Source: Antedon mediterranea (Eukaryota > Echinodermata > Crinoidea > Comatulida > Antedonidae). From it: 64,000 nt of DNA. Positions 1 through 64,000 of the stretch are shown piece after piece. The position numbers and the translations under genes were made by a program. Each line of letters opens with the position of its first letter. The stretch's first letter is position 1. A model generated the notes under the pieces. It made no database searches and was not told the DNA's origin. It saw only the letters and a program-made list of their open reading frames with translations. The stretch is from NCBI RefSeq assembly GCF_964355755.1, contig NC_092676.1, positions 312,501 to 376,500 of the forward strand. The letters are read 5' to 3'.

Positions 1-323
1 AGTGAAGGCTGGAGGCTGCGTGTGTTCTCTCTCCCGTGTTGATAGCCTTCTTTCGCCTATGGACCCTCCAAGGTCAAACAAAAGCGAGCCTACAATGCGA
101 TAATTACAGAAACTCACACATGCGTATTACAAAGCCTTCTAAAAGATACAAAAGTGAAGAGGCTTTTATTAATGAGGGCGTCCTCTCTATTTAAAAATCA
201 GTCTTGTTGAGTTGCTGATTCCTCATCAAAAAACGAGACTGTAAAATATAATCTTTAGTTCTTAACTAAAGTATAGTAACACTGCAAACTTTACTAAAAC
301 ATTTGTTTGTCTCTATTCGGAAG

Positions 324-458
324 TCTAAAGTCTGTCAAACTAGTTTGACAAAAAAAGTGTGATCTGTCCAAATACATGGTTGTGATGTGCTTAAATATGG
401 TAGTGGTATGACATCCTAATTTGATCACACTTTTTTGTCATACTAGTTTGATAGTGTA
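324..458. mobile_element. palindromic MITE, copy 1
   Basis: A fold-back element. The left arm contains TCAAACTAGTTTGACA followed by AAAAAAGTGTGAT; the right arm contains the complement, ATCACACTTTTTTGTCA and ACTAGTTTGATAGTGTA. The centre has the family-typical AAATATGGTAGTGGTATGA and GACATC words. The same element recurs at about 4567, 4949, 15652, 21366 and 56769. It has no coding capacity, so it would be a non-autonomous DNA transposon. Confidence 0.8.
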
Positions 459-832
459 TTTTGTATTTTGTATTTTATATTTGTCCTCAAGCTTTTTAAA
501 CTGGAAACTGAAAAAGAGCTTTGGTTTGCTTAAGTTGATGCCAATCCAGGAATTTGCTCAAAATTAATTTGCTATGTAGAAAAGCAATGCCTGATCAAAC
601 GAACCTGTATCATCTGTTATTCGGATATAAAATCAACTTTAGTATCCTATAGGCCTAATTTATATTTCACCATCAGAATCAGTCCTTCGTTTCCTGTGTT
701 TCTAAATTGTGTTTTTCATGTCTGTTACGCGTACGTTGTTTAATTTAGGTTTAAAAATATATATATGTGTCAATTATTTATTATGACTTTGCTGTAAATT
801 ACGAATGTTTTGTGTTATTTAAATGAGAACTG

Positions 833-840
833 TGACGTCA
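833..840. promoter_or_regulatory. CRE-type palindrome upstream of the DSL gene
   Basis: TGACGTCA is a perfect CREB/ATF half-site palindrome about 107 bases upstream of the first ATG. The position suits a proximal promoter element. Function is inferred from the motif alone, and an 8 bp match can arise by chance. Confidence 0.3.
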
Positions 841-946
841 CACAATAACTTTAAGCTTGAGTGGTTCTACATCAGCATTCAATAGTCCTGTCAGTTTCAC
901 CGTCAGTTTGCAGTTGTGTTGGTAGTAACACGGGCAATTGAAGAGG

Positions 947-3900
947 ATGGATACTATGTTGTTAATACAAGCTGTCGTTTGTTTTCAGGTAATAAACATA
1001 TTTGATTAAATAAGTTTAGGTTTATTTAAGCTACATATCAAATGGTAAACAGATACTATATATAACATACTAGTTCATTCACAAAAATATTTAGACAAAT
1101 GATTGTCATTTTTGTTTTGGTATGCGAGTTCCATAATAAGTAAGGACATGGCCTTATTAAGACTTAAATTCGTTCCTTTTACTTTACTTACATTTGACAT
1201 TCGAAATTAATAGTGGTCGTAATCGTCCGGTGGGAAATATTGTAACTACCGGTTTGATAACAATACTTCATTTTAGGTGGCCGGATTAACGTCGACGTAC
1301 GATCGATACGAATACTAATTATAATAAAAGATTCATCAATATATAAAGTATTATAATATGCCTACAATATACAGTACTAATAACAACATGACATACCATT
1401 ACCAGTACGTATTTCACATTCATATTTGTGTGCCGTTTTAGGTTCACAATCTGTATTTACTTTTAGGATTAATGTTTGAGGGTTTTATGTAGGCCTAAGG
1501 CTACTGTGAATTGTTTTTATACTGCAAGGACCGTGTATGATTGTTTTTAAACATTTTATTGTTGCATTGATATGTAAATCATGCAGTAAGCAATACAGTG
1601 CAATCAAAAGAAACCTAGACTCCAAATAGGAAAAACGCAATGGGTTCTGTTCCCTTGGGGTTTTACCACAATGTATGGTTTTCCCCATCTTCGTTATATA
1701 GGGCCTATACATACATCGACTATTATTGTAGTTGTATCTTTGACAAAAAATGATATTCTATTATTTTCCTGTATGTTAGTCTTGGTGTACATGCTCTATA
1801 TCGTTGTCGCTTTGATTAGGTAGAAATAGTATTAATGTTGTACCAGGCACCTTTGCTGTTGTACCTACCATGACCCGAAATGGGCCCGAAATCTAAGCCA
1901 AGATGAATCCGACACCAGGTTCACCCACAGTGCTTTTCGGTGTGCATGATTATACAGAAATTACCATGACAACACTGTAGTATGTTCTATTATTGAGGTC
2001 AAGAGATATTAGCGAAAAGGATGTACGTGATGGGGGTTAATATTTACAGATGTATACATTGTTTGAAATCGGTTAGTAAGTCTGCTAAACTTGTCAGAGT
2101 AGACAATACTTTAAACAAAATGCTATTGTAAACTTAACAACAAGCCTACAAAATGATAATCTCTTCTTAATCCGCTTCTAAATTCTCTGAAACGAGAGTT
2201 CTTTGCTTTTTTAAGCATTTCACCAAGTAAGGCAATTTTTGCATTGGTAGAAGTAATGGGATATGAAGGTACCTCGAGGGGTACAGAAATCACAACAATT
2301 TGTTGTTCACTAACAGATACATATCTTTGTAAGTTATTTTGGAAATATTCTTTTTTTTTTTCTACAAACCAAATGAACATTTTCAAACATATTATCTTTG
2401 TAGTTGTGTTCTTGACTCTTTGTATTTAACATTTTATAATTAACACTATTCTCAAAAACGGACCCAACCAACACAATACCTTCAATACCGCGGTATATAG
2501 CAATTTTATAAATTGTCAATGAGGTACATTTAATATTATTATTGTCTGTTTTGCGTGTTTCTATCAATTTATGTGTAAACACAAACACCAATCAATAATT
2601 GAAACACCATCAGGTTATATAAATTGACAGATATCGATTATCAGGTCAAGTACTGTGTTACTCGACAATAGTTTTTGTCAGAGAACAATTCACTGAATGT
2701 GTGCAGTCCTAAACGGTCGAGATTATAATTATAGTAAGGCCTAAATTGGAAATGTTTGATCGGTTCTTAATGAGAGAACGTAATTAAGAATTTACCACTA
2801 ATGTATCGTGGTATTTTATTGCTCGTGACATTTTAGTATCACTTAGTTGTAGCAGCATTTTCAAGTTTCAAAGTTTTATTCTTATAGTGGACCAACAACT
2901 TCTATCGTAATTTTTATCTGTTTTATCAATTGTAGGCCTACTTCAGTTTCGTTTTTCGAAGCATTGTTTTTCTTTTTACCAAAAATAACAAAAACACAAA
3001 ACAAAGTGGCTGAACCGTGAAAGGGTGATTCACAATTGAAGTTGTTAACGTCTGAATCATAAATCCTATTATACACTATCAATCCGTCTTCTAATGCTTC
3101 ACAATTGGTAATAGTTCACAAAAGAATTATTGGAACCTTCCCATATTTTAGGGTTCAAATGATTAATATCGCATTACCGTATAAGGACCTAAAAGACGTA
3201 GTAATATTTCAGTGTCCTAACTTGGTTACAAAATGAGTAAGCTACTATTAAGTAAAATAAATATTAAATGCGATTTTAATGTGCTTTGCCAAAGTGCAGG
3301 TAACTTGATCAATACCAGGGAGTTGTTATTTAATGACATTATCCTATTGGTGAAAGGGGAACAAGTATCAAAACTAAAGTCCCTACTTATCGTATGTAAT
3401 TTAGTCATATACATAAAACTTAACACCTACTGATTATTTTCCCTATGTTCACACATTATCAACATTTTAATTAAATTTACCTATCAACCATCTAGAAACT
3501 GATTTCTAATACCACAGTTTAGTTTTTACGTACGTTATGTTTAGATTTGACGCTACACACACAATTCAATGGCGCCCTTTACATCGCTGGCATGATTGTT
3601 TGGAAACAATGTCTCTTTATTTCATATTTTTACAACCAAATATTTGATAAAAGACAAGTTACCAGATAGGTTTTTGTTTTAGGCTAGCCTATTTCGATTG
3701 ACACGTTCTGAATATCTGACAGAGTTTTTGTTTGTTAAGTGGTCTCTGATTTTAAACTACATTCACTGACCTTTATCTCGACCTTCATTATAGTTAAAAT
3801 ACAACAAACAGAACAACATTTTAATCTGGTTTTAAATTTCCTTAGCACATATTGTTCTCAACAAATACGTGTGAACTTGAATGCACGGTGTACAGCCGTC

Positions 3901-6900
3901 GTACGTTCTTTTATTATTTCATTTGTCCAATATTCAACTGTTGTATCCAAATACGGTAGTATTAAATAATAAGTATTTACAATTAGCCTCTCAAGTCATT
4001 AATAACCATAAATATTGTTGCAATAAAAATTAATATTTATAATATCTTCCGCTTTTCAATAATTATTGACAACATAATAATATGTCGATTGCACTTTGAT
4101 TAAATATATTAAATGATAAAACGCAGTTTTATTTGTTTTTTTATCTTCCAATTGGACAAAGTTTGTCGGTTTTGTATGTAGACTTAGGCCTATGTTTTTA
4201 ATGACTCTATATACTTCATAGAAATAGGCCAAACAAACAAAACCTTTTCTTGTATGACAATAGGCAGTAGTACTTGTGCTCAGTGAAGTGGAAATTGAGA
4301 TCAAACTAGATCACTATCAAAATCCCTCAAGTAAGGAGCTGAATGGTAATTGTTGTGACGTCTTTTTCGGAGCATGCAGCCTTAATCGATGCGATAATAG
4401 ATTCAAAATATGCCTTGATAATCCAGGAAGGTAAACATTGTTTAAACATATTTTCCTGTTTTCATGGTTTTAGAAATGTGTCGTGAAATGAAATGAGCAA
4501 TAAGTTCCTGCACTCCTGTGAACGAGAAACAATGCAGATTTCAATATGCCAAATTCTGAGTTTTCTGTCTACACTATCAAACTAGTTTGACAAAAAAAGT
4601 GTGATGTGTCCAAATATGGTAGTGATATGACATCATGTCCATATATACATCACTTTTTTTTTCACATAAAGTTTGAGAGCAACCATCTTTTAATATTGAT
4701 GACGCTCAAATGGTTCATTTTAGGATGTTGATCATTGGTTGATTTAGCAAGTAAACTTTTAATAAACTGATTTGTTTGTTTACAGTTCAAAGTCATTCTC
4801 ACAGTGTCCTATTGGCAGTGAAACTTCAACTAGAGTGTACGAAAATAATGATGACTTCAACTTTCCGTCATCCTTGCCTGGCGGAGTGTCCAATCCGTTT
4901 ACAAAAACGCATTCGTCTTGGCAGGTAAATCATTATACATTCTCTTTCTAAAAGCTCTGTCTACACTATCGAACTAGTTTGACAAAAAAGTGTGTTGTGC
5001 CTAAATATGGTACGGTAATGATATGCCTAAATATGGTAGTGATATGACATCATCGCATCACATTTTTTGTCACATAAAAAGGTTGATAGTGTAGACCGAC
5101 AAAAAAACAACTACAATTGTTTTATCCTCTCACTCATTCTTCATTTCTAAATCATCTCTTTTTTAACTACTTTTCTCAACTATTTTCACATAGTACTAGG
5201 AAGCAGAATAGATTGTCAGCAGGCCTACAGAAGATAGAAACCAATCTGTTTGTCTGCCGTCTGACTTCAACGGATTTTGTTTCTCATTTTACAGTTTATG
5301 TCAAACCTTTTGCAAACAAAATTTTAAAAAAAGATGTCTTTTTATTTAGGGTGGATTTCGAATAAAAATTTCAGTTTTTGATTACGATCCATCGAACAGT
5401 GATGACAAAGTGGATGAACTTTTTTACAATATAATTGAAACACCCGTACCGTTCCAATCAAACTCACATCCGTGGATCTCGAAGGTTCTCCAGGGAACGC
5501 GAGCAAGGTATACCGAACAAACTTGTGTTATAAAGCCTGGTTACCATGCCTAGGACGCAAACGCAAGGACGTACGCGCAACGCGAGGAATTTGATCAATC
5601 ACAAGCGATGGATTATTCAAACTATCGCCTGTGATTGGTCAATTCGCTTGCGTTGTGCATTTACGTCCTTGCGTTGTGTCTTAGTGGGAACCTTTATAAA
5701 GCCAATGTATTTTCATTTTCTAAACTTTAAAATTAAACGATTTATGTCCATAGCTACCATTCTTCGCATTAAACGTACATAATGTTGTAAAGGGATGTAA
5801 ATAATAGAAATGGCTTCCTTTGCATACCGATAATCTCAACATTTATACATTCACTGTTTGTAACATTCACTTTCATTTTCATTACAAAGGATACAATGGA
5901 AGTACAGGGTTAAATGTCAACAGGGATATTATGGCGATTCATGTTCAACATATTGTGTGAACACAGATAGCGAACAAGGTCATTATACGTGTGATGATTC
6001 TGGAAACAAAATATGCGATGCTGGATGGACAGGTTCCTCGTGTGACCACGACATTAATGAATGCAAAGACATGCCTTGTTTAAATGGTGGTACGTGTGAA
6101 CACGGTATTAACTCGTACGTTTGTACCTGCTTGCCTAACTGGGGTGGATCGCGATGTCATCTACTACAAGATGCGTGTATTAGTAATCCATGCGCAAATA
6201 ACGCAACGTGTAAATCGGACTTACTTGAAGATGGTACGTCTAATTACACGTGCACATGCGCACCAGGATGGGAAGGAGAGGGATGCTCTGATGAAATATA
6301 CGAGTGTGGATCATCGCCATGTTTAAACAACGGTGTTTGTCAAGATCTTATCGACGATTACAATTGTATTTGTAAAAATGGTACAATAGGTTCTATGTGT
6401 GAAACAGTATTAACAACTATAATAGATGAAACAACAATAATGGATGAGACAACGATCATGGATGAGACAACGATCATGGATGAGACAACGATCATGGATG
6501 AGACAACGATCATGGATGAGACAACGATGATTTACGAAACGACAATGGAGGACAAACAGACGACACAGAGTAACCCGATTGATGACCATTCAAAACCAAC
6601 TAACAATGACCTTCTTTCTCCAAAAGAAGGAAAACAAACTCAAACGGTAATTATTATTACATTATCATCTGGTGGTATGTCATGCCATTTCCCGTCACTA
6701 AATATAGATTAAGGTGATTCAACAAAAGTTAATATTCGACTAATTCTGATGTTCATGACGCTAAAATATGTAACAATATTTAGACACTTCTGTATCGTTT
6801 GAAAATAAATAGCTGATTCTGAGAAAAAAAACCCGAATGAAAGCGCACGGTTTATGGTTTATGTACCGGTACGAGTTCGTTTAATTTGCGGTGTCGATGT

Positions 6901-7772
6901 GTACTGTGCGTTTACTTTGTGATGTTGATGTGTAGGCCTACTGTGCGTTTACTTTGCGGTGTCGATGTGTACTGTGCGTTTACTTTGCGGTGTCGATGTG
7001 TACTGTGCATTTACTTTGCGGTTTCGATGTGTACTGTGCGTTTACTTTGCGGTGTCGATGTGTACTGTGCGTTTACTTTGCGGTTTCGATGTGTACTATG
7101 CGTTTACTTTGTGATGTCGATAGTGCGACTTTGCGGTGTCGATGTGTGTGTGTGTGTTTACTTTGCAGAGTCGAATGTGTAACGTTTATTATTGCATTAA
7201 CAAAAAATACAGGATGAAGATGGTGGTTTATCAGAAGCAGTGTTATATCCAGTGGTGGTTCTTGGTCTTCTACTAATCGTGTTCATCTTATTGATATTGT
7301 TGATCAGGTAAGATAAGTTTTTGTTTTGGTTAAATCTCATTACTCCACACATCATGATCTAACGTCTAAGTATCAAATTAAGCCTTCTGGAATTGTCTAT
7401 ATTAATGTGTTTTGGGGGTTTTATTTTAGAAGACGGCGAAAAGAAAAGCAGGGGGAACTTGGAATAATGGAAACGCCTTATCCTCAAATAGCTGTGATTT
7501 CCCAATCACAACTTGGCGATCAGGCTACTGGTGTCGCATGTTATGAAACGTCACTACCGGCTAAGAAAATTGAAGAGGAGGAGTTTGGTTCATTTCAAAA
7601 CCCTGTTTACATGTTGACTCCTGAAGACTTGCAAGCCAGAAACGCATCTCAAGCAGAAAACCACGTGTACGCAGAATGTGATTTCAAAGACCCAGAAAAG
7701 GAGAGCCCGTATGTAGAGATGACATCACCAGTCGCACCTAAAGCTGCACCAAATTTATATTTCGTTGATTAA
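947..7772 (+). CDS. DSL-family Notch ligand (Delta-like), 7 coding exons, 566 aa
   Basis: Coding exons: 947-988, 4264-4430, 4786-4924, 5350-5507, 5890-6646, 7213-7307, 7430-7772; all junctions are GT-AG and in phase. Exons 1 and 2 join to give a signal peptide with hydrophobic core LLIQAVVCFQAVVLVL. An MNNL-type N-terminal domain follows (GNCCDVFFGAC, then a C2-like part ending near residue 168). A DSL domain spans residues about 178-220 with six cysteines and CQQGYYGDSC. Three EGF repeats follow (about 227-330), the first with the calcium-binding DINEC start. Then come a Thr/Asp-rich stalk carrying an 18 bp coding repeat, one membrane helix (about 430-452), a stop-transfer RRRRK cluster and a tail of about 114 residues. 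Family knowledge: such proteins bind Notch on neighbouring cells. Unusual points: only three EGFs, no DOS-type EGFs after DSL, no cysteine-rich domain of the Jagged type, and a tail with NPVY and YVEM tyrosine motifs. Which Delta or Serrate subgroup it belongs to is uncertain. Confidence 0.93.
989..4263 (+). other. DSL gene intron 1 (3.3 kb)
   Basis: This long AT-rich intron follows the signal-peptide exon. I see no transposon, array or coding exon in it. A GTGGGAAA word at 1230-1237 resembles a CSL/Su(H) site but lacks the preferred pyrimidine in front. Confidence 0.6.
4567..4680. mobile_element. palindromic MITE, copy 2, in DSL intron 2
   Basis: Begins TCTGTCTACACTATCAAACT and ends with the inverted counterpart around ACATAAAGTTTGAGAG. 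The core is AAATATGGTAGTGATATGAC followed by the ATGTCCATATATACATCAC segment. Same family as copy 1. It lies wholly inside intron 2 (4431-4785). Confidence 0.85.
4949..5098. mobile_element. palindromic MITE, copy 3, in DSL intron 3
   Basis: Starts TAAAAGCTCTGTCTACACTA and ends TTGATAGTGTAGACC. The core word AAATATGGTA occurs twice, so the central part has a small internal duplication. It sits just 25 bases after the exon 3 donor. Confidence 0.85.
5538..5693. mobile_element. 156 bp palindromic element with 10 bp target duplication
   Basis: A near-palindrome in DSL intron 4. The left arm has ACGCAAACGCAAGGACGTAC and AATCACAAGCGAT; the right arm has the complements ATCGCCTGTGATT, GTACATTT-like and ACGTCCTTGCGTTGTGTC. 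It is flanked on both sides by the direct repeat TTATAAAGCC (5528-5537 and 5694-5703). Ten-base target duplications are typical of Mutator-like transposons, so a MULE-type MITE is the best guess. Confidence 0.75.
6421..6540 (+). repeat. 18 bp coding minisatellite in the ligand stalk
   Basis: Six or so units of ACGATCATGGATGAGACA encode repeated TIMDET residues between the third EGF and the membrane helix. The central units are identical at the DNA level, which indicates recent expansion. In Notch ligands this juxtamembrane zone is where ADAM proteases cut. Confidence 0.9.
6885..7172 (+). repeat. 31 bp minisatellite in DSL intron 5
   Basis: About nine imperfect units built on TGTACTGTGCGTTTACTTTG followed by CGGTGTCGATG. 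It lies entirely within intron 5 and ends 40 bases before the transmembrane exon. Overlapping open frames across it are by-products of the repeat. Confidence 0.9.
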
Positions 7773-9326
7773 AAGTTTCTAAAATAGCATAATTTAAAAC
7801 ACTTTGAAAACAAAAATATGTTAACTGGTAAAATAATTTTACACAATTAAATTTGTATTATAATATCGTCTACTTGGCAATATTATGAGCCGACGTCTTT
7901 TTTATGATGCACTGTATACTATTTTATTGAGTTTGATTGTTGGGATAACCATTTGAAGTAATGTCGTCGTGTACTGTATAATGTTCGATTTGATTTGTTA
8001 ATAGTACTATTTAAACGATATACTGTATAATAATAGAGATATGTGCCTTAACTTGCTGATTTCACCTTGTACTAGATACTTAACGCAACTTATATAAATT
8101 GTACATATTTATGTTTTAGTCAGAAATATGGGAGAACCTGCTGCTAGATTTTTGATAAGGTGCGCCCTCGTGGTGCATAAATGATAATCGATAATTCCAA
8201 ATTCCATTGTTGTAATGCGCAGTTTTTATCACAATAACTGGGTGAAATAATATTGTATAATTCGTAAAACTATTAAATACTGGTATTTTATGTTTATAAT
8301 GCTGGGAATTCTAAACATAACATTTTATTTTTATTTGCAAACAATTGTGTAATCTTTTATATATATTGAATCTGTAACTGTACATTTTAATTTTTTGAAA
8401 ACATTGAGCATTAAACTTAGATACAGATTATATATCGGTTTTTTTTCGACGAATATTTGCCAAATGCAACCGAGGATGATGATGATGTTAGTAACGATGA
8501 CAGACCCGGGATATGAAAATACTGAGGAGATGAAAAATGGATGATGAAAAAAAGAGGATGATGAGGTGATTTGTGAAGACCAGAGGCCGACAGGAAATAT
8601 GAATTATTCTGTTTACGCCCCATATATGTCCTAGCTTATGAGATAATTAATCTCATGAATTATTCATACCAATGAGCAAGCCCTCTGATGAGCCTCTTAA
8701 TCCGACGGACAAAGATGATGAAGCTGCCCAAGATTAATATTGGACGGAGATATTCCACTGAAGGCACCTATGACGTTTCATAGGTCCTCTGTGAGGCTGC
8801 TACAACACAAACACCAAAGATATAGTACAGTAATATCTACACAATTATTATTATTAAAGTAAAACAGGGGATTCTTTCTCACAAAGTAATATTACGGATG
8901 ATATAAGGTATGGCTGGGTGGTCTATTATTGTTTAGATAATGATTAGGCCTCAGGTACACTGCCTACCATTAGTAATTACTCTAGCCTACTTACCAGTAC
9001 CATACCAGGCCTATAGTATATGTACAGTATTTACTATTTATCATCATCATCACGGCTCCTCTACCTATAGCCTCTCGCCACCTTAGTAAAGTAATACTAC
9101 TACTAGGCTAGGATAGGAAGTTAAGTGGGCGTGGCAGAATTTAGGAGTGAGGCTCATTAGAATAAATTTAAACAAATTAACGATTTCTCACAATACTAAA
9201 AATAAATAAATATTTTATTTTTAATATCAAGAATTACTGACAAAAAAAGTTTCTATATTTAATATACTATTATTGATATGTAATTTAAACAAAATTGTGA
9301 AAATTGCTTATAAATTAATTTCAGAT
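7773..9326. other. 3' UTR of the DSL gene and spacer before the PRR13-like gene
   Basis: AT-rich sequence after the DSL stop codon. The 3' UTR is likely in the first 600 bases, but no AATAAA is close enough to call with confidence; ATTAAA variants occur near 7846 and 8271. A CCACGAGGGCGC word (minus strand, about 8162-8173) resembles a CTCF site at 11 of 12 positions. The non-coding 5' exon of the next gene may lie in the second half. Confidence 0.45.
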
Positions 9327-10138
9327 ATGAGTGGTTACCCACAGCAACCAGGTGGTTACCCACAGCAACCAGGCAGTTACCCACAGCAACATGTTTACCC
9401 ACCACAGCAACAAACTGGTTATCCTCCAGCCCCTGGAGGGGGCTACCCAGCCCCAGATGCTTACCCTCCACCAGCTCCAGGAGCCTACCCTCCACCAGCT
9501 CCAGGGGCCTATCCTCCACCAGCTCCAGGGGCCTATCCTCCACCAGCTCCAGGGGCCTATCCTCCACCAGCTCCAGGGGCCTACCCTCCACCAGCTCCAG
9601 GGGCTTACCCTCCAGCACCTGCTGGTTATGCTCCTCCTCCAGCAGGGGTATATCCTCAAGTACCAAATCAGTATCCTCAACATGTTGGGGTAAGTATATA
9701 AGAGTGAGTTGTAGTTTATATTTTTGGAAATTCTCTGACTGACCCAGCACAAAATTTGCACTTATTGTTCTTGGTGTTATTATTCTTATTTATCTTTTAA
9801 CAACTATACAAGAAGTTGGTCTGTAAGTTTCTGATACATGTATTTATTTTCAGACTGGCTACCCTACTCATCCAGGTGGTATCACAGTTCACAAGGTAAA
9901 AACAATAAATAATATTTTATTTTTAAAGAAATTTTTACAAATTAGAGAATAAATACTTTGATGCTATTTGATTATTTTTCAGGTAAAGAAAATCAAAAAG
10001 AAGAAGAAACATAGCAGTAGTAGTAGCTCAAGTTCAAGTAGCAGCAGTAGCAGCAGCTCATCTGACAGTGACTATGGTTATCATGGCGGAAAGAAACATA
10101 AAGTCAAAAAACACAAGAAACATAAATTGAAGTTCTAA
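9327..10138 (+). CDS. PRR13: PRR13-like proline-rich protein with a basic and Ser/Asp-rich tail, 186 aa
   Basis: Coding exons: 9327-9689, 9854-9895, 9983-10138, all in phase 0. The ATG is two bases after a TTTCAG acceptor, so an upstream non-coding exon is likely. Residues 1-45 are GYPQQP-type repeats. Residues about 46-105 are AYPPPAPG repeats encoded by a 24 bp minisatellite. The end is TGYPTHPGG, then a Lys-rich block (KKIKKKKKH), 15 serines, DSD and a His/Lys tail KKHKKHKLKF. The order proline-rich, basic, poly-Ser then DSD resembles vertebrate PRR13 (TXR1), whose tail has the same plan. The match rests on composition and order, not on a conserved fold, so orthology is tentative. Other GYPPQ proteins (annexin A7 N-terminus, rhodopsin tails) share the first part but lack this tail. 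Confidence 0.75.
9464..9612 (+). repeat. 24 bp coding minisatellite (AYPPPAPG)
   Basis: Six near-identical units of GCCTACCCTCCACCAGCTCC plus four bases encode AYPPPAPG. Variation is confined to synonymous C/T changes. The unit length is a multiple of three, so copy-number change keeps frame. Confidence 0.9.
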
Positions 10139-10346
10139 AACATTAATGTATTTACTTAATTCAATTTAAGTTTTATGCATCTGGTTATTCCCAGATTGGG
10201 ATTAGGAAGGCTTGCCAAATAGATTTATTAAGGTGTTTCTCACCATTTGTGGTATTGCACTTTTTGGCATCTTTATATTGCCTCTTTTTTTTACAGTAGA
10301 CATGCACTTTCAAGAATCGGCAAAGTATAGGACGAGTAGTGTTAAA

Positions 10347-10778
10347 ACCTCATCTATTTGCCCTCATCTATTTGCCCTCATCTATTTGCCCTCATCTATT
10401 TGCCCTCATCTATTTGCCCTCATCTATTTGCCCTCATCTATTTGCCTTCATCTATTTGCCCTCATCTATTTGCCCTCATCTATTTGCCCTCATCTATTTG
10501 CCCTCATCTATTTGCCCTCATCTATTTGCCTTCATCTATTTGCCCTCATCTATTTTCCCTCATCTATTTGCCTTCATCTATTTGCCCTCATCTATTTGCC
10601 TTCATCTATTTGCCCTCATCTATTTGCCCTCATCTATTTGCCCTCATCTATTTGCCCTCATCTATTTGCCCTCATCTATTTGCCCTCATCTATTTGCCCT
10701 CATCTATTTGCCCTCATCTATTTGCCCTCATCTATTTGCCCTCATCTATTTGCCCTCATCTATTTGCCCTCATCTATT
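10347..10778 (+). repeat. 14 bp satellite TCTATTTGCCCTCA, about 31 copies
   Basis: Almost perfect head-to-tail units with rare C to T and G to T changes. Because 14 is not a multiple of three and the unit has no stop in any + frame, all three frames stay open. The resulting open frames (HLFALIYLPSS pattern) are not genes. It lies between the PRR13-like stop codon and the next AATAAA. Confidence 0.95.
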
Positions 10779-10984
10779 TATGGGAAATGTCCCCTTAATT
10801 TAAGGTTGGAAGCAGGGTTCTATGGTTGACCGCACCCAACCAGTGCATTGATATTGACTGCAATATTACGGCTGTTTTTTTTAACTTATAGATTATGGAT
10901 ATATTTGTATCTTAGATTTTTTTTATTGACATGTTGCACAAAAAAAATTCTGTGTAATCTTTTTAATTGATTACATTTTGATTA

Positions 10985-10990
10985 AATAAA
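10985..10990 (+). terminator. polyadenylation signal AATAAA of the PRR13-like gene
   Basis: First canonical AATAAA after the stop codon, about 850 bases downstream. If used, the 3' UTR includes the 14 bp satellite. Confidence 0.35.
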
Positions 10991-11730
10991 GAAATAGATT
11001 ACATATAGTCCATAGTAGAAATATAATATAATACAGAATATATTTTAGTTGTAGGTACAGTGATCGCAAAAAACCTAATAAAAATATGCAAAAATAACAA
11101 TATCGTAGTTGTAGACGCTTGGTAAAATACTAAGTATTTAAGAAGAAAAAAATTAGTTTGGTTTTTCTAACAATTTTAGCTTTAAATTAACCATTCCAAA
11201 TTTACCAAAATTACTTTGATATATTTGTAATAATACTTTTAATAGTGCAATAGGTTACAAGACACTGTTTATTAAATACAATGTATTAATATTCATATCC
11301 GTTAGATGATTAAATATTAGTTTACTCTTTCACTTGATTTTGTGTTGATTTTTAATTTGTGTTTAAATTTGTTTTTTTTTTTGAGTGGGAGTTTACAATC
11401 TTGACGGTATAAAACCTAGAACCAAGCCGTAAACATAGGCTATGGTTCTGGTTATGATAATTATAATAATGTTATGAAAACTTGTAAAAAAGAGTTTTTG
11501 AGTAATTTACAGGTTTATTTATCATGGTGGTCTGACTGAACCAGAAATCGTAATATCGCCCCCAACGACTCAAACCTAACTGGACGACTTAACCTTTAAC
11601 TCTGCCTAGCTGGTGGTGAAAAAAAAGAGGCGGAGTGCAGTGGAGTTGTGGTGGTGGATGGAAAACAACATTTCGTAAGGCGAAGGGAAAGTTAGCCAAA
11701 ACAAAACGGGTTTTAAATTTGACGTGTAAC

Positions 11731-14700
11731 ATGGCAGCTTCAGGGCGTAAGCCACGAAGACAAAGTTCGTTTCATCAAATGATTTCTGACATTATATCTG
11801 AACGGAAAAAAGATAAACAAGGTGCAACATGCGATGATTTGGGTAGGTAAACATCATCCTTCTCTTCTGCTTGGCCTACCTGTGTTGTGAACTACAGTAC
11901 CTCACCTGGCCGGTTGGTCCGAGAGGTGTCCAGGAGGTTTTAGATTAGATCATTTCGGCCGCTAGTCCTTTCGGCCGCCGGTTGTAGAAACAAACACCTA
12001 AATTCATGGCGCGCCATTTTCGTCAAAAACTTTTTTATTGAATAAAAGTGGATTAAAAAAAATACATTTTTGTAACATGAAAAATCTGCAACCAATCAGA
12101 ACTTAGGCATGTTCGATTCATGTATATATTATAGGGGGTGTCACGAAAGCTCAGACCACGAAAGCTCAGACCCCCTAAGACCTAAGATCACGAAAGCTAA
12201 GACCCAACACCTAAGATTACAAATACTAAGATATACTACAGCTTAAAAACAATACTTGTTTATCCATACATAATTTTAAACACAGTAGGTTTCATTTATT
12301 ACCATAAATATAATTTAATACTACCGCAAAACATAGATAAACTCACATTATTTTCGCCCGTTGAGTAAATGTATATTTTTTCTTTACAACAAACAAACTT
12401 GACGGGTTGTTTGTTGGTATATATTTACTCCATTGTGTTGCTTCAGAGGATGTTTTTCTTACGCACCTGCCTTTCTTGTATTTTGACTCCAAATTTGTTG
12501 ACTAACTTTATCCTGAACACCACACTTTAAAATTAGGACTTATAAGTACTTTCAGAAGGAGAAACACATAATAACAAATAAATAAATCCTTTAAATTGAT
12601 GATTTTACAGATGTGTTTCTTTGTATACTGTAATGTAACTCGTCGAGCTCCCCATGCTCAATGTTTTTGTTTCTATGGAGCGCCAAAAGAGCAACAATAA
12701 TAGTACAAGTATAAAAATAGAAAGAAAACGAAACAAAAAACTTATCATGATTTTTAAATTAAAATTTATTTGCCAGTATTTATGTCTTCGTACTTGTATG
12801 ATTATACTATTATCATTACAATTTTAATTTTACATTGTTCCATCCACACTGTAGATGGACTCCACAGAGTTTTCAGCCCTCTATATAATTTTTGCTCTTT
12901 TGACGTTCCATAGAAACAAAAACATTGAACATGGCCCATGGGGTAGGCCTACTGTACTGTAGGCTAGTCATTTTGTGTGCGAGAAAAACGTCTGTAAAAT
13001 CATCAATTTAAAAATGTATTTGTTACTTTATATGTGATTCTTTTTCATGAAAGTGCCAATTCTAAGGTGTGGTATTCAGAATAAATGTTGGGAGTTAAAA
13101 TACAAGGCAGGTGCGAAAGATAAATATTTGTAATCTTAGGTGTTGGGTCTTAGCTTTCGTGATCTTAGGTCTTAGGGGGTCTGAGCTTTCGTGGTCTGAG
13201 CTTTCGTGACACCCATATTATAGGCCCTATTATGTTTATGGCTAATAATTTGCATTCCCAGGTGGTTATGTGTTAATGGATGTAAACTGCTTCTGGACAA
13301 AAATCTTTGCAGAACATTTTTTGGAGAAGGTTGACGATCAAGGAGATGACATGTTATTTTTTGTGAGGAGGAAAGAATTCAAAACTCGTAACGAAGCTCA
13401 GGTACAAACATAAATATTTATTATTAATTTGATTATTTAATTTCAATATCATTGTCATCAGCTATTTGAAGGCCAATTTAAACAGATAAAGGTAATAAAA
13501 ATATAGAATCTATGTTTTTCCTTATCACCATTTTTACACGCAACGCGTAGTGGACGGTTGGTTTCCGGTCGGGATAGACACAATACCACTCGTCGGCTTA
13601 AATTGGCCTTAACTCTTTGTTGTTGTATAACCGCTTAGTCCAATGCCACCAGAACTGTACTGTGAAATTACAAATTTCACTCATTCCTTGTTGAACTTTT
13701 ATCGCAGTGTTATGTAATCATACTGATGAAGTTACACCATCTTAGTTCATAATTATTTATGTTACAAAAACCTTCCAGTTAGCTTGAATAGAAAATTATA
13801 AATCCATATCTTTTGTTAAACGTTGACAATTGTTGATTTGTGCACTGTTCAAAATGAAACGTCAATAAAAATTATTCTGCAGGAAATATTAAAATTGATG
13901 ATGCCTCAGGGTTCCTTTTACGGCCGTGGAAAGAGTCATCGATGCATCTATTGTATCTGTACAATTATTGATTATTCTAATAATAGTGTAGGATGGGATA
14001 TTATTATAGTAACTACAGTACCTACTTTAAATGAGCATATTTTGGAAAAAATATCTAAACCTCATTTATTTATTCTCAGCAAATTTTGTCTTTTAATCAT
14101 TTTGTTTGTGTGTTTCTTTTTAGCCAGTTCACTACTCCTTTTAATACCGGGTTTAATACCCATACAATATTTTTCAATATTTTGTCCCAAAAGAATTTGG
14201 AAGGCCAGGTAATATTTTGAAGTTTATATGATTTAAATGTGTTCTTTATCAAAAATCTGTACTAGAAAGGTATAATGTCAAATGAAAATTAATCTTAAAT
14301 TCTAAAATCAAATAAGCGTGGTAAACATTAAATAAACATTAATTATTCAACTGGAATATTAAACACATCAATTTTGATTTTTTTTATATTGATTTTAAGA
14401 TAATACAAACATGGTGAAGTAAATGATGAATGTCAAGAGATGACTTTAATTTTACAGTTCATAATTTTTTTAATTAATGGTTTATTATTATTTTTTTTTC
14501 TTCTTTTTTACCAACACTAAGTGTGTACAGGTAAGGTTTTTGACATCTTTTTAAATTGGGTTTTTGGATATTTTTGGTGAAATACTTTTTCATTCATTAA
14601 TTTTTAGCATTATATAGATGTTTGTCTGACAATCTGTACAATCTATTTAATTTTGGTGGTGGTTAAATCAGTATCGCACATTCACAATTTAATAGTTCAC

Positions 14701-17700
14701 TTTTAGTTTTTTACCAAATTTCTTTATTGTTATAAATAAATGTGGTGAAAATCAGTGAAATAAAATGGTATTACTTAAAAAGTTATTTATTTCAATATTT
14801 CTAATAATATACACTTTTATTATCAATAATTATCTATTTGACCGACTTCTTTATAATATATTCACCTTTTTAGACTGTTTTGTAATTTACTTTTAGCTTT
14901 AAAATTACCTTTAGAGAGTATAACTTAATCGCCTTTGTTATAGCAAAATGATTTCTTAAGGCCAAAATCATTAATCATTGCTTTCTATGGAACACTAGTA
15001 AATTACATATTATACTTTAGTGTTATTATATGTTGCTGCTGATGAACAAAATTCAAGAATCAAAATGTATGATTCCATCTGTAAATAGGAACAAGTTAGA
15101 TCATTGAGATATAAAATTAGATTTGCTCCATTGTTGTTAATTCATTGAGCGTATGCTACAGAAGACTTGTAACATTTTTACAGTTCGAAGACTGTTTGGA
15201 AATTGGAAACATGTTCGCAAACCTAATTATTGAATTGTTTGTGATGCAATGACTGGCCTGAGGGTCAAGTTTGGAATTGTGGTTATTCTTCTTAGAATAT
15301 GTATTTTTGCATTTCTTTTTATTGCTAATAAAGAAATGAAAACGAAATGACTTATTAGAATCAATTTAGAAATGAGTGAGTTGGAGGAGCCATCTTAATC
15401 TACTGTGCTGCAGTATTAGTAGATTGACAGAATATCTTGTTTACTATAGCGTTAAAGTTCATTAACAGCTGAGTTCAGTAACATGTCAAGTTTTGTAATT
15501 AAATATTGATCTGCAATGCTCATTCAATTTAATCTAGTATCCAGGTTATTTAGTTATACTCAACTGACACCACGTTCTTTATGCCACTTTAATGATGTAA
15601 AAACAGTGACAGCTACATACTTTATTATTCAAAGAAAAGAATCACTGTATCTAAAGCTCTGTTTACACTATGTATGTAGGCCTACTATTCCCATATATGG
15701 ACATGATGTCATATCACTACCATATTTAGGCATATCACTACCATATTTGGGCACATCACACTTTTTTGTGTTTGTTAGTTGATAGTGTACAGTGGCGGAT
15801 CCAGGGGGGTGGCGCCCCTCCCCCCACCCCTATAAATCTGGGGGGAAAAATTATCCTACCATAAGGGAAAAAAAATAAAAAATCGGGAAAAGAAGCGTAA
15901 AAAAGAGTAAAACTTTCACTTTTGATTTAAATACATTGTTTCAGCCCCGTGCTAAATTACTTTTTATTAGAGGTCACCATTGCCGTTGCTGTAAATTTCT
16001 AAGAGTTGCGAAATGAATACCTATTTTCACCAGAAAAATAAACGCATTTTGGTCCCCGGATGTAACATGATATTGACGAGTGTATCGTACCCATACTCGG
16101 GCTCGAACGATTCGTACAAAGGACACCGTCTACCTATTGTTTCGATAGCTGGCAGTCAGCAAGCATAAATAAAAGTCTATATACGTCAAAAATGGAACGC
16201 CGTGGTTACCTACAGATCATCATCATAGAGGATTTGTTAATAATAATATCGTAGGCCTACTGTGGTAACTGTGTAGGCCCTACTGTAGTGTACATTATAG
16301 CAACCGATTTTTTTTCTAGGCCACCCACCCAACTGTATCAATACCTATTTATATATTTAATTTCTTCAACAAATTGATGTAAATAAATATTGAGCCATAA
16401 TAAGCATTAAATTTGCTTCCCCTAGATGGACGTTCGCATTGAACTTGAACGCAATCAAAACTAAATACTGAGTGAATGAAATCGGCAACAAAAATGTTAT
16501 ATCGTCCTGTAATTAGCATTATTATGAGAGTGTCTTTTCCTGCAAATTAGAGGTGCCATTTATCATGAATTTTATGTGCGAGAGTACCATTTCTTCCAGC
16601 CATTGGAGGGGCGTCAATTAACAAAGTTCTCTTCACCACCGCAGGTCCTGTCGACGGCCTTGGAAAAGCACCTTTTCCGCCATGTACGTGCAAACGCTGA
16701 CTTGCGCGAAACGCCCTGTTGTGACGCTTTACTCAAAATAGGCCTATAGGGAAAATGTCACTTTAATAGGCTAGTACCTCAGTTTTCATATTTAAAATAT
16801 CAATTTTTAATACATTTATTTAACGTGAGAGTGCCTTTTCCGACCATCTAGAGGTTTTACATTTTCAAAATCGCCTAAACTCAGCCCCAACCATGGTGGG
16901 GCTCAGGTGTGGATTCTCTACAGTTGCGCCCCCACTTTCACAAAATTCTGGATCCGCCCCTGGTGTAGACAGAACTTTACTTCCATTAAAGAGATGCCTT
17001 TAATATAATCAAGTTGATTGGGAAGGAATGGATAAATGGAATGAATGAATAAGATGAATGTATGGATGGGATGAATGTTTTTAATACTTCATTTGTAGCC
17101 TACAGTTTCACTCATTAATTAAATTACAATAGTATTTACACAATCTTTGCACTGAAATCAATAAAATAAAATAAGAAAATGAAACTGTCTAATGTGCCAA
17201 AACCCTTAGTACACAATTCTGGATTTGCTTCTGAAATGGCGTAAATTTAGCATGAGTTACAAAACAAAACAATTGCACAGACACGCACAGTATTATACCA
17301 GCGAATAATGGTGAAATATGGTTGACAATCCAATAGCCCTACTGTTATCGTAAATAGAATTCCTACCAGCAAAAACATTTGATCTACAGTAGCATGTCTG
17401 AATACGTTTTATTATACATGCATTGTTGCCAACAGTGTTACTAATGAAACAATAAATTTATAATATGTTTACTATCAAAGTCAATAAAATATACTGCCTA
17501 AATGTGGCCATTCTCATTGGACCTGCTGTAAATTATATTTTGTGTTGTTAAAATACACTACAGCAGTTTGTTTACAATCTCAATTTATTTATGTTGTTCT
17601 ACAGTATCTTACAAATTCTTGTTATTATTGTTTATAACCAGGGATGTATACATATTACCATACCTATCTGATATAAACCTCATTCATGGTACTTTATATA

Positions 17701-20700
17701 TATTATTGTATTATTAACTGGTGGTTTGCAGGCTCTTCTTAAAAGTTCATATCTAAATTGAATGATACCAATGTACCTAATCAGTTGACTATACTAAATT
17801 ATAGTTTGGTTTCTTCAAGTTGGTAATTTATAGTAAACAAATAATAAAAACTTAGATTTATTGTCTGACAGTTTAATCCTACTTTTTGTTTTGTATTTTC
17901 ATATGTGAATCTTGGTTTTCGTAAGTGACTTTTTTTTTTATTAGGCATCTATTGAAGTATTCCGTAAGCATGATGCTAAGAACTTACCAAGTCTTGGTGA
18001 TCCATCGGTAGACTGGGAAGAAACGGTTTACCTCAATTTAATTCTACATCAGGTGAATTTCGGTCAATCAATATAGAGAACTCTGTGACCTTTTTAAGTA
18101 GAATTTTAGATAGTATAAATAAAATTAAAATTGTCCCTGTTAGTGAATAAAGTGTAACATGCTTTAAAGTGTAACATGCTTTGTGGTTTTTTTTAATAAT
18201 GTAGTTAAGAACCTTCCCAGTATATTCCAATAATGTAGTTTAGAACCTTCCCAGTATATTCCAATCATGTAGTTTAGAACCTTCCCAGTATATTCCAATA
18301 ATGTAGTTTAGAACCTTCCCAGTATATTCCAATAATGTAGTTTAGTACCTTCCCAGTATATTCCAATCATGTAGTTTAGAACCTTCCCAGTATATTCCAA
18401 TAATGTAGTTTAGTACCTTCCCAGTATATTCCAATAATGTAGTTTAGAATCTTCCCAGTATATTCCAATCATGTAGTTTAGAACCTTCCCAGTATATTCC
18501 AATCATGTAGTTTAGAACCTTCCCAGTATATTCCAATCATTTTGATAGCAAAACATTCTTTCCTATAGCATAAATAATACTTAATAGTGCATTTTGAATT
18601 ATCACATGCAAATATATTTTAACAGACTAAATTTTGAATGACAATGTAAATATTGCTGAATAAATAAATTATGAAATCATTATGTGGCCAGTTGATTAAA
18701 ACATGATTAATGCAAATAACAGTTATTACATAAAGGCCTGCTGTATAAATTATTACTTTTTAATCCAACAATTGCTATTTTAATACTTGCAGTTTGATTA
18801 CATCTTAACTTGTGCTGTTTGTACCAAAAACGACGGTAAACTTCAAGTTTTTCATAGTTCCAACAAACAAGTCTTTGCCTCGCCGTCAAAACGCAGGATG
18901 GATCGCAAAGGCGTCGAGCCTCAAGTTTCGTATCCGAACATTTTTTTTCTAATTGATAATTATGATGAGGTAAGTTATAACAGTTTGCGTTTTATCACAT
19001 TAAGGATGTAGTGTCCCCAAAAACAAGAAAAATGAAGAAATAAAATCAGACTTTAAATAGGCCATTTTGCAGTTTTAATAGTTATTCACTTCTTTAAAAA
19101 AAAAAAGAATGTTAAATTTTAACCAAAAACCAATGTCTGACAGACAATTTAAGTATTTTTTGCTTTAAATTACATTTTTTCAGGTACATAATTTTTTTTT
19201 AGATCCAGTTTTTGGTCAAAGTGAATAACTATTATGTGACATTAAAATGACATATTCAAAACATTTTTTTTAGAGGGACAATATATCTTTAAATATAAAA
19301 ACTGAATTAATCCATATTGATTCAGATTTTATTTCCTAAGGCACAATGCTTCTTACTGCTTTATCTTTCTAATTTATATAATCCTGTAAAAGTACAGCCA
19401 TCCATTCCATTATTAGAATTAACCTGATGTTTATATTTACCTCTTTCATGAAACAGTCACGGCAATAAAACATTAACATTTAATTTTTAGTCATTTTATT
19501 TATTTATCTCAAATATTTTTAGAACCATTTCACAATTGTTCATACATCCCTCAACATTTAAGTTTCATCTTAAATTGGTTTTCACAACTTTGTGAAATGT
19601 CTTTCAGTTCGTGAAAACTAGATTACAAATTGCTTTTCTGCCATTTCACACTCTGTGAAGATTTAATACACCAGAGTACAGTAGTATCAAGTAATAACTT
19701 CAATACGATTTTACAGAAAAACTAAAATTAAATTAAAATGTTCTCATAAAAGTTTGATAAAATGTTAAATTTTAAACAAAATTATTGAATTATGTAGGTA
19801 ATAGTTCTTAAATCTGACAGTAGCATATAACAAACTTAAATTCTCTACATATTCATGGTGTATAAATACCATAAGGCCTACATGGTGTATAAATACCATA
19901 AGGCCTACATGGTGTATAAATACCATAAGGCCTACATGGTGTATAAATACCATAAGGCCTACATGGTGTATAAATACCATAAGGCCTACATGGTGTATAA
20001 ATACCATAAGGCCTACATGGTGTATAAATACCATAAGGCCTACATGGTGTATAAATACCATAAGGCCTACATGGTGTATAAATACCATAAGGCCTACATG
20101 GTGTATAAATACCATTTGTATAGATTAAATATTTTAGTATAAAGGAAACTTTTCTATTAAAAATGGTTCAAGAAATCATAAAAGTAGGTACTTAAAAAAG
20201 CAATGTTTTGAAATTCCTTTTACATAGTACTTTAAAAACTAAATTATTACGTTTACTTGAATTTACTAGTGGTTGCATCTTACGGGACTCATTACATTTT
20301 GAAATGTAAAGGTTTTTGAATTTCGATGACAACTGTTAAGCATGTGCTTATGTCTGGATAATTGGTTTGTTTGGCTATTTAGATATGAGTTGATATCTTG
20401 AGATGAGATCGATAACACATCAAGATGTATCGTCAACATCCCAAAACCAATTACAACATTGAATTCAGAACGTAAACATATCAAATTGCATATCTGTATT
20501 TTTATAGCGTTGTTAAAGTCACCAACCAGAAAACCAATTATAATATACAGTTGTACCATAAAATTGCAGTAATGTTGTTAAGCAAGCAGAATTTGGGTCA
20601 AGTTTGGGGAATAAAATGTTGTGGGTTGCCTAAGTACCGGATTTTATATAATAATATTTGATAAGCTGAAGCTGTGTTGCTGGAACTCTCATCATTTATT

Positions 20701-23700
20701 TTACTATCGTGTAATTTGTTTAATTATTTTTCCACAACTAACTGTGCTTTGTAATCTTGTTGTTATAAGAGGATTTGTAGTTTGCAAATTAAATTTCTTC
20801 CTCCGTTGATAAATCCTTGTGCAATTAAATTTGCAGTGTAAATTTGTATTCTGGTGTAATAAGACTAAATCTATTGCAGTGCAATATTGGAACGGTCAAT
20901 TCGGTCATTGTTTATCGGTCATTGGCTCAATATATCATGGTCATTGAATTTCCATACTATTGTTCATACTAATGTCAATACATTGTATTTTCTTAACAAA
21001 ATTTACTAATGTTAATTTTTTGACAGGTGTTTAGTGGAATGAAGGTACAAGCCACTCAGATGGTTTGTGTAGAATTAGTTGCCAACGAACGTCACGGATC
21101 CTTTCGTAGTGTTGTCTTCCTTGGTTGTGTTAGATATGAAGCACTCAAACGCGTCTATGAGAATCGGGTAAGTATAGTTTTAAAAGTAAAAATTTTTCTT
21201 TAAACCAAATTGGCTATAATCGTCTGAAAGTTCGCAGTGATCTAATGGCAACACTGCCCTCACACTTAATTATTAACACGGCTCTGAAACTGGTATCTGA
21301 GTAGATGAATCCGAGTTTTAATCTCAATTTGGTGAACTTTAACATGGTTACTGTACTACAGTTACTGTCTACTGTAGACAAACTTTATGTGACAAAAATA
21401 TGTGATGTGCCCATATATGGACAAAATGATGTCATATCACTACCATGTATTTGGGCATGCCATAATTGATAATACTTTTTCTGTCAAACTAGTTTGATAT
21501 TGTAGACATAGCTTAACAGACAACTTTGTTGTTTGTACTAATCAACATGGCTGAAGATGTCTCCATGACGGTTCCAGTTCATTTCTATTATAGGAAAGTT
21601 GTTAAAAACTGTAATGACATTAGGAAATCCATCACCCCCAGGTGGTCGTGATTCATGTGCAATGTCTTTATTAAATTCTTTATTGATTCTGCCTCTGGTA
21701 CAACGTTTCATATAAAAACTTATTGACTTAACATATCATATTCCTTTGGGAGTATCAGTAACTTAAGTTAAGACATCACTCTTCTTATACATGTATCATA
21801 CTTAAGTTAAGACATCACAGTAATTCATGTACCAGACTTTATCTCCAAATAAACTGCAATGTATTTAAAATAATAAAAATTAGAAAAATTACATTAAATT
21901 TTGCATCGAGTCTTTCAAAAAGTTCATTGTAATCTTTAGTATAATCAATATTCTTTCTTGTCCTTATGTATGCAATGGCTTACAAAGTAAAATCATTTCA
22001 TATTAAGCATGTACTTAATTATAAAGCAGGTGAAGTCTATTTCAATCATTATAATCAAGTAGCTACTTTCAATTTGCCTTTCAGCCTCACTTTCAATTTG
22101 CCTTTCAGCCTCACTTTCAATTTGCCTTTCAGTCTCACTTTTAATTTAACATCTATTCCTACTTACTATGGTTGTTACATTTTAATGTTTGCTAATGTTG
22201 TATTTTTTTTAATCCTTACATTAACATTAACAAAGAGCTTTACATTAAACCGATCATCATTTTATTTGTTTCTATGTTTTCTTCATTTTTAGGCAACAAT
22301 GACGTCTAAAATGGTTGAGAAGGTTCCTATGAGATTCTTTCAAGGGGCGCATGGTAGAATTGAGTTTATTAGAATGAAGGGACCAGAGGGTAAAGGTCAT
22401 GCAGAGATGGCGGTCAGTCGGTATAGAAGGAGGTTGTCCAAAGATGGTAGCTATGACGATTATAGTACAGGTAGCGAAGGCAGTGGATGTAATAGTGTTA
22501 CAAATTCTCCGGAGGTAATCATTTTTTGAGGTTTTTTCCATAAAAATGTAAATAAAAAACATTTAATTTTATTTATAAGATTAAAAGTAAAAACAGAGAA
22601 AAAAGTCCTTCTTTTATATTAAGTAATTAATTTACAAAATAAATTTTGTTTAAATACACATATGAAATTTAATATTTTAGAACTCTGAAACTTGAAAAAT
22701 GTAGTATTATAATTTACTTAAATCTACAACTCAGCTACCAAACAGCCAAATTAGTTTTATTTTGCTGTATGCAAAATATTTAGTCGTAGCCTTTAAAATG
22801 TGATTTATGAAGGCTTGAATGCAGGAAAATGTCAAGTTTGTATCACAGTATTAATTTGTCAGGTTTAAGATAAGGTAATGAATAATGAATGCTACTGTCT
22901 GTACATAAATAAAACAATGCAGTTAATATCTGATGCGTTTTATCAACAATTCATAACATTTGCAAATCAATTTTTAATATATTCTTGCTTTTTTGCAACA
23001 TTTTAAGTCCTTTTTTTTTTTAAATATAGAAGATCCGTTATTCAAGCTCTTGCAACTCGTCCCCCATTCCTCAACTAAGGAATGGTTTAAAGAAGTCCAG
23101 TTCAGATAGCGGCATGTTGTTTGAGCTCACTAGAGAATCCAACGATTTACCAGAACGACAACGAAAACTTTCAAGTAAGAATTTGATTATTATTATATTT
23201 GAATTATATATCATCGGTATATATATATTAATCTAAAAGCAAATTACTGAAAAAATGACATTGAGTTATAAAAACAAATAATTATCATAATGTCCATTGA
23301 ATGGAAAGATTATTCTCCCATTCAACTGAAAACATTCATTATTTTTGCAGCAAATAACATTTATACCTTAAAATATATCAGCCTAAAATGTTGCTTTTAT
23401 TTAGTTTGTTTGTTCAAATTCAGATCCTAATGTAAAACTGACACGTCAGGGCTCAGACGCATTACAGTGGTTAAAACGAAGAACTTCCAAAGAACATATA
23501 TTGAATGCTCATTTGACGTATGTCACCCTGCCTTGGCATCGCATCATAGCAGGTAAGACATCCAAAGAACATATTATATTGAATGCTCATTTGACGTACG
23601 TCACACTGCCTTGGCATCGCATCATAGCAGGTAAGACATCCAAAGAACATATATTGAATGCTCATTTGACGTACGTCACACTGCCTTGGCATCGCATCAT

Positions 23701-25273
23701 AGCAGGTAAGACATTCAAAGAACATATATTGAATGCTCATTTAACATATGTCCCCCTGCCTTGGCATTGCATCATAGCAGGTAAGACATTCAAAGAACTT
23801 TATTTTGAATGCTCATTTAACATATGTCACACTACCTTGGCATTGCATCATAGCAGGTAAGACATTCAAAGAACTTTATATTGAATGCTCATTTAACATA
23901 TGTCACACTGCCTTGGCATCGCATCATAGCAGGTAAGACATCCAAAGAACATATATTGAATGCTCATTTAACATATGTCACACTGCCTTGGCATCGCATC
24001 ATAGCAGGTAAGACATCCAAAGAACATATATTGAATGCTCATTTGACGTACGTCACACTGCCTTGGCATCGCATCATAGCAGGTAAGACATCCAAAGAAC
24101 ATATATTGAATGCTCATTTAACATATGTCACACTGCCTTGGCATCGCATCATAGCAGGTAAGACATCCAAAGAACATATATTGAATGCTCATTTAACATA
24201 TGTCACACTGCCTTGGCATCGCATCATAGCAGGTAAGACATCCAAAGAACATATATTGAATGCTCATTTGACGTACGTCACACTGCCTTGGCATCGCATC
24301 ATAGCAGGTAAGACATCCAAAGAACATATATTGAATGCTCATTTAACATATGTCACACTGCCTTGGCATCGCATCATAGCAGGTAAGACATCCAAAGAAC
24401 ATATATTGAATGCTCATTTGACGTACGTCACACTGCCTTGGCATCGCATCATAGCAGGTAAGACATCCAAAGAACATATATTGAATGCTCATTTAACATA
24501 TGTCACACTGCCTTGGCATCGCATCATAGCAGGTAAGACATCCAAAGAACATATATTGAATGCTCATTTGACGTACGTCACACTGCCTTGGCATCGCATC
24601 ATAGCAGGTAAGACATCCAAAGAACATATATTGAATGCTCATTTGACGTACGTCACACTGCCTTGGCATCGCATCATAGCAGGTAAGACATTCAAAGAAC
24701 TTTATATTGAATGCTCATTTAACATAATATGTCACCCTGCCTTGGCATCGCATCATAGCAGGTAAGACATTCAAAGAAATTTATATTGAATGCTCATTTA
24801 ACATATGTCACCCTGCCTTGGCATTGCATCATAGCAGGTAAGACATTCAAAGAACGTATATTGAATGCTCATTTGACTTACGTCACACTGCCTTGGCATC
24901 GCATCATAGCAGGTAAGACATTCAAAGAACTTTATATTGAATGCTCATTATGTCACCCTGCCTTGGCATCGCATCATAGCAGGTAAGACATCAAATGCTT
25001 GTTTTTAATCTTTTATTTGTACTCTCCCTGTTTGTTTTTGTTTATTTATTTGATCAGCATAATATCAATACAATTAATAACATACAATACAACAAAGAAA
25101 TAAAAAATTCTGGGCAGAGGAAGCTTAAGCAAACTATCACTGGGTATTACTAAAATGAGAAGCTACCTTCATCAGAACTATTTTACTTGGTTTTATGAGA
25201 AGCATTTCATAATACTCTTCCATTTTGGTTTTCAGATGTTTTAGAAGTTCGACATGAACCTGTTCTAAGCTGA
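11731..25273 (+). CDS. KIAA0930: KIAA0930 homologue (DUF2045 family), 9 exons, 403 aa
   Basis: Coding exons: 11731-11842, 13262-13401, 17945-18052, 18793-18969, 21027-21167, 22293-22514, 23030-23174, 23424-23552, 25236-25273; all are phase-consistent. The length, 403 aa, is about that of the human protein. Recognisable blocks include DDMLFFVRRKEF, LGDPSVDWEE, LTCAVCT, QVFASPSKRRMDRKG, SYPNIFFLID, MVCVELVA, VRYEALKRVY, RMKGPEGKGHAEMAVSR and the C-terminal ILNAHLTYVTLPWHRI joined to DVLEVRHEPVLS. The family is conserved in animals, and its biochemical function is not established. The central Ser-rich part (residues about 275-345) is the least conserved. The main oddity is that the 3' end of exon 8 with its donor site is repeated 20 times into intron 8 (see the repeat entry). 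Introns 1, 2, 3, 4 and 5 also carry transposons or arrays. The start was chosen because it opens directly into the first exon, with phase fitting exon 2. Confidence 0.95.
11843..13261 (+). other. KIAA0930 intron 1
   Basis: Most of the intron is the 1.08 kb fold-back element. Before it, at about 11955-11985, a short GC-rich inverted motif (TTTCGGCCGCTAGTCCTTTCG type) stands out against the AT-rich background but is too short to classify. Confidence 0.6.
12136..13214. mobile_element. 1.08 kb fold-back (Mutator-like) element with 10 bp target duplication
   Basis: The two ends are inverted copies over at least 100 bases, beginning GGGTGTCACGAAAGCTCAGA and with further CACGAAAGCTAAGACCC blocks. 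Similarity continues inward over several hundred bases on each side (for example GTAAAATCATCAATTTAAA against its complement near 12592), so nearly the whole element folds back on itself. The direct repeat ATATTATAGG flanks it (12126-12135 and 13215-13224). A 10 bp duplication with long inverted ends is typical of Mutator-like elements. No transposase frame is present. Confidence 0.85.
15652..16979. mobile_element. palindromic MITE, copy 4, split by another element
   Basis: The left part (15652-15789) runs from TAAAGCTCTGTTTACACTAT to GATAGTGTA. The right part (16963-16979) is GTGTAGACAGAACTTTA. Together they make the usual inverted ends of this family; the gap is the element at 15790-16962. 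Confidence 0.8.
15790..16962. mobile_element. hAT-like non-autonomous element nested in the MITE
   Basis: Inverted ends CAGTGGCGGATCCAGG on the left and CTGGATCCGCCCCTG on the right. The direct repeat GTGTA lies at 15785-15789 and 16963-16967, so the target duplication is 5 bp. CAG-starting GGATCC-bearing ends occur in several hAT families, some with 5 bp duplications; assignment to hAT is from memory of end sequences only. The interior (1.17 kb) has no long open frame. Confidence 0.7.
18195..18540 (+). repeat. 34 bp minisatellite, 10 copies, in KIAA0930 intron 3
   Basis: Units of AATAATGTAGTTTAGAACCT followed by TCCCAGTATATTCC, with AATAAT/AATCAT and GAACC/GTACC variants. It starts about 140 bases after the exon 3 donor. 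Confidence 0.9.
19000..19293. mobile_element. MITE with TTAAAGATGTATTGTCCC-type ends
   Basis: Left end TTAAGGATGTAGTGTCCCC, right end GGGACAATATATCTTTAA. Interior words include GAATAACTATTATGTGACAT. Relatives lie at 39753-40079 (opposite interior orientation) and 35605-37211. The element starts 30 bases after the exon 4 donor of KIAA0930. Confidence 0.75.
19857..20115 (+). repeat. 27 bp satellite with TATA-like hairpin units, 9.5 copies
   Basis: Perfect units of CATGGTGTATAAATACCATA plus AGGCCTA. Each unit contains TATAAATA within an imperfect inverted repeat (ATGGT...ACCAT). There is essentially no divergence among units, so the array is young. It lies in KIAA0930 intron 4. Frames are open on both strands because 27 is a multiple of three; they are not genes. 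Confidence 0.95.
21366..21516. mobile_element. palindromic MITE, copy 5, in KIAA0930 intron 5
   Basis: Opens CTGTCTACTGTAGACAAACT and closes TCAAACTAGTTTGATATTGT followed by AGACATAGC. Inside are CATATATGGACA and ATGTCATATCACTACCAT. Compared with the other copies the interior is in reverse orientation. Confidence 0.8.
22065..22142 (+). repeat. 24 bp triplicate carrying acceptor-like TTTGCCTTTCAG
   Basis: Three units of ACTTTCAATTTGCCTTTCAG plus CCTC. Each contains a pyrimidine tract and CAG like a 3' splice site. It is intronic (KIAA0930 intron 5), about 150 bases upstream of the true exon 6 acceptor at 22292. Confidence 0.8.
23488..24994 (+). repeat. 20-copy array of KIAA0930 exon 8 end plus its 5' splice site
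   Basis: The unit starts in exon 8 at TCCAAAGAACAT, runs through the codons for ILNAHLTYVTLPWHRIIA, crosses the exon border CAG|GTAAGACA and restarts. Exon-end positions of the 20 donors: 23552, 23630, 23705, 23780, 23856, 23932, 24007, then every 75 bases to 24682, then 24761, 24837, 24912, 24982. Units 7-16 are exactly 75 bp. The two forms TTGACGTACGTCAC and TTAACATATGTCAC are interspersed, so longer blocks have been copied. All 20 copies keep CAGGTAAG intact. No copy beyond the first has an acceptor; the next clear acceptor is that of exon 9 at 25235. Joining from donors 1-4 keeps frame; from donor 5 onward the spacing breaks frame. Confidence 0.95.
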
Positions 25274-25396
25274 GTATTACATGTCAAAGGTCAAAGTAAA
25301 CATCAATAATTGGGTGATCAATAGGTGGAGATGTAATAACAAGATTGGTGATTTAGCAGACAGCAAGTTCTTTCTTCAGTAAACATTCCAACTTTG

Positions 25397-25402
25397 AATA
25401 AA
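25397..25402 (+). terminator. polyadenylation signal AATAAA of KIAA0930
   Basis: Lies 124 bases after the stop codon; a second AATAAA cluster occurs near 25519. Confidence 0.4.
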
Positions 25403-25669
25403 GTTGTTTAATTGCCAAGCTAAGTCCTGTAGAACTCTACCCGGAGACTTCATAAAGTAATTACCAAATTTGGGCCACACAGTTCACATGTTCGAACAAA
25501 TTGCTGTTTATTGATTATAAATAAATAAACGGTAATTAATATAAGTTAAAGTCAAACAAGTTTATATAAATGAATGAAGATAGGTGTACCGACAGCTATA
25601 CTCAAATAACCTATAACACAAGATTCTATACTAATAAACAGCTCTATTAACAGCAAATTATTAATATTC

Positions 25670-25808
25670 AGTGATATAGCCGCCAGAAATAAAGTGGTCT
25701 GGTTTTTGCAAGAAAAGGGAACAATCTCTGAAGCAAATAGGTTGTCAAAGGCCTTTTTGAAAATGTGGTCAGGTTGAAACCATACCAAATGTACTGGTGG
25801 CTACGGCC
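25670..25808. repeat. dispersed short repeat, copy A
   Basis: Shares AAGAAAAGGGAACAATCTCT, GAAGCAA, GGTTGTCAAAGGC and GTGGTCAGGTTGAAACC with the copy at 26889-27001. Both copies end GTACTGGTGGCTAC and start with an imperfect inverted counterpart (TAGCCGCCAG here, GTAGCCACAAG in copy B). A small MITE is likely. Confidence 0.7.
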
Positions 25809-26888
25809 CTGTTAACAGTGGATTTGTAGGAGAAGATATGTGAAGGTGTATTAGTTGAAGTTTTGTTAGTGTTTCATGTGGTCTAAACAAATTAGATTTC
25901 ATTTGAATAAACAATATTTTATTAGGAATAAAGTATGTATACAAAAAGAACATTATGTTGCTAATGGCTTGGTGGTTACATGATGAATGTGACAAGGTAA
26001 TATGCACATTTAAAATGTATGAGATGTCAGAAGAAATGTTTCACAGGTTACAACATGTTATAGAGCACAAAGTATTGAATGTGATTGAAATAAGATCGTT
26101 CTTATTTGAATATAAGAATTTTAAAGATTATACCACTATGTGGTTGCTTATATTATAAGTGGATTTATAAAATTTAAAATCTTTCAAATATAATAGATTT
26201 ATTCTGAAGTACTAGGTATTCTAGGAGAAATATTTTTCTAATTGTAAATTGATGTTCAAAGTATTTTGTAATTGGGTTGCATCTCTTTTTGTCTGCTTGA
26301 GAGTAAAGAATCTTTATATTTTATATATGTCCTATTACTACATAGTAAATGGTTAAGCTAGTGGTTTGTACTCATAAACTGTGTATTAAATATAGACAGG
26401 TTATCTTCACTATATAATTATTTTACTTTATTATGTTAAAAATATGGTTTGCTCCTTAAATTATTCTACTATTACAATAATAGTATCATGGAGCAGAATT
26501 TTATCACATCACAACTCTAAAGGAACAACCAAAACCTAGATTTTATTATACATTTTTTATTCGGGAAGTACTGTGGTACAAGTTATTACACATTAAGGGT
26601 ATACATCATTGGTGGAGATAACCCAATCCAATGGGTATGAGCCCTCACTGGCTAAACCCAGGGGCCCCAGAGCTTAGATTTACGTACATTTGTTGTATTT
26701 ACTATTATTTATAATGTTTTGACCAATACATACACCATCTCCATACATACACTGTATGCTATTCCAAGTATGAACGATGGTTTATAGCAGGGCGGATCTT
26801 CATGTAATTCCTCTCCCTCTTTTAAAAAAAACCAAAATGTAATTATTTACTACTTTTCGGTACCAGTATTTTTTACTATTAATATTCA

Positions 26889-27001
26889 ATGATGTAGCCA
26901 CAAGAAAAGGGAACAATCTCTGAAGCAACAGGGTTGTCAAAGGCATCTGTCAAAAAGTGGTCAGGTTGAAACCTTACCAACTGTACTGGTGGCTACAGCC
27001 T
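26889..27001. repeat. dispersed short repeat, copy B
   Basis: Second copy of the element at 25670-25808, shorter by about 25 bases. Its inverted ends GTAGCCAC and GTGGCTAC are intact. Confidence 0.7.
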
Positions 27002-27677
27002 TGATATTATATAGCGTTCCCCTGTATGACAAATTCTGAATTTAAATGTTGTGATTATTGTATTATAAGCCACCTGTTTTCTTCCCTAGGCTATTGCTAT
27101 AGTATACCTGTGGAAAGCTATCACTGCAGCTATGTATAACATTTGGATCTCTTTACCTTCTTTTAGCTACATTCGAATAGTCATTGTATGTATCTGAAAT
27201 ATAAAATTTGATAATATACTGTAACTGGGATTTTATCAATTATCAATGTCTTCCATTCATTAAACATAAATAATGTTTAATTTTAGTGCTTTTCACGTTT
27301 TAAAAATTACTTTTATATCACAATTGTGCAATAATCAATTATGTTGTGTTAAATAAATGTAGAGAAAACTTTCTTTTAAAATAAATTAAAATTTATTTGG
27401 TAAATTTGGTGAATGAAAATTATTAAAAAAATATTGGTAACAAAATATTTGAAGTTTCTTTCTTACTATTGGTCCAAAGAAAAATAACTTGGGGTACTGT
27501 ACTTATTGTGGACTACATTGGTATTTGTGTGGCATTCAAATGAACCTGATAAAGAATTTGTCCTTTGTGGCGTGCCATGCCACGACATTGCGTTCCATAC
27601 CCGCCACTGTAAAATGGGTCAATTTATTGCACAACAACTCTCAATAATCAAAGATAAAAAAGTACTAAAAACCAAAT

Positions 27678-30600
27678 ATGGCGAGTTATGAAAGGTAATG
27701 TCTTGTAGTTTAGTAAGTTTTGGTTATTACATGTGGTTATAGTTTATAAATCATGTACAATAATGGCTTTTAACAGGTTTTAAAGCTAGGCATACCCTCG
27801 GTCGGTGCTAGTGAGTCGACAAGGAAGGATGAGGACCAGAGGACGGTCGAGGAAGGCTTACATATGACATGGTAGGGAGGCTAGGGTCTCTAGGGCCTAG
27901 GCTTTAAATACGTGGATCTTGGCTTCCTAGATCTGTAGCAGTCTCTCTCTCTAGGCGTAGCCTAGCCCAGCCCTAGGCCTAGGTAGGCTAGCCTAGAGTA
28001 TAGTTTACTTTTATCAACATGGAGTAAAGAATTTTTTACTCCATGATCATGCTTTCAATAAAATAAGATTTGTGAATTTACTGACGTTTTGTTTTTTAGT
28101 GAAGAAGATCATCAATTAATACAAGAAGAAATTGACATCTTGAATTCAATTTACATTGATGAACTTAAAATAACCAAAAATAACAGGTAATTAAATATGC
28201 ATAAATGCATTTTATTTATTATTCATTCTCATTTCATAGATTGAAATTAATGTAGCATTTATAGTTGAATTATGCAATCATAAAATGTAAATCCACTGAA
28301 CTCTAACATTTTGATGGTTTGATTTTCTCTTAATTTCAGTGGAATCACAGAATTTCTTGAAATTGTGATTCATCCTGCAACAGCAGGCCAAGCAGAGCAA
28401 CAGTATGTGTGCTTGACACTCATTTTACAGATACCAGACAAAGTAAGTTGCATCTCTATACCAAAAAGTGATAAGAACAGCTTTTAAGACCACTTTACAA
28501 TATCCAAATCCTACCCAGATCATCAGAGCATGGTTAACAGCATCTTATAGTAAATTTGTTAACATATATAAACTTCAATTTAAAGTGTTCTTAACACTGG
28601 CTATGTAAACATTATATAAGGCTAAATTAACCCAAAATATTTCAAATTGTTTTACACCTTATAACATCCTAGTCTAATATTGTTATCTTTTATTATGTTA
28701 ATAGTATCCACATGTAGAACCAAAAATTACCATCAAGAACCCAAGAGGAATATCTGATGAGTTTGTAAACGGGTATGAATATTTATTTTACAAATTCAAA
28801 TAGTAAATAGACTGAAGTGACTATTGTAATTAAACAAAAATACACCGTTTTTTGTTAGTAATACTAACTAGAGGCTCTGGAACCATTTAAAAACTCCTCA
28901 TCATTGGACAGATTTAAGTCATTACTTAAAACTTGCTTGTTCTGATCTTTTTTGACTGCACCATGAGCTTTGGAGTGGCGCTATAAAAAATTAACACTCG
29001 CCAATAATTGTAAAATTATATAATATCAACTTTATTTTTAGCTTAAAGAAATCACTGGAAGAGTATGCTACTGAGAATTGTGGGAATCAAGTCCTTTTTT
29101 CACTCATCCAGGTAAAATATTAGGTTTAGATTTACAAATATGATTTAACAAAAGCTTTATTGATAACTCTAAACATACTTAACTCCCTTTGGTTTAATAA
29201 GTAAATTAAAAGTGTTTAATATGACCAAATCGAGCAACCTTAACTCTCAGTCTAAGTTTCAAAGTGTATTTCAAAATTTAATTTATTATAATAATGTTGT
29301 TTTATTTCATAGCATGCTAATGATGGTCTAACACACAACAACACACCAAGCTGTGATTGTGCTGTCTGTCTCACTGGTTTCCAGGTACAGTATGTGAAAA
29401 TCAAAAATAAAATTCAATATTGACATTCTTTGGGAAAGCACTTTTGTTTAAATTATGCATATATACTAAGGCGGTGGATAAGTGGGTTGTTGTGTGAATT
29501 GTTACTGTATTTAGGTTCAGTGTTTATTGTATGTGTTGTTGTCAATAAAATGGTTTTAGTTTTTCTATTTGTGGTACTGTAAGCCTACATCCTCAATCTG
29601 TTATAATGTGTTTCATACAGTATAATGGAAAATAGAGATTTATTGATAATATTTTGTTTAAACAGGAGGAAGATTCTTTCACAAAAACAGAATGTTACCA
29701 TTATTTTCATCTAAGTTGTCTTCAAAGGTATATTGATGTTTGCACCAGTGATTATGAGAAAGAAATTGCTGAGATTCAACAGAGCATGCCACAACAGACA
29801 CCAAAACAACTAGAGATTGTCTGTCCAGTTTGCAGAGAACCAATATCATATCAGAGTGAACAGAACGTTCATGTTGGTTTGATGTCTGATAAAGATGAAT
29901 TGTTTGTACCAGATGATAATATGAGGAAGTGGCAGGAGAAGATGAAGGAATTGTACAAGAAACAAGCTGATCAAGGTGGCATCATTGACGTGGAAGCAGA
30001 AAGCAATAAGTTCCTTTTGGATATTTCAACGGTAAGTGACTAACTATCAAACATTCATTTTTGACTGGCAAACTTTCTGTGTCGTTGTTTGGACTAGCCA
30101 TCAAAATTAGTAATTATAAGTAAAGTTATTTAGTTCAAAAATTAATCTGTACATAGTACCTAGTACATCTTTCGAGGCGATTAGGAGGTTTACCCCGGTG
30201 TACTAGTACACACACACACTGATCATCATAACTGGGCCCTCTGGAAAACCAGTCTTTAACTGAAGAAGAACCGAGTATCATTAAAATATTTCAATTCAAT
30301 CAATATATTTTATAACTCTATAAACATTCAATTTATATTCAGACCGTTTCAGCTCCTTTAGCAAGTCTGAGACTTCATGATGATAAGAAAACTTCAGCAT
30401 ATAGAGAAAGTGACGAAAGAAATACAAAGGCAACAAAACCAAGAAGAGCAAACAAACATGGCAACACATATAGAGAAAGACAACTAACAAATCAAAGAGA
30501 AGAAAGAAGGTTCAGAAAAGAAGAAAATGATGAAGATATAAACAGACAAAGGACAAAGGAATTTAAATCTGACATAAAGAAAAATGAGGAGAATGTTATA

Positions 30601-32097
30601 GGTAGTGATATGTTGCCAACTGGACAGCTATCTGATGAAAATGATCAGAAAAGAGCTGGAATTCCCTCTGAAAGTTCAATAAATAAAAAAACGGAAGCCA
30701 GTGATGCTGATAAAGACGATAAAAACAAAAGTGAATGTGATGCAAAACTAGAAAAAGAGGGAAACAAACAAGATAATTCACTACTAAGTAAGAACTTGCA
30801 AGAAACACGTACTAAACAATTCGATAAAAAATATGAGAAAAGTTATAATCACTATAGAACTGATGAAAGAAAAACAAGCCGTTGGCGTAATAAAGATGAA
30901 TGTAGTTATTTGAATGGTAAACAAACTCGACAAGCTTACTCAGGTGGCAACTCAACTCGATGTGTTAATCCGAAACTTCAAAGTGTATGGGATTCTCCTT
31001 CAGCAAATAAAAATACAACAGGTGACAAACAGAATTCAAGTAGTGTTAGAAAAGATCTACATAGTGAAGCTGGTTCTGTAAGTATATGCCACAAATCAAA
31101 TGAAACTAAAAATGAGCATCCCTGTGAGGTCAAAGATTCAACTAAAGAAACAGATGAAAGTTCAACAGCAAACACCAGAAGTCAACAGTATCATGATCGA
31201 CCTAGCAGCAGAGATCAACATCATGATCGACCAACCAGCAGAGATCAACATCATGATCGACCAACCAGCAGAGGTCAACATCATGATCGACTAAGCAGCA
31301 GAGGTCAACATCATGATCGACCAAGCAGCAGAGGTCAACATCATGATCGACCAAGCAGCAGAGGTCAACATCATGATCGACCAAGCAGCAGAGGTCAACA
31401 TGATCGACCAAGCAGCAGAGGTCAACATGATCGACCAAGCAGCAGAGGTCAACATCATGTTCGATCAAGCAGCAGAGGTCAACATCATGATCGACCAAGC
31501 AGCAGAGGTCAACATCATGATCGACCAGGCAGCAGAGGTCAACAATATGATCGACCAAGCACCAGAAATCAACAACATCATATACCAGGTACCAAAAGTC
31601 AACGGCCAAGATCCAGTGGTTCCACAAGAGAAAAGCAACACCATAGTATATCTAGTGAGATTAAGAGCGGTCATCTACTAAATAAAACAAGCAGTACTAG
31701 TGACAAAGTTGAAAAAAACAATTGTAATGATGATGAATTAAAACATAATGAACAATTGAAGAGTGATAAGCAAAGTAACAAAGACAAACAATCTGATCAT
31801 CAAAATTACAGAAGTAGAAATCATTTTCAAAGACAACAACATTCAGATGGCGAACCAAAGAAATTGATCAAAAGTGATAAAAACGATTCTTCGTCAACAT
31901 CGTTTACTCAAAATAAAAAGAAATGTGATTCAAAAGTAAGCCCAGTAAGTTGTGGGCTAAAGGACATAGCATATAGCATAATAGAAAAGAAATCAGAAAC
32001 AGACAATACTTCATCTGATATCTTTTTAGACAAAACTTCTGGACCATCTCCAGGGTTTAAATCGAACGTTCCTGTCTTACCTCCTCCTGGTTTCTAG
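27678..32097 (+). CDS. RNF25: RNF25-like E3 ubiquitin ligase (RWD + RING-H2), 8 exons, 845 aa
   Basis: Coding exons: 27678-27694, 28100-28186, 28340-28442, 28705-28772, 29042-29111, 29313-29384, 29666-30031, 30343-32097, all phase-consistent. The first exon codes only MASYE plus two bases. An RWD domain spans residues about 6-115 (EIDILNSIYIDEL, YPHVEPKITIKNPRG). The RING ligands are C131, C134, C149, H151, H154, C157, C192 and C195, with a 34-residue insert before the last pair, as in vertebrate RNF25. The conserved GGIIDVEAESNKF block follows. Exon 8 encodes a low-complexity tail of 584 residues rich in Lys, Ser, Asp and Asn, with 13 DRPSSRGQHH-type repeats, ending LPPPGF. Known role of the family: E3 ligase, reported in NF-kB activation and in the response to stalled ribosomes. 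The vertebrate protein is only about 460 aa, so this tail is much longer. Confidence 0.95.
27775..28045 (+). other. CTAGG/GGCCTAG-rich patch and hairpin in RNF25 intron 1
   Basis: A run unusually rich in CCTAGG, GGCTAG and TAGGCCTAG words at about 27870-28000. It is followed by an inverted repeat CATGGAGTAAA...TTTACTCCATG (about 28018-28044). No known family was recognised. Confidence 0.5.
28870..28995 (+). mobile_element. 3'-end remnant of a non-LTR retrotransposon in RNF25 intron 4
   Basis: One frame reads SSSLDRFKSLLKTCLF, stop, then ALEWRYKKL. This is the typical C-terminal motif of CR1/L2/Rex-type reverse-transcriptase proteins (FK..LKT.LF, then ALxRYK). Upstream parts are missing. Confidence 0.6.
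31191..31587 (+). repeat. 30 bp coding minisatellite in the RNF25 tail
   Basis: About 13 units of AGCAGCAGAGGTCAACATCA plus TGATCGACCA encode SSRGQHHDRP. Two units lack one His codon, so units are 27 or 30 bp and frame is kept throughout. Antisense frames (VDLCCLVDHD) are shadows. Confidence 0.95.
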
Positions 32098-32544
32098 TTA
32101 CCATATTGTCTCGGGTATAAGCCCATCTGTGAACACAGGCTTATAGGTGGGCTTAATAATGAGAGCTATAGTGGTTTAGCCTTCTATTCTAAACTAGTAA
32201 ATTTAGGAGTTTTCTCAGGGAAACAAATTGTGCACTATATTTAAACTACACTGCTTCAATAATATATATGAAATTTAAAATGTTTGTGAACATCATGTTA
32301 AGGTGAATTTAATTAAATGGAATGTGGAAAGAAGCTTTCAATTGTAATGTTGCAATTCAGTGAGTTTTAAAGAAATGCCGATGGTTGATATCAGTATTTG
32401 TCCAGTAAGTTAGAGACTCCATTTCAAAATGTGTATCACATGTGATGCTTGTATCATATGCCAATTCCAAAAACAAGTTCCATGCTAAACATTCTCCGAA
32501 TATATTGAATTTAAAATATAATTTGAATGTTACAGAATTGTGGC

Positions 32545-33617
32545 AATTCACTGGACTCCCATGACAACCAGTTTGCCTTCAAATCTGGTCACTCAACCGA
32601 ATTGTGTATATTTGCTCTTAACAGATTATCGAGCATTACAACAATCATGGTAGCCCAGTTTATTGCTGTTTCTTGGACGCTAGCAAAGCCTTTGATAAAG
32701 TGAACCACTGGACACTTTTCAAGACCTTAATTGACAGGCGTACCGCTTCACCTATAGTTAAGATACTGAGGTCATGGTATAGGAATCAGGAATTTGTTGT
32801 CAGGTGGGGTAGTTCCGTTTCCGATTCTTTCACTGTAATGGGGTTCGCCAGGGAGGCATTATGTCCCCTCTACTTTACAATGTGTACACTGATCCGTTAA
32901 CTGTTGAACTGACTAAGTCAAAAGAAGGTTGTGAAATTAACAGTCTTAAACTGAATTGCCTAAGCTTTGCCGATGACTTGGTTTTTTTGGCTCCGTCAGT
33001 AGCTGGCTTACAAAGCCTAATTGGACTCTGTGAAGGTTTTGCTAGTGACCATGATATTACTTTTAATGAAACCAAATCCAAATGCTTGCTATTTTGCCCG
33101 AAAGTCCGCAACCTCAAAGGTGTTCCACATAATTATGACCTTAAATGGGGCACCTCTAAACGTTGATAATTCAATAACCTATCTTGGCCATGTGATAAGT
33201 AATAATCTGAGTGATGAAAGTGAGATCAAACGTCAATATCGATCTATTTGCATTAGGGCCAACTCCCTAAATAGAAAGTTTGGTAAATGTTCTACTACGA
33301 CTAAATGTTATCTATTTAAAAGTTACTGTGTCAGCATGTACTGTTCAACCTTATGGTGTAGATATAATAAGAGCACTCTGAGATCACTGAAAGTATGTTA
33401 TAACAATGCCTTACGTTTGCTGCTAAAGCAGCCTAGACATTGTAGTGCAAGCATGATGTTTGTCTTAAATGACGTCCCATCCTTTGATGAATTCATTAGA
33501 AAATCTGTTTTTAGTTTTAATAATCGTGTGAACGCAAGTAGTAATTCCTTGATCATGGCCATTAATCGCCACGCGAGGTGCGGGCAAAAAATTTCTATTG
33601 ATCATACATTCCAATAA
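32545..33617 (+). pseudogene. degenerate non-LTR retrotransposon reverse transcriptase
   Basis: Pieces in shifting frames give QFAFKSGHST, then CCFLDASKAFDKVNHWTLF (RT motif with catalytic Asp), GGIMSPLLYNVYTDPL, LSFADDLVFLAPS (the FADD version of YxDD) and YLGHVISNNLSDE. The tail then runs to a stop after DHTFQ. At least two frameshifts (near 32855 and 33165) disable it, and the N-terminal endonuclease is missing. The style is that of CR1/L2-like LINEs; the clade is not certain. Confidence 0.85.
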
Positions 33618-34756
33618 TTATCGATCTATAGTTTTCCCTGTGTTTCATAATCTTTTGAGATTTTATTTGTTTTACACGAGCTTGTTGAAAATAAGCACTT
33701 TCTTATCAGTGGGGGGATAGTTCAAATTACACAGTAAAATCTCTATTCTTTTGTACACAATTTTTGTAAATAGAGAGGCATTTTAAAAAGCAAAGCAAAA
33801 GAAAAATAAACGGTGGGGTAAAAAATGTTATCAGATGACTAAATATAGGTAATATAACTTGAATATTGCATTTCTGATATTTTTATTCAACTTCAGATTT
33901 TTATTTACATGCTATAGCAAAAATTATCCACCGTATATCCACCATATTTTTTCACCGTCTAGGGAGTCACCAGACATGTTATAACATTAGGTTAATTACC
34001 TAACTACTGAAAAAAAGTCTTCCTGGTTTTTATGGAAGAATTTTGCCAAATTTTGATATGATACAAAATTGGAGAGAGAGAGAGAGAGAGACCGGGAACC
34101 AGTGCCAAAACTGGTGCAGACGCCCTCTATCTGCTGCATGCATAATGTTTCTATAATTTATATTCAGCAGCTCAGAAAAAAAACAAAACAATGTTTGACG
34201 GCGGCGTCGCGCGGCTAGTTTGATCCTTTTCCAAGTACACAATTTCTGAGAAATAATGGCATAAATCGGCCATGAAGACGTTTTAATGACATCAGCTCAG
34301 TGAAGACGTTTATGCGCAAATTTGTTAAATTATTCATCAAATTAGTTATTGTATGATCAAGTTTCTCTGCTAGGCCTACTTTTTTTTACCTGGTACGTAA
34401 TTTGTTTATTATTTATAGTGGCAGCAGTATGGCTGCCTATCCGGCAATGGATGAAACATCATAGGCCTAGGCGTATTATATGGGCTAGGCCTAGCCTTAG
34501 TTCTTGTTATTAATATTATATTGAATTTAATTATGTAGATATTATTTACTGACACAAAAAAAGCATTTGATTTGAAAAAATGCATTTGAATAAATAATAA
34601 TTATTAATAATTAATATAATATAAATGACTGGGTGGGAGTCGTTCTTTCTGCAGGTCCACCAGCTGCTGGTCTTTCTGTTTGAGTTACGTTTTAGTTTAA
34701 GTAACAAAAATAGAAAAGAGAACAAGAGAAATTGACACAGGCTGTATCGTATTATT

Positions 34757-35113
34757 CCATTTAACGATATCGTATTTATTCCATTTAACGCTATCGTATT
34801 ATTCCATTTAACGATATCGTATTATTCCATTTAACGATATCGTATTATTCCATTTAACGATATCGTATTATTCCATTTAACGATATCGTATTATTCCATT
34901 TAACGATATCGTATTATTCCATTTAACGATATCGTATTATTCCATTTAACGATATCGTATTATTCCATTTAACGATATCGTATTATTCCATTTAACGATA
35001 TCGTATTATTCCATTTAACGATATCGTATTATTCCATTTAACGATATCGTATTATTCCATTTAACGATATCGTATTATTCCATTTAACGATACTGTATTA
35101 TTCCATTTAACGA
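34757..35113 (+). repeat. 23 bp satellite with CGATATCG core, about 15 copies
   Basis: Units of TATTCCATTTAACGATATCG plus TAT. Most units carry the perfect palindrome CGATATCG; the second and last units are variant (CGCTATCG, CGATACTG). Little divergence elsewhere. Confidence 0.95.
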
Positions 35114-35139
35114 TTTTCTAATTTGACAAGAAGACACAT

Positions 35140-35275
35140 GGAGGACATTATCATCAATTGTCCAATTTGACCAAGTACTTGGAAAACTAAGACCTACACA
35201 CCTTATCATCAATTGTCCAATTTGACCAAGTACTTGGAAAACTAAGAGTAAGACCTACACACCTTATCATCAATT
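35140..35275 (+). repeat. two-fold duplication, about 65 bp unit
   Basis: The segment TTATCATCAATTGTCCAATT followed by TGACCAAGTACTTGGAAAAC and ACCTACACACC occurs twice head to tail, with a third partial start. Confidence 0.8.
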
Positions 35276-35924
35276 GTCTGTCCAACTTGACAAATCTGTA
35301 TTAATTAAAAGATGTGTGTGTGTGTTGCTCAACTCTTGACCAGACACCTGCCACTAGTTTACCAAATCTTTCTCATCCCTGTTTTATTAAATCATAATGT
35401 ATAATTCAACGTTTGATTTTTCTATTTGCTGCCAAATTTATGAATCTCTAAAGGTAAATTGATTAGACCATAATATTAAATGATAATACATTGGCATTCA
35501 AATAAATTATTTGTCAGTATGTCCTAACATTCAAGTGCACAGAAAATAAATAAATACATTTTAACTTTTTTTTTAGAATTTCAAATGATGATCAATGACT
35601 TTAATTAAAGATGTATTGTCCCTTGAAACACAAAAAATTTTTAAAGTTTAAATTGGCCATATCAAAGTAATATTAAAGTTATTCACTTTAAGTCGAAAAT
35701 TCAAGCCAAAAACAACAAGTTTATGTAATTAACAGGTAAATTAATTTGATTACATTTCGTCTGGAAAATCGTCACGAGCGAAAGTAAACAAAGATTTCAA
35801 ACCATTAGTATGCATTATGCATGATGCTAATTAGCATGATGCTAATTAGGATTGTTTACAACTCGTCGCGGTTGGGAAGGTGTTTTCACACAGATCGCGA
35901 AGAAGTTTTATTATTATTATTATT

Positions 35925-36600
35925 TACCTCCGCCAAGGAGGTATATGTAATCGGTAGCGTGTGTTTGTTTGTTTGTTTGTTTGTTTGTTAGCAGGATTAC
36001 TCAAAAAGTAATCACAAGATCTTTACCAAATGAATAGACAGATAGATATGTGGTCAAGGACTATTCCATTAAATTGTGGGACCATTTGGGACCACAGTCC
36101 CAATTCTGGACCACTTTTTAGTATACTTTTTCAGACCTGCTAGTGTTAAAAGATAGGACAGAATTTTTCAAAAGCCGGCGAGCAGTCTTAAAGTAACAAG
36201 TAAACTGAAATTGCATTTTCTCGAGAACTACTTGTCCAAAAAACTTCATTTTTTAACAAGAGGCAAGAGTTATAATTTGTGATTTGTAATTTTAAAACAT
36301 AATTTGATTTAATGTGCACGTTTTTTGATGCGAGTAGTTTAAAAAACCTATTTCTTTTCAAATTCACTCGTTTGATTTTCGCGTTGCTGTTCTATTGTTA
36401 GTCAACTGAAGCTATTGTTAATTGAAAGGCTTGTTACATAACCATTACACCAAACTCGCATACACATGCTTGTAATGAAATTAGCCTAAATCACAAACAG
36501 CATTAAGACTAAAAATATATATTTTTTTTTTACCGGAGAAATATTATGTAGGAGAATTTTACAGTAGGCGGAGGTATGCACTCTCGGAGTGGCTTTCTAG
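35925..36600. mobile_element. element with ACCTCCGCCAAGGAGGT start
   Basis: Begins ACCTCCGCCAAGGAGGTATA, followed by a GTTTGTTT run and GCAGGATTACTCAAAAAGTA. It ends with GGCGGAGGTATGCACTCTCG and GAGTGGCTTTCTAGT, the inverted form of the start. I recall this CTCCGCCAAGGAGG repeat type from many invertebrate and fish genomes as a non-autonomous DNA element. No transposase is present. Confidence 0.6.
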
Positions 36601-36604
36601 TTAC

Positions 36605-37023
36605 TACTTTGTTTACCCAGGGTAAGCCCAAACAGTTAAAAACTGATTTCCATTGGGGCCCTGCATTGACTTAAAAACCATTTACATAAAAGCATTTTGC
36701 TGAATATATTTCCTATGAAGTTCTGATTTAAATAACCCTATGGATGTGATGGTTCTTAACTCCTCTTCGACGCTATTCCACAGGGTTGCACCAACAACAC
36801 TAAAACTTGTGGAGAAACATTCTTTTCTCGCAAAAGGAATCTTTAACTTCAACAATGTGGACTGCCTCGTTACACCTGACTGGGATAAGGGTGTAAATAT
36901 ATCAGTCATATATTCGGGAGTCATTTTATTTATGCATTTAAATACAAGGACAGTCCTTTTAAATGAAACTCTGTCCGAAAATGAAAGCCATGCATACAGA
37001 GTAGCCAAACAAGCGCGTTGCAT
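36605..37023 (-). pseudogene. C-terminal fragment of a non-LTR retrotransposon protein
   Basis: The minus-strand frame from 37023 to 36682 includes RVSFKRTVLVFKCINKMTPE, TDIFTPL, ATLWNSVEEELR and SIGLFKSELHRKY. This is the usual C-terminal end of CR1/Rex-type LINE proteins. The downstream minus-strand sequence (36660-36605) has the GGGCCCC...CCCTGGGTAAAC 3' tail style. It is truncated at the 5' side, as is common for LINE insertions. Confidence 0.75.
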
Positions 37024-38632
37024 TATGAGATATGTTTTGATCGATTTTGAACAAAAAAACCTCTGTATTTCGGTTAAATTAATTTTTTTCCGACTAATTT
37101 TTGGTGAAAGTTAATAAATCTATTATGATACTTCAAAATGACCCACTTTTTTTCGAAATATAAAAAAACAATTTTTTTTTTCAATTAGTCAAAGGGACAA
37201 TACATCTTTAAGTGTTAAACCATCGTTGATTTCAGGATTAAATGGTTAAAAAAAAGTTAATTGGGAACTCCCTTTGTGGTAACCACCCTGAGTTTATTGC
37301 CTTTTACTCCGGAATTTCCCATACTATAAATTGCAACTCAACGTTTTCTTGTTTTTTTGTAAATCATTGTTGTAATCATTGTTGTAGAATGTAAAAATGT
37401 ATCGCAATTAAATTTTACTGTAAAAATTAATTTTTTTTTATGAATGAATTGGACTCCTAAAATATGGTTTTGTATTTTAATGAATATTAAATGTTCTATT
37501 TAAATCTATTTCTGTAACAATCAATTGTTTACGTAGAATTCAATCAATGGATTGTCCTGTTACAAAGGCCTTGTTGTTATAATAGGAAGTAGAACACAAT
37601 GTTCCTGGTAATAGTTAGCTGTAAACGAACAAGGGGAAGTCCCTTACACAACCCTATTGATTTAGTGTGCCTATTCTTTGTGTTACTTAAAGTTTGATAC
37701 TTAAGTAACACAATACCTAATGAGTTTCGTATTGAAGGTCATATCTTAATTAGCGTTTAACAGAGTTAAGATTATTAAAGATAGTTTTGATTAAGAAATG
37801 TTTTCATTACAAAAATGGAAGAGTTATCAGTGTTTTCTGTATAAACAACAACAATACAATTGCAAAGCTCCTCCCTGTCATTCTCTCACCATCGATATCA
37901 TGGCGTATTGATCGTCAATGTCAATTAAAATTACTAGTTTGTTTCTGCTAAAATGTTACAATGAATTCACAATGGATGGAATTTGTCACTGTGTATAATA
38001 ATTTTAAACTAATATATTTTATACTGTAGATCTGTTTTTCTTACAAGTTACATTTTATCAAAATGTTGTACCATTAACATTATTAATGTTAATTTCTTAA
38101 AGAAATATGAAATGAATTGTGCCTATGATCACAATGTTACTACTGTAGGTTACAGATTGGGGTGTACTTTTGGAACACACAATACAGACACAATAGATAG
38201 GACCAGAGACTGACACAGTTTTTGACTTCACAATAAACTGATTATCATTTGTGCAATTCAATAAAACAGCGGATACAAATTGTGTAGGTTATTTGTACAA
38301 GTAGTCTTTTTGTGTAGATTAAGCTTTATTTCCTAGAACTAGATACTGTCTAAATTTTATTATTTTCCGCTTGTTTGATAAAGAGATGACTTAATAACCT
38401 TGTATCTATTTATATTTTCTTTTGTATTTATTTTGTGCCAGCCCTTTATACAGTAGAATACATTTTGAATAATAAATACTAAGAATGATTTGTATTGAGC
38501 TGTTTTACCCTTTGGAAAATCATCACTTTGTTGTTGAAACTGCAAAATAAAAATTTATAAAGATAGAATAATAAAAAAATTGTAATAAAAAAGCATTGAA
38601 CCATTGTACCCTTTTATCAGATTAGCTCCTTC

Positions 38633-39113
38633 CAATCATGTCCAAAGTGAGATCCCCAAGTCTATCAAAATGAGCAATCATGTCCAAAGTGAGATCCCCA
38701 AGTCTATCAAATGAGCAATCATGTCCAAAGTGAGATCCCCAAGTCTATCAAATGAGCAATCATGTCCAAAGTGAGATCCCCAAGTCTATCAAATGAGCAA
38801 TCATGTCCAAAGTGAGATCCCCAAGTCTATCAAATGAGCAATCATGTCCAAAGTGAGATCTCCAAGTCTATCAAATGAGCAATCATGTCCAAAGTGAGAT
38901 CTCCAAGTCTATCAAATGAGCAATCATGTCCAAAGTGAGATCCCCAAGTCTATCAAATCATGGAGGTATAAAAACCTCCATGATCAAATGAGCAATCATG
39001 TCCAAAGTGAGATCCCCAAGTCTATCAAATGAGCAATCATGTCCAAAGTGAGATCCCCAAGTCTATCAAATGAGCAATCATGTCCAAAGTGAGATCCCCA
39101 AGTCTATCAAATG
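38633..39113 (+). repeat. 41 bp satellite, about 11 copies, with a hairpin insertion
   Basis: Units of AATCATGTCCAAAGTGAGAT plus CCCCAAGTCTATCAAATGAGC are nearly identical. One unit is interrupted at 38957-38984 by a perfect 11 bp inverted repeat ATCATGGAGGT...ACCTCCATGAT with a 6-base loop. Confidence 0.95.
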
Positions 39114-39752
39114 AGTTTATGATATTTACAGTAATTCATTCATTCAATCTTTTATTTTGGAATCTCTAGTCCATAGAAAGTAAAATTACGTTTAAATTAA
39201 TTAAAAATAAACAAGACTGTAATACTCATCTTAGGATGGTATTAATGTGCTGTATGATGGCTTTATGTGAAAGACGTGTTTCTCTATATATTCAGGGGAA
39301 GTAGTAAAAATAAATGTATGTAACAACTTAAAGGAAGTAATTAAGTAATTGCCATTTTAAGTACCATTCCTTTGTCCAGGTTTCTGCGGTCCTTTGTCCA
39401 CATCTTGGTTATTGTTTTACATTTGTAGGTTCCAAGTGTTCATTGTAAGTTTCTCATTATACTTTAAAATATTACGCATGCGTTTCCTCTTTCATTGGGA
39501 AGTTTTATCAATATATTCTACTTTTCTCATAGCAACCACCGGTAGACGCTTTATTAAACATAAAGAATTATATGTAAATGTAGTCGGCTTACTGATTTAG
39601 AACATTATTTGTTTTTATTGCAGTGTGAGCACGTACTTAAATTGGCATAGGATATTCTGGTAAGTACCATCAATGTTGACTTTATTTTTGAGAATTGTCT
39701 ACTGTAATAATTTTAAAAATTATTATATTATTGACATGTTTCATGATGAAAC

Positions 39753-40079
39753 ATGATATATTGTCCCCCTATTTTTTGTTGAATATGCCATTTTAATGTC
39801 ACCTAATAGTTATTCACTTTGACCAAAACCATAATTGGAAAAAAAATATTTTCATGAAAAAATCCAATTTAAAGCAAAAAAATACCTAAATATGTGTCAG
39901 ACAATGGTTTTAAGTTAAAATTAACCATTTCCTTTGTCTTTTATGAGTGAAATCATTATTTCTGTTGATTTTTTTGTTAACAGAAGTAATACCTTTATTA
40001 AAACTGCAAAATGGCCTACTCAAGTCTGATTTTATTAATCTTTATTTTTCAGGTTTTTGTGGGACAATACATCTTTAAT
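39753..40079. mobile_element. MITE with GATATATTGTCCCC end
   Basis: Left end GATATATTGTCCCCC, right end GGGACAATACATCTTTAATT. It shares TAGTTATTCACTTTGACCAA with the element at 19000-19293, in inverted orientation. Confidence 0.75.
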
Positions 40080-41350
40080 TATTTTTTTAATTTTTGAAAA
40101 ATTCATAGAAGCTAACATAAACAAGAAATCTGGTACCAAAACTAGGAATGTAAACAAGAACACAAAACTAGACAATGAATGACATTTTCTTTATTTTACT
40201 AATTTCTCCTTTTAAAAAAAAAATAAATGGTTTAAACTTTGTAAAATGATATGATATTTTATAGAGTAGATATGAGAAGTGTTTCTCATTGTTAAAGCTG
40301 TAGTTAATAATGCAATATAAACCTAGAAAAAAAGCAGTAAAAATTTAAATGTGTCCTAATAGCTTCTTCCTCCTTACTACTTCCTTCCGTTATTCTGAGG
40401 GTTATTATTAACATCATGAAATCTATAACCAATCCAGCCTTGTTATCTGTATTGTATTTTCCTTTTATCTCCCTCTTCCTTTATCTTCCATGCGGCATCC
40501 ATTCATTTCCTGTTGTTCCAGCTTTATGCATTTTTCCATCTCAAGCAATCAAACAATTAACAATCAAATTAAAGTATAAATTGTTTACCTCTACCAGAAC
40601 TGAACAAAATGTTTGGTTGCTATGTCTTCCAAGCCCTAGGGACCCTGATCTGAAATGTATTTTATTTTTATCTCTTAAAAAATATACCAACATATACCAT
40701 GCCAATTTGAAAATCAGACACCATTGGGCCCCAACCAACACGGCCATATTTTGGGGTGTTTTTTTTTATAACAATCATGAAACTCATGAAATATTTGTCC
40801 TTAATTTTTATTTTGTTGATGTATAGTTTGATATTATTATTGCAATTCAGCTTTTTGAGCTGCGATAGTCGAATAGTGTTACATTTTTTTATATTATGTT
40901 GAATAAATACCGAAATACAACACATTTTATACCTTCAAATCTATCTACTGTACACTGCTCTGCACAATGTACATTTACCTAAAGTTATTTGTTCACAGCA
41001 AACAGGATTACATTCAACCTATACTCCCTTGCTATTTGTTCTGCCTTCAATATATTATCTGCTTCACTTATTTTTCCAGGAATTTTGTCTGTTTGTGCTT
41101 AAAATAAATTCTGTTTTCCAAAAAGTTAATTCAAGTGCAATAAAGCCAATTCATAGATATTGATTGGATGGTTAATATTGTATTGACACAAGTTTACAAT
41201 ACCATAGCAGTCCAATCCAAAGGCCCGTTATCTTTTTATAGTCCCGCCTACATCTTTCAGTTTACCAGTACAGTAGTAAATCATTATTGAGTATAATAAG
41301 TGCTTCGCTGGGACAAATATTAAACAACAAAAATACAAGTTGCTGCAGCA

Positions 41351-44300
41351 ATGCTATCGTCTTTACCACCACCATACATGCAGGCTCAAAGTAAGAAACA
41401 TTAAGTTATGATTAATGTTCAATTAAATGTTCACTTTCAATTAATTATTTTTTTTAATACAATAATTGTTTTTTGTTTATTCTTATGTCAATTAAATTTT
41501 TTTTTATACTTTAACAAATATTTTCATACCTTCTTCTATTGTATGGTCTACCTAAAGAAAATTGAAAGATTTTATTTATATTTTCTTCCGAGACCATACA
41601 TACAGTAATGCCATAAGACCATAAGACCATACAGTAATGCCATAATCAAACCTGCACCTTCCATTCAAGAATAAATATTTAGTTTTATCAGTACAGCTAC
41701 TATCGAATAATACAGTATGTACTTATATCAGTACAGGTGTCTAATAATATGTAATTTCATCAGTACAGGTGTCTAATATTATGTAATTCTATCAGTACAG
41801 GTGTCTAATAATATGTAATTTCATCAGTACATGTGTCTAATAATATGTAATTTCATCAGTACATGTGTCTAATTTTATGTAATTTCATCACTACAGGTGT
41901 CTAATAATATGTAATTCTATCAGTACAGCTATCTAATAATTATATAATTTCATCAGTACAAGTGTCTAACATTATGTAATTTCATCAGTACAGGTGTCTA
42001 ATATTATGTAATTTCATCAAGTACAGGTGTCTAATAATATGTAATTTCATCAGTACAGGTGTACTGTGTATTCTAGATACCAAAAAACCAAATCATACTA
42101 GATGAAGCTTTAACTAATTACATGATTTTCTTTTTAGTATATGCCGATATGACGTCTGATGAAGCATCACCCTCAACTGTGCGGCCCTTAAGCCAGACAG
42201 TAGTGGTTCCCCCTTACATCTCATTTGACTATCCATCTCTCTGTAGCCCTACTGGCAATCAGCATTCATCCGCTATGATTGGCTACGGCTCAGCAGTTGC
42301 TAAACCGGTTGCAATCCCTTCAACTTCCCCATATTCAGTTTTTCCAATATGTAAGTAAACAGACCTCTTTTATTTATTGAATTCAATTCAATACTTTTTT
42401 TTTGGTAACTGCTTTATTATGTGAACCCATGGCTGTAGCCAGCATAAGGCAGATGAGGTGCTCACCTCATCTGAAATTTTCAATTTTTACTACCCACCCC
42501 CATCACAGATCTTCATATTTTATATCAATAATTATATTTAAAGCATCTTTGTCTCGTCTGATTTTAACCTACGGCCTTGTTACCTACTGTAAATCTTTAG
42601 TGGCCGTCAATCACTTTCTTTCACTTAAGTTTTAAGGATTTCCCTACTGTAGTACTTAATTAGATATGAGAATGTTTAAACTGCAAGGGTGTTTCCCTGT
42701 GATTGGTGAACATGCCCACATACTTTGATTAATAATAGCCAAAATCTCTAATATGCACAGTAGCTAATTTTGTTTCCTGAATTTAATCCCCAATATTGTT
42801 GAAACCACATAAAAATTACCTAATCCAAGAAATTTTTTTAACTTTTATGCAAGATTTGTTTTTTAAATATTTTTATATAGTTTATTTTATATCATTGTTG
42901 TTACTTTGGGAGTACGGAACCTGAACTCTTGTTATAGTGATTAGGTTCACTTTTAGGTTCCTGCCTACTCCCTTAGTTTCTGTGTTTTGTTTGTTTGTAA
43001 CTGGTTTTTGGCAATAAATAATAATAATAATAATAATGATTAATCTTGCCCCTTGGTCTCGTGCTGTTTGTATTGTATTTAACCCATTTTATCATATATT
43101 TAATATTGTAATATAATGTGATAAGCAAGACAATTTGAGTGATTGACAAAATAAAATAATTGAATTTAATGTTTAACTTTAAAAAAAAAAATTGTTTTGC
43201 AGCTAAATATCCACATTTATGGACAAAAGAAGATGTAAAGATTTGGCTAAAATGGTGTGTTGAAGAGTTTTCACTAAATGAGATTGCTGTTGATAGATTT
43301 TCGATGAATGGTAAAGCTTTGTGTCTGCTGCGTAAAGACGGCTTCAACGACCGTGTCCCCTACACTGGTGATGTTTTATATGAGCATCTTCAAACACTTT
43401 TACAACTTAAAAGTAAGTATTTTTTACAAAATAAAATCAGTTTTAAAACATGATAATTGTCGTATTTAATTGGGATTTTACCGGCGAGTACAGTTTATTT
43501 GTTGAGTACTTATTTAACAGAGTATTTTGAGCGTTGAGATTGTTCTTAACGAAAAAGCTTGCGTTGTTAATGTTTTCTATACGAATGATTTTCTGTTGAG
43601 CACAATCCGTATACAATTTACCATTCGAATATAAAAAGTACTCAACAAATATTTTAGAATGTTATCAATATTGTTTGACTCGGTGTCTTCACATTTTAGT
43701 CAGTATTGTAGCTTATCAATATTGTTTGACTCGGTGTCTTCACATTTTAGTCAGTATTGTAGCTTATCAATATTGTTTGACTCGGTGTCTTCACATTTTA
43801 GTCAGTATTGTAGCTTATCAATATTGTTTGACTCGGTGTCTTCACATTTTAGTCAGTATTGTAGCTTATCAATATTGTTTGACTCGTTGTCTTCACATTT
43901 TAGTCAGTATTGTAGCTTATCAATATTGTGTGACTCGGTGTCTTCACATTTTAGTCAGTATTGTAGCTTATCAATATTGTGTGACTCGGTGTCTTCACAT
44001 TTTAGTCAGTATTGTGTGTTATCAATATTGTTTGACTCGGTGTCTTCACATTTTAGTCAGTATTGTGTGTTATCAATATTGTTTGACTCGGTGTCTTCAC
44101 ATTTTAGTCAGTATTGTAGCTTATCAATATTGTGTGACTCGGTGTCTTCACATTTTAGTCAGTATTGTAGCTCATCAATATTGTGTGACTCGGTGTCTTC
44201 ACATTTTAGTCAGTATTGTAGCTTATCAATATTGTTTGACTCGGTGTCTTCACATTTTAGTCAGTATTGTAGCTTATCAATATTGTGTGACTCGGTGTCT

Positions 44301-47300
44301 TCACATTTTAGTCAGTATTGTAGCTTATCAATATTGTGTGACTCGGTGTCTTCACATTTTAGTCAGTATTGTAGCTTATCAATATTGTTTGACTCGGTGT
44401 CTTCACATTTTAGTCAGTATTGTAGCTTATCAATATTGTTTGACTCGTTGTCTTCACATTTTAGTCAGTATTGTAGCTTATCAATATTGTGTGACTCGTT
44501 GTCTTCGCATTTTAGTCAGTATTGTAGCTTATCAATATTGTGTGACTCGGTGTCTTCACATTTTAGTCGGTATTGTAGCTTATCAATATTGTTTGACTCG
44601 GTGTCTTCACATTTTAGTCAGTATTGTAGCTTATCAATATTGTGTGACTCGTTGTCTTTGCATTTTAGTCAGTATTGTAGCTTATCAATATTGTTTGACT
44701 CGGTGTCTTCACATTTTAGTCAGTATTGTAGCTTATCAATATTGTGTGACTCGGTGTCTTCACATTTTAGTCAGTATTGTAGCTTATCAATATTGTTTGA
44801 CTCGGTGTCTTCACATTTTAGTCAGTATTGTAGCTTATCAATATTGTGTGACTCGTTGTCTTCGCATTTTAGTCAGTATTGTAGCTTATCAATATTGTTT
44901 GACTCGGTGTCTTCACATTTTAGTCAGTATTGTAGCTTATCAATATTGTTTGACTCGGTGTCTTCACATTTTAGTCAGTATTGTAGCTTATCAATATTGT
45001 GTGACTCGGTGTCTTCACATTTTAGTCAGTATTGTAGCTTATCAATATTGTGTGACTCGGTGTCTTCACATTTTAGTCAGTATTGTAGCTTATCAATATT
45101 GTTTGACTCGGTGTCTTCACATTTTAGTCAGTATTGTAGCTTATCAATATTGTGTGACTTGGTGTCTTCACATTTTAGTCAGTATTGTAGCTTATCAATA
45201 TTGTGTGACTCGGTGTCTTCACATTTTAGTCAGTATTGTAGCTTATCAATATTGTTTGACTCGGTGTCTTCACATTTTAGTCAGTATTGTAGCTTATCAA
45301 TATTGTGTGACTCGTTGTCTTCACATTTTAGTCAGTATTGTAGCTTATCAATATTGTGTGACTCGTTGTCTTCACATTTTAGTCAGTATTGTAGCTTATC
45401 AATATTGTGTGACTCGTTGTCTTCACATTTTAGTCAGTATTGTAGCTTATCAATATTGTTTGACTCGGTGTCTTCACATTTTAGTCAGTATTGTAGCTTA
45501 TCAATATTGTTTGACTCGGTGTCTTCACATTTTAGTCAGTATTGTAGCTTATCAATATTGTTTGACTCGGTGTCTTCACATTTTAGTCAGTATTGTAGCT
45601 TATCAATATTGTTTGACTCGGTGTCTTCACATTTTAGTCAGTATTGTAGCTTATCAATATTGTTTGACTCGGTGTCTTCACATTTTAGTCAGTATTGTAG
45701 CTTATCAATATTGTTTGACTCGGTGTCTTCACATTTTAGTCAGTATTGTAGCTTATCAATATTGTGTGACTTGGTGTCTTCACATTTTAGTCAGTATTGT
45801 AGCTTATCAATATTGTGTGACTCGGTGTCTTCACATTTTAGTCAGTATTGTAGCTTATCAATATTGTTTGACTCGGTGTCTTCACATTTTAGTCAGTATT
45901 GTAGCTTATCAATATTGTGTGACTCGTTGTCTTCACATTTTAGTCAGTATTGTAGCTTATCAATATTGTGTGACTCGTTGTCTTCACATTTTAGTCAGTA
46001 TTGTAGCTTATCAATATTGTGTGACTCGTTGTCTTCACATTTTAGTCAGTATTGTAGCTTATCAATATTGTTTGACTCGGTGTCTTCACATTTTAGTCAG
46101 TATTGTAGCTTATCAATATTGTGTGACTCGTTGTCTTCGCATTTTAGTCAGTATTGTAGCTTATCAATATTGTTTGACTCGGTGTCTTCACATTTTAGTC
46201 AGTATTGTAGCTTATCAATATTGTTTGACTCGGTGTCTTCACATTTTAGTCAGTATTGTAGCTTATCAATATTGTTTGACTCGGTGTCTTCGCATTTTAG
46301 TCAGTATTGTAGCTTATCAATATTGTTTGACTCGGTGTCTTCACATTTTAGTCAGTATTGTAGCTTATCAATATTGTTTGATTCGGTGTCTTCACATTTT
46401 AGTCAGTATTGTAGCTTATCAATATTGTTTGACTCGGTGTCTTCACATTTTAGTCAGTATTGTAGCTTATCAATATTGTGTGACTCGGTGTCTTCACATT
46501 TTAGTCAGTATTGTAGCTTATCAATATTGTTTGACTCGGTGTCTTCACATTTTAGTCAGTATTGTAGCTTATCAATATTGTGTGACTCGTTGTCTTCACA
46601 TTTTAGTCAGTATTGTAGCTTATCAATATTGTGTGACTCGTTGTCTTCACATTTTAGTCAGTATTGTAGCTTATCAATATTGTTTGACTCGGTGTCTTCA
46701 CATTTTAGTCAGTATTGTAGCTTATCAATATTGTGTGACTCGTTGTCTTCACATTTTAGTCAGTATTGTAGCTTATCAATATTGTGTGACTCGTTGTCTT
46801 CACATTTTAGTCAGTATTGTAGCTTATCAATATTGTGTGACTCGTTGTCTTCACATTTTAGTCAGTATTGTAGCTTATCAATATTGTGTGACTCGGTGTC
46901 TTCACATTTTAGTCAGTATTGTAGCTTATCAATATTGTGTGACTCGTTGTCTTCACATTTTAGTCAGTATTGTAGCTTATCAATATTGTTTGACTCGGTG
47001 TCTTCACATTTTAGTCAGTATTGTAGCTTATCAATATTGTGTGACTCGGTGTCTTCACATTTTAGTCAGTATTGTAGCTTATCAATATTGTGTGACTCGG
47101 TGTCTTCACATTTTAGTCAGTATTGTAGCTTATCAATATTGTGTGACTCGGTGTCTTCACATTTTAGTCAGTATTGTAGCTTATCAATATTGTGTGACTC
47201 GGTGTCTTCACATTTTAGTCGGTATTGTAGCTTATCAATATTGTTTGACTCGGTGTCTTCGCATTTTAGTCAGTATTGTAGCTTATCAATATTGTGTGAC

Positions 47301-50300
47301 TCGGTGTCTTCACATTTTAGTCAGTATTGTAGCTTATCAATATTGTGTGACTCGTTGTCTTCACATTTTAGTCAGTATTGTAGCTTATCAATATTGTGTG
47401 ACTCGGTGTCTTCACATTTTAGTCAGTATTGTAGCTTATCAATATTGTGTGACTTGGTGTCTTCACATTTTAGTCAGTATTGTAGCTTATCAATATTGTG
47501 TGACTCGTTGTCTTCACATTTTAGTCAGTATTGTAGCTTATCAATATTGTTTGACTCGGTGTCTTCACATTTTAGTCAGTATTGTAGCTTATCAATATTG
47601 TGTGACTCGTTGTCTTCACATTTTAGTCAGTATTGTAGCTTATCAATATTGTGTGACTCGGTGTCTTCACATTTTAGTCAGTATTGTAGCTTATCAATAT
47701 TGTGTGACTCGGTGTCTTCACATTTTAGTCAGTATTGTAGCTTATCAATATTGTGTGACTCGGTGTCTTCACATTTTAGTCAGTATTGTAGCTTATCAAT
47801 ATTGTGTGACTCGGTGTCTTCACATTTTAGTCAGTATTGTAGCTTATCAATATTGTGTGACTCGGTGTCTTCACATTTTAGTCGGTATTGTAGCTTATCA
47901 ATATTGTTTGACTCGGTGTCTTCGCATTTTAGTCAGTATTGTAGCTTATCAATATTGTGTGACTCGGTGTCTTCACATTTTAGTCAGTATTGTAGCTTAT
48001 CAATATTGTGTGACTCGTTGTCTTCACATTTTAGTCAGTATTGTAGCTTATCAATATTGTGTGACTCGGTGTCTTCACATTTTAGTCAGTATTGTAGCTT
48101 ATCAATATTGTTTGACTCGGTGTCTTCGCATTTTAGTCAGTATTGTAGCTTATCAATATTGTTTGACTCGGTGTCTTCACATTTTAGTCAGTATTGTAGC
48201 TTATCAATATTGTTTGATTCGGTGTCTTCACATTTTAGTCAGTATTGTAGCTTATCAATATTGTTTGACTCGGTGTCTTCACATTTTAGTCAGTATTGTA
48301 GCTTATCAATATTGTGTGACTCGGTGTCTTCACATTTTAGTCAGTATTGTAGCTTATCAATATTGTGTGACTCGTTGTCTTCACATTTTAGTCAGTATTG
48401 TAGCTTATCAATATTGTGTGACTCGGTGTCTTCACATTTTAGTCAGTATTGTAGCTTATCAATATTGTGTGACTCGGTGTCTTCACATTTTAGTCAGTAT
48501 TGTAGCTTATCAATATTGTGTGACTCGGTGTCTTCACATTTTAGTCAGTATTGTAGCTTATCAATATTGTGTGACTCGGTGTCTTCACATTTTAGTCAGT
48601 ATTGTAGCTTATCAATATTGTGTGACTCGGTGTCTTCACATTTTAGTCGGTATTGTAGCTTATCAATATTGTTTGACTCGGTGTCTTCGCATTTTAGTCA
48701 GTATTGTAGCTTATCAATATTGTGTGACTCGGTGTCTTCACATTTTAGTCAGTATTGTAGCTTATCAATATTGTGTGACTCGTTGTCTTCACATTTTAGT
48801 CAGTATTGTAGCTTATCAATATTGTGTGACTCGGTGTCTTCACATTTTAGTCAGTATTGTAGCTTATCAATATTGTGTGACTCGGTGTCTTCACATTTTA
48901 GTCAGTATTGTAGCTTATCAATATTGTTTGACTCGGTGTCTTCACATTTTAGTCAGTATTGTAGCTTATCAATATTGTTTGACTCGGTGTCTTCACATTT
49001 TAGTCAGTATTGTAGCTTATCAATATTGTTTGACTCGGTGTCTTCACATTTTAGTCAGTATTGTAGCTTATCAATATTGTTTGACTCGGTGTCTTCACAT
49101 TTTAGTCAGTATTGTAGCTTATCAATATTGTGTGACTCGTTGTCTTCACATTTTAGTCAGTATTGTAGCTTATCAATATTGTGTGACTCGTTGTCTTCAC
49201 ATTTTAGTCAGTATTGTAGCTTATCAATATTGTTTGACTCGGTGTCTTCACATTTTAGTCAGTATTGTAGCTTATCAATATTGTGTGACTCGTTGTCTTC
49301 ACATTTTAGTCAGTATTGTAGCTTATCAATATTGTGTGACTCGTTGTCTTCACATTTTAGTCAGTATTGTAGCTTATCAATATTGTGTGACTCGTTGTCT
49401 TCACATTTTAGTCAGTATTGTAGCTTATCAATATTGTGTGACTCGGTGTCTTCACATTTTAGTCAGTATTGTAGCTTATCAATATTGTGTGACTCGTTGT
49501 CTTCACATTTTAGTCAGTATTGTAGCTTATCAATATTGTTTGACTCGGTGTCTTCACATTTTAGTCAGTATTGTAGCTTATCAATATTGTGTGACTCGGT
49601 GTCTTCACATTTTAGTCAGTATTGTAGCTTATCAATATTGTGTGACTCGGTGTCTTCACATTTTAGTCAGTATTGTAGCTTATCAATATTGTGTGACTCG
49701 GTGTCTTCACATTTTAGTCAGTATTGTAGCTTATCAATATTGTGTGACTCGGTGTCTTCACATTTTAGTCGGTATTGTAGCTTATCAATATTGTTTGACT
49801 CGGTGTCTTCGCATTTTAGTCAGTATTGTAGCTTATCAATATTGTGTGACTCGGTGTCTTCACATTTTAGTCAGTATTGTAGCTTATCAATATTGTGTGA
49901 CTCGTTGTCTTCACATTTTAGTCAGTATTGTAGCTTATCAATATTGTGTGACTCGGTGTCTTCACATTTTAGTCAGTATTGTAGCTTATCAATATTGTGT
50001 GACTTGGTGTCTTCACATTTTAGTCAGTATTGTAGCTTATCAATATTGTGTGACTCGTTGTCTTCACATTTTAGTCAGTATTGTAGCTTATCAATATTGT
50101 TTGACTCGGTGTCTTCACATTTTAGTCAGTATTGTAGCTTATCAATATTGTGTGACTCGTTGTCTTCACATTTTAGTCAGTATTGTAGCTTATCAATATT
50201 GTGTGACTCGGTGTCTTCACATTTTAGTCAGTATTGTAGCTTATCAATATTGTGTGACTCGGTGTCTTCACATTTTAGTCAGTATTGTAGCTTATCAATA

Positions 50301-53300
50301 TTGTGTGACTCGTTGTCTTCACATTTTAGTCAGTATTGTAGCTTATCAATATTGTTTGACTCGGTGTCTTCACATTTTAGTCAGTATTGTAGCTTATCAA
50401 TATTGTGTGACTCGTTGTCTTCACATTTTAGTCAGTATTGTAGCTTATCAATATTGTGTGACTCGGTGTCTTCACATTTTAGTCAGTATTGTAGCTTATC
50501 AATATTGTTTGACTCGGTGTCTTCGCATTTTAGTCAGTATTGTAGCTTATCAATATTGTTTGACTCGGTGTCTTCACATTTTAGTCAGTATTGTAGCTTA
50601 TCAATATTGTTTGATTCGGTGTCTTCACATTTTAGTCAGTATTGTAGCTTATCAATATTGTTTGACTCGGTGTCTTCACATTTTAGTCAGTATTGTAGCT
50701 TATCAATATTGTGTGACTCGGTGTCTTCACATTTTAGTCAGTATTGTAGCTTATCAATATTGTGTGACTCGTTGTCTTCACATTTTAGTCAGTATTGTAG
50801 CTTATCAATATTGTGTGACTCGGTGTCTTCACATTTTAGTCAGTATTGTAGCTTATCAATATTGTGTGACTCGGTGTCTTCACATTTTAGTCAGTATTGT
50901 AGCTTATCAATATTGTGTGACTCGGTGTCTTCACATTTTAGTCAGTATTGTAGCTTATCAATATTGTGTGACTCGGTGTCTTCACATTTTAGTCAGTATT
51001 GTAGCTTATCAATATTGTGTGACTCGGTGTCTTCACATTTTAGTCGGTATTGTAGCTTATCAATATTGTTTGACTCGGTGTCTTCGCATTTTAGTCAGTA
51101 TTGTAGCTTATCAATATTGTGTGACTCGGTGTCTTCACATTTTAGTCAGTATTGTAGCTTATCAATATTGTGTGACTCGTTGTCTTCACATTTTAGTCAG
51201 TATTGTAGCTTATCAATATTGTGTGACTCGGTGTCTTCACATTTTAGTCAGTATTGTAGCTTATCAATATTGTGTGACTCGGTGTCTTCACATTTTAGTC
51301 AGTATTGTAGCTTATCAATATTGTTTGACTCGGTGTCTTCACATTTTAGTCAGTATTGTAGCTTATCAATATTGTTTGACTCGGTGTCTTCACATTTTAG
51401 TCAGTATTGTAGCTTATCAATATTGTTTGACTCGGTGTCTTCACATTTTAGTCAGTATTGTAGCTTATCAATATTGTTTGACTCGTTGTCTTCACATTTT
51501 AGTCAGTATTGTATGTTATCAATATTGTGTGACTCGGTGTCTTCACATTTTAGTCAGTATTGTAGCTTATCAATATTGTTTGACTCGTTGTCTTCACATT
51601 TTAGTCAGTATTGTAGCTTATCAATATTGTGTGACTCGGTGTCTTCACATTTTAGTCAGTATTGTAGCTTATCAATATTGTGTGACTCGGTGTCTTCACA
51701 TTTTAGTCAGTATTGTAGCTTATCAATATTGTTTGACTCGGTGTCTTCACATTTTAGTCAGTATTGTAGCTTATCAATATTGTTTGACTCGGTGTCTTCA
51801 CATTTTAGTCAGTATTGTAGCTTATCAATATTGTTTGACTCGGTGTCTTCACATTTTAGTCAGTATTGTATGTTATCAATATTGTTTGACTCGGTGTCTT
51901 CACATTTTAGTCAGTATTGTAGCTTATCAATATTGTTTTTTTTTATGGTTGTCATTTTAAATTCATCGCTCTAATTATTGTTTTACTGGTGGTTATTTTG
52001 ATTCAGTATTTTCAGTGTAAATATTTAAAGATGATCAGTTAATAATAATTTAATAACCCAGATATTTTGGAGCTAATATAAATGTTTGTCTTGTACCAAG
52101 TGTAAATAATGACAACCATAATACGTATCAAGTCAACACATATTATAAGATAGCTGCCAGATATTTGCTTTTCTCATAGATATCTCTAACTTTTCTTGGT
52201 AAAAGATACATCAGTTGGGATAACATAGATATTAATTGTGACTTTATCTATCTATGACGTTAAAACACCTAAATTAAGGTCATCATTGTATTGTGTTCAT
52301 AAAGTTGCGTTGCAGAGCTGATTTGGGGTTCCACAGGACGATAAGATGAAATCTTTCATGTATCCTTACAGAAGTGACTTTCTGCTGATGTAACTTAATA
52401 TAATGTGCTTTATTGGTAGATAATAATTATACGAGGAGGGTTTATTTTAGTATTGCACAACACTGCTGCTATTGACATACGAAATAAATTAATGATTATT
52501 TTTAACCCTATTAAGGGACACATTTGGGACCCAACATGACCCTTAAAAGTGGAGGTGCACAAAAAAAAAGGATCAAATAATAGGATTTATTTTCACAGCA
52601 GTAGAACATTTAAAAAGATAATTTGCCCTTTACCAGAAAGTAAATTAAAAGGTTTAAATTAAATTATGCAAACTCATGAATGTTAAATTTCCAAAATTCT
52701 TTCCGAGTATGTTATTAAAAGCTTATAATATCATCATTTATTTACGGATGCTAAACTTCCCTTTGAAAAGTTTCCTATTTGAGTAGTTAGTACAGTATAT
52801 ACATACTAAGGTGGGGCATGTTAAGGAAGATTACGATATTGGAAGACCGAAGGGAAAGTCCCACAAAAGTTAAATGGTAGATTGAGATAATGCTTCATTT
52901 AATGTATAGAAGGTTATGCATCTTGGTGTACAGTACATTCATTTCTTTATTTCCATTTTTTTATTTTTACACAATCCAATTAGTAAGATTTTCTTAATAT
53001 TTTTACTTAAAGAAGTTTGTTGAATTGAATATTTACTGAAGTTGTAAAAAGTTCATTTAGAAATTTTGGAAGGTTGTGCATTCTTTTGGATTTTATGTTA
53101 CCACCCGGAACTTATTCTAAAAAGATTAAATTAACAAAAGAACTAATCGTTAGACATCAACAATGATTGTTATTAATGGTTTAAACCATGAATGACCTAA
53201 ATTTTATGAAGGATTAGATCATGAAAAATAATTCCCTGAAACTTTAATACCGGTATACAATAGGGCCTTAGGCTAACTTAAGTGTGATTGGAGGGAATAA

Positions 53301-56300
53301 GGTTTGAAACAGTATGATAGGAGGTTTATAAGGTTATGATTGCATCCATCTTAGTGACGTCATTATTGACATTTAAGGTATTCAACATTACCTGCGAGAT
53401 ATGCAATTATAACTTTGTATTTTTTAGGTACTTTCCCCTTTTTTCCATGATAAATGAAAGATTGATATTTGAAGTCAAAATGATGAGTTTGACAAATCTT
53501 AAAAAACATCCTTTGTTTTCTTTATTCTTAATGGCTCTTTAAATTATCATTTCTTTTTTCTGTTTCAATTCATGTAAATGACATTTATTTCTTTAGATAC
53601 AGTTTGTTTTATTTTGTTGGTTAGTAGTGAAGCTATAGCTTGGTGGTTAACGTAGTGGCTTTTGGCTTGGTGGTTTACCTGCTTGCCTTCCAATCCCAAC
53701 GTCCAGGGTTCAATCCTTATCTAGTGCCTGGATTGCAACAACTTTTTATACTCCACTCCCTAAGCATCAAATAAAACTTAGCTGTTTATACATACTGTAA
53801 TTTTCGAATTTTAAATTTTACTAATCTGAAATATAATAATGAAACATGAGAACTCCAAATAAAACATTTTCAATATGTGTTGTTCCATCAAGAATCTTGG
53901 TATACTAAATACTGTATATAAAGTGTACTAAAATTATGAAAAGAAATGAAATAAATACATATAACATTAATTATAGGTTAAAGTAAGTTGTGTGAATATG
54001 TTTATGACTTTGCTGGATCTGGTAATTTCCGTCAGCCAACCAACCACACCTTTGAGTAAACACTCTAGTATGTTTGTTTACCATCATCATATATAATGCA
54101 ATTAAAATGGGATATTAAAAGCAAAAGTACTTTATTACCAGGAAGTTTATAAGATCATTGTCCATAGTCTTATTTGTAGTTATGTTGATTTGGCATAATG
54201 CCAAAGTGCTGGCTAACATTTACAGCCTCCCTCGTCATTTTTACAAACAATTATAGGTTGATTAATGATTTTGATTTGCTAGGACCTATGAAGTCATGGT
54301 TATTTGGCAAGTTGTGTCATTCTGTGTCACAGACATGCCCAATTCTAACCTTTTTTTTGGATAATCATCATGAAACAAAGTTCAAATTGATTTTAGTGAT
54401 CAAATGATGTAATGGCGCAATGTCTAAGGTCCCCGCAAAGCCAAAGCTCCATCAACCTCTCTTGCAATCTTTTCAAATGTTTTACAGAAAGTTTTATGGA
54501 GTTAAATTTGTTGTGTGAATGTGAACTTCTTGAAATTAAATGTAAGGTATGATAATGAAAGAAACTCTGGTCATCACCTCTCTTGCCAATAATATTTATG
54601 CAGATGTAACGCACCCTTTTATTGTAAACAATTTGTTAGATTTTATAATTTGGCTTGATGTTGATATTCAAAATGATAACTGCTTCACATCAAAAGTGTA
54701 AGCTATGTCACAAATCATCTGCTTTTATTCCCCCAAGTTTATTTTAAGATCAATCTGAATGACTTTAGTGAGAATTTGAAATTCTCAAAATCAATCAACT
54801 TTTCCAAGAATTTCAGGCACATTGTGTTTGATGCCAATTTCAAGTTGTTTCTTAGTAATGCATGCAAAAACATATCAATTGAAGCCAGATGACAAAAATA
54901 AGTTGATATTATATACAGTGACAATAGTAGTAGTTGCTCACTCTCTGCACAATACATTTGATGAAAGTAAACACACTTAAAATCCTTAAATCCTTTATTC
55001 CCTCCGGTATCATCCAGTACAACAGGAAGTCAAGAAGATAATTTTATATTGTAATTTTTTAGATGTTTTTATATGAATGGTTTTATGCTATATTTGTTTT
55101 TATAGTGTTTTCTTTGTTATTATGACGAGCAATGAATTTCCTTTTTGAGGATCAATAAAAGTTATCTTATCTTATCTTATCTTACTTCTTCTACAAAGGA
55201 AAATCAAAACAAATACAGTAGATGGATAATCATTGCATATTTGTTTTTAATAACTTGTTAAGATAATTTTGTGTGTACTGGTGTATTTTGTGTGTACTGG
55301 TGTATTAATCAATTAACACTAATTGGTTTTTTTATATAGCTATTGTAATGTACTATTATTCATATTGTAATTCATATTTCTTATGATGTTATATAATGTT
55401 ATATGGCTATATGAATATTCTTATTCTCAGGTAGTATTAAAATTTAAAAAAAAATTAATCTAATCTAATCCAAAGTAAGTCCAATGGATTAGATTGATAT
55501 CTTTATAAACATTATAATGCTATCATTTAATTCTGTTTATTATAATTTTACTTATTTATACTGAATGTACCTTTCAGTGATAAAGCATTGATTTCAAAAG
55601 TGGTTCAGTAGGGAACATTAACAACATAATAAAAATAATTCAAAGACAGCAAAGTTAATTTTTAAAAAAGAAAAGGAAAATGAAAGAAGCAAAACCACAA
55701 ATATATTACAGTGTTATGTGAGAGGAAAATATAATTGTTAAAGAAAAATAATTAAATATTTATATTTAAAATTATTAAGTGAAACAATATCATATTTCTG
55801 TCTAGATTGAAATAGCGTGGGATGAACTCACAAAGGACAATTATTAAAAAGTGTACGACAGGCTACCCTGGAAATTCTCTGAAACAGATTTGATTATTAT
55901 TTGAAATAACAGTGACAATAATAAGCTACACACATGAAAGACAAGATTAAATAAATTGAATAAATTATGCAAATTAGATTTAATAACCCCATGAAATAAG
56001 CAACCCTCAATACAGTAAATATGGTCAATAATATATAAATAAAACAATAAATTTGTGAATTTACTGTGAATTGTACTATAATATCAATCTCTACTCAGAG
56101 TCTAGAATAATAATTTTAATTTCTTCTTTTGGAGATAATAAATAAAGTATGTTTTATGTCTTATAGATCTAAAAGATAAAGTGTTACCTCCTCTATTAAA
56201 CAGTCTGTAGTGTAAAACATTTTAACAGTCATTTTTTTTATTATCTAGTTTCAAAGTAATGTTTTTTATATATATTCATTTATTTATTTCTGTCTTTATT

Positions 56301-59300
56301 GTGAAGACACCTTCAGTATGGTTGCACTGATATCATCACTTTGGGATATCATCACTTGGGGATATCATCACTTGGGGATAACATAAATCAGATGTACAAA
56401 AGTAAAACAATTGAAGTAAAGTAAAATAATAAAAAGAAAAGTACAAATTTAAATGGATAACTACTGTAGAGACATAATTATATACATTTGCCATTGTATA
56501 AAATTCACAATTAAAATATTGGTATATATGTGCATCATTCAATTAGAAAACAAGTGATAAAGGTTAATTATTTTAATTAAGTTTAATATTAAAATGTTTC
56601 TTTTACAGATATCCATGATCCACAAGTTCAATCAAATTCTTTACAGAAATGCTCAAATAATGCAGCAGAAAGCAGGCAATGCCAAGCTTCACATATTCAA
56701 GCATCAGGTACTATTTCACAATTTAATAACATTTACAGGGATTAGATGTTTTTGGCTGTTGGATAGTCTAAAGCTCTGTCTACACTATCAAACTAGATTG
56801 ACAAAAAGTGTGATGTGCCCAAATATGGTAGTGATATGACATCATCATGTCCATATATGGGCACATCACATTTTTGTCACATTAAGTTTGATTTAGCTTA
56901 CTTTATTTAAGGTCCCATTGTGTGTTTGTTTCTTATATATCATATATTATACACACACGTGCAGGAAAGGCTTCTTCATATGTGAAAAAATTAAAAGATA
57001 GCTGACCTACTTCCTGAATATAAAAACTACTTCCTGAATATAAAAACTACTTCCTAAATATAAAATCTACTTCCTAAATATAAAACCTACTTCCTAAATA
57101 TTAAAACTACTTCCTAAATATTAAAACCAGACAGTTATCGTAACTCATCATTAGGGCCCCTTGATTGTCAGCATACTCTGTAACTGTCACTCTATAATTA
57201 AGGTTGAATAAAAATAAAAACGTTTTTGAATCATGTGAATAGATTCAATTCATATTTTTTTTCTACTACTAAATTTATTTTATATAAATTGTTCTACTTT
57301 GTAGATGAAAGACACCACAGAAGTCCTCACAGGCAACCATCGAATACACCGCCCTCTATCCAAGTACACAGTCATTATTCTTACCAACCGGATCAACGTC
57401 ATTGCACAAGCCCCTGCAACACTGAAAGATATCAACATTTTTCATCATTTCCAACACGACAGAGCCCTGGTCAAGTTGTTCAAAGAAGCCCGACACTTCA
57501 GAGTCCTCTACATGTTAGGAAGCAATTTTGTTATGACACGGCGGATCGACGGAGGTCAATATCTACTACGCCACCTGGTGTTACTAGGACAAATCCAACT
57601 TCATCTGATGTTACTAGGACAACACTAGCCTTAAGTGCAACAGCATTTCCTCTTAATTTGTCAGTTTCTCATACTGGTAAATACTTTATTTTTTAACAGT
57701 ATGGAAAACTATTATGCATGGTATCAGTTAGCTAGTCTTGCTCTACACAATTGAGCGCAGAATTCTTATCTTACTATTTCTCAATTGCAGATAAAACAGA
57801 AACTCCAAGTAGTGATTCTGGAACAAGCTCTCCAAGTGAGATTATGGATGAAAAGATTCGTAAACATGCCAAGAGAAGCCGCCACCACCATATGAAGACT
57901 CCTTACGACACCTCTGATAATATAGTGGTCGATCGTTCCTCATTCAAACGTCGAGTGATTGTCTCTCCAACTTACCACTCACAGTTACAAGACAACATCG
58001 CCAAAGAAGCTCATCGAAAACATGAATCTACCTTATACAAATACAAAGGAAGTGACCATCATAAAATACCTGGTCAAGAGTCCAGACAAAAAAGTCCAAT
58101 CCATTTGGAAATTGGTGAAAGATTCCCGATTCCTGTTCCACAATTCCAATTTAAGCCAGACTTAGCGATTCCAGTTTTTCCTGGAACAAGTTCCATAATG
58201 CAGAGCAGGCAGGCATATCAAGGGTCAAACTTTGGCGTCATACCTGGCTTCACAACAACTGTAACTGAGAAGTGTTCAGAAAATTCAAAACCAACAGGTA
58301 AAATTACTAGTTTTAAAATCTCTTTTATTTTATTGGGTATGCACACAATGTATTCAGTAATGTGTATGTACTACGGCCACAAGTTGATGATTATACATGT
58401 AGTGTAGCATTTTTATTGTGGAATAGAAACTTGTTCACAAAAGTGTGTTTTTTCAAAAGAAAAAGAATGATTCATTTAATTCAATCATTTTCAGATTAAA
58501 CACTTAAATAATAGATTTTGAGAGCAGCGAGCAGGAACAAGCATTAACAATTTTCAGCTCGTCGTAGCTGAACAATATGATAACAATTAATGACAAAAAA
58601 GACTAAACAAATTATTAACACAATTGATATAATAATATAATGTAATATAAACAAAATGGTAATGTTTTTTTTATCTATTAGATGGTCGATTGCTTTGGGA
58701 CTTCCTTGGGCAGCTTCTTCTTGATCGCAAATACCAGCCATATATCCGCTGGGAAGATGAACAGCTGCGAATATTCCGCATCCTAGATCCTGTTGCCATT
58801 GCCAACCTGTGGGGGCGACAAAAGAACCGCACAAATATGACTTATGAGAAGCTATCGAGGGCGCTGCGTTATTATTACAAGATGAATATTATTAGAAAGG
58901 AGCCTGGACAGAAGTTAACTTACAGGTAAGATGACATGCATCAGCAAACACATCACATGCCAATTACATGACGGAAAATTACCAATCAAAAGGCTGTGGG
59001 TATCAGTCTCTTAATGGAAATACAAATAAAATAAACAAAAAAGCAGATTGGAACAATAAAGTAAAACAGCAAGACAGAAATTTCAGAGCTTTCGAGTAAC
59101 ACTAACCATTCAAAAATTTGGTTAAGCAAGCAAGTAAAAGTAAAAGATATTTTAATATCTGGAAACAGTACTGTTTTCCATCTTATCAGATCTCGTCAGT
59201 GCAGCTCAGGTTTCAAATTATTAATCACATGACTGGCTAAATATAGCCTGGAGCAGGCAAGTGGGTCATGGTATACATTTTATTTAGGAAAAAGAAAAAA

Positions 59301-59731
59301 AAAAGTCATTAATAGAACATTTATCTCCATCAAAAATGTACAACATGGCACATTCTGAAATGTACCTTTACTTCTCCATTTGCAGGTTTTTACAAGATCC
59401 TCAAGAGTTGGCTTTGACATACAGGAACAACAAATCGAAAAAAAATAGTGACCTCGCTGGTGAAGTTGACAAGGGAGTTGTAAGCGAAGACGAAGAGCAT
59501 GGTGATGAAAGTGATATTGAAGAAATGGCAGAAAGTAGTGTATGCATAAACGAACAAATGAGGCTGATTGACCAAGACAATACCCAAAGAATGGGTGAAA
59601 GTCTCAATGCCGAAAAAGGACATGAAAGAGAATATATTGATGACTTAAATCTACAAAATACAAATGATACAACATGTGTAATTAAGTTGGAGCCTAAGAG
59701 TGACACTGACATTCCAGAAAGCAACAAATAA
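41351..59731 (+). CDS. ETV6: ETV6/TEL/Yan-type transcriptional repressor (PNT + ETS), 8 exons, 676 aa
   Basis: Coding exons: 41351-41390, 42138-42350, 43203-43412, 56609-56707, 57305-57676, 57791-58297, 58682-58925, 59386-59731, all phase-consistent. The PNT/SAM domain covers residues about 85-154 ([33 protein letters not shown]-equivalent [12 protein letters not shown]), as in ETV6. A long Ser/Pro/His-rich linker follows. The ETS domain is at residues about 482-575 ([26 protein letters not shown], recognition helix [26 protein letters not shown]). The tail has an acidic stretch and a VIKLEP motif near the end that fits the sumoylation consensus. In this family the PNT domain polymerises and the protein represses ETS target genes, often downstream of receptor tyrosine kinase/MAPK signalling. 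Intron 3 is 13.2 kb and holds an 8.3 kb satellite. The 40-base first exon is supported by an ATG, an open frame and a phase match, but the true N-terminus is less certain than the rest. Confidence 0.93.
41700..42066 (+). repeat. 32 bp minisatellite in ETV6 intron 1, about 11 copies
   Basis: Imperfect units of ATTTCATCAGTACAGGTGTC plus TAATAATATGTA. The array ends 72 bases before the exon 2 acceptor. Each unit includes CAGGTGTC, a weak donor-like word. Confidence 0.9.
43497..43651. repeat. 155 bp fold-back structure at the edge of the 51 bp array
   Basis: ATTTGTTGAGTACTT at the left end has its exact reverse complement AAGTACTCAACAAAT at the right end. The satellite begins about 11 bases beyond the right arm. 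It may be a small MITE. Confidence 0.6.
43662..51936 (+). repeat. 8.3 kb satellite of about 162 units of 51 bp in ETV6 intron 3
   Basis: Head-to-tail 51 bp units with a few biallelic positions: TTGTTTGAC or TTGTGTGAC, CTCGGTG or CTCGTTG, TTCACAT or TTCGCAT, AGTCAGT or AGTCGGT. The six AGTCGGT units lie at 44569, 47221, 47884, 48649, 49771 and 51046. The spacings are 52, 13, 15, 22 and 25 units exactly, so there are no indels over at least 6.5 kb. In five of the six the next unit carries the rare TTCGCAT, which shows block (higher-order) duplication. Two frames are open for over 2,750 codons only because 51 is divisible by three; these are not genes. Each unit contains a TTGAC-like branch point, a pyrimidine stretch and TTTTAG. 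Confidence 0.97.
53631..53790 (+). mobile_element. tRNA-derived SINE-like segment
   Basis: TAGCTTGGTGG and TGGCTTGGTGG (53636 and 53663) resemble a pol III A box. GGTTCAATCC at 53707-53716 is a perfect B box. The spacing of 34 bases from the second A box suits a tRNA. The cloverleaf does not close well, so a SINE or tRNA pseudogene is more likely than a working tRNA. Confidence 0.5.
54965..55185 (+). mobile_element. 3' end of a non-LTR retrotransposon with (TCTTA)n tail
   Basis: The segment ending GAATTTCCTTTTTGAGGATC AATAAAAG followed by four to five TATCT/TCTTA repeats at 55158-55183 has the form of a CR1/L2/RTE-type LINE 3' terminus. No coding part is attached. Confidence 0.6.
56769..56895. 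mobile_element. palindromic MITE, copy 6, in ETV6 intron 4
   Basis: Starts TAAAGCTCTGTCTACACTAT, core CAAATATGGTAGTGATATGA, CATGTCCATATATGGGCACA, ending near TTAAGTTTGATTTAGC. It begins 61 bases after the exon 4 donor and is the best-preserved left half in the window. Confidence 0.85.
57008..57128 (+). repeat. 20 bp minisatellite in ETV6 intron 4, 6 copies
   Basis: Units of TACTTCCTAAATATAAAAAC with CTGAATA/CTAAATA and AAAAC/AAACC variants. Each unit carries TTCCT, the complement of an ETS core (AGGAA). Confidence 0.9.
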
Positions 59732-61540
59732 TCAAATTTGGGAAATACCTCTCCTGAGTCAGACTACGGGAAGGTAGCCTTAAGACTAAGTTAGGTACAC
59801 TGGGGACGATAAATAAAATGATAATATCTATTTTTGACACTATATTATTATGTTAGTGCTGGATCCTCCCTTGAAATGTGTATATGGTTAGACTATATAT
59901 GTAATTTCACTTTAGACAGAATTTTTTCTTTAAATTAGTTTAAGAGTACCACAATGTAGAAATCTGCTTCATTAGACTCTCTCTCTCTTGCATGTTTTAA
60001 TCTTTAATGTTAACATGTGTTTTGTTTCCAATACCCAGGGTTTATTGTACTTGTTAAGTTAGAAATTAATTTAATTGTTAAAAATAAAATATTGAGATAC
60101 TAATGTGTAACAGTATATTATTTTTTATTAAGATATTCTCAGTAATCAAATTATAAATATGAGTCAAGTATGTGCTATTTATGTATTGAGTTTGTACAGT
60201 TAAGTTAAATAAGTTCATTGGATCAAATTAGGATTGAATATTTACAATGATATAATGTATGTAAACCAAGATAGGGAGAAACAAACCTATCATTTGTACC
60301 AATGTTGTTGAGGTGTAAAATTGATGATCTTATGTTAGGGATCATGTTCGTTCAACCAAAACAGTTCATGAGCCTTTTTTGCGGACTTTTTCAATAGTTT
60401 ACAAATTATTATTTTGTTATATCGCAGGGCGATGTAAAATTCCTCTCCTTCATTAGGAAAATGTATATAAAATTGTGAGAATATAAATTATAAATTAAAT
60501 TCTTGTATTTCAAATCAAATACATACAATATGTTGGAGCAAGTATATTTGCTTTTTATTTTCTTTCAGTTTCAAGTTTGAGATGAAATGAGAAACTGATA
60601 CAAAGCCGAGAAACAAAATCTCTAAGAATATATGATATTATTGTACATAAATGTTGAGTGTAATAAACCAGAACTAATTTTAAACCCGTGTATTTTACCC
60701 TTTGTGAATAAGACCATATAGAGGATGATAACGATGCACGCCTACCTAATAGTCACAAGGACATGACATGAAATGACATTATACATGAGATTACCGGTAG
60801 ATGACATGACATGAAAAGCTAATACTGCATGAAAATAATAATAGTAGAAAGATTATTTTACATTTTGTCCGAGGATAACCAAAACAGCTATTGTGGGAGA
60901 CAAGGAAAGTATTACATTCCATTTTATTAGAAATATTTAGGACAAAAATTATACTGTACTTTCAATAAGTTTTTACAGTACATTGTACTATGATTTCATT
61001 GGCTACTTCTGGAAGAACCCCTAAGTTCATGAAATATCAAACGTAGTCTGGAATTCAGACGTTGTATGGCAGAAACTTTAAGCACCTATTTTTTCAGATA
61101 TATAAAATGTACCAAACTGGTCGATGGAGATGTTTGAATACAAACCGACTGCTGTTTAAAGAGGCTAGACTTCGGCAATACCATTATGATAAACGGGCAA
61201 TAAACTTATTTATTTATTAAAAATGTGGCAAATAGTCCAACTTAATTTTCATCATTAGATAGAATATTAGTAATCCATTAATTAATATTCCGTATTAATG
61301 TAATACTTTTTCTACAAATTAACTCATTAAATATTTCAGAGTTTCGTCGTTGTTGTAAAAATACGTTAATGGATTCGTCCGCGAAGAAAGGGGCTAACAA
61401 AAAAATAGAGCAGAAAAAAACAGGATGACTAAACTCGGAAGTAAATTAGAGAAAGAAAACATCATCTAATTTTTAATATTTGTAACAAATGTTATTTAGT
61501 ATTCGAATAAAAACAAGTACATATTTTAAAGAATATCAAC
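59732..61540. other. ETV6 3' UTR and promoter region of UBE2M
   Basis: AATAAA signals occur at 59812, 60083 and about 60661, any of which could end the ETV6 transcript. No array or clear transposon was seen. A possible LINE-like end (AACGGGCAATAAACTTATTTATT) lies near 61190. The UBE2M promoter should be in the last few hundred bases, but no element could be fixed. Confidence 0.45.
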
Positions 61541-63989
61541 ATGATTAAATTGTTCTCACTAAAGCAACAAAAGAAAGAAGAGGAGACATTGGGAAAGTCA
61601 GGCTCTAAGCCGAGAGGTTCCAGTGCTGCTCAGTTACGAATCCAGAAAGGTTAGCACCGCCACCGTTGTTGGTTACTACAAATACCTTGTGCATCGTGGG
61701 CCTAGCCCCAAACATTATATAGCCTGCTATATATATATTTATAATTAATTGTTATTTTTATTGATTTTGTGGATCTGGAAATGTGTAAAACTATTATTTA
61801 AATTAGTTTTTCTTTTGGAATTATTATTAAACCTTGCAGTTAATATTTTGTAGTTACTTTTTGTTGTGATGTGTTTGCCACTCCACAGCAGGCACAGAAC
61901 TAACACTATTCAGTGAGAGTGAGTGCGGTGGATTGAATTAAAAATAAACCTGGCAATGAAATAAATATATATTATTCTACTGTTTTCTTTTATTGGGTTA
62001 AATTGTGATAATAACATTAATTAGTTAGGTAAAAAAACTATAGTATTAATAATATGCAGTTTTGCAAATCACCTCCAAATCTCTTTAATCTGTCTTAAAA
62101 GTCGAGAACAGTGATCACCATAACATCGTCTGTTAGAGGCAGAATGTGCCATATATATTTCAAACAATTTAGTATTCTTTTTCTTAACTAAACATGTTTC
62201 TCCCTCTTATTCAGATATCGCAGATTTAAATTTACCACAGACATGCCAGATTGAATACCCTGACCCAGATGACCTGCTAGACTTCAAACTCACAATTTCA
62301 CCTGATGAAGGCTTTTATCGCAATGGTCGATTTGTATTTATATTTAAGGTATTCACAAATGACTTTTTTTATTCATTGTGTATATAGCGAAATTGAAAAA
62401 TAATCTTTTAATTGACAGTTAAATAAAAATATAAATTCATTTTGGCAATAAATAGGGGGAAAATAAATATCAAAACAATTTTGTTTATTTTGTTATACTT
62501 CTGCCCCTGAAGCTTTTTGCATACTTTATTTGTATCTCCATTGAGATAATCCAGCGCCACTAATACCCACAGAATTTTTCAGTAACTTGCCTTTTGATTT
62601 TAATAGATAATTAAATATTATATTAGAATAAATTGCAACATTATTTTAATAATATTTGTGTTTAGGTTGGTCCAGGTTATCCACATGATGCACCAAAAGT
62701 AAAATGTGAAACCAAGGTTTATCATCCAAACATTGACTTGGAGGGCAATGTATGTTTAAACATTCTCAGGTAAGACAGCCAATTCATCCAAACATTGACT
62801 TGGAGGGCAATGTATGTTTAAACATTCTCGGGTAAGACAGCCAATTCATCCAAACATTGACTTGGAGGGCAATGTATGTTTAAACATTCTCAGGTAAGAC
62901 AGCCAATTCATCCAAACATTGACTTGGAGGGCAATGTATGTTTAAACATTCTCGGGTAAGACAGCCAATTCATCCAAACATTGACTTGGAGGGCAATGTA
63001 TGTTTAAACATTCTCGGGTAAGACAGCCAATTCATCCAAACATTGACTTGGAGGGCAATGTATGTTTAAACATTCTCAGGTAAGACAGCCAATTCATCCA
63101 AACATTGACTTGGATGGCAATGTATGTTTAAACATTCTCAGGTAAGACAGCCAATTCATCCAAACATTGACTTGGAGGGCAATGTATGTTTAAACATTCT
63201 CAGGTAAGATAGCCAATTCATCCAAACATTGACTTGGAGGGCAATGTATGTTTAAACATCCTCAGGTAAGACAGCCAATTCTGGTTACCTTCTCCCAAAA
63301 TGTTTGTTATTCTGTAGTTAGTTTCTAAGTAAGTTGTATTCTGTGTGTATGTCAATTTTGTTTTCTGTTTTTTAGGGAAGACTGGAAACCGGTACTAACA
63401 ATCAGCTCAATCATTTACGGCCTACAATATCTTTTATTGGTATGTTCTAACAAATTTGATTTTGTTATTCCGAGTTCTTTATGAAAATACTTATTTCTTC
63501 TTTCAGTGAATGAAAACATGGTATTTTTTGTTTACATTTAAGTTAAGCTTTGTTAGAAAGTCATAGTCATTTGATTGAAAGTTTGTCATGCCTGCATATT
63601 AGAAATGACATTCAGTTGTAGAACTCAAATTAACACATCATTAAACCAGCCGTCATCACATTATTCCCTCGACAACACATGCCAGTAATACAATACGACA
63701 TACAGTGTATATAAAGTTAAAGTTAATGAGTGACTGTACCATTGTTTTCATTTTTCCATTTTGTTTCTTTCTATATTGCTTTATTTTATAATTATCTAAC
63801 ACTTTCTAATTATCTAACACTTTCTATCTCTTTTTAATTTTTAAGGAGCCTAATCCTGACGACCCATTGAACCGTGAAGCAGCTGAAGTTCTTAGACAAA
63901 ACAGGAAAATATTTGAGCAAAATGTAATGAAATCAATGCGTGGTGGATACATTGGCAATACATATTTTGACCGATGTTTAAGACTATGA
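61541..63989 (+). CDS. UBE2M: UBE2M/UBC12, NEDD8-conjugating E2 enzyme, 5 exons, 184 aa
   Basis: Coding exons: 61541-61649, 62215-62348, 62666-62769, 63376-63439, 63846-63989, all phase-consistent. The N-terminus [15 protein letters not shown] is the conserved UBC12 extension that docks on the NEDD8 E1 and on DCN1. The UBC fold follows, with the HPN motif ([16 protein letters not shown]) and catalytic cysteine C111, codon at 62753-62755, the same number as in the human enzyme. Then come [29 protein letters not shown] and the ending [15 protein letters not shown]. Role by family: receives NEDD8 from NAE and, with RBX1, modifies cullins. Oddity: the end of exon 3 with its donor is repeated nine times into intron 3. 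Reading past the first donor gives an immediate TAA, so only donor 1 can yield the full enzyme. Confidence 0.97.
62723..63282 (+). repeat. 9-copy array of UBE2M exon 3 end plus its 5' splice site
   Basis: The unit is exactly 62 bp. It starts in exon 3 at CATCCAAACATTGACTTGGA, passes the catalytic-cysteine codons and the border CTCAG|GTAAGACAGCCAATT, then restarts. Exon-end positions: 62769 and every 62 bases to 63265. Copies differ by single bases: CTCGG in place of CTCAG in copies 2, 4 and 5; GATGGC in copy 7; AAGATAG in copy 8; CATCCTCAG in copy 9. All nine keep GGTAAGA. No acceptor lies between copies; the next is that of exon 4 at 63375. Confidence 0.96.
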
Positions 63990-64000
63990 TAAGGAAGCTA

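Follow-up and report, generated by a model that had tools for sequence, protein, structure and literature searches.

Minisatellites whose repeat unit crosses an exon boundary have been described in lancelets under the name 'mirages', and they are reported to leave regular splicing undisturbed (PMC3087553, PMC3902484). They have been reported in the amphioxus genes for Adh3, the globins BflGb6 and BflGb9, troponin C and PGBD5, with unit lengths ranging from 10 to 160 bp (PMC3087553, PMC3902484). A second system for comparison is the Rogers model of intron gain by duplication of AG/GT proto-splice sites, as discussed for potato RdRp (PMC4974935). With regard to the choice between donors, Carranza et al. 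found in human cells that long flanking introns favour the upstream one of two equal donors; where minigenes carried identical CAG/guaagu donors and the introns on either side measured 365 nt, the upstream donor was used exclusively, whereas short introns favoured the downstream donor (PMC9225289).

The window, by which we mean the whole stretch of 64,000 nucleotides that was analysed (G+C 33%), contains the complete gene for the essential NEDD8 E2 enzyme UBE2M (Ubc12), with five coding exons according to the spliced translation. The spliced protein matched human UBE2M over its full length (phmmer, 1.8e-96 to 4p5o). A search of the 354-Mb genome found a single UBE2M copy, and no UBE2M retrocopy, which would be a natural record of splicing, was found in the same 354 Mb. 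The features of the gene and of the tandem array at the end of its third exon are as follows.

61541..61649, + strand: UBE2M coding exon 1 (spliced translation; whole protein against human UBE2M, 1.8e-96)
62215..62348, + strand: UBE2M exon 2 (spliced translation)
62666..62769, + strand: UBE2M exon 3, 104 nt long and encoding the catalytic Cys111; the final 48 bp form the exon portion of repeat copy 1
62722..63279, + strand: UBE2M tandem array of nine 62-bp units (TRF, copy listing and column counts)
62770..63375, + strand: UBE2M intron 3 counted from donor 1, 606 nt, containing repeat copies 2–9
62784..63265, + strand: UBE2M copies 2–9 up to the decoy donors, with a stop after 116 residues for each
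63376..63439, + strand: UBE2M exon 4, the target acceptor (spliced translation)
63846..63988, + strand: coding part of UBE2M exon 5, with the stop codon next (spliced translation)

TRF reported 9.0 copies of 62 bp with 98% match and a score of 1078, which is far beyond chance. Each unit joins the 48 bp that end exon 3 to the 14 bp that begin intron 3, so that the exon/intron boundary is crossed nine times, and each carries the NVCLNIL codons around the active-site Cys111 together with a donor, CAG|GTAAGA in the first copy. The donors follow bases 62769, 62831, 62893, 62955, 63017, 63079, 63141, 63203 and 63265. Copies 1, 3 and 6 are identical to each other; copies 2, 4 and 5 share an A>G change at donor position -2 that turns the donor into CGG|GTAAGA, and copies 7, 8 and 9 have one private substitution apiece. 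The first-pass annotation had described nine exact 62-bp copies over 62666–63439. Their number and length were correct, but the copies are near-identical rather than exact (4/62 columns vary), and the array itself lies inside that span and begins within exon 3. The reported active-site codons and donor were confirmed (the donor reads CAG|GTAAGA), as were the donor positions from 62769 to 63265 and the start of the acceptor exon at 63376. The annotation had also remarked that the donor cores are kept; GTAAG is indeed intact in 9/9 copies, but with so few variable columns this also fits young, homogenised repeats. It is very unlikely that the assembly has raised a smaller copy number to nine, since distinct variants are found among the copies, the array is just 560 bp long and numerous unrelated ladders are present in the assembly.

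The array resembles the amphioxus mirages in that its tandem unit crosses the exon/intron boundary, in that its copies carry AG/GT splice signals, and in that arrays of this kind are present at several unrelated genes of one genome, here those for a dynein heavy chain, DHX8 and a nucleotide-sugar transporter. Unlike the mirages, the ladders described here reach 82 copies. Length polymorphism or somatic instability is a further mark of mirages; the ladders here are known from the sequence of one haplotype. The mirage reports concern cephalochordates, and the host taxon is no part of the structural definition. Amphioxus, which the mirage literature would suggest as host, does not fit the Hox genes found here (Hox9/10-like and Hox11/13-like posterior genes) or the G+C of 33% in the window; both speak, though not with certainty, for an ambulacrarian-like deuterostome. 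As judged from the sequence, the structural kind is most likely the one already known as lancelet mirages, of which the UBE2M array would be a further case. The Rogers model, as set out in the accessible part of that account (PMC4974935), likewise involves a tandem duplication that copies splice signals within a gene; the difference is that the UBE2M copies sit in a pre-existing intron and no new intron is evident. The ladders carry the mirage type into what looks like a further deuterostome lineage and into core genes, UBE2M and a dynein heavy chain among them, in which as many as 82 consecutive donors are intact.

A second array of the same kind lies upstream in the window.

23486..24992, + strand: tandem array of a 75-bp unit, 20 copies (TRF), preceded by an open exon-like stretch

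Its first copy continues the open exon-like stretch, which ends CAG|GTAAGACA. Its initial units keep an open reading frame, so that use of donors 2 to 5 could insert in-frame blocks of about 25 residues ahead of the first stop, in contrast to UBE2M, where a stop follows at every later donor. Attempts to identify the gene at 23.4 kb gave no identity.

Elsewhere in the genome, three ladders were found as complete units of exon, ladder and exon. These belong to a dynein heavy chain gene (82 donors, 68-bp unit; the best matches include DNAH3, 6e-15), to DHX8 (22 donors, 37-bp unit, 1e-20) and to a nucleotide-sugar transporter (10 donors, 25-bp unit, PF04142), and in all three a splice from donor 1 to the acceptor that follows restores the conserved protein. 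The dynein ladder (L081, G000:C1:19362500-19370500) consists of 82 head-to-tail copies of the exon end with GTAAG intact in 82/82, and it lengthens one intron to 5621 nt. Three more arrays (L074, L082 and L083) are probably also exon-end ladders, as judged solely by open exon-like stretches. Other donor-containing arrays (L073, L076, L078 and L080) are not at recognisable exon ends, and L077 and L084 are satellite-like or in-frame coding repeats. By its structure, the UBE2M array is one of a class. The second array of the window belongs to it, as do three or more arrays elsewhere that lie between a pair of conserved exons.

The occurrence of donor ladders in several genes might suggest one mobile or intron-generating repeat that inserts at donors. 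We regard this as extremely improbable, since each ladder is derived from its own host exon and the units are unrelated to one another. The UBE2M unit belongs to no dispersed family: genome searches returned a self-match only, and the 11-mer pair occurred at four places. An introner or dispersed repeat was rejected for UBE2M within the scope of these searches.

The consequences of using the individual UBE2M donors differ sharply. Donor 1 gives the 104-nt exon 3 and an intron of 606 nt, and it is only with this donor that the conserved UBE2M protein is obtained. Donors 2–9 would give exons of 166–600 nt and introns of 544–110 nt. The first-pass annotation was right that any donor but the first adds an in-frame TAA; because this stop follows immediately (AG|G TAA), all eight donors lead to one shared truncated product of 116 residues. 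The stop lies 58–492 nt upstream of the exon 3/4 junction. By the usual rule, a stop at such a distance before the junction makes the mRNA competent for nonsense-mediated decay (NMD).

This arrangement, together with the intact donors in all nine copies, would suit a form of dose control in which a regulated share of the transcripts uses donors 2–9, stops after 116 residues and enters NMD, with copy number or splicing factors setting the UBE2M level. We nevertheless consider such control distinctly unlikely. Similar ladders are found at functionally unrelated genes, donor motifs are without clear excess in arrays (see below), exon definition predicts the use of donor 1, and aberrant mRNA was not seen with the lancelet mirages (PMC3902484).

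The strength of the donor sequences cannot single out donor 1, because its 8/9 matches to CAG|GTAAGT do not set it above donors 3 and 6–9. Nor did folding of the RNA give any signal of a structure masking the UBE2M donors (MFE z-score 0.25). With essentially equal donors, selection among them would be positional. The situation is similar to that in the minigenes of Carranza et al. with regard to the near-identical CAG|GTAAG donors, the short exon and the flanking introns of more than 250 nt, whereas it differs in that the minigenes had two engineered donors in human cells and UBE2M has nine natural ones in another animal (PMC9225289). A short exon 3 between introns of this length points to exon definition and donor 1. 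With 317 and 606 nt for the two introns, donor 1 would, by analogy, be expected to be used almost always, and the remaining ladder to be removed as intron.

Our preferred reading, to which we assign a probability of roughly 0.8, is that the UBE2M array is a minisatellite of the mirage type, born at the exon boundary, with donor 1 chosen by position and the array carried as a nearly neutral passenger. The sequence shows that a stretch made up of 48 bp from exon 3 and 14 bp from intron 3 was duplicated in tandem and grew to nine copies. As the conservation of the protein shows, copy 1 is still the true exon end, and copies 2–9 are carried within intron 3. The mature UBE2M mRNA would be made with donor 1; following the published rules, the 104-nt exon 3 is probably defined across the exon, so that preference falls on the donor at the shortest distance from its 3' splice site. 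Occasional use of donors 2–9 would yield an NMD-competent transcript that amounts to harmless noise, and the array may be kept because it is nearly neutral in a genome rich in minisatellites.

The first-pass annotation had seen a paradox in the persistence of the array, and had offered as explanations either a strongly enforced choice of the first donor or a dose control by NMD. The former is the better-supported half, considering that the conserved protein needs donor 1, that the donors are equal and that the minigenes provide a precedent (PMC9225289), although the last of these is an analogy. The paradox itself is weakened, as like arrays occur at unrelated genes here and in lancelets, where aberrant mRNAs were not seen, and as donors show no clear excess in arrays. 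The ladders represent natural near-isogenic competition tests of the rule by which exon definition selects whichever donor lies closest to the acceptor upstream.

Removal of the array in steps, with CAG|GTAAG serving as both acceptor and donor, would also leave the mRNA unchanged. Within the unit, CATTCTCAG|GTAAGA does resemble a juxtaposed 3'/5' splice site, but a long pyrimidine tract is missing, a step of 62 nt would be a very short intron, and the dynein ladder (GTTGCAAAG|GTAAGT) is without such a feature. Recursive splicing of this kind is therefore highly improbable.

To put the ladders in relation to the general density of repeats, we compared the window with 30 homeobox loci; tandem repeats make up 22.7% of the former and 1.7% of the latter. 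Distinct arrays with donor motifs, defined by three 8-mers at 53–83 bp spacing and counted by eye, numbered 5 in about 105 Mb for CAGGTAAG, with one satellite family on C3 left out of the count, and likewise 5 in about 82 Mb for AAGGTAAG, among the matches listed. The control, a reversed CAGGTAAG of equal composition, gave 5 arrays in about 129 Mb, likewise among the matches listed. The raw matches numbered 1616, as compared to 2403 with the motif AGGTAAG reversed. Thus, among the matches listed and with small numbers, donor 8-mers showed no clear excess in arrays over the reversed-motif control, and a regulatory role is for this reason not needed. The satellite family that was left out is a 79-bp satellite-like repeat with CAGGTAAG, which is found in several blocks over a few Mb (G000:C3:19.6-22.3 Mb).

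The decoy donors show no visible decay. In six exon-end arrays, 0/34 variable columns fell in GTAAG, which accounts for 30/308 columns (about 0.015, as the product of per-array probabilities). This result is suggestive and may point to donors being under selection, but the test is not a fair one because the arrays were found by way of intact donors.

The length of the introns bears on how the ladders may have started. Without the eight extra copies, intron 3 of UBE2M would measure about 110 nt. The intron remaining after the last donor is 86 nt in DHX8, 113 nt in dynein and 110 nt in UBE2M, as compared to 816 nt in the nucleotide-sugar transporter; the three short remainders belong to the ladders L072, L081 and window 62722-63375, respectively. 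These values suggest that the introns may have been short before the arrays grew. Since a downstream donor is favoured in short introns, an ancestor with two copies should, by analogy, have mis-spliced, and a stage with few copies would seem to be harmful. The amplification may have been fast, short introns in this animal may be handled differently from those in human cells, or part of the intron may have been lost.

In a further reading, splicing is switched by copy number. At two or three copies, the intron from donor 1 would be about 170–235 nt, short enough for the poison last donor to win, while many copies would make the intron long and lead, by exon definition, to donor 1. We regard this switch as rather unlikely. 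If it were true, UBE2M output would vary with the length of the array, and short alleles would act as low-dose alleles sensitive to NMD. For the ladders with a remainder of 86–113 nt (3/4 complete cases), passage through a few-copy stage becomes testable.

The window holds further repeats. A 51-bp unit is repeated 162 times over 8.3 kb (43662-51936) with almost no indels, and two frames are open there for more than 2700 codons, which is a repeat artefact because 51 is a multiple of 3. This array was considered as an acceptor ladder and rejected, as no exon follows it. Tandem repeats are also found in coding-like frames, namely PGAYPPPA units and IMIDQAAEVN units in the window (9331-9614 and 31190-31578) and an 18-residue tandem unit in L084, indicating that minisatellites in this genome expand inside open reading frames too. 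Finally, a Hox cluster at G000:C2:7.83-8.21 Mb has some eleven or more genes in what appears to be an ordered arrangement, and it includes Hox9/10-like and Hox11/13-like posterior genes as assigned by reading.
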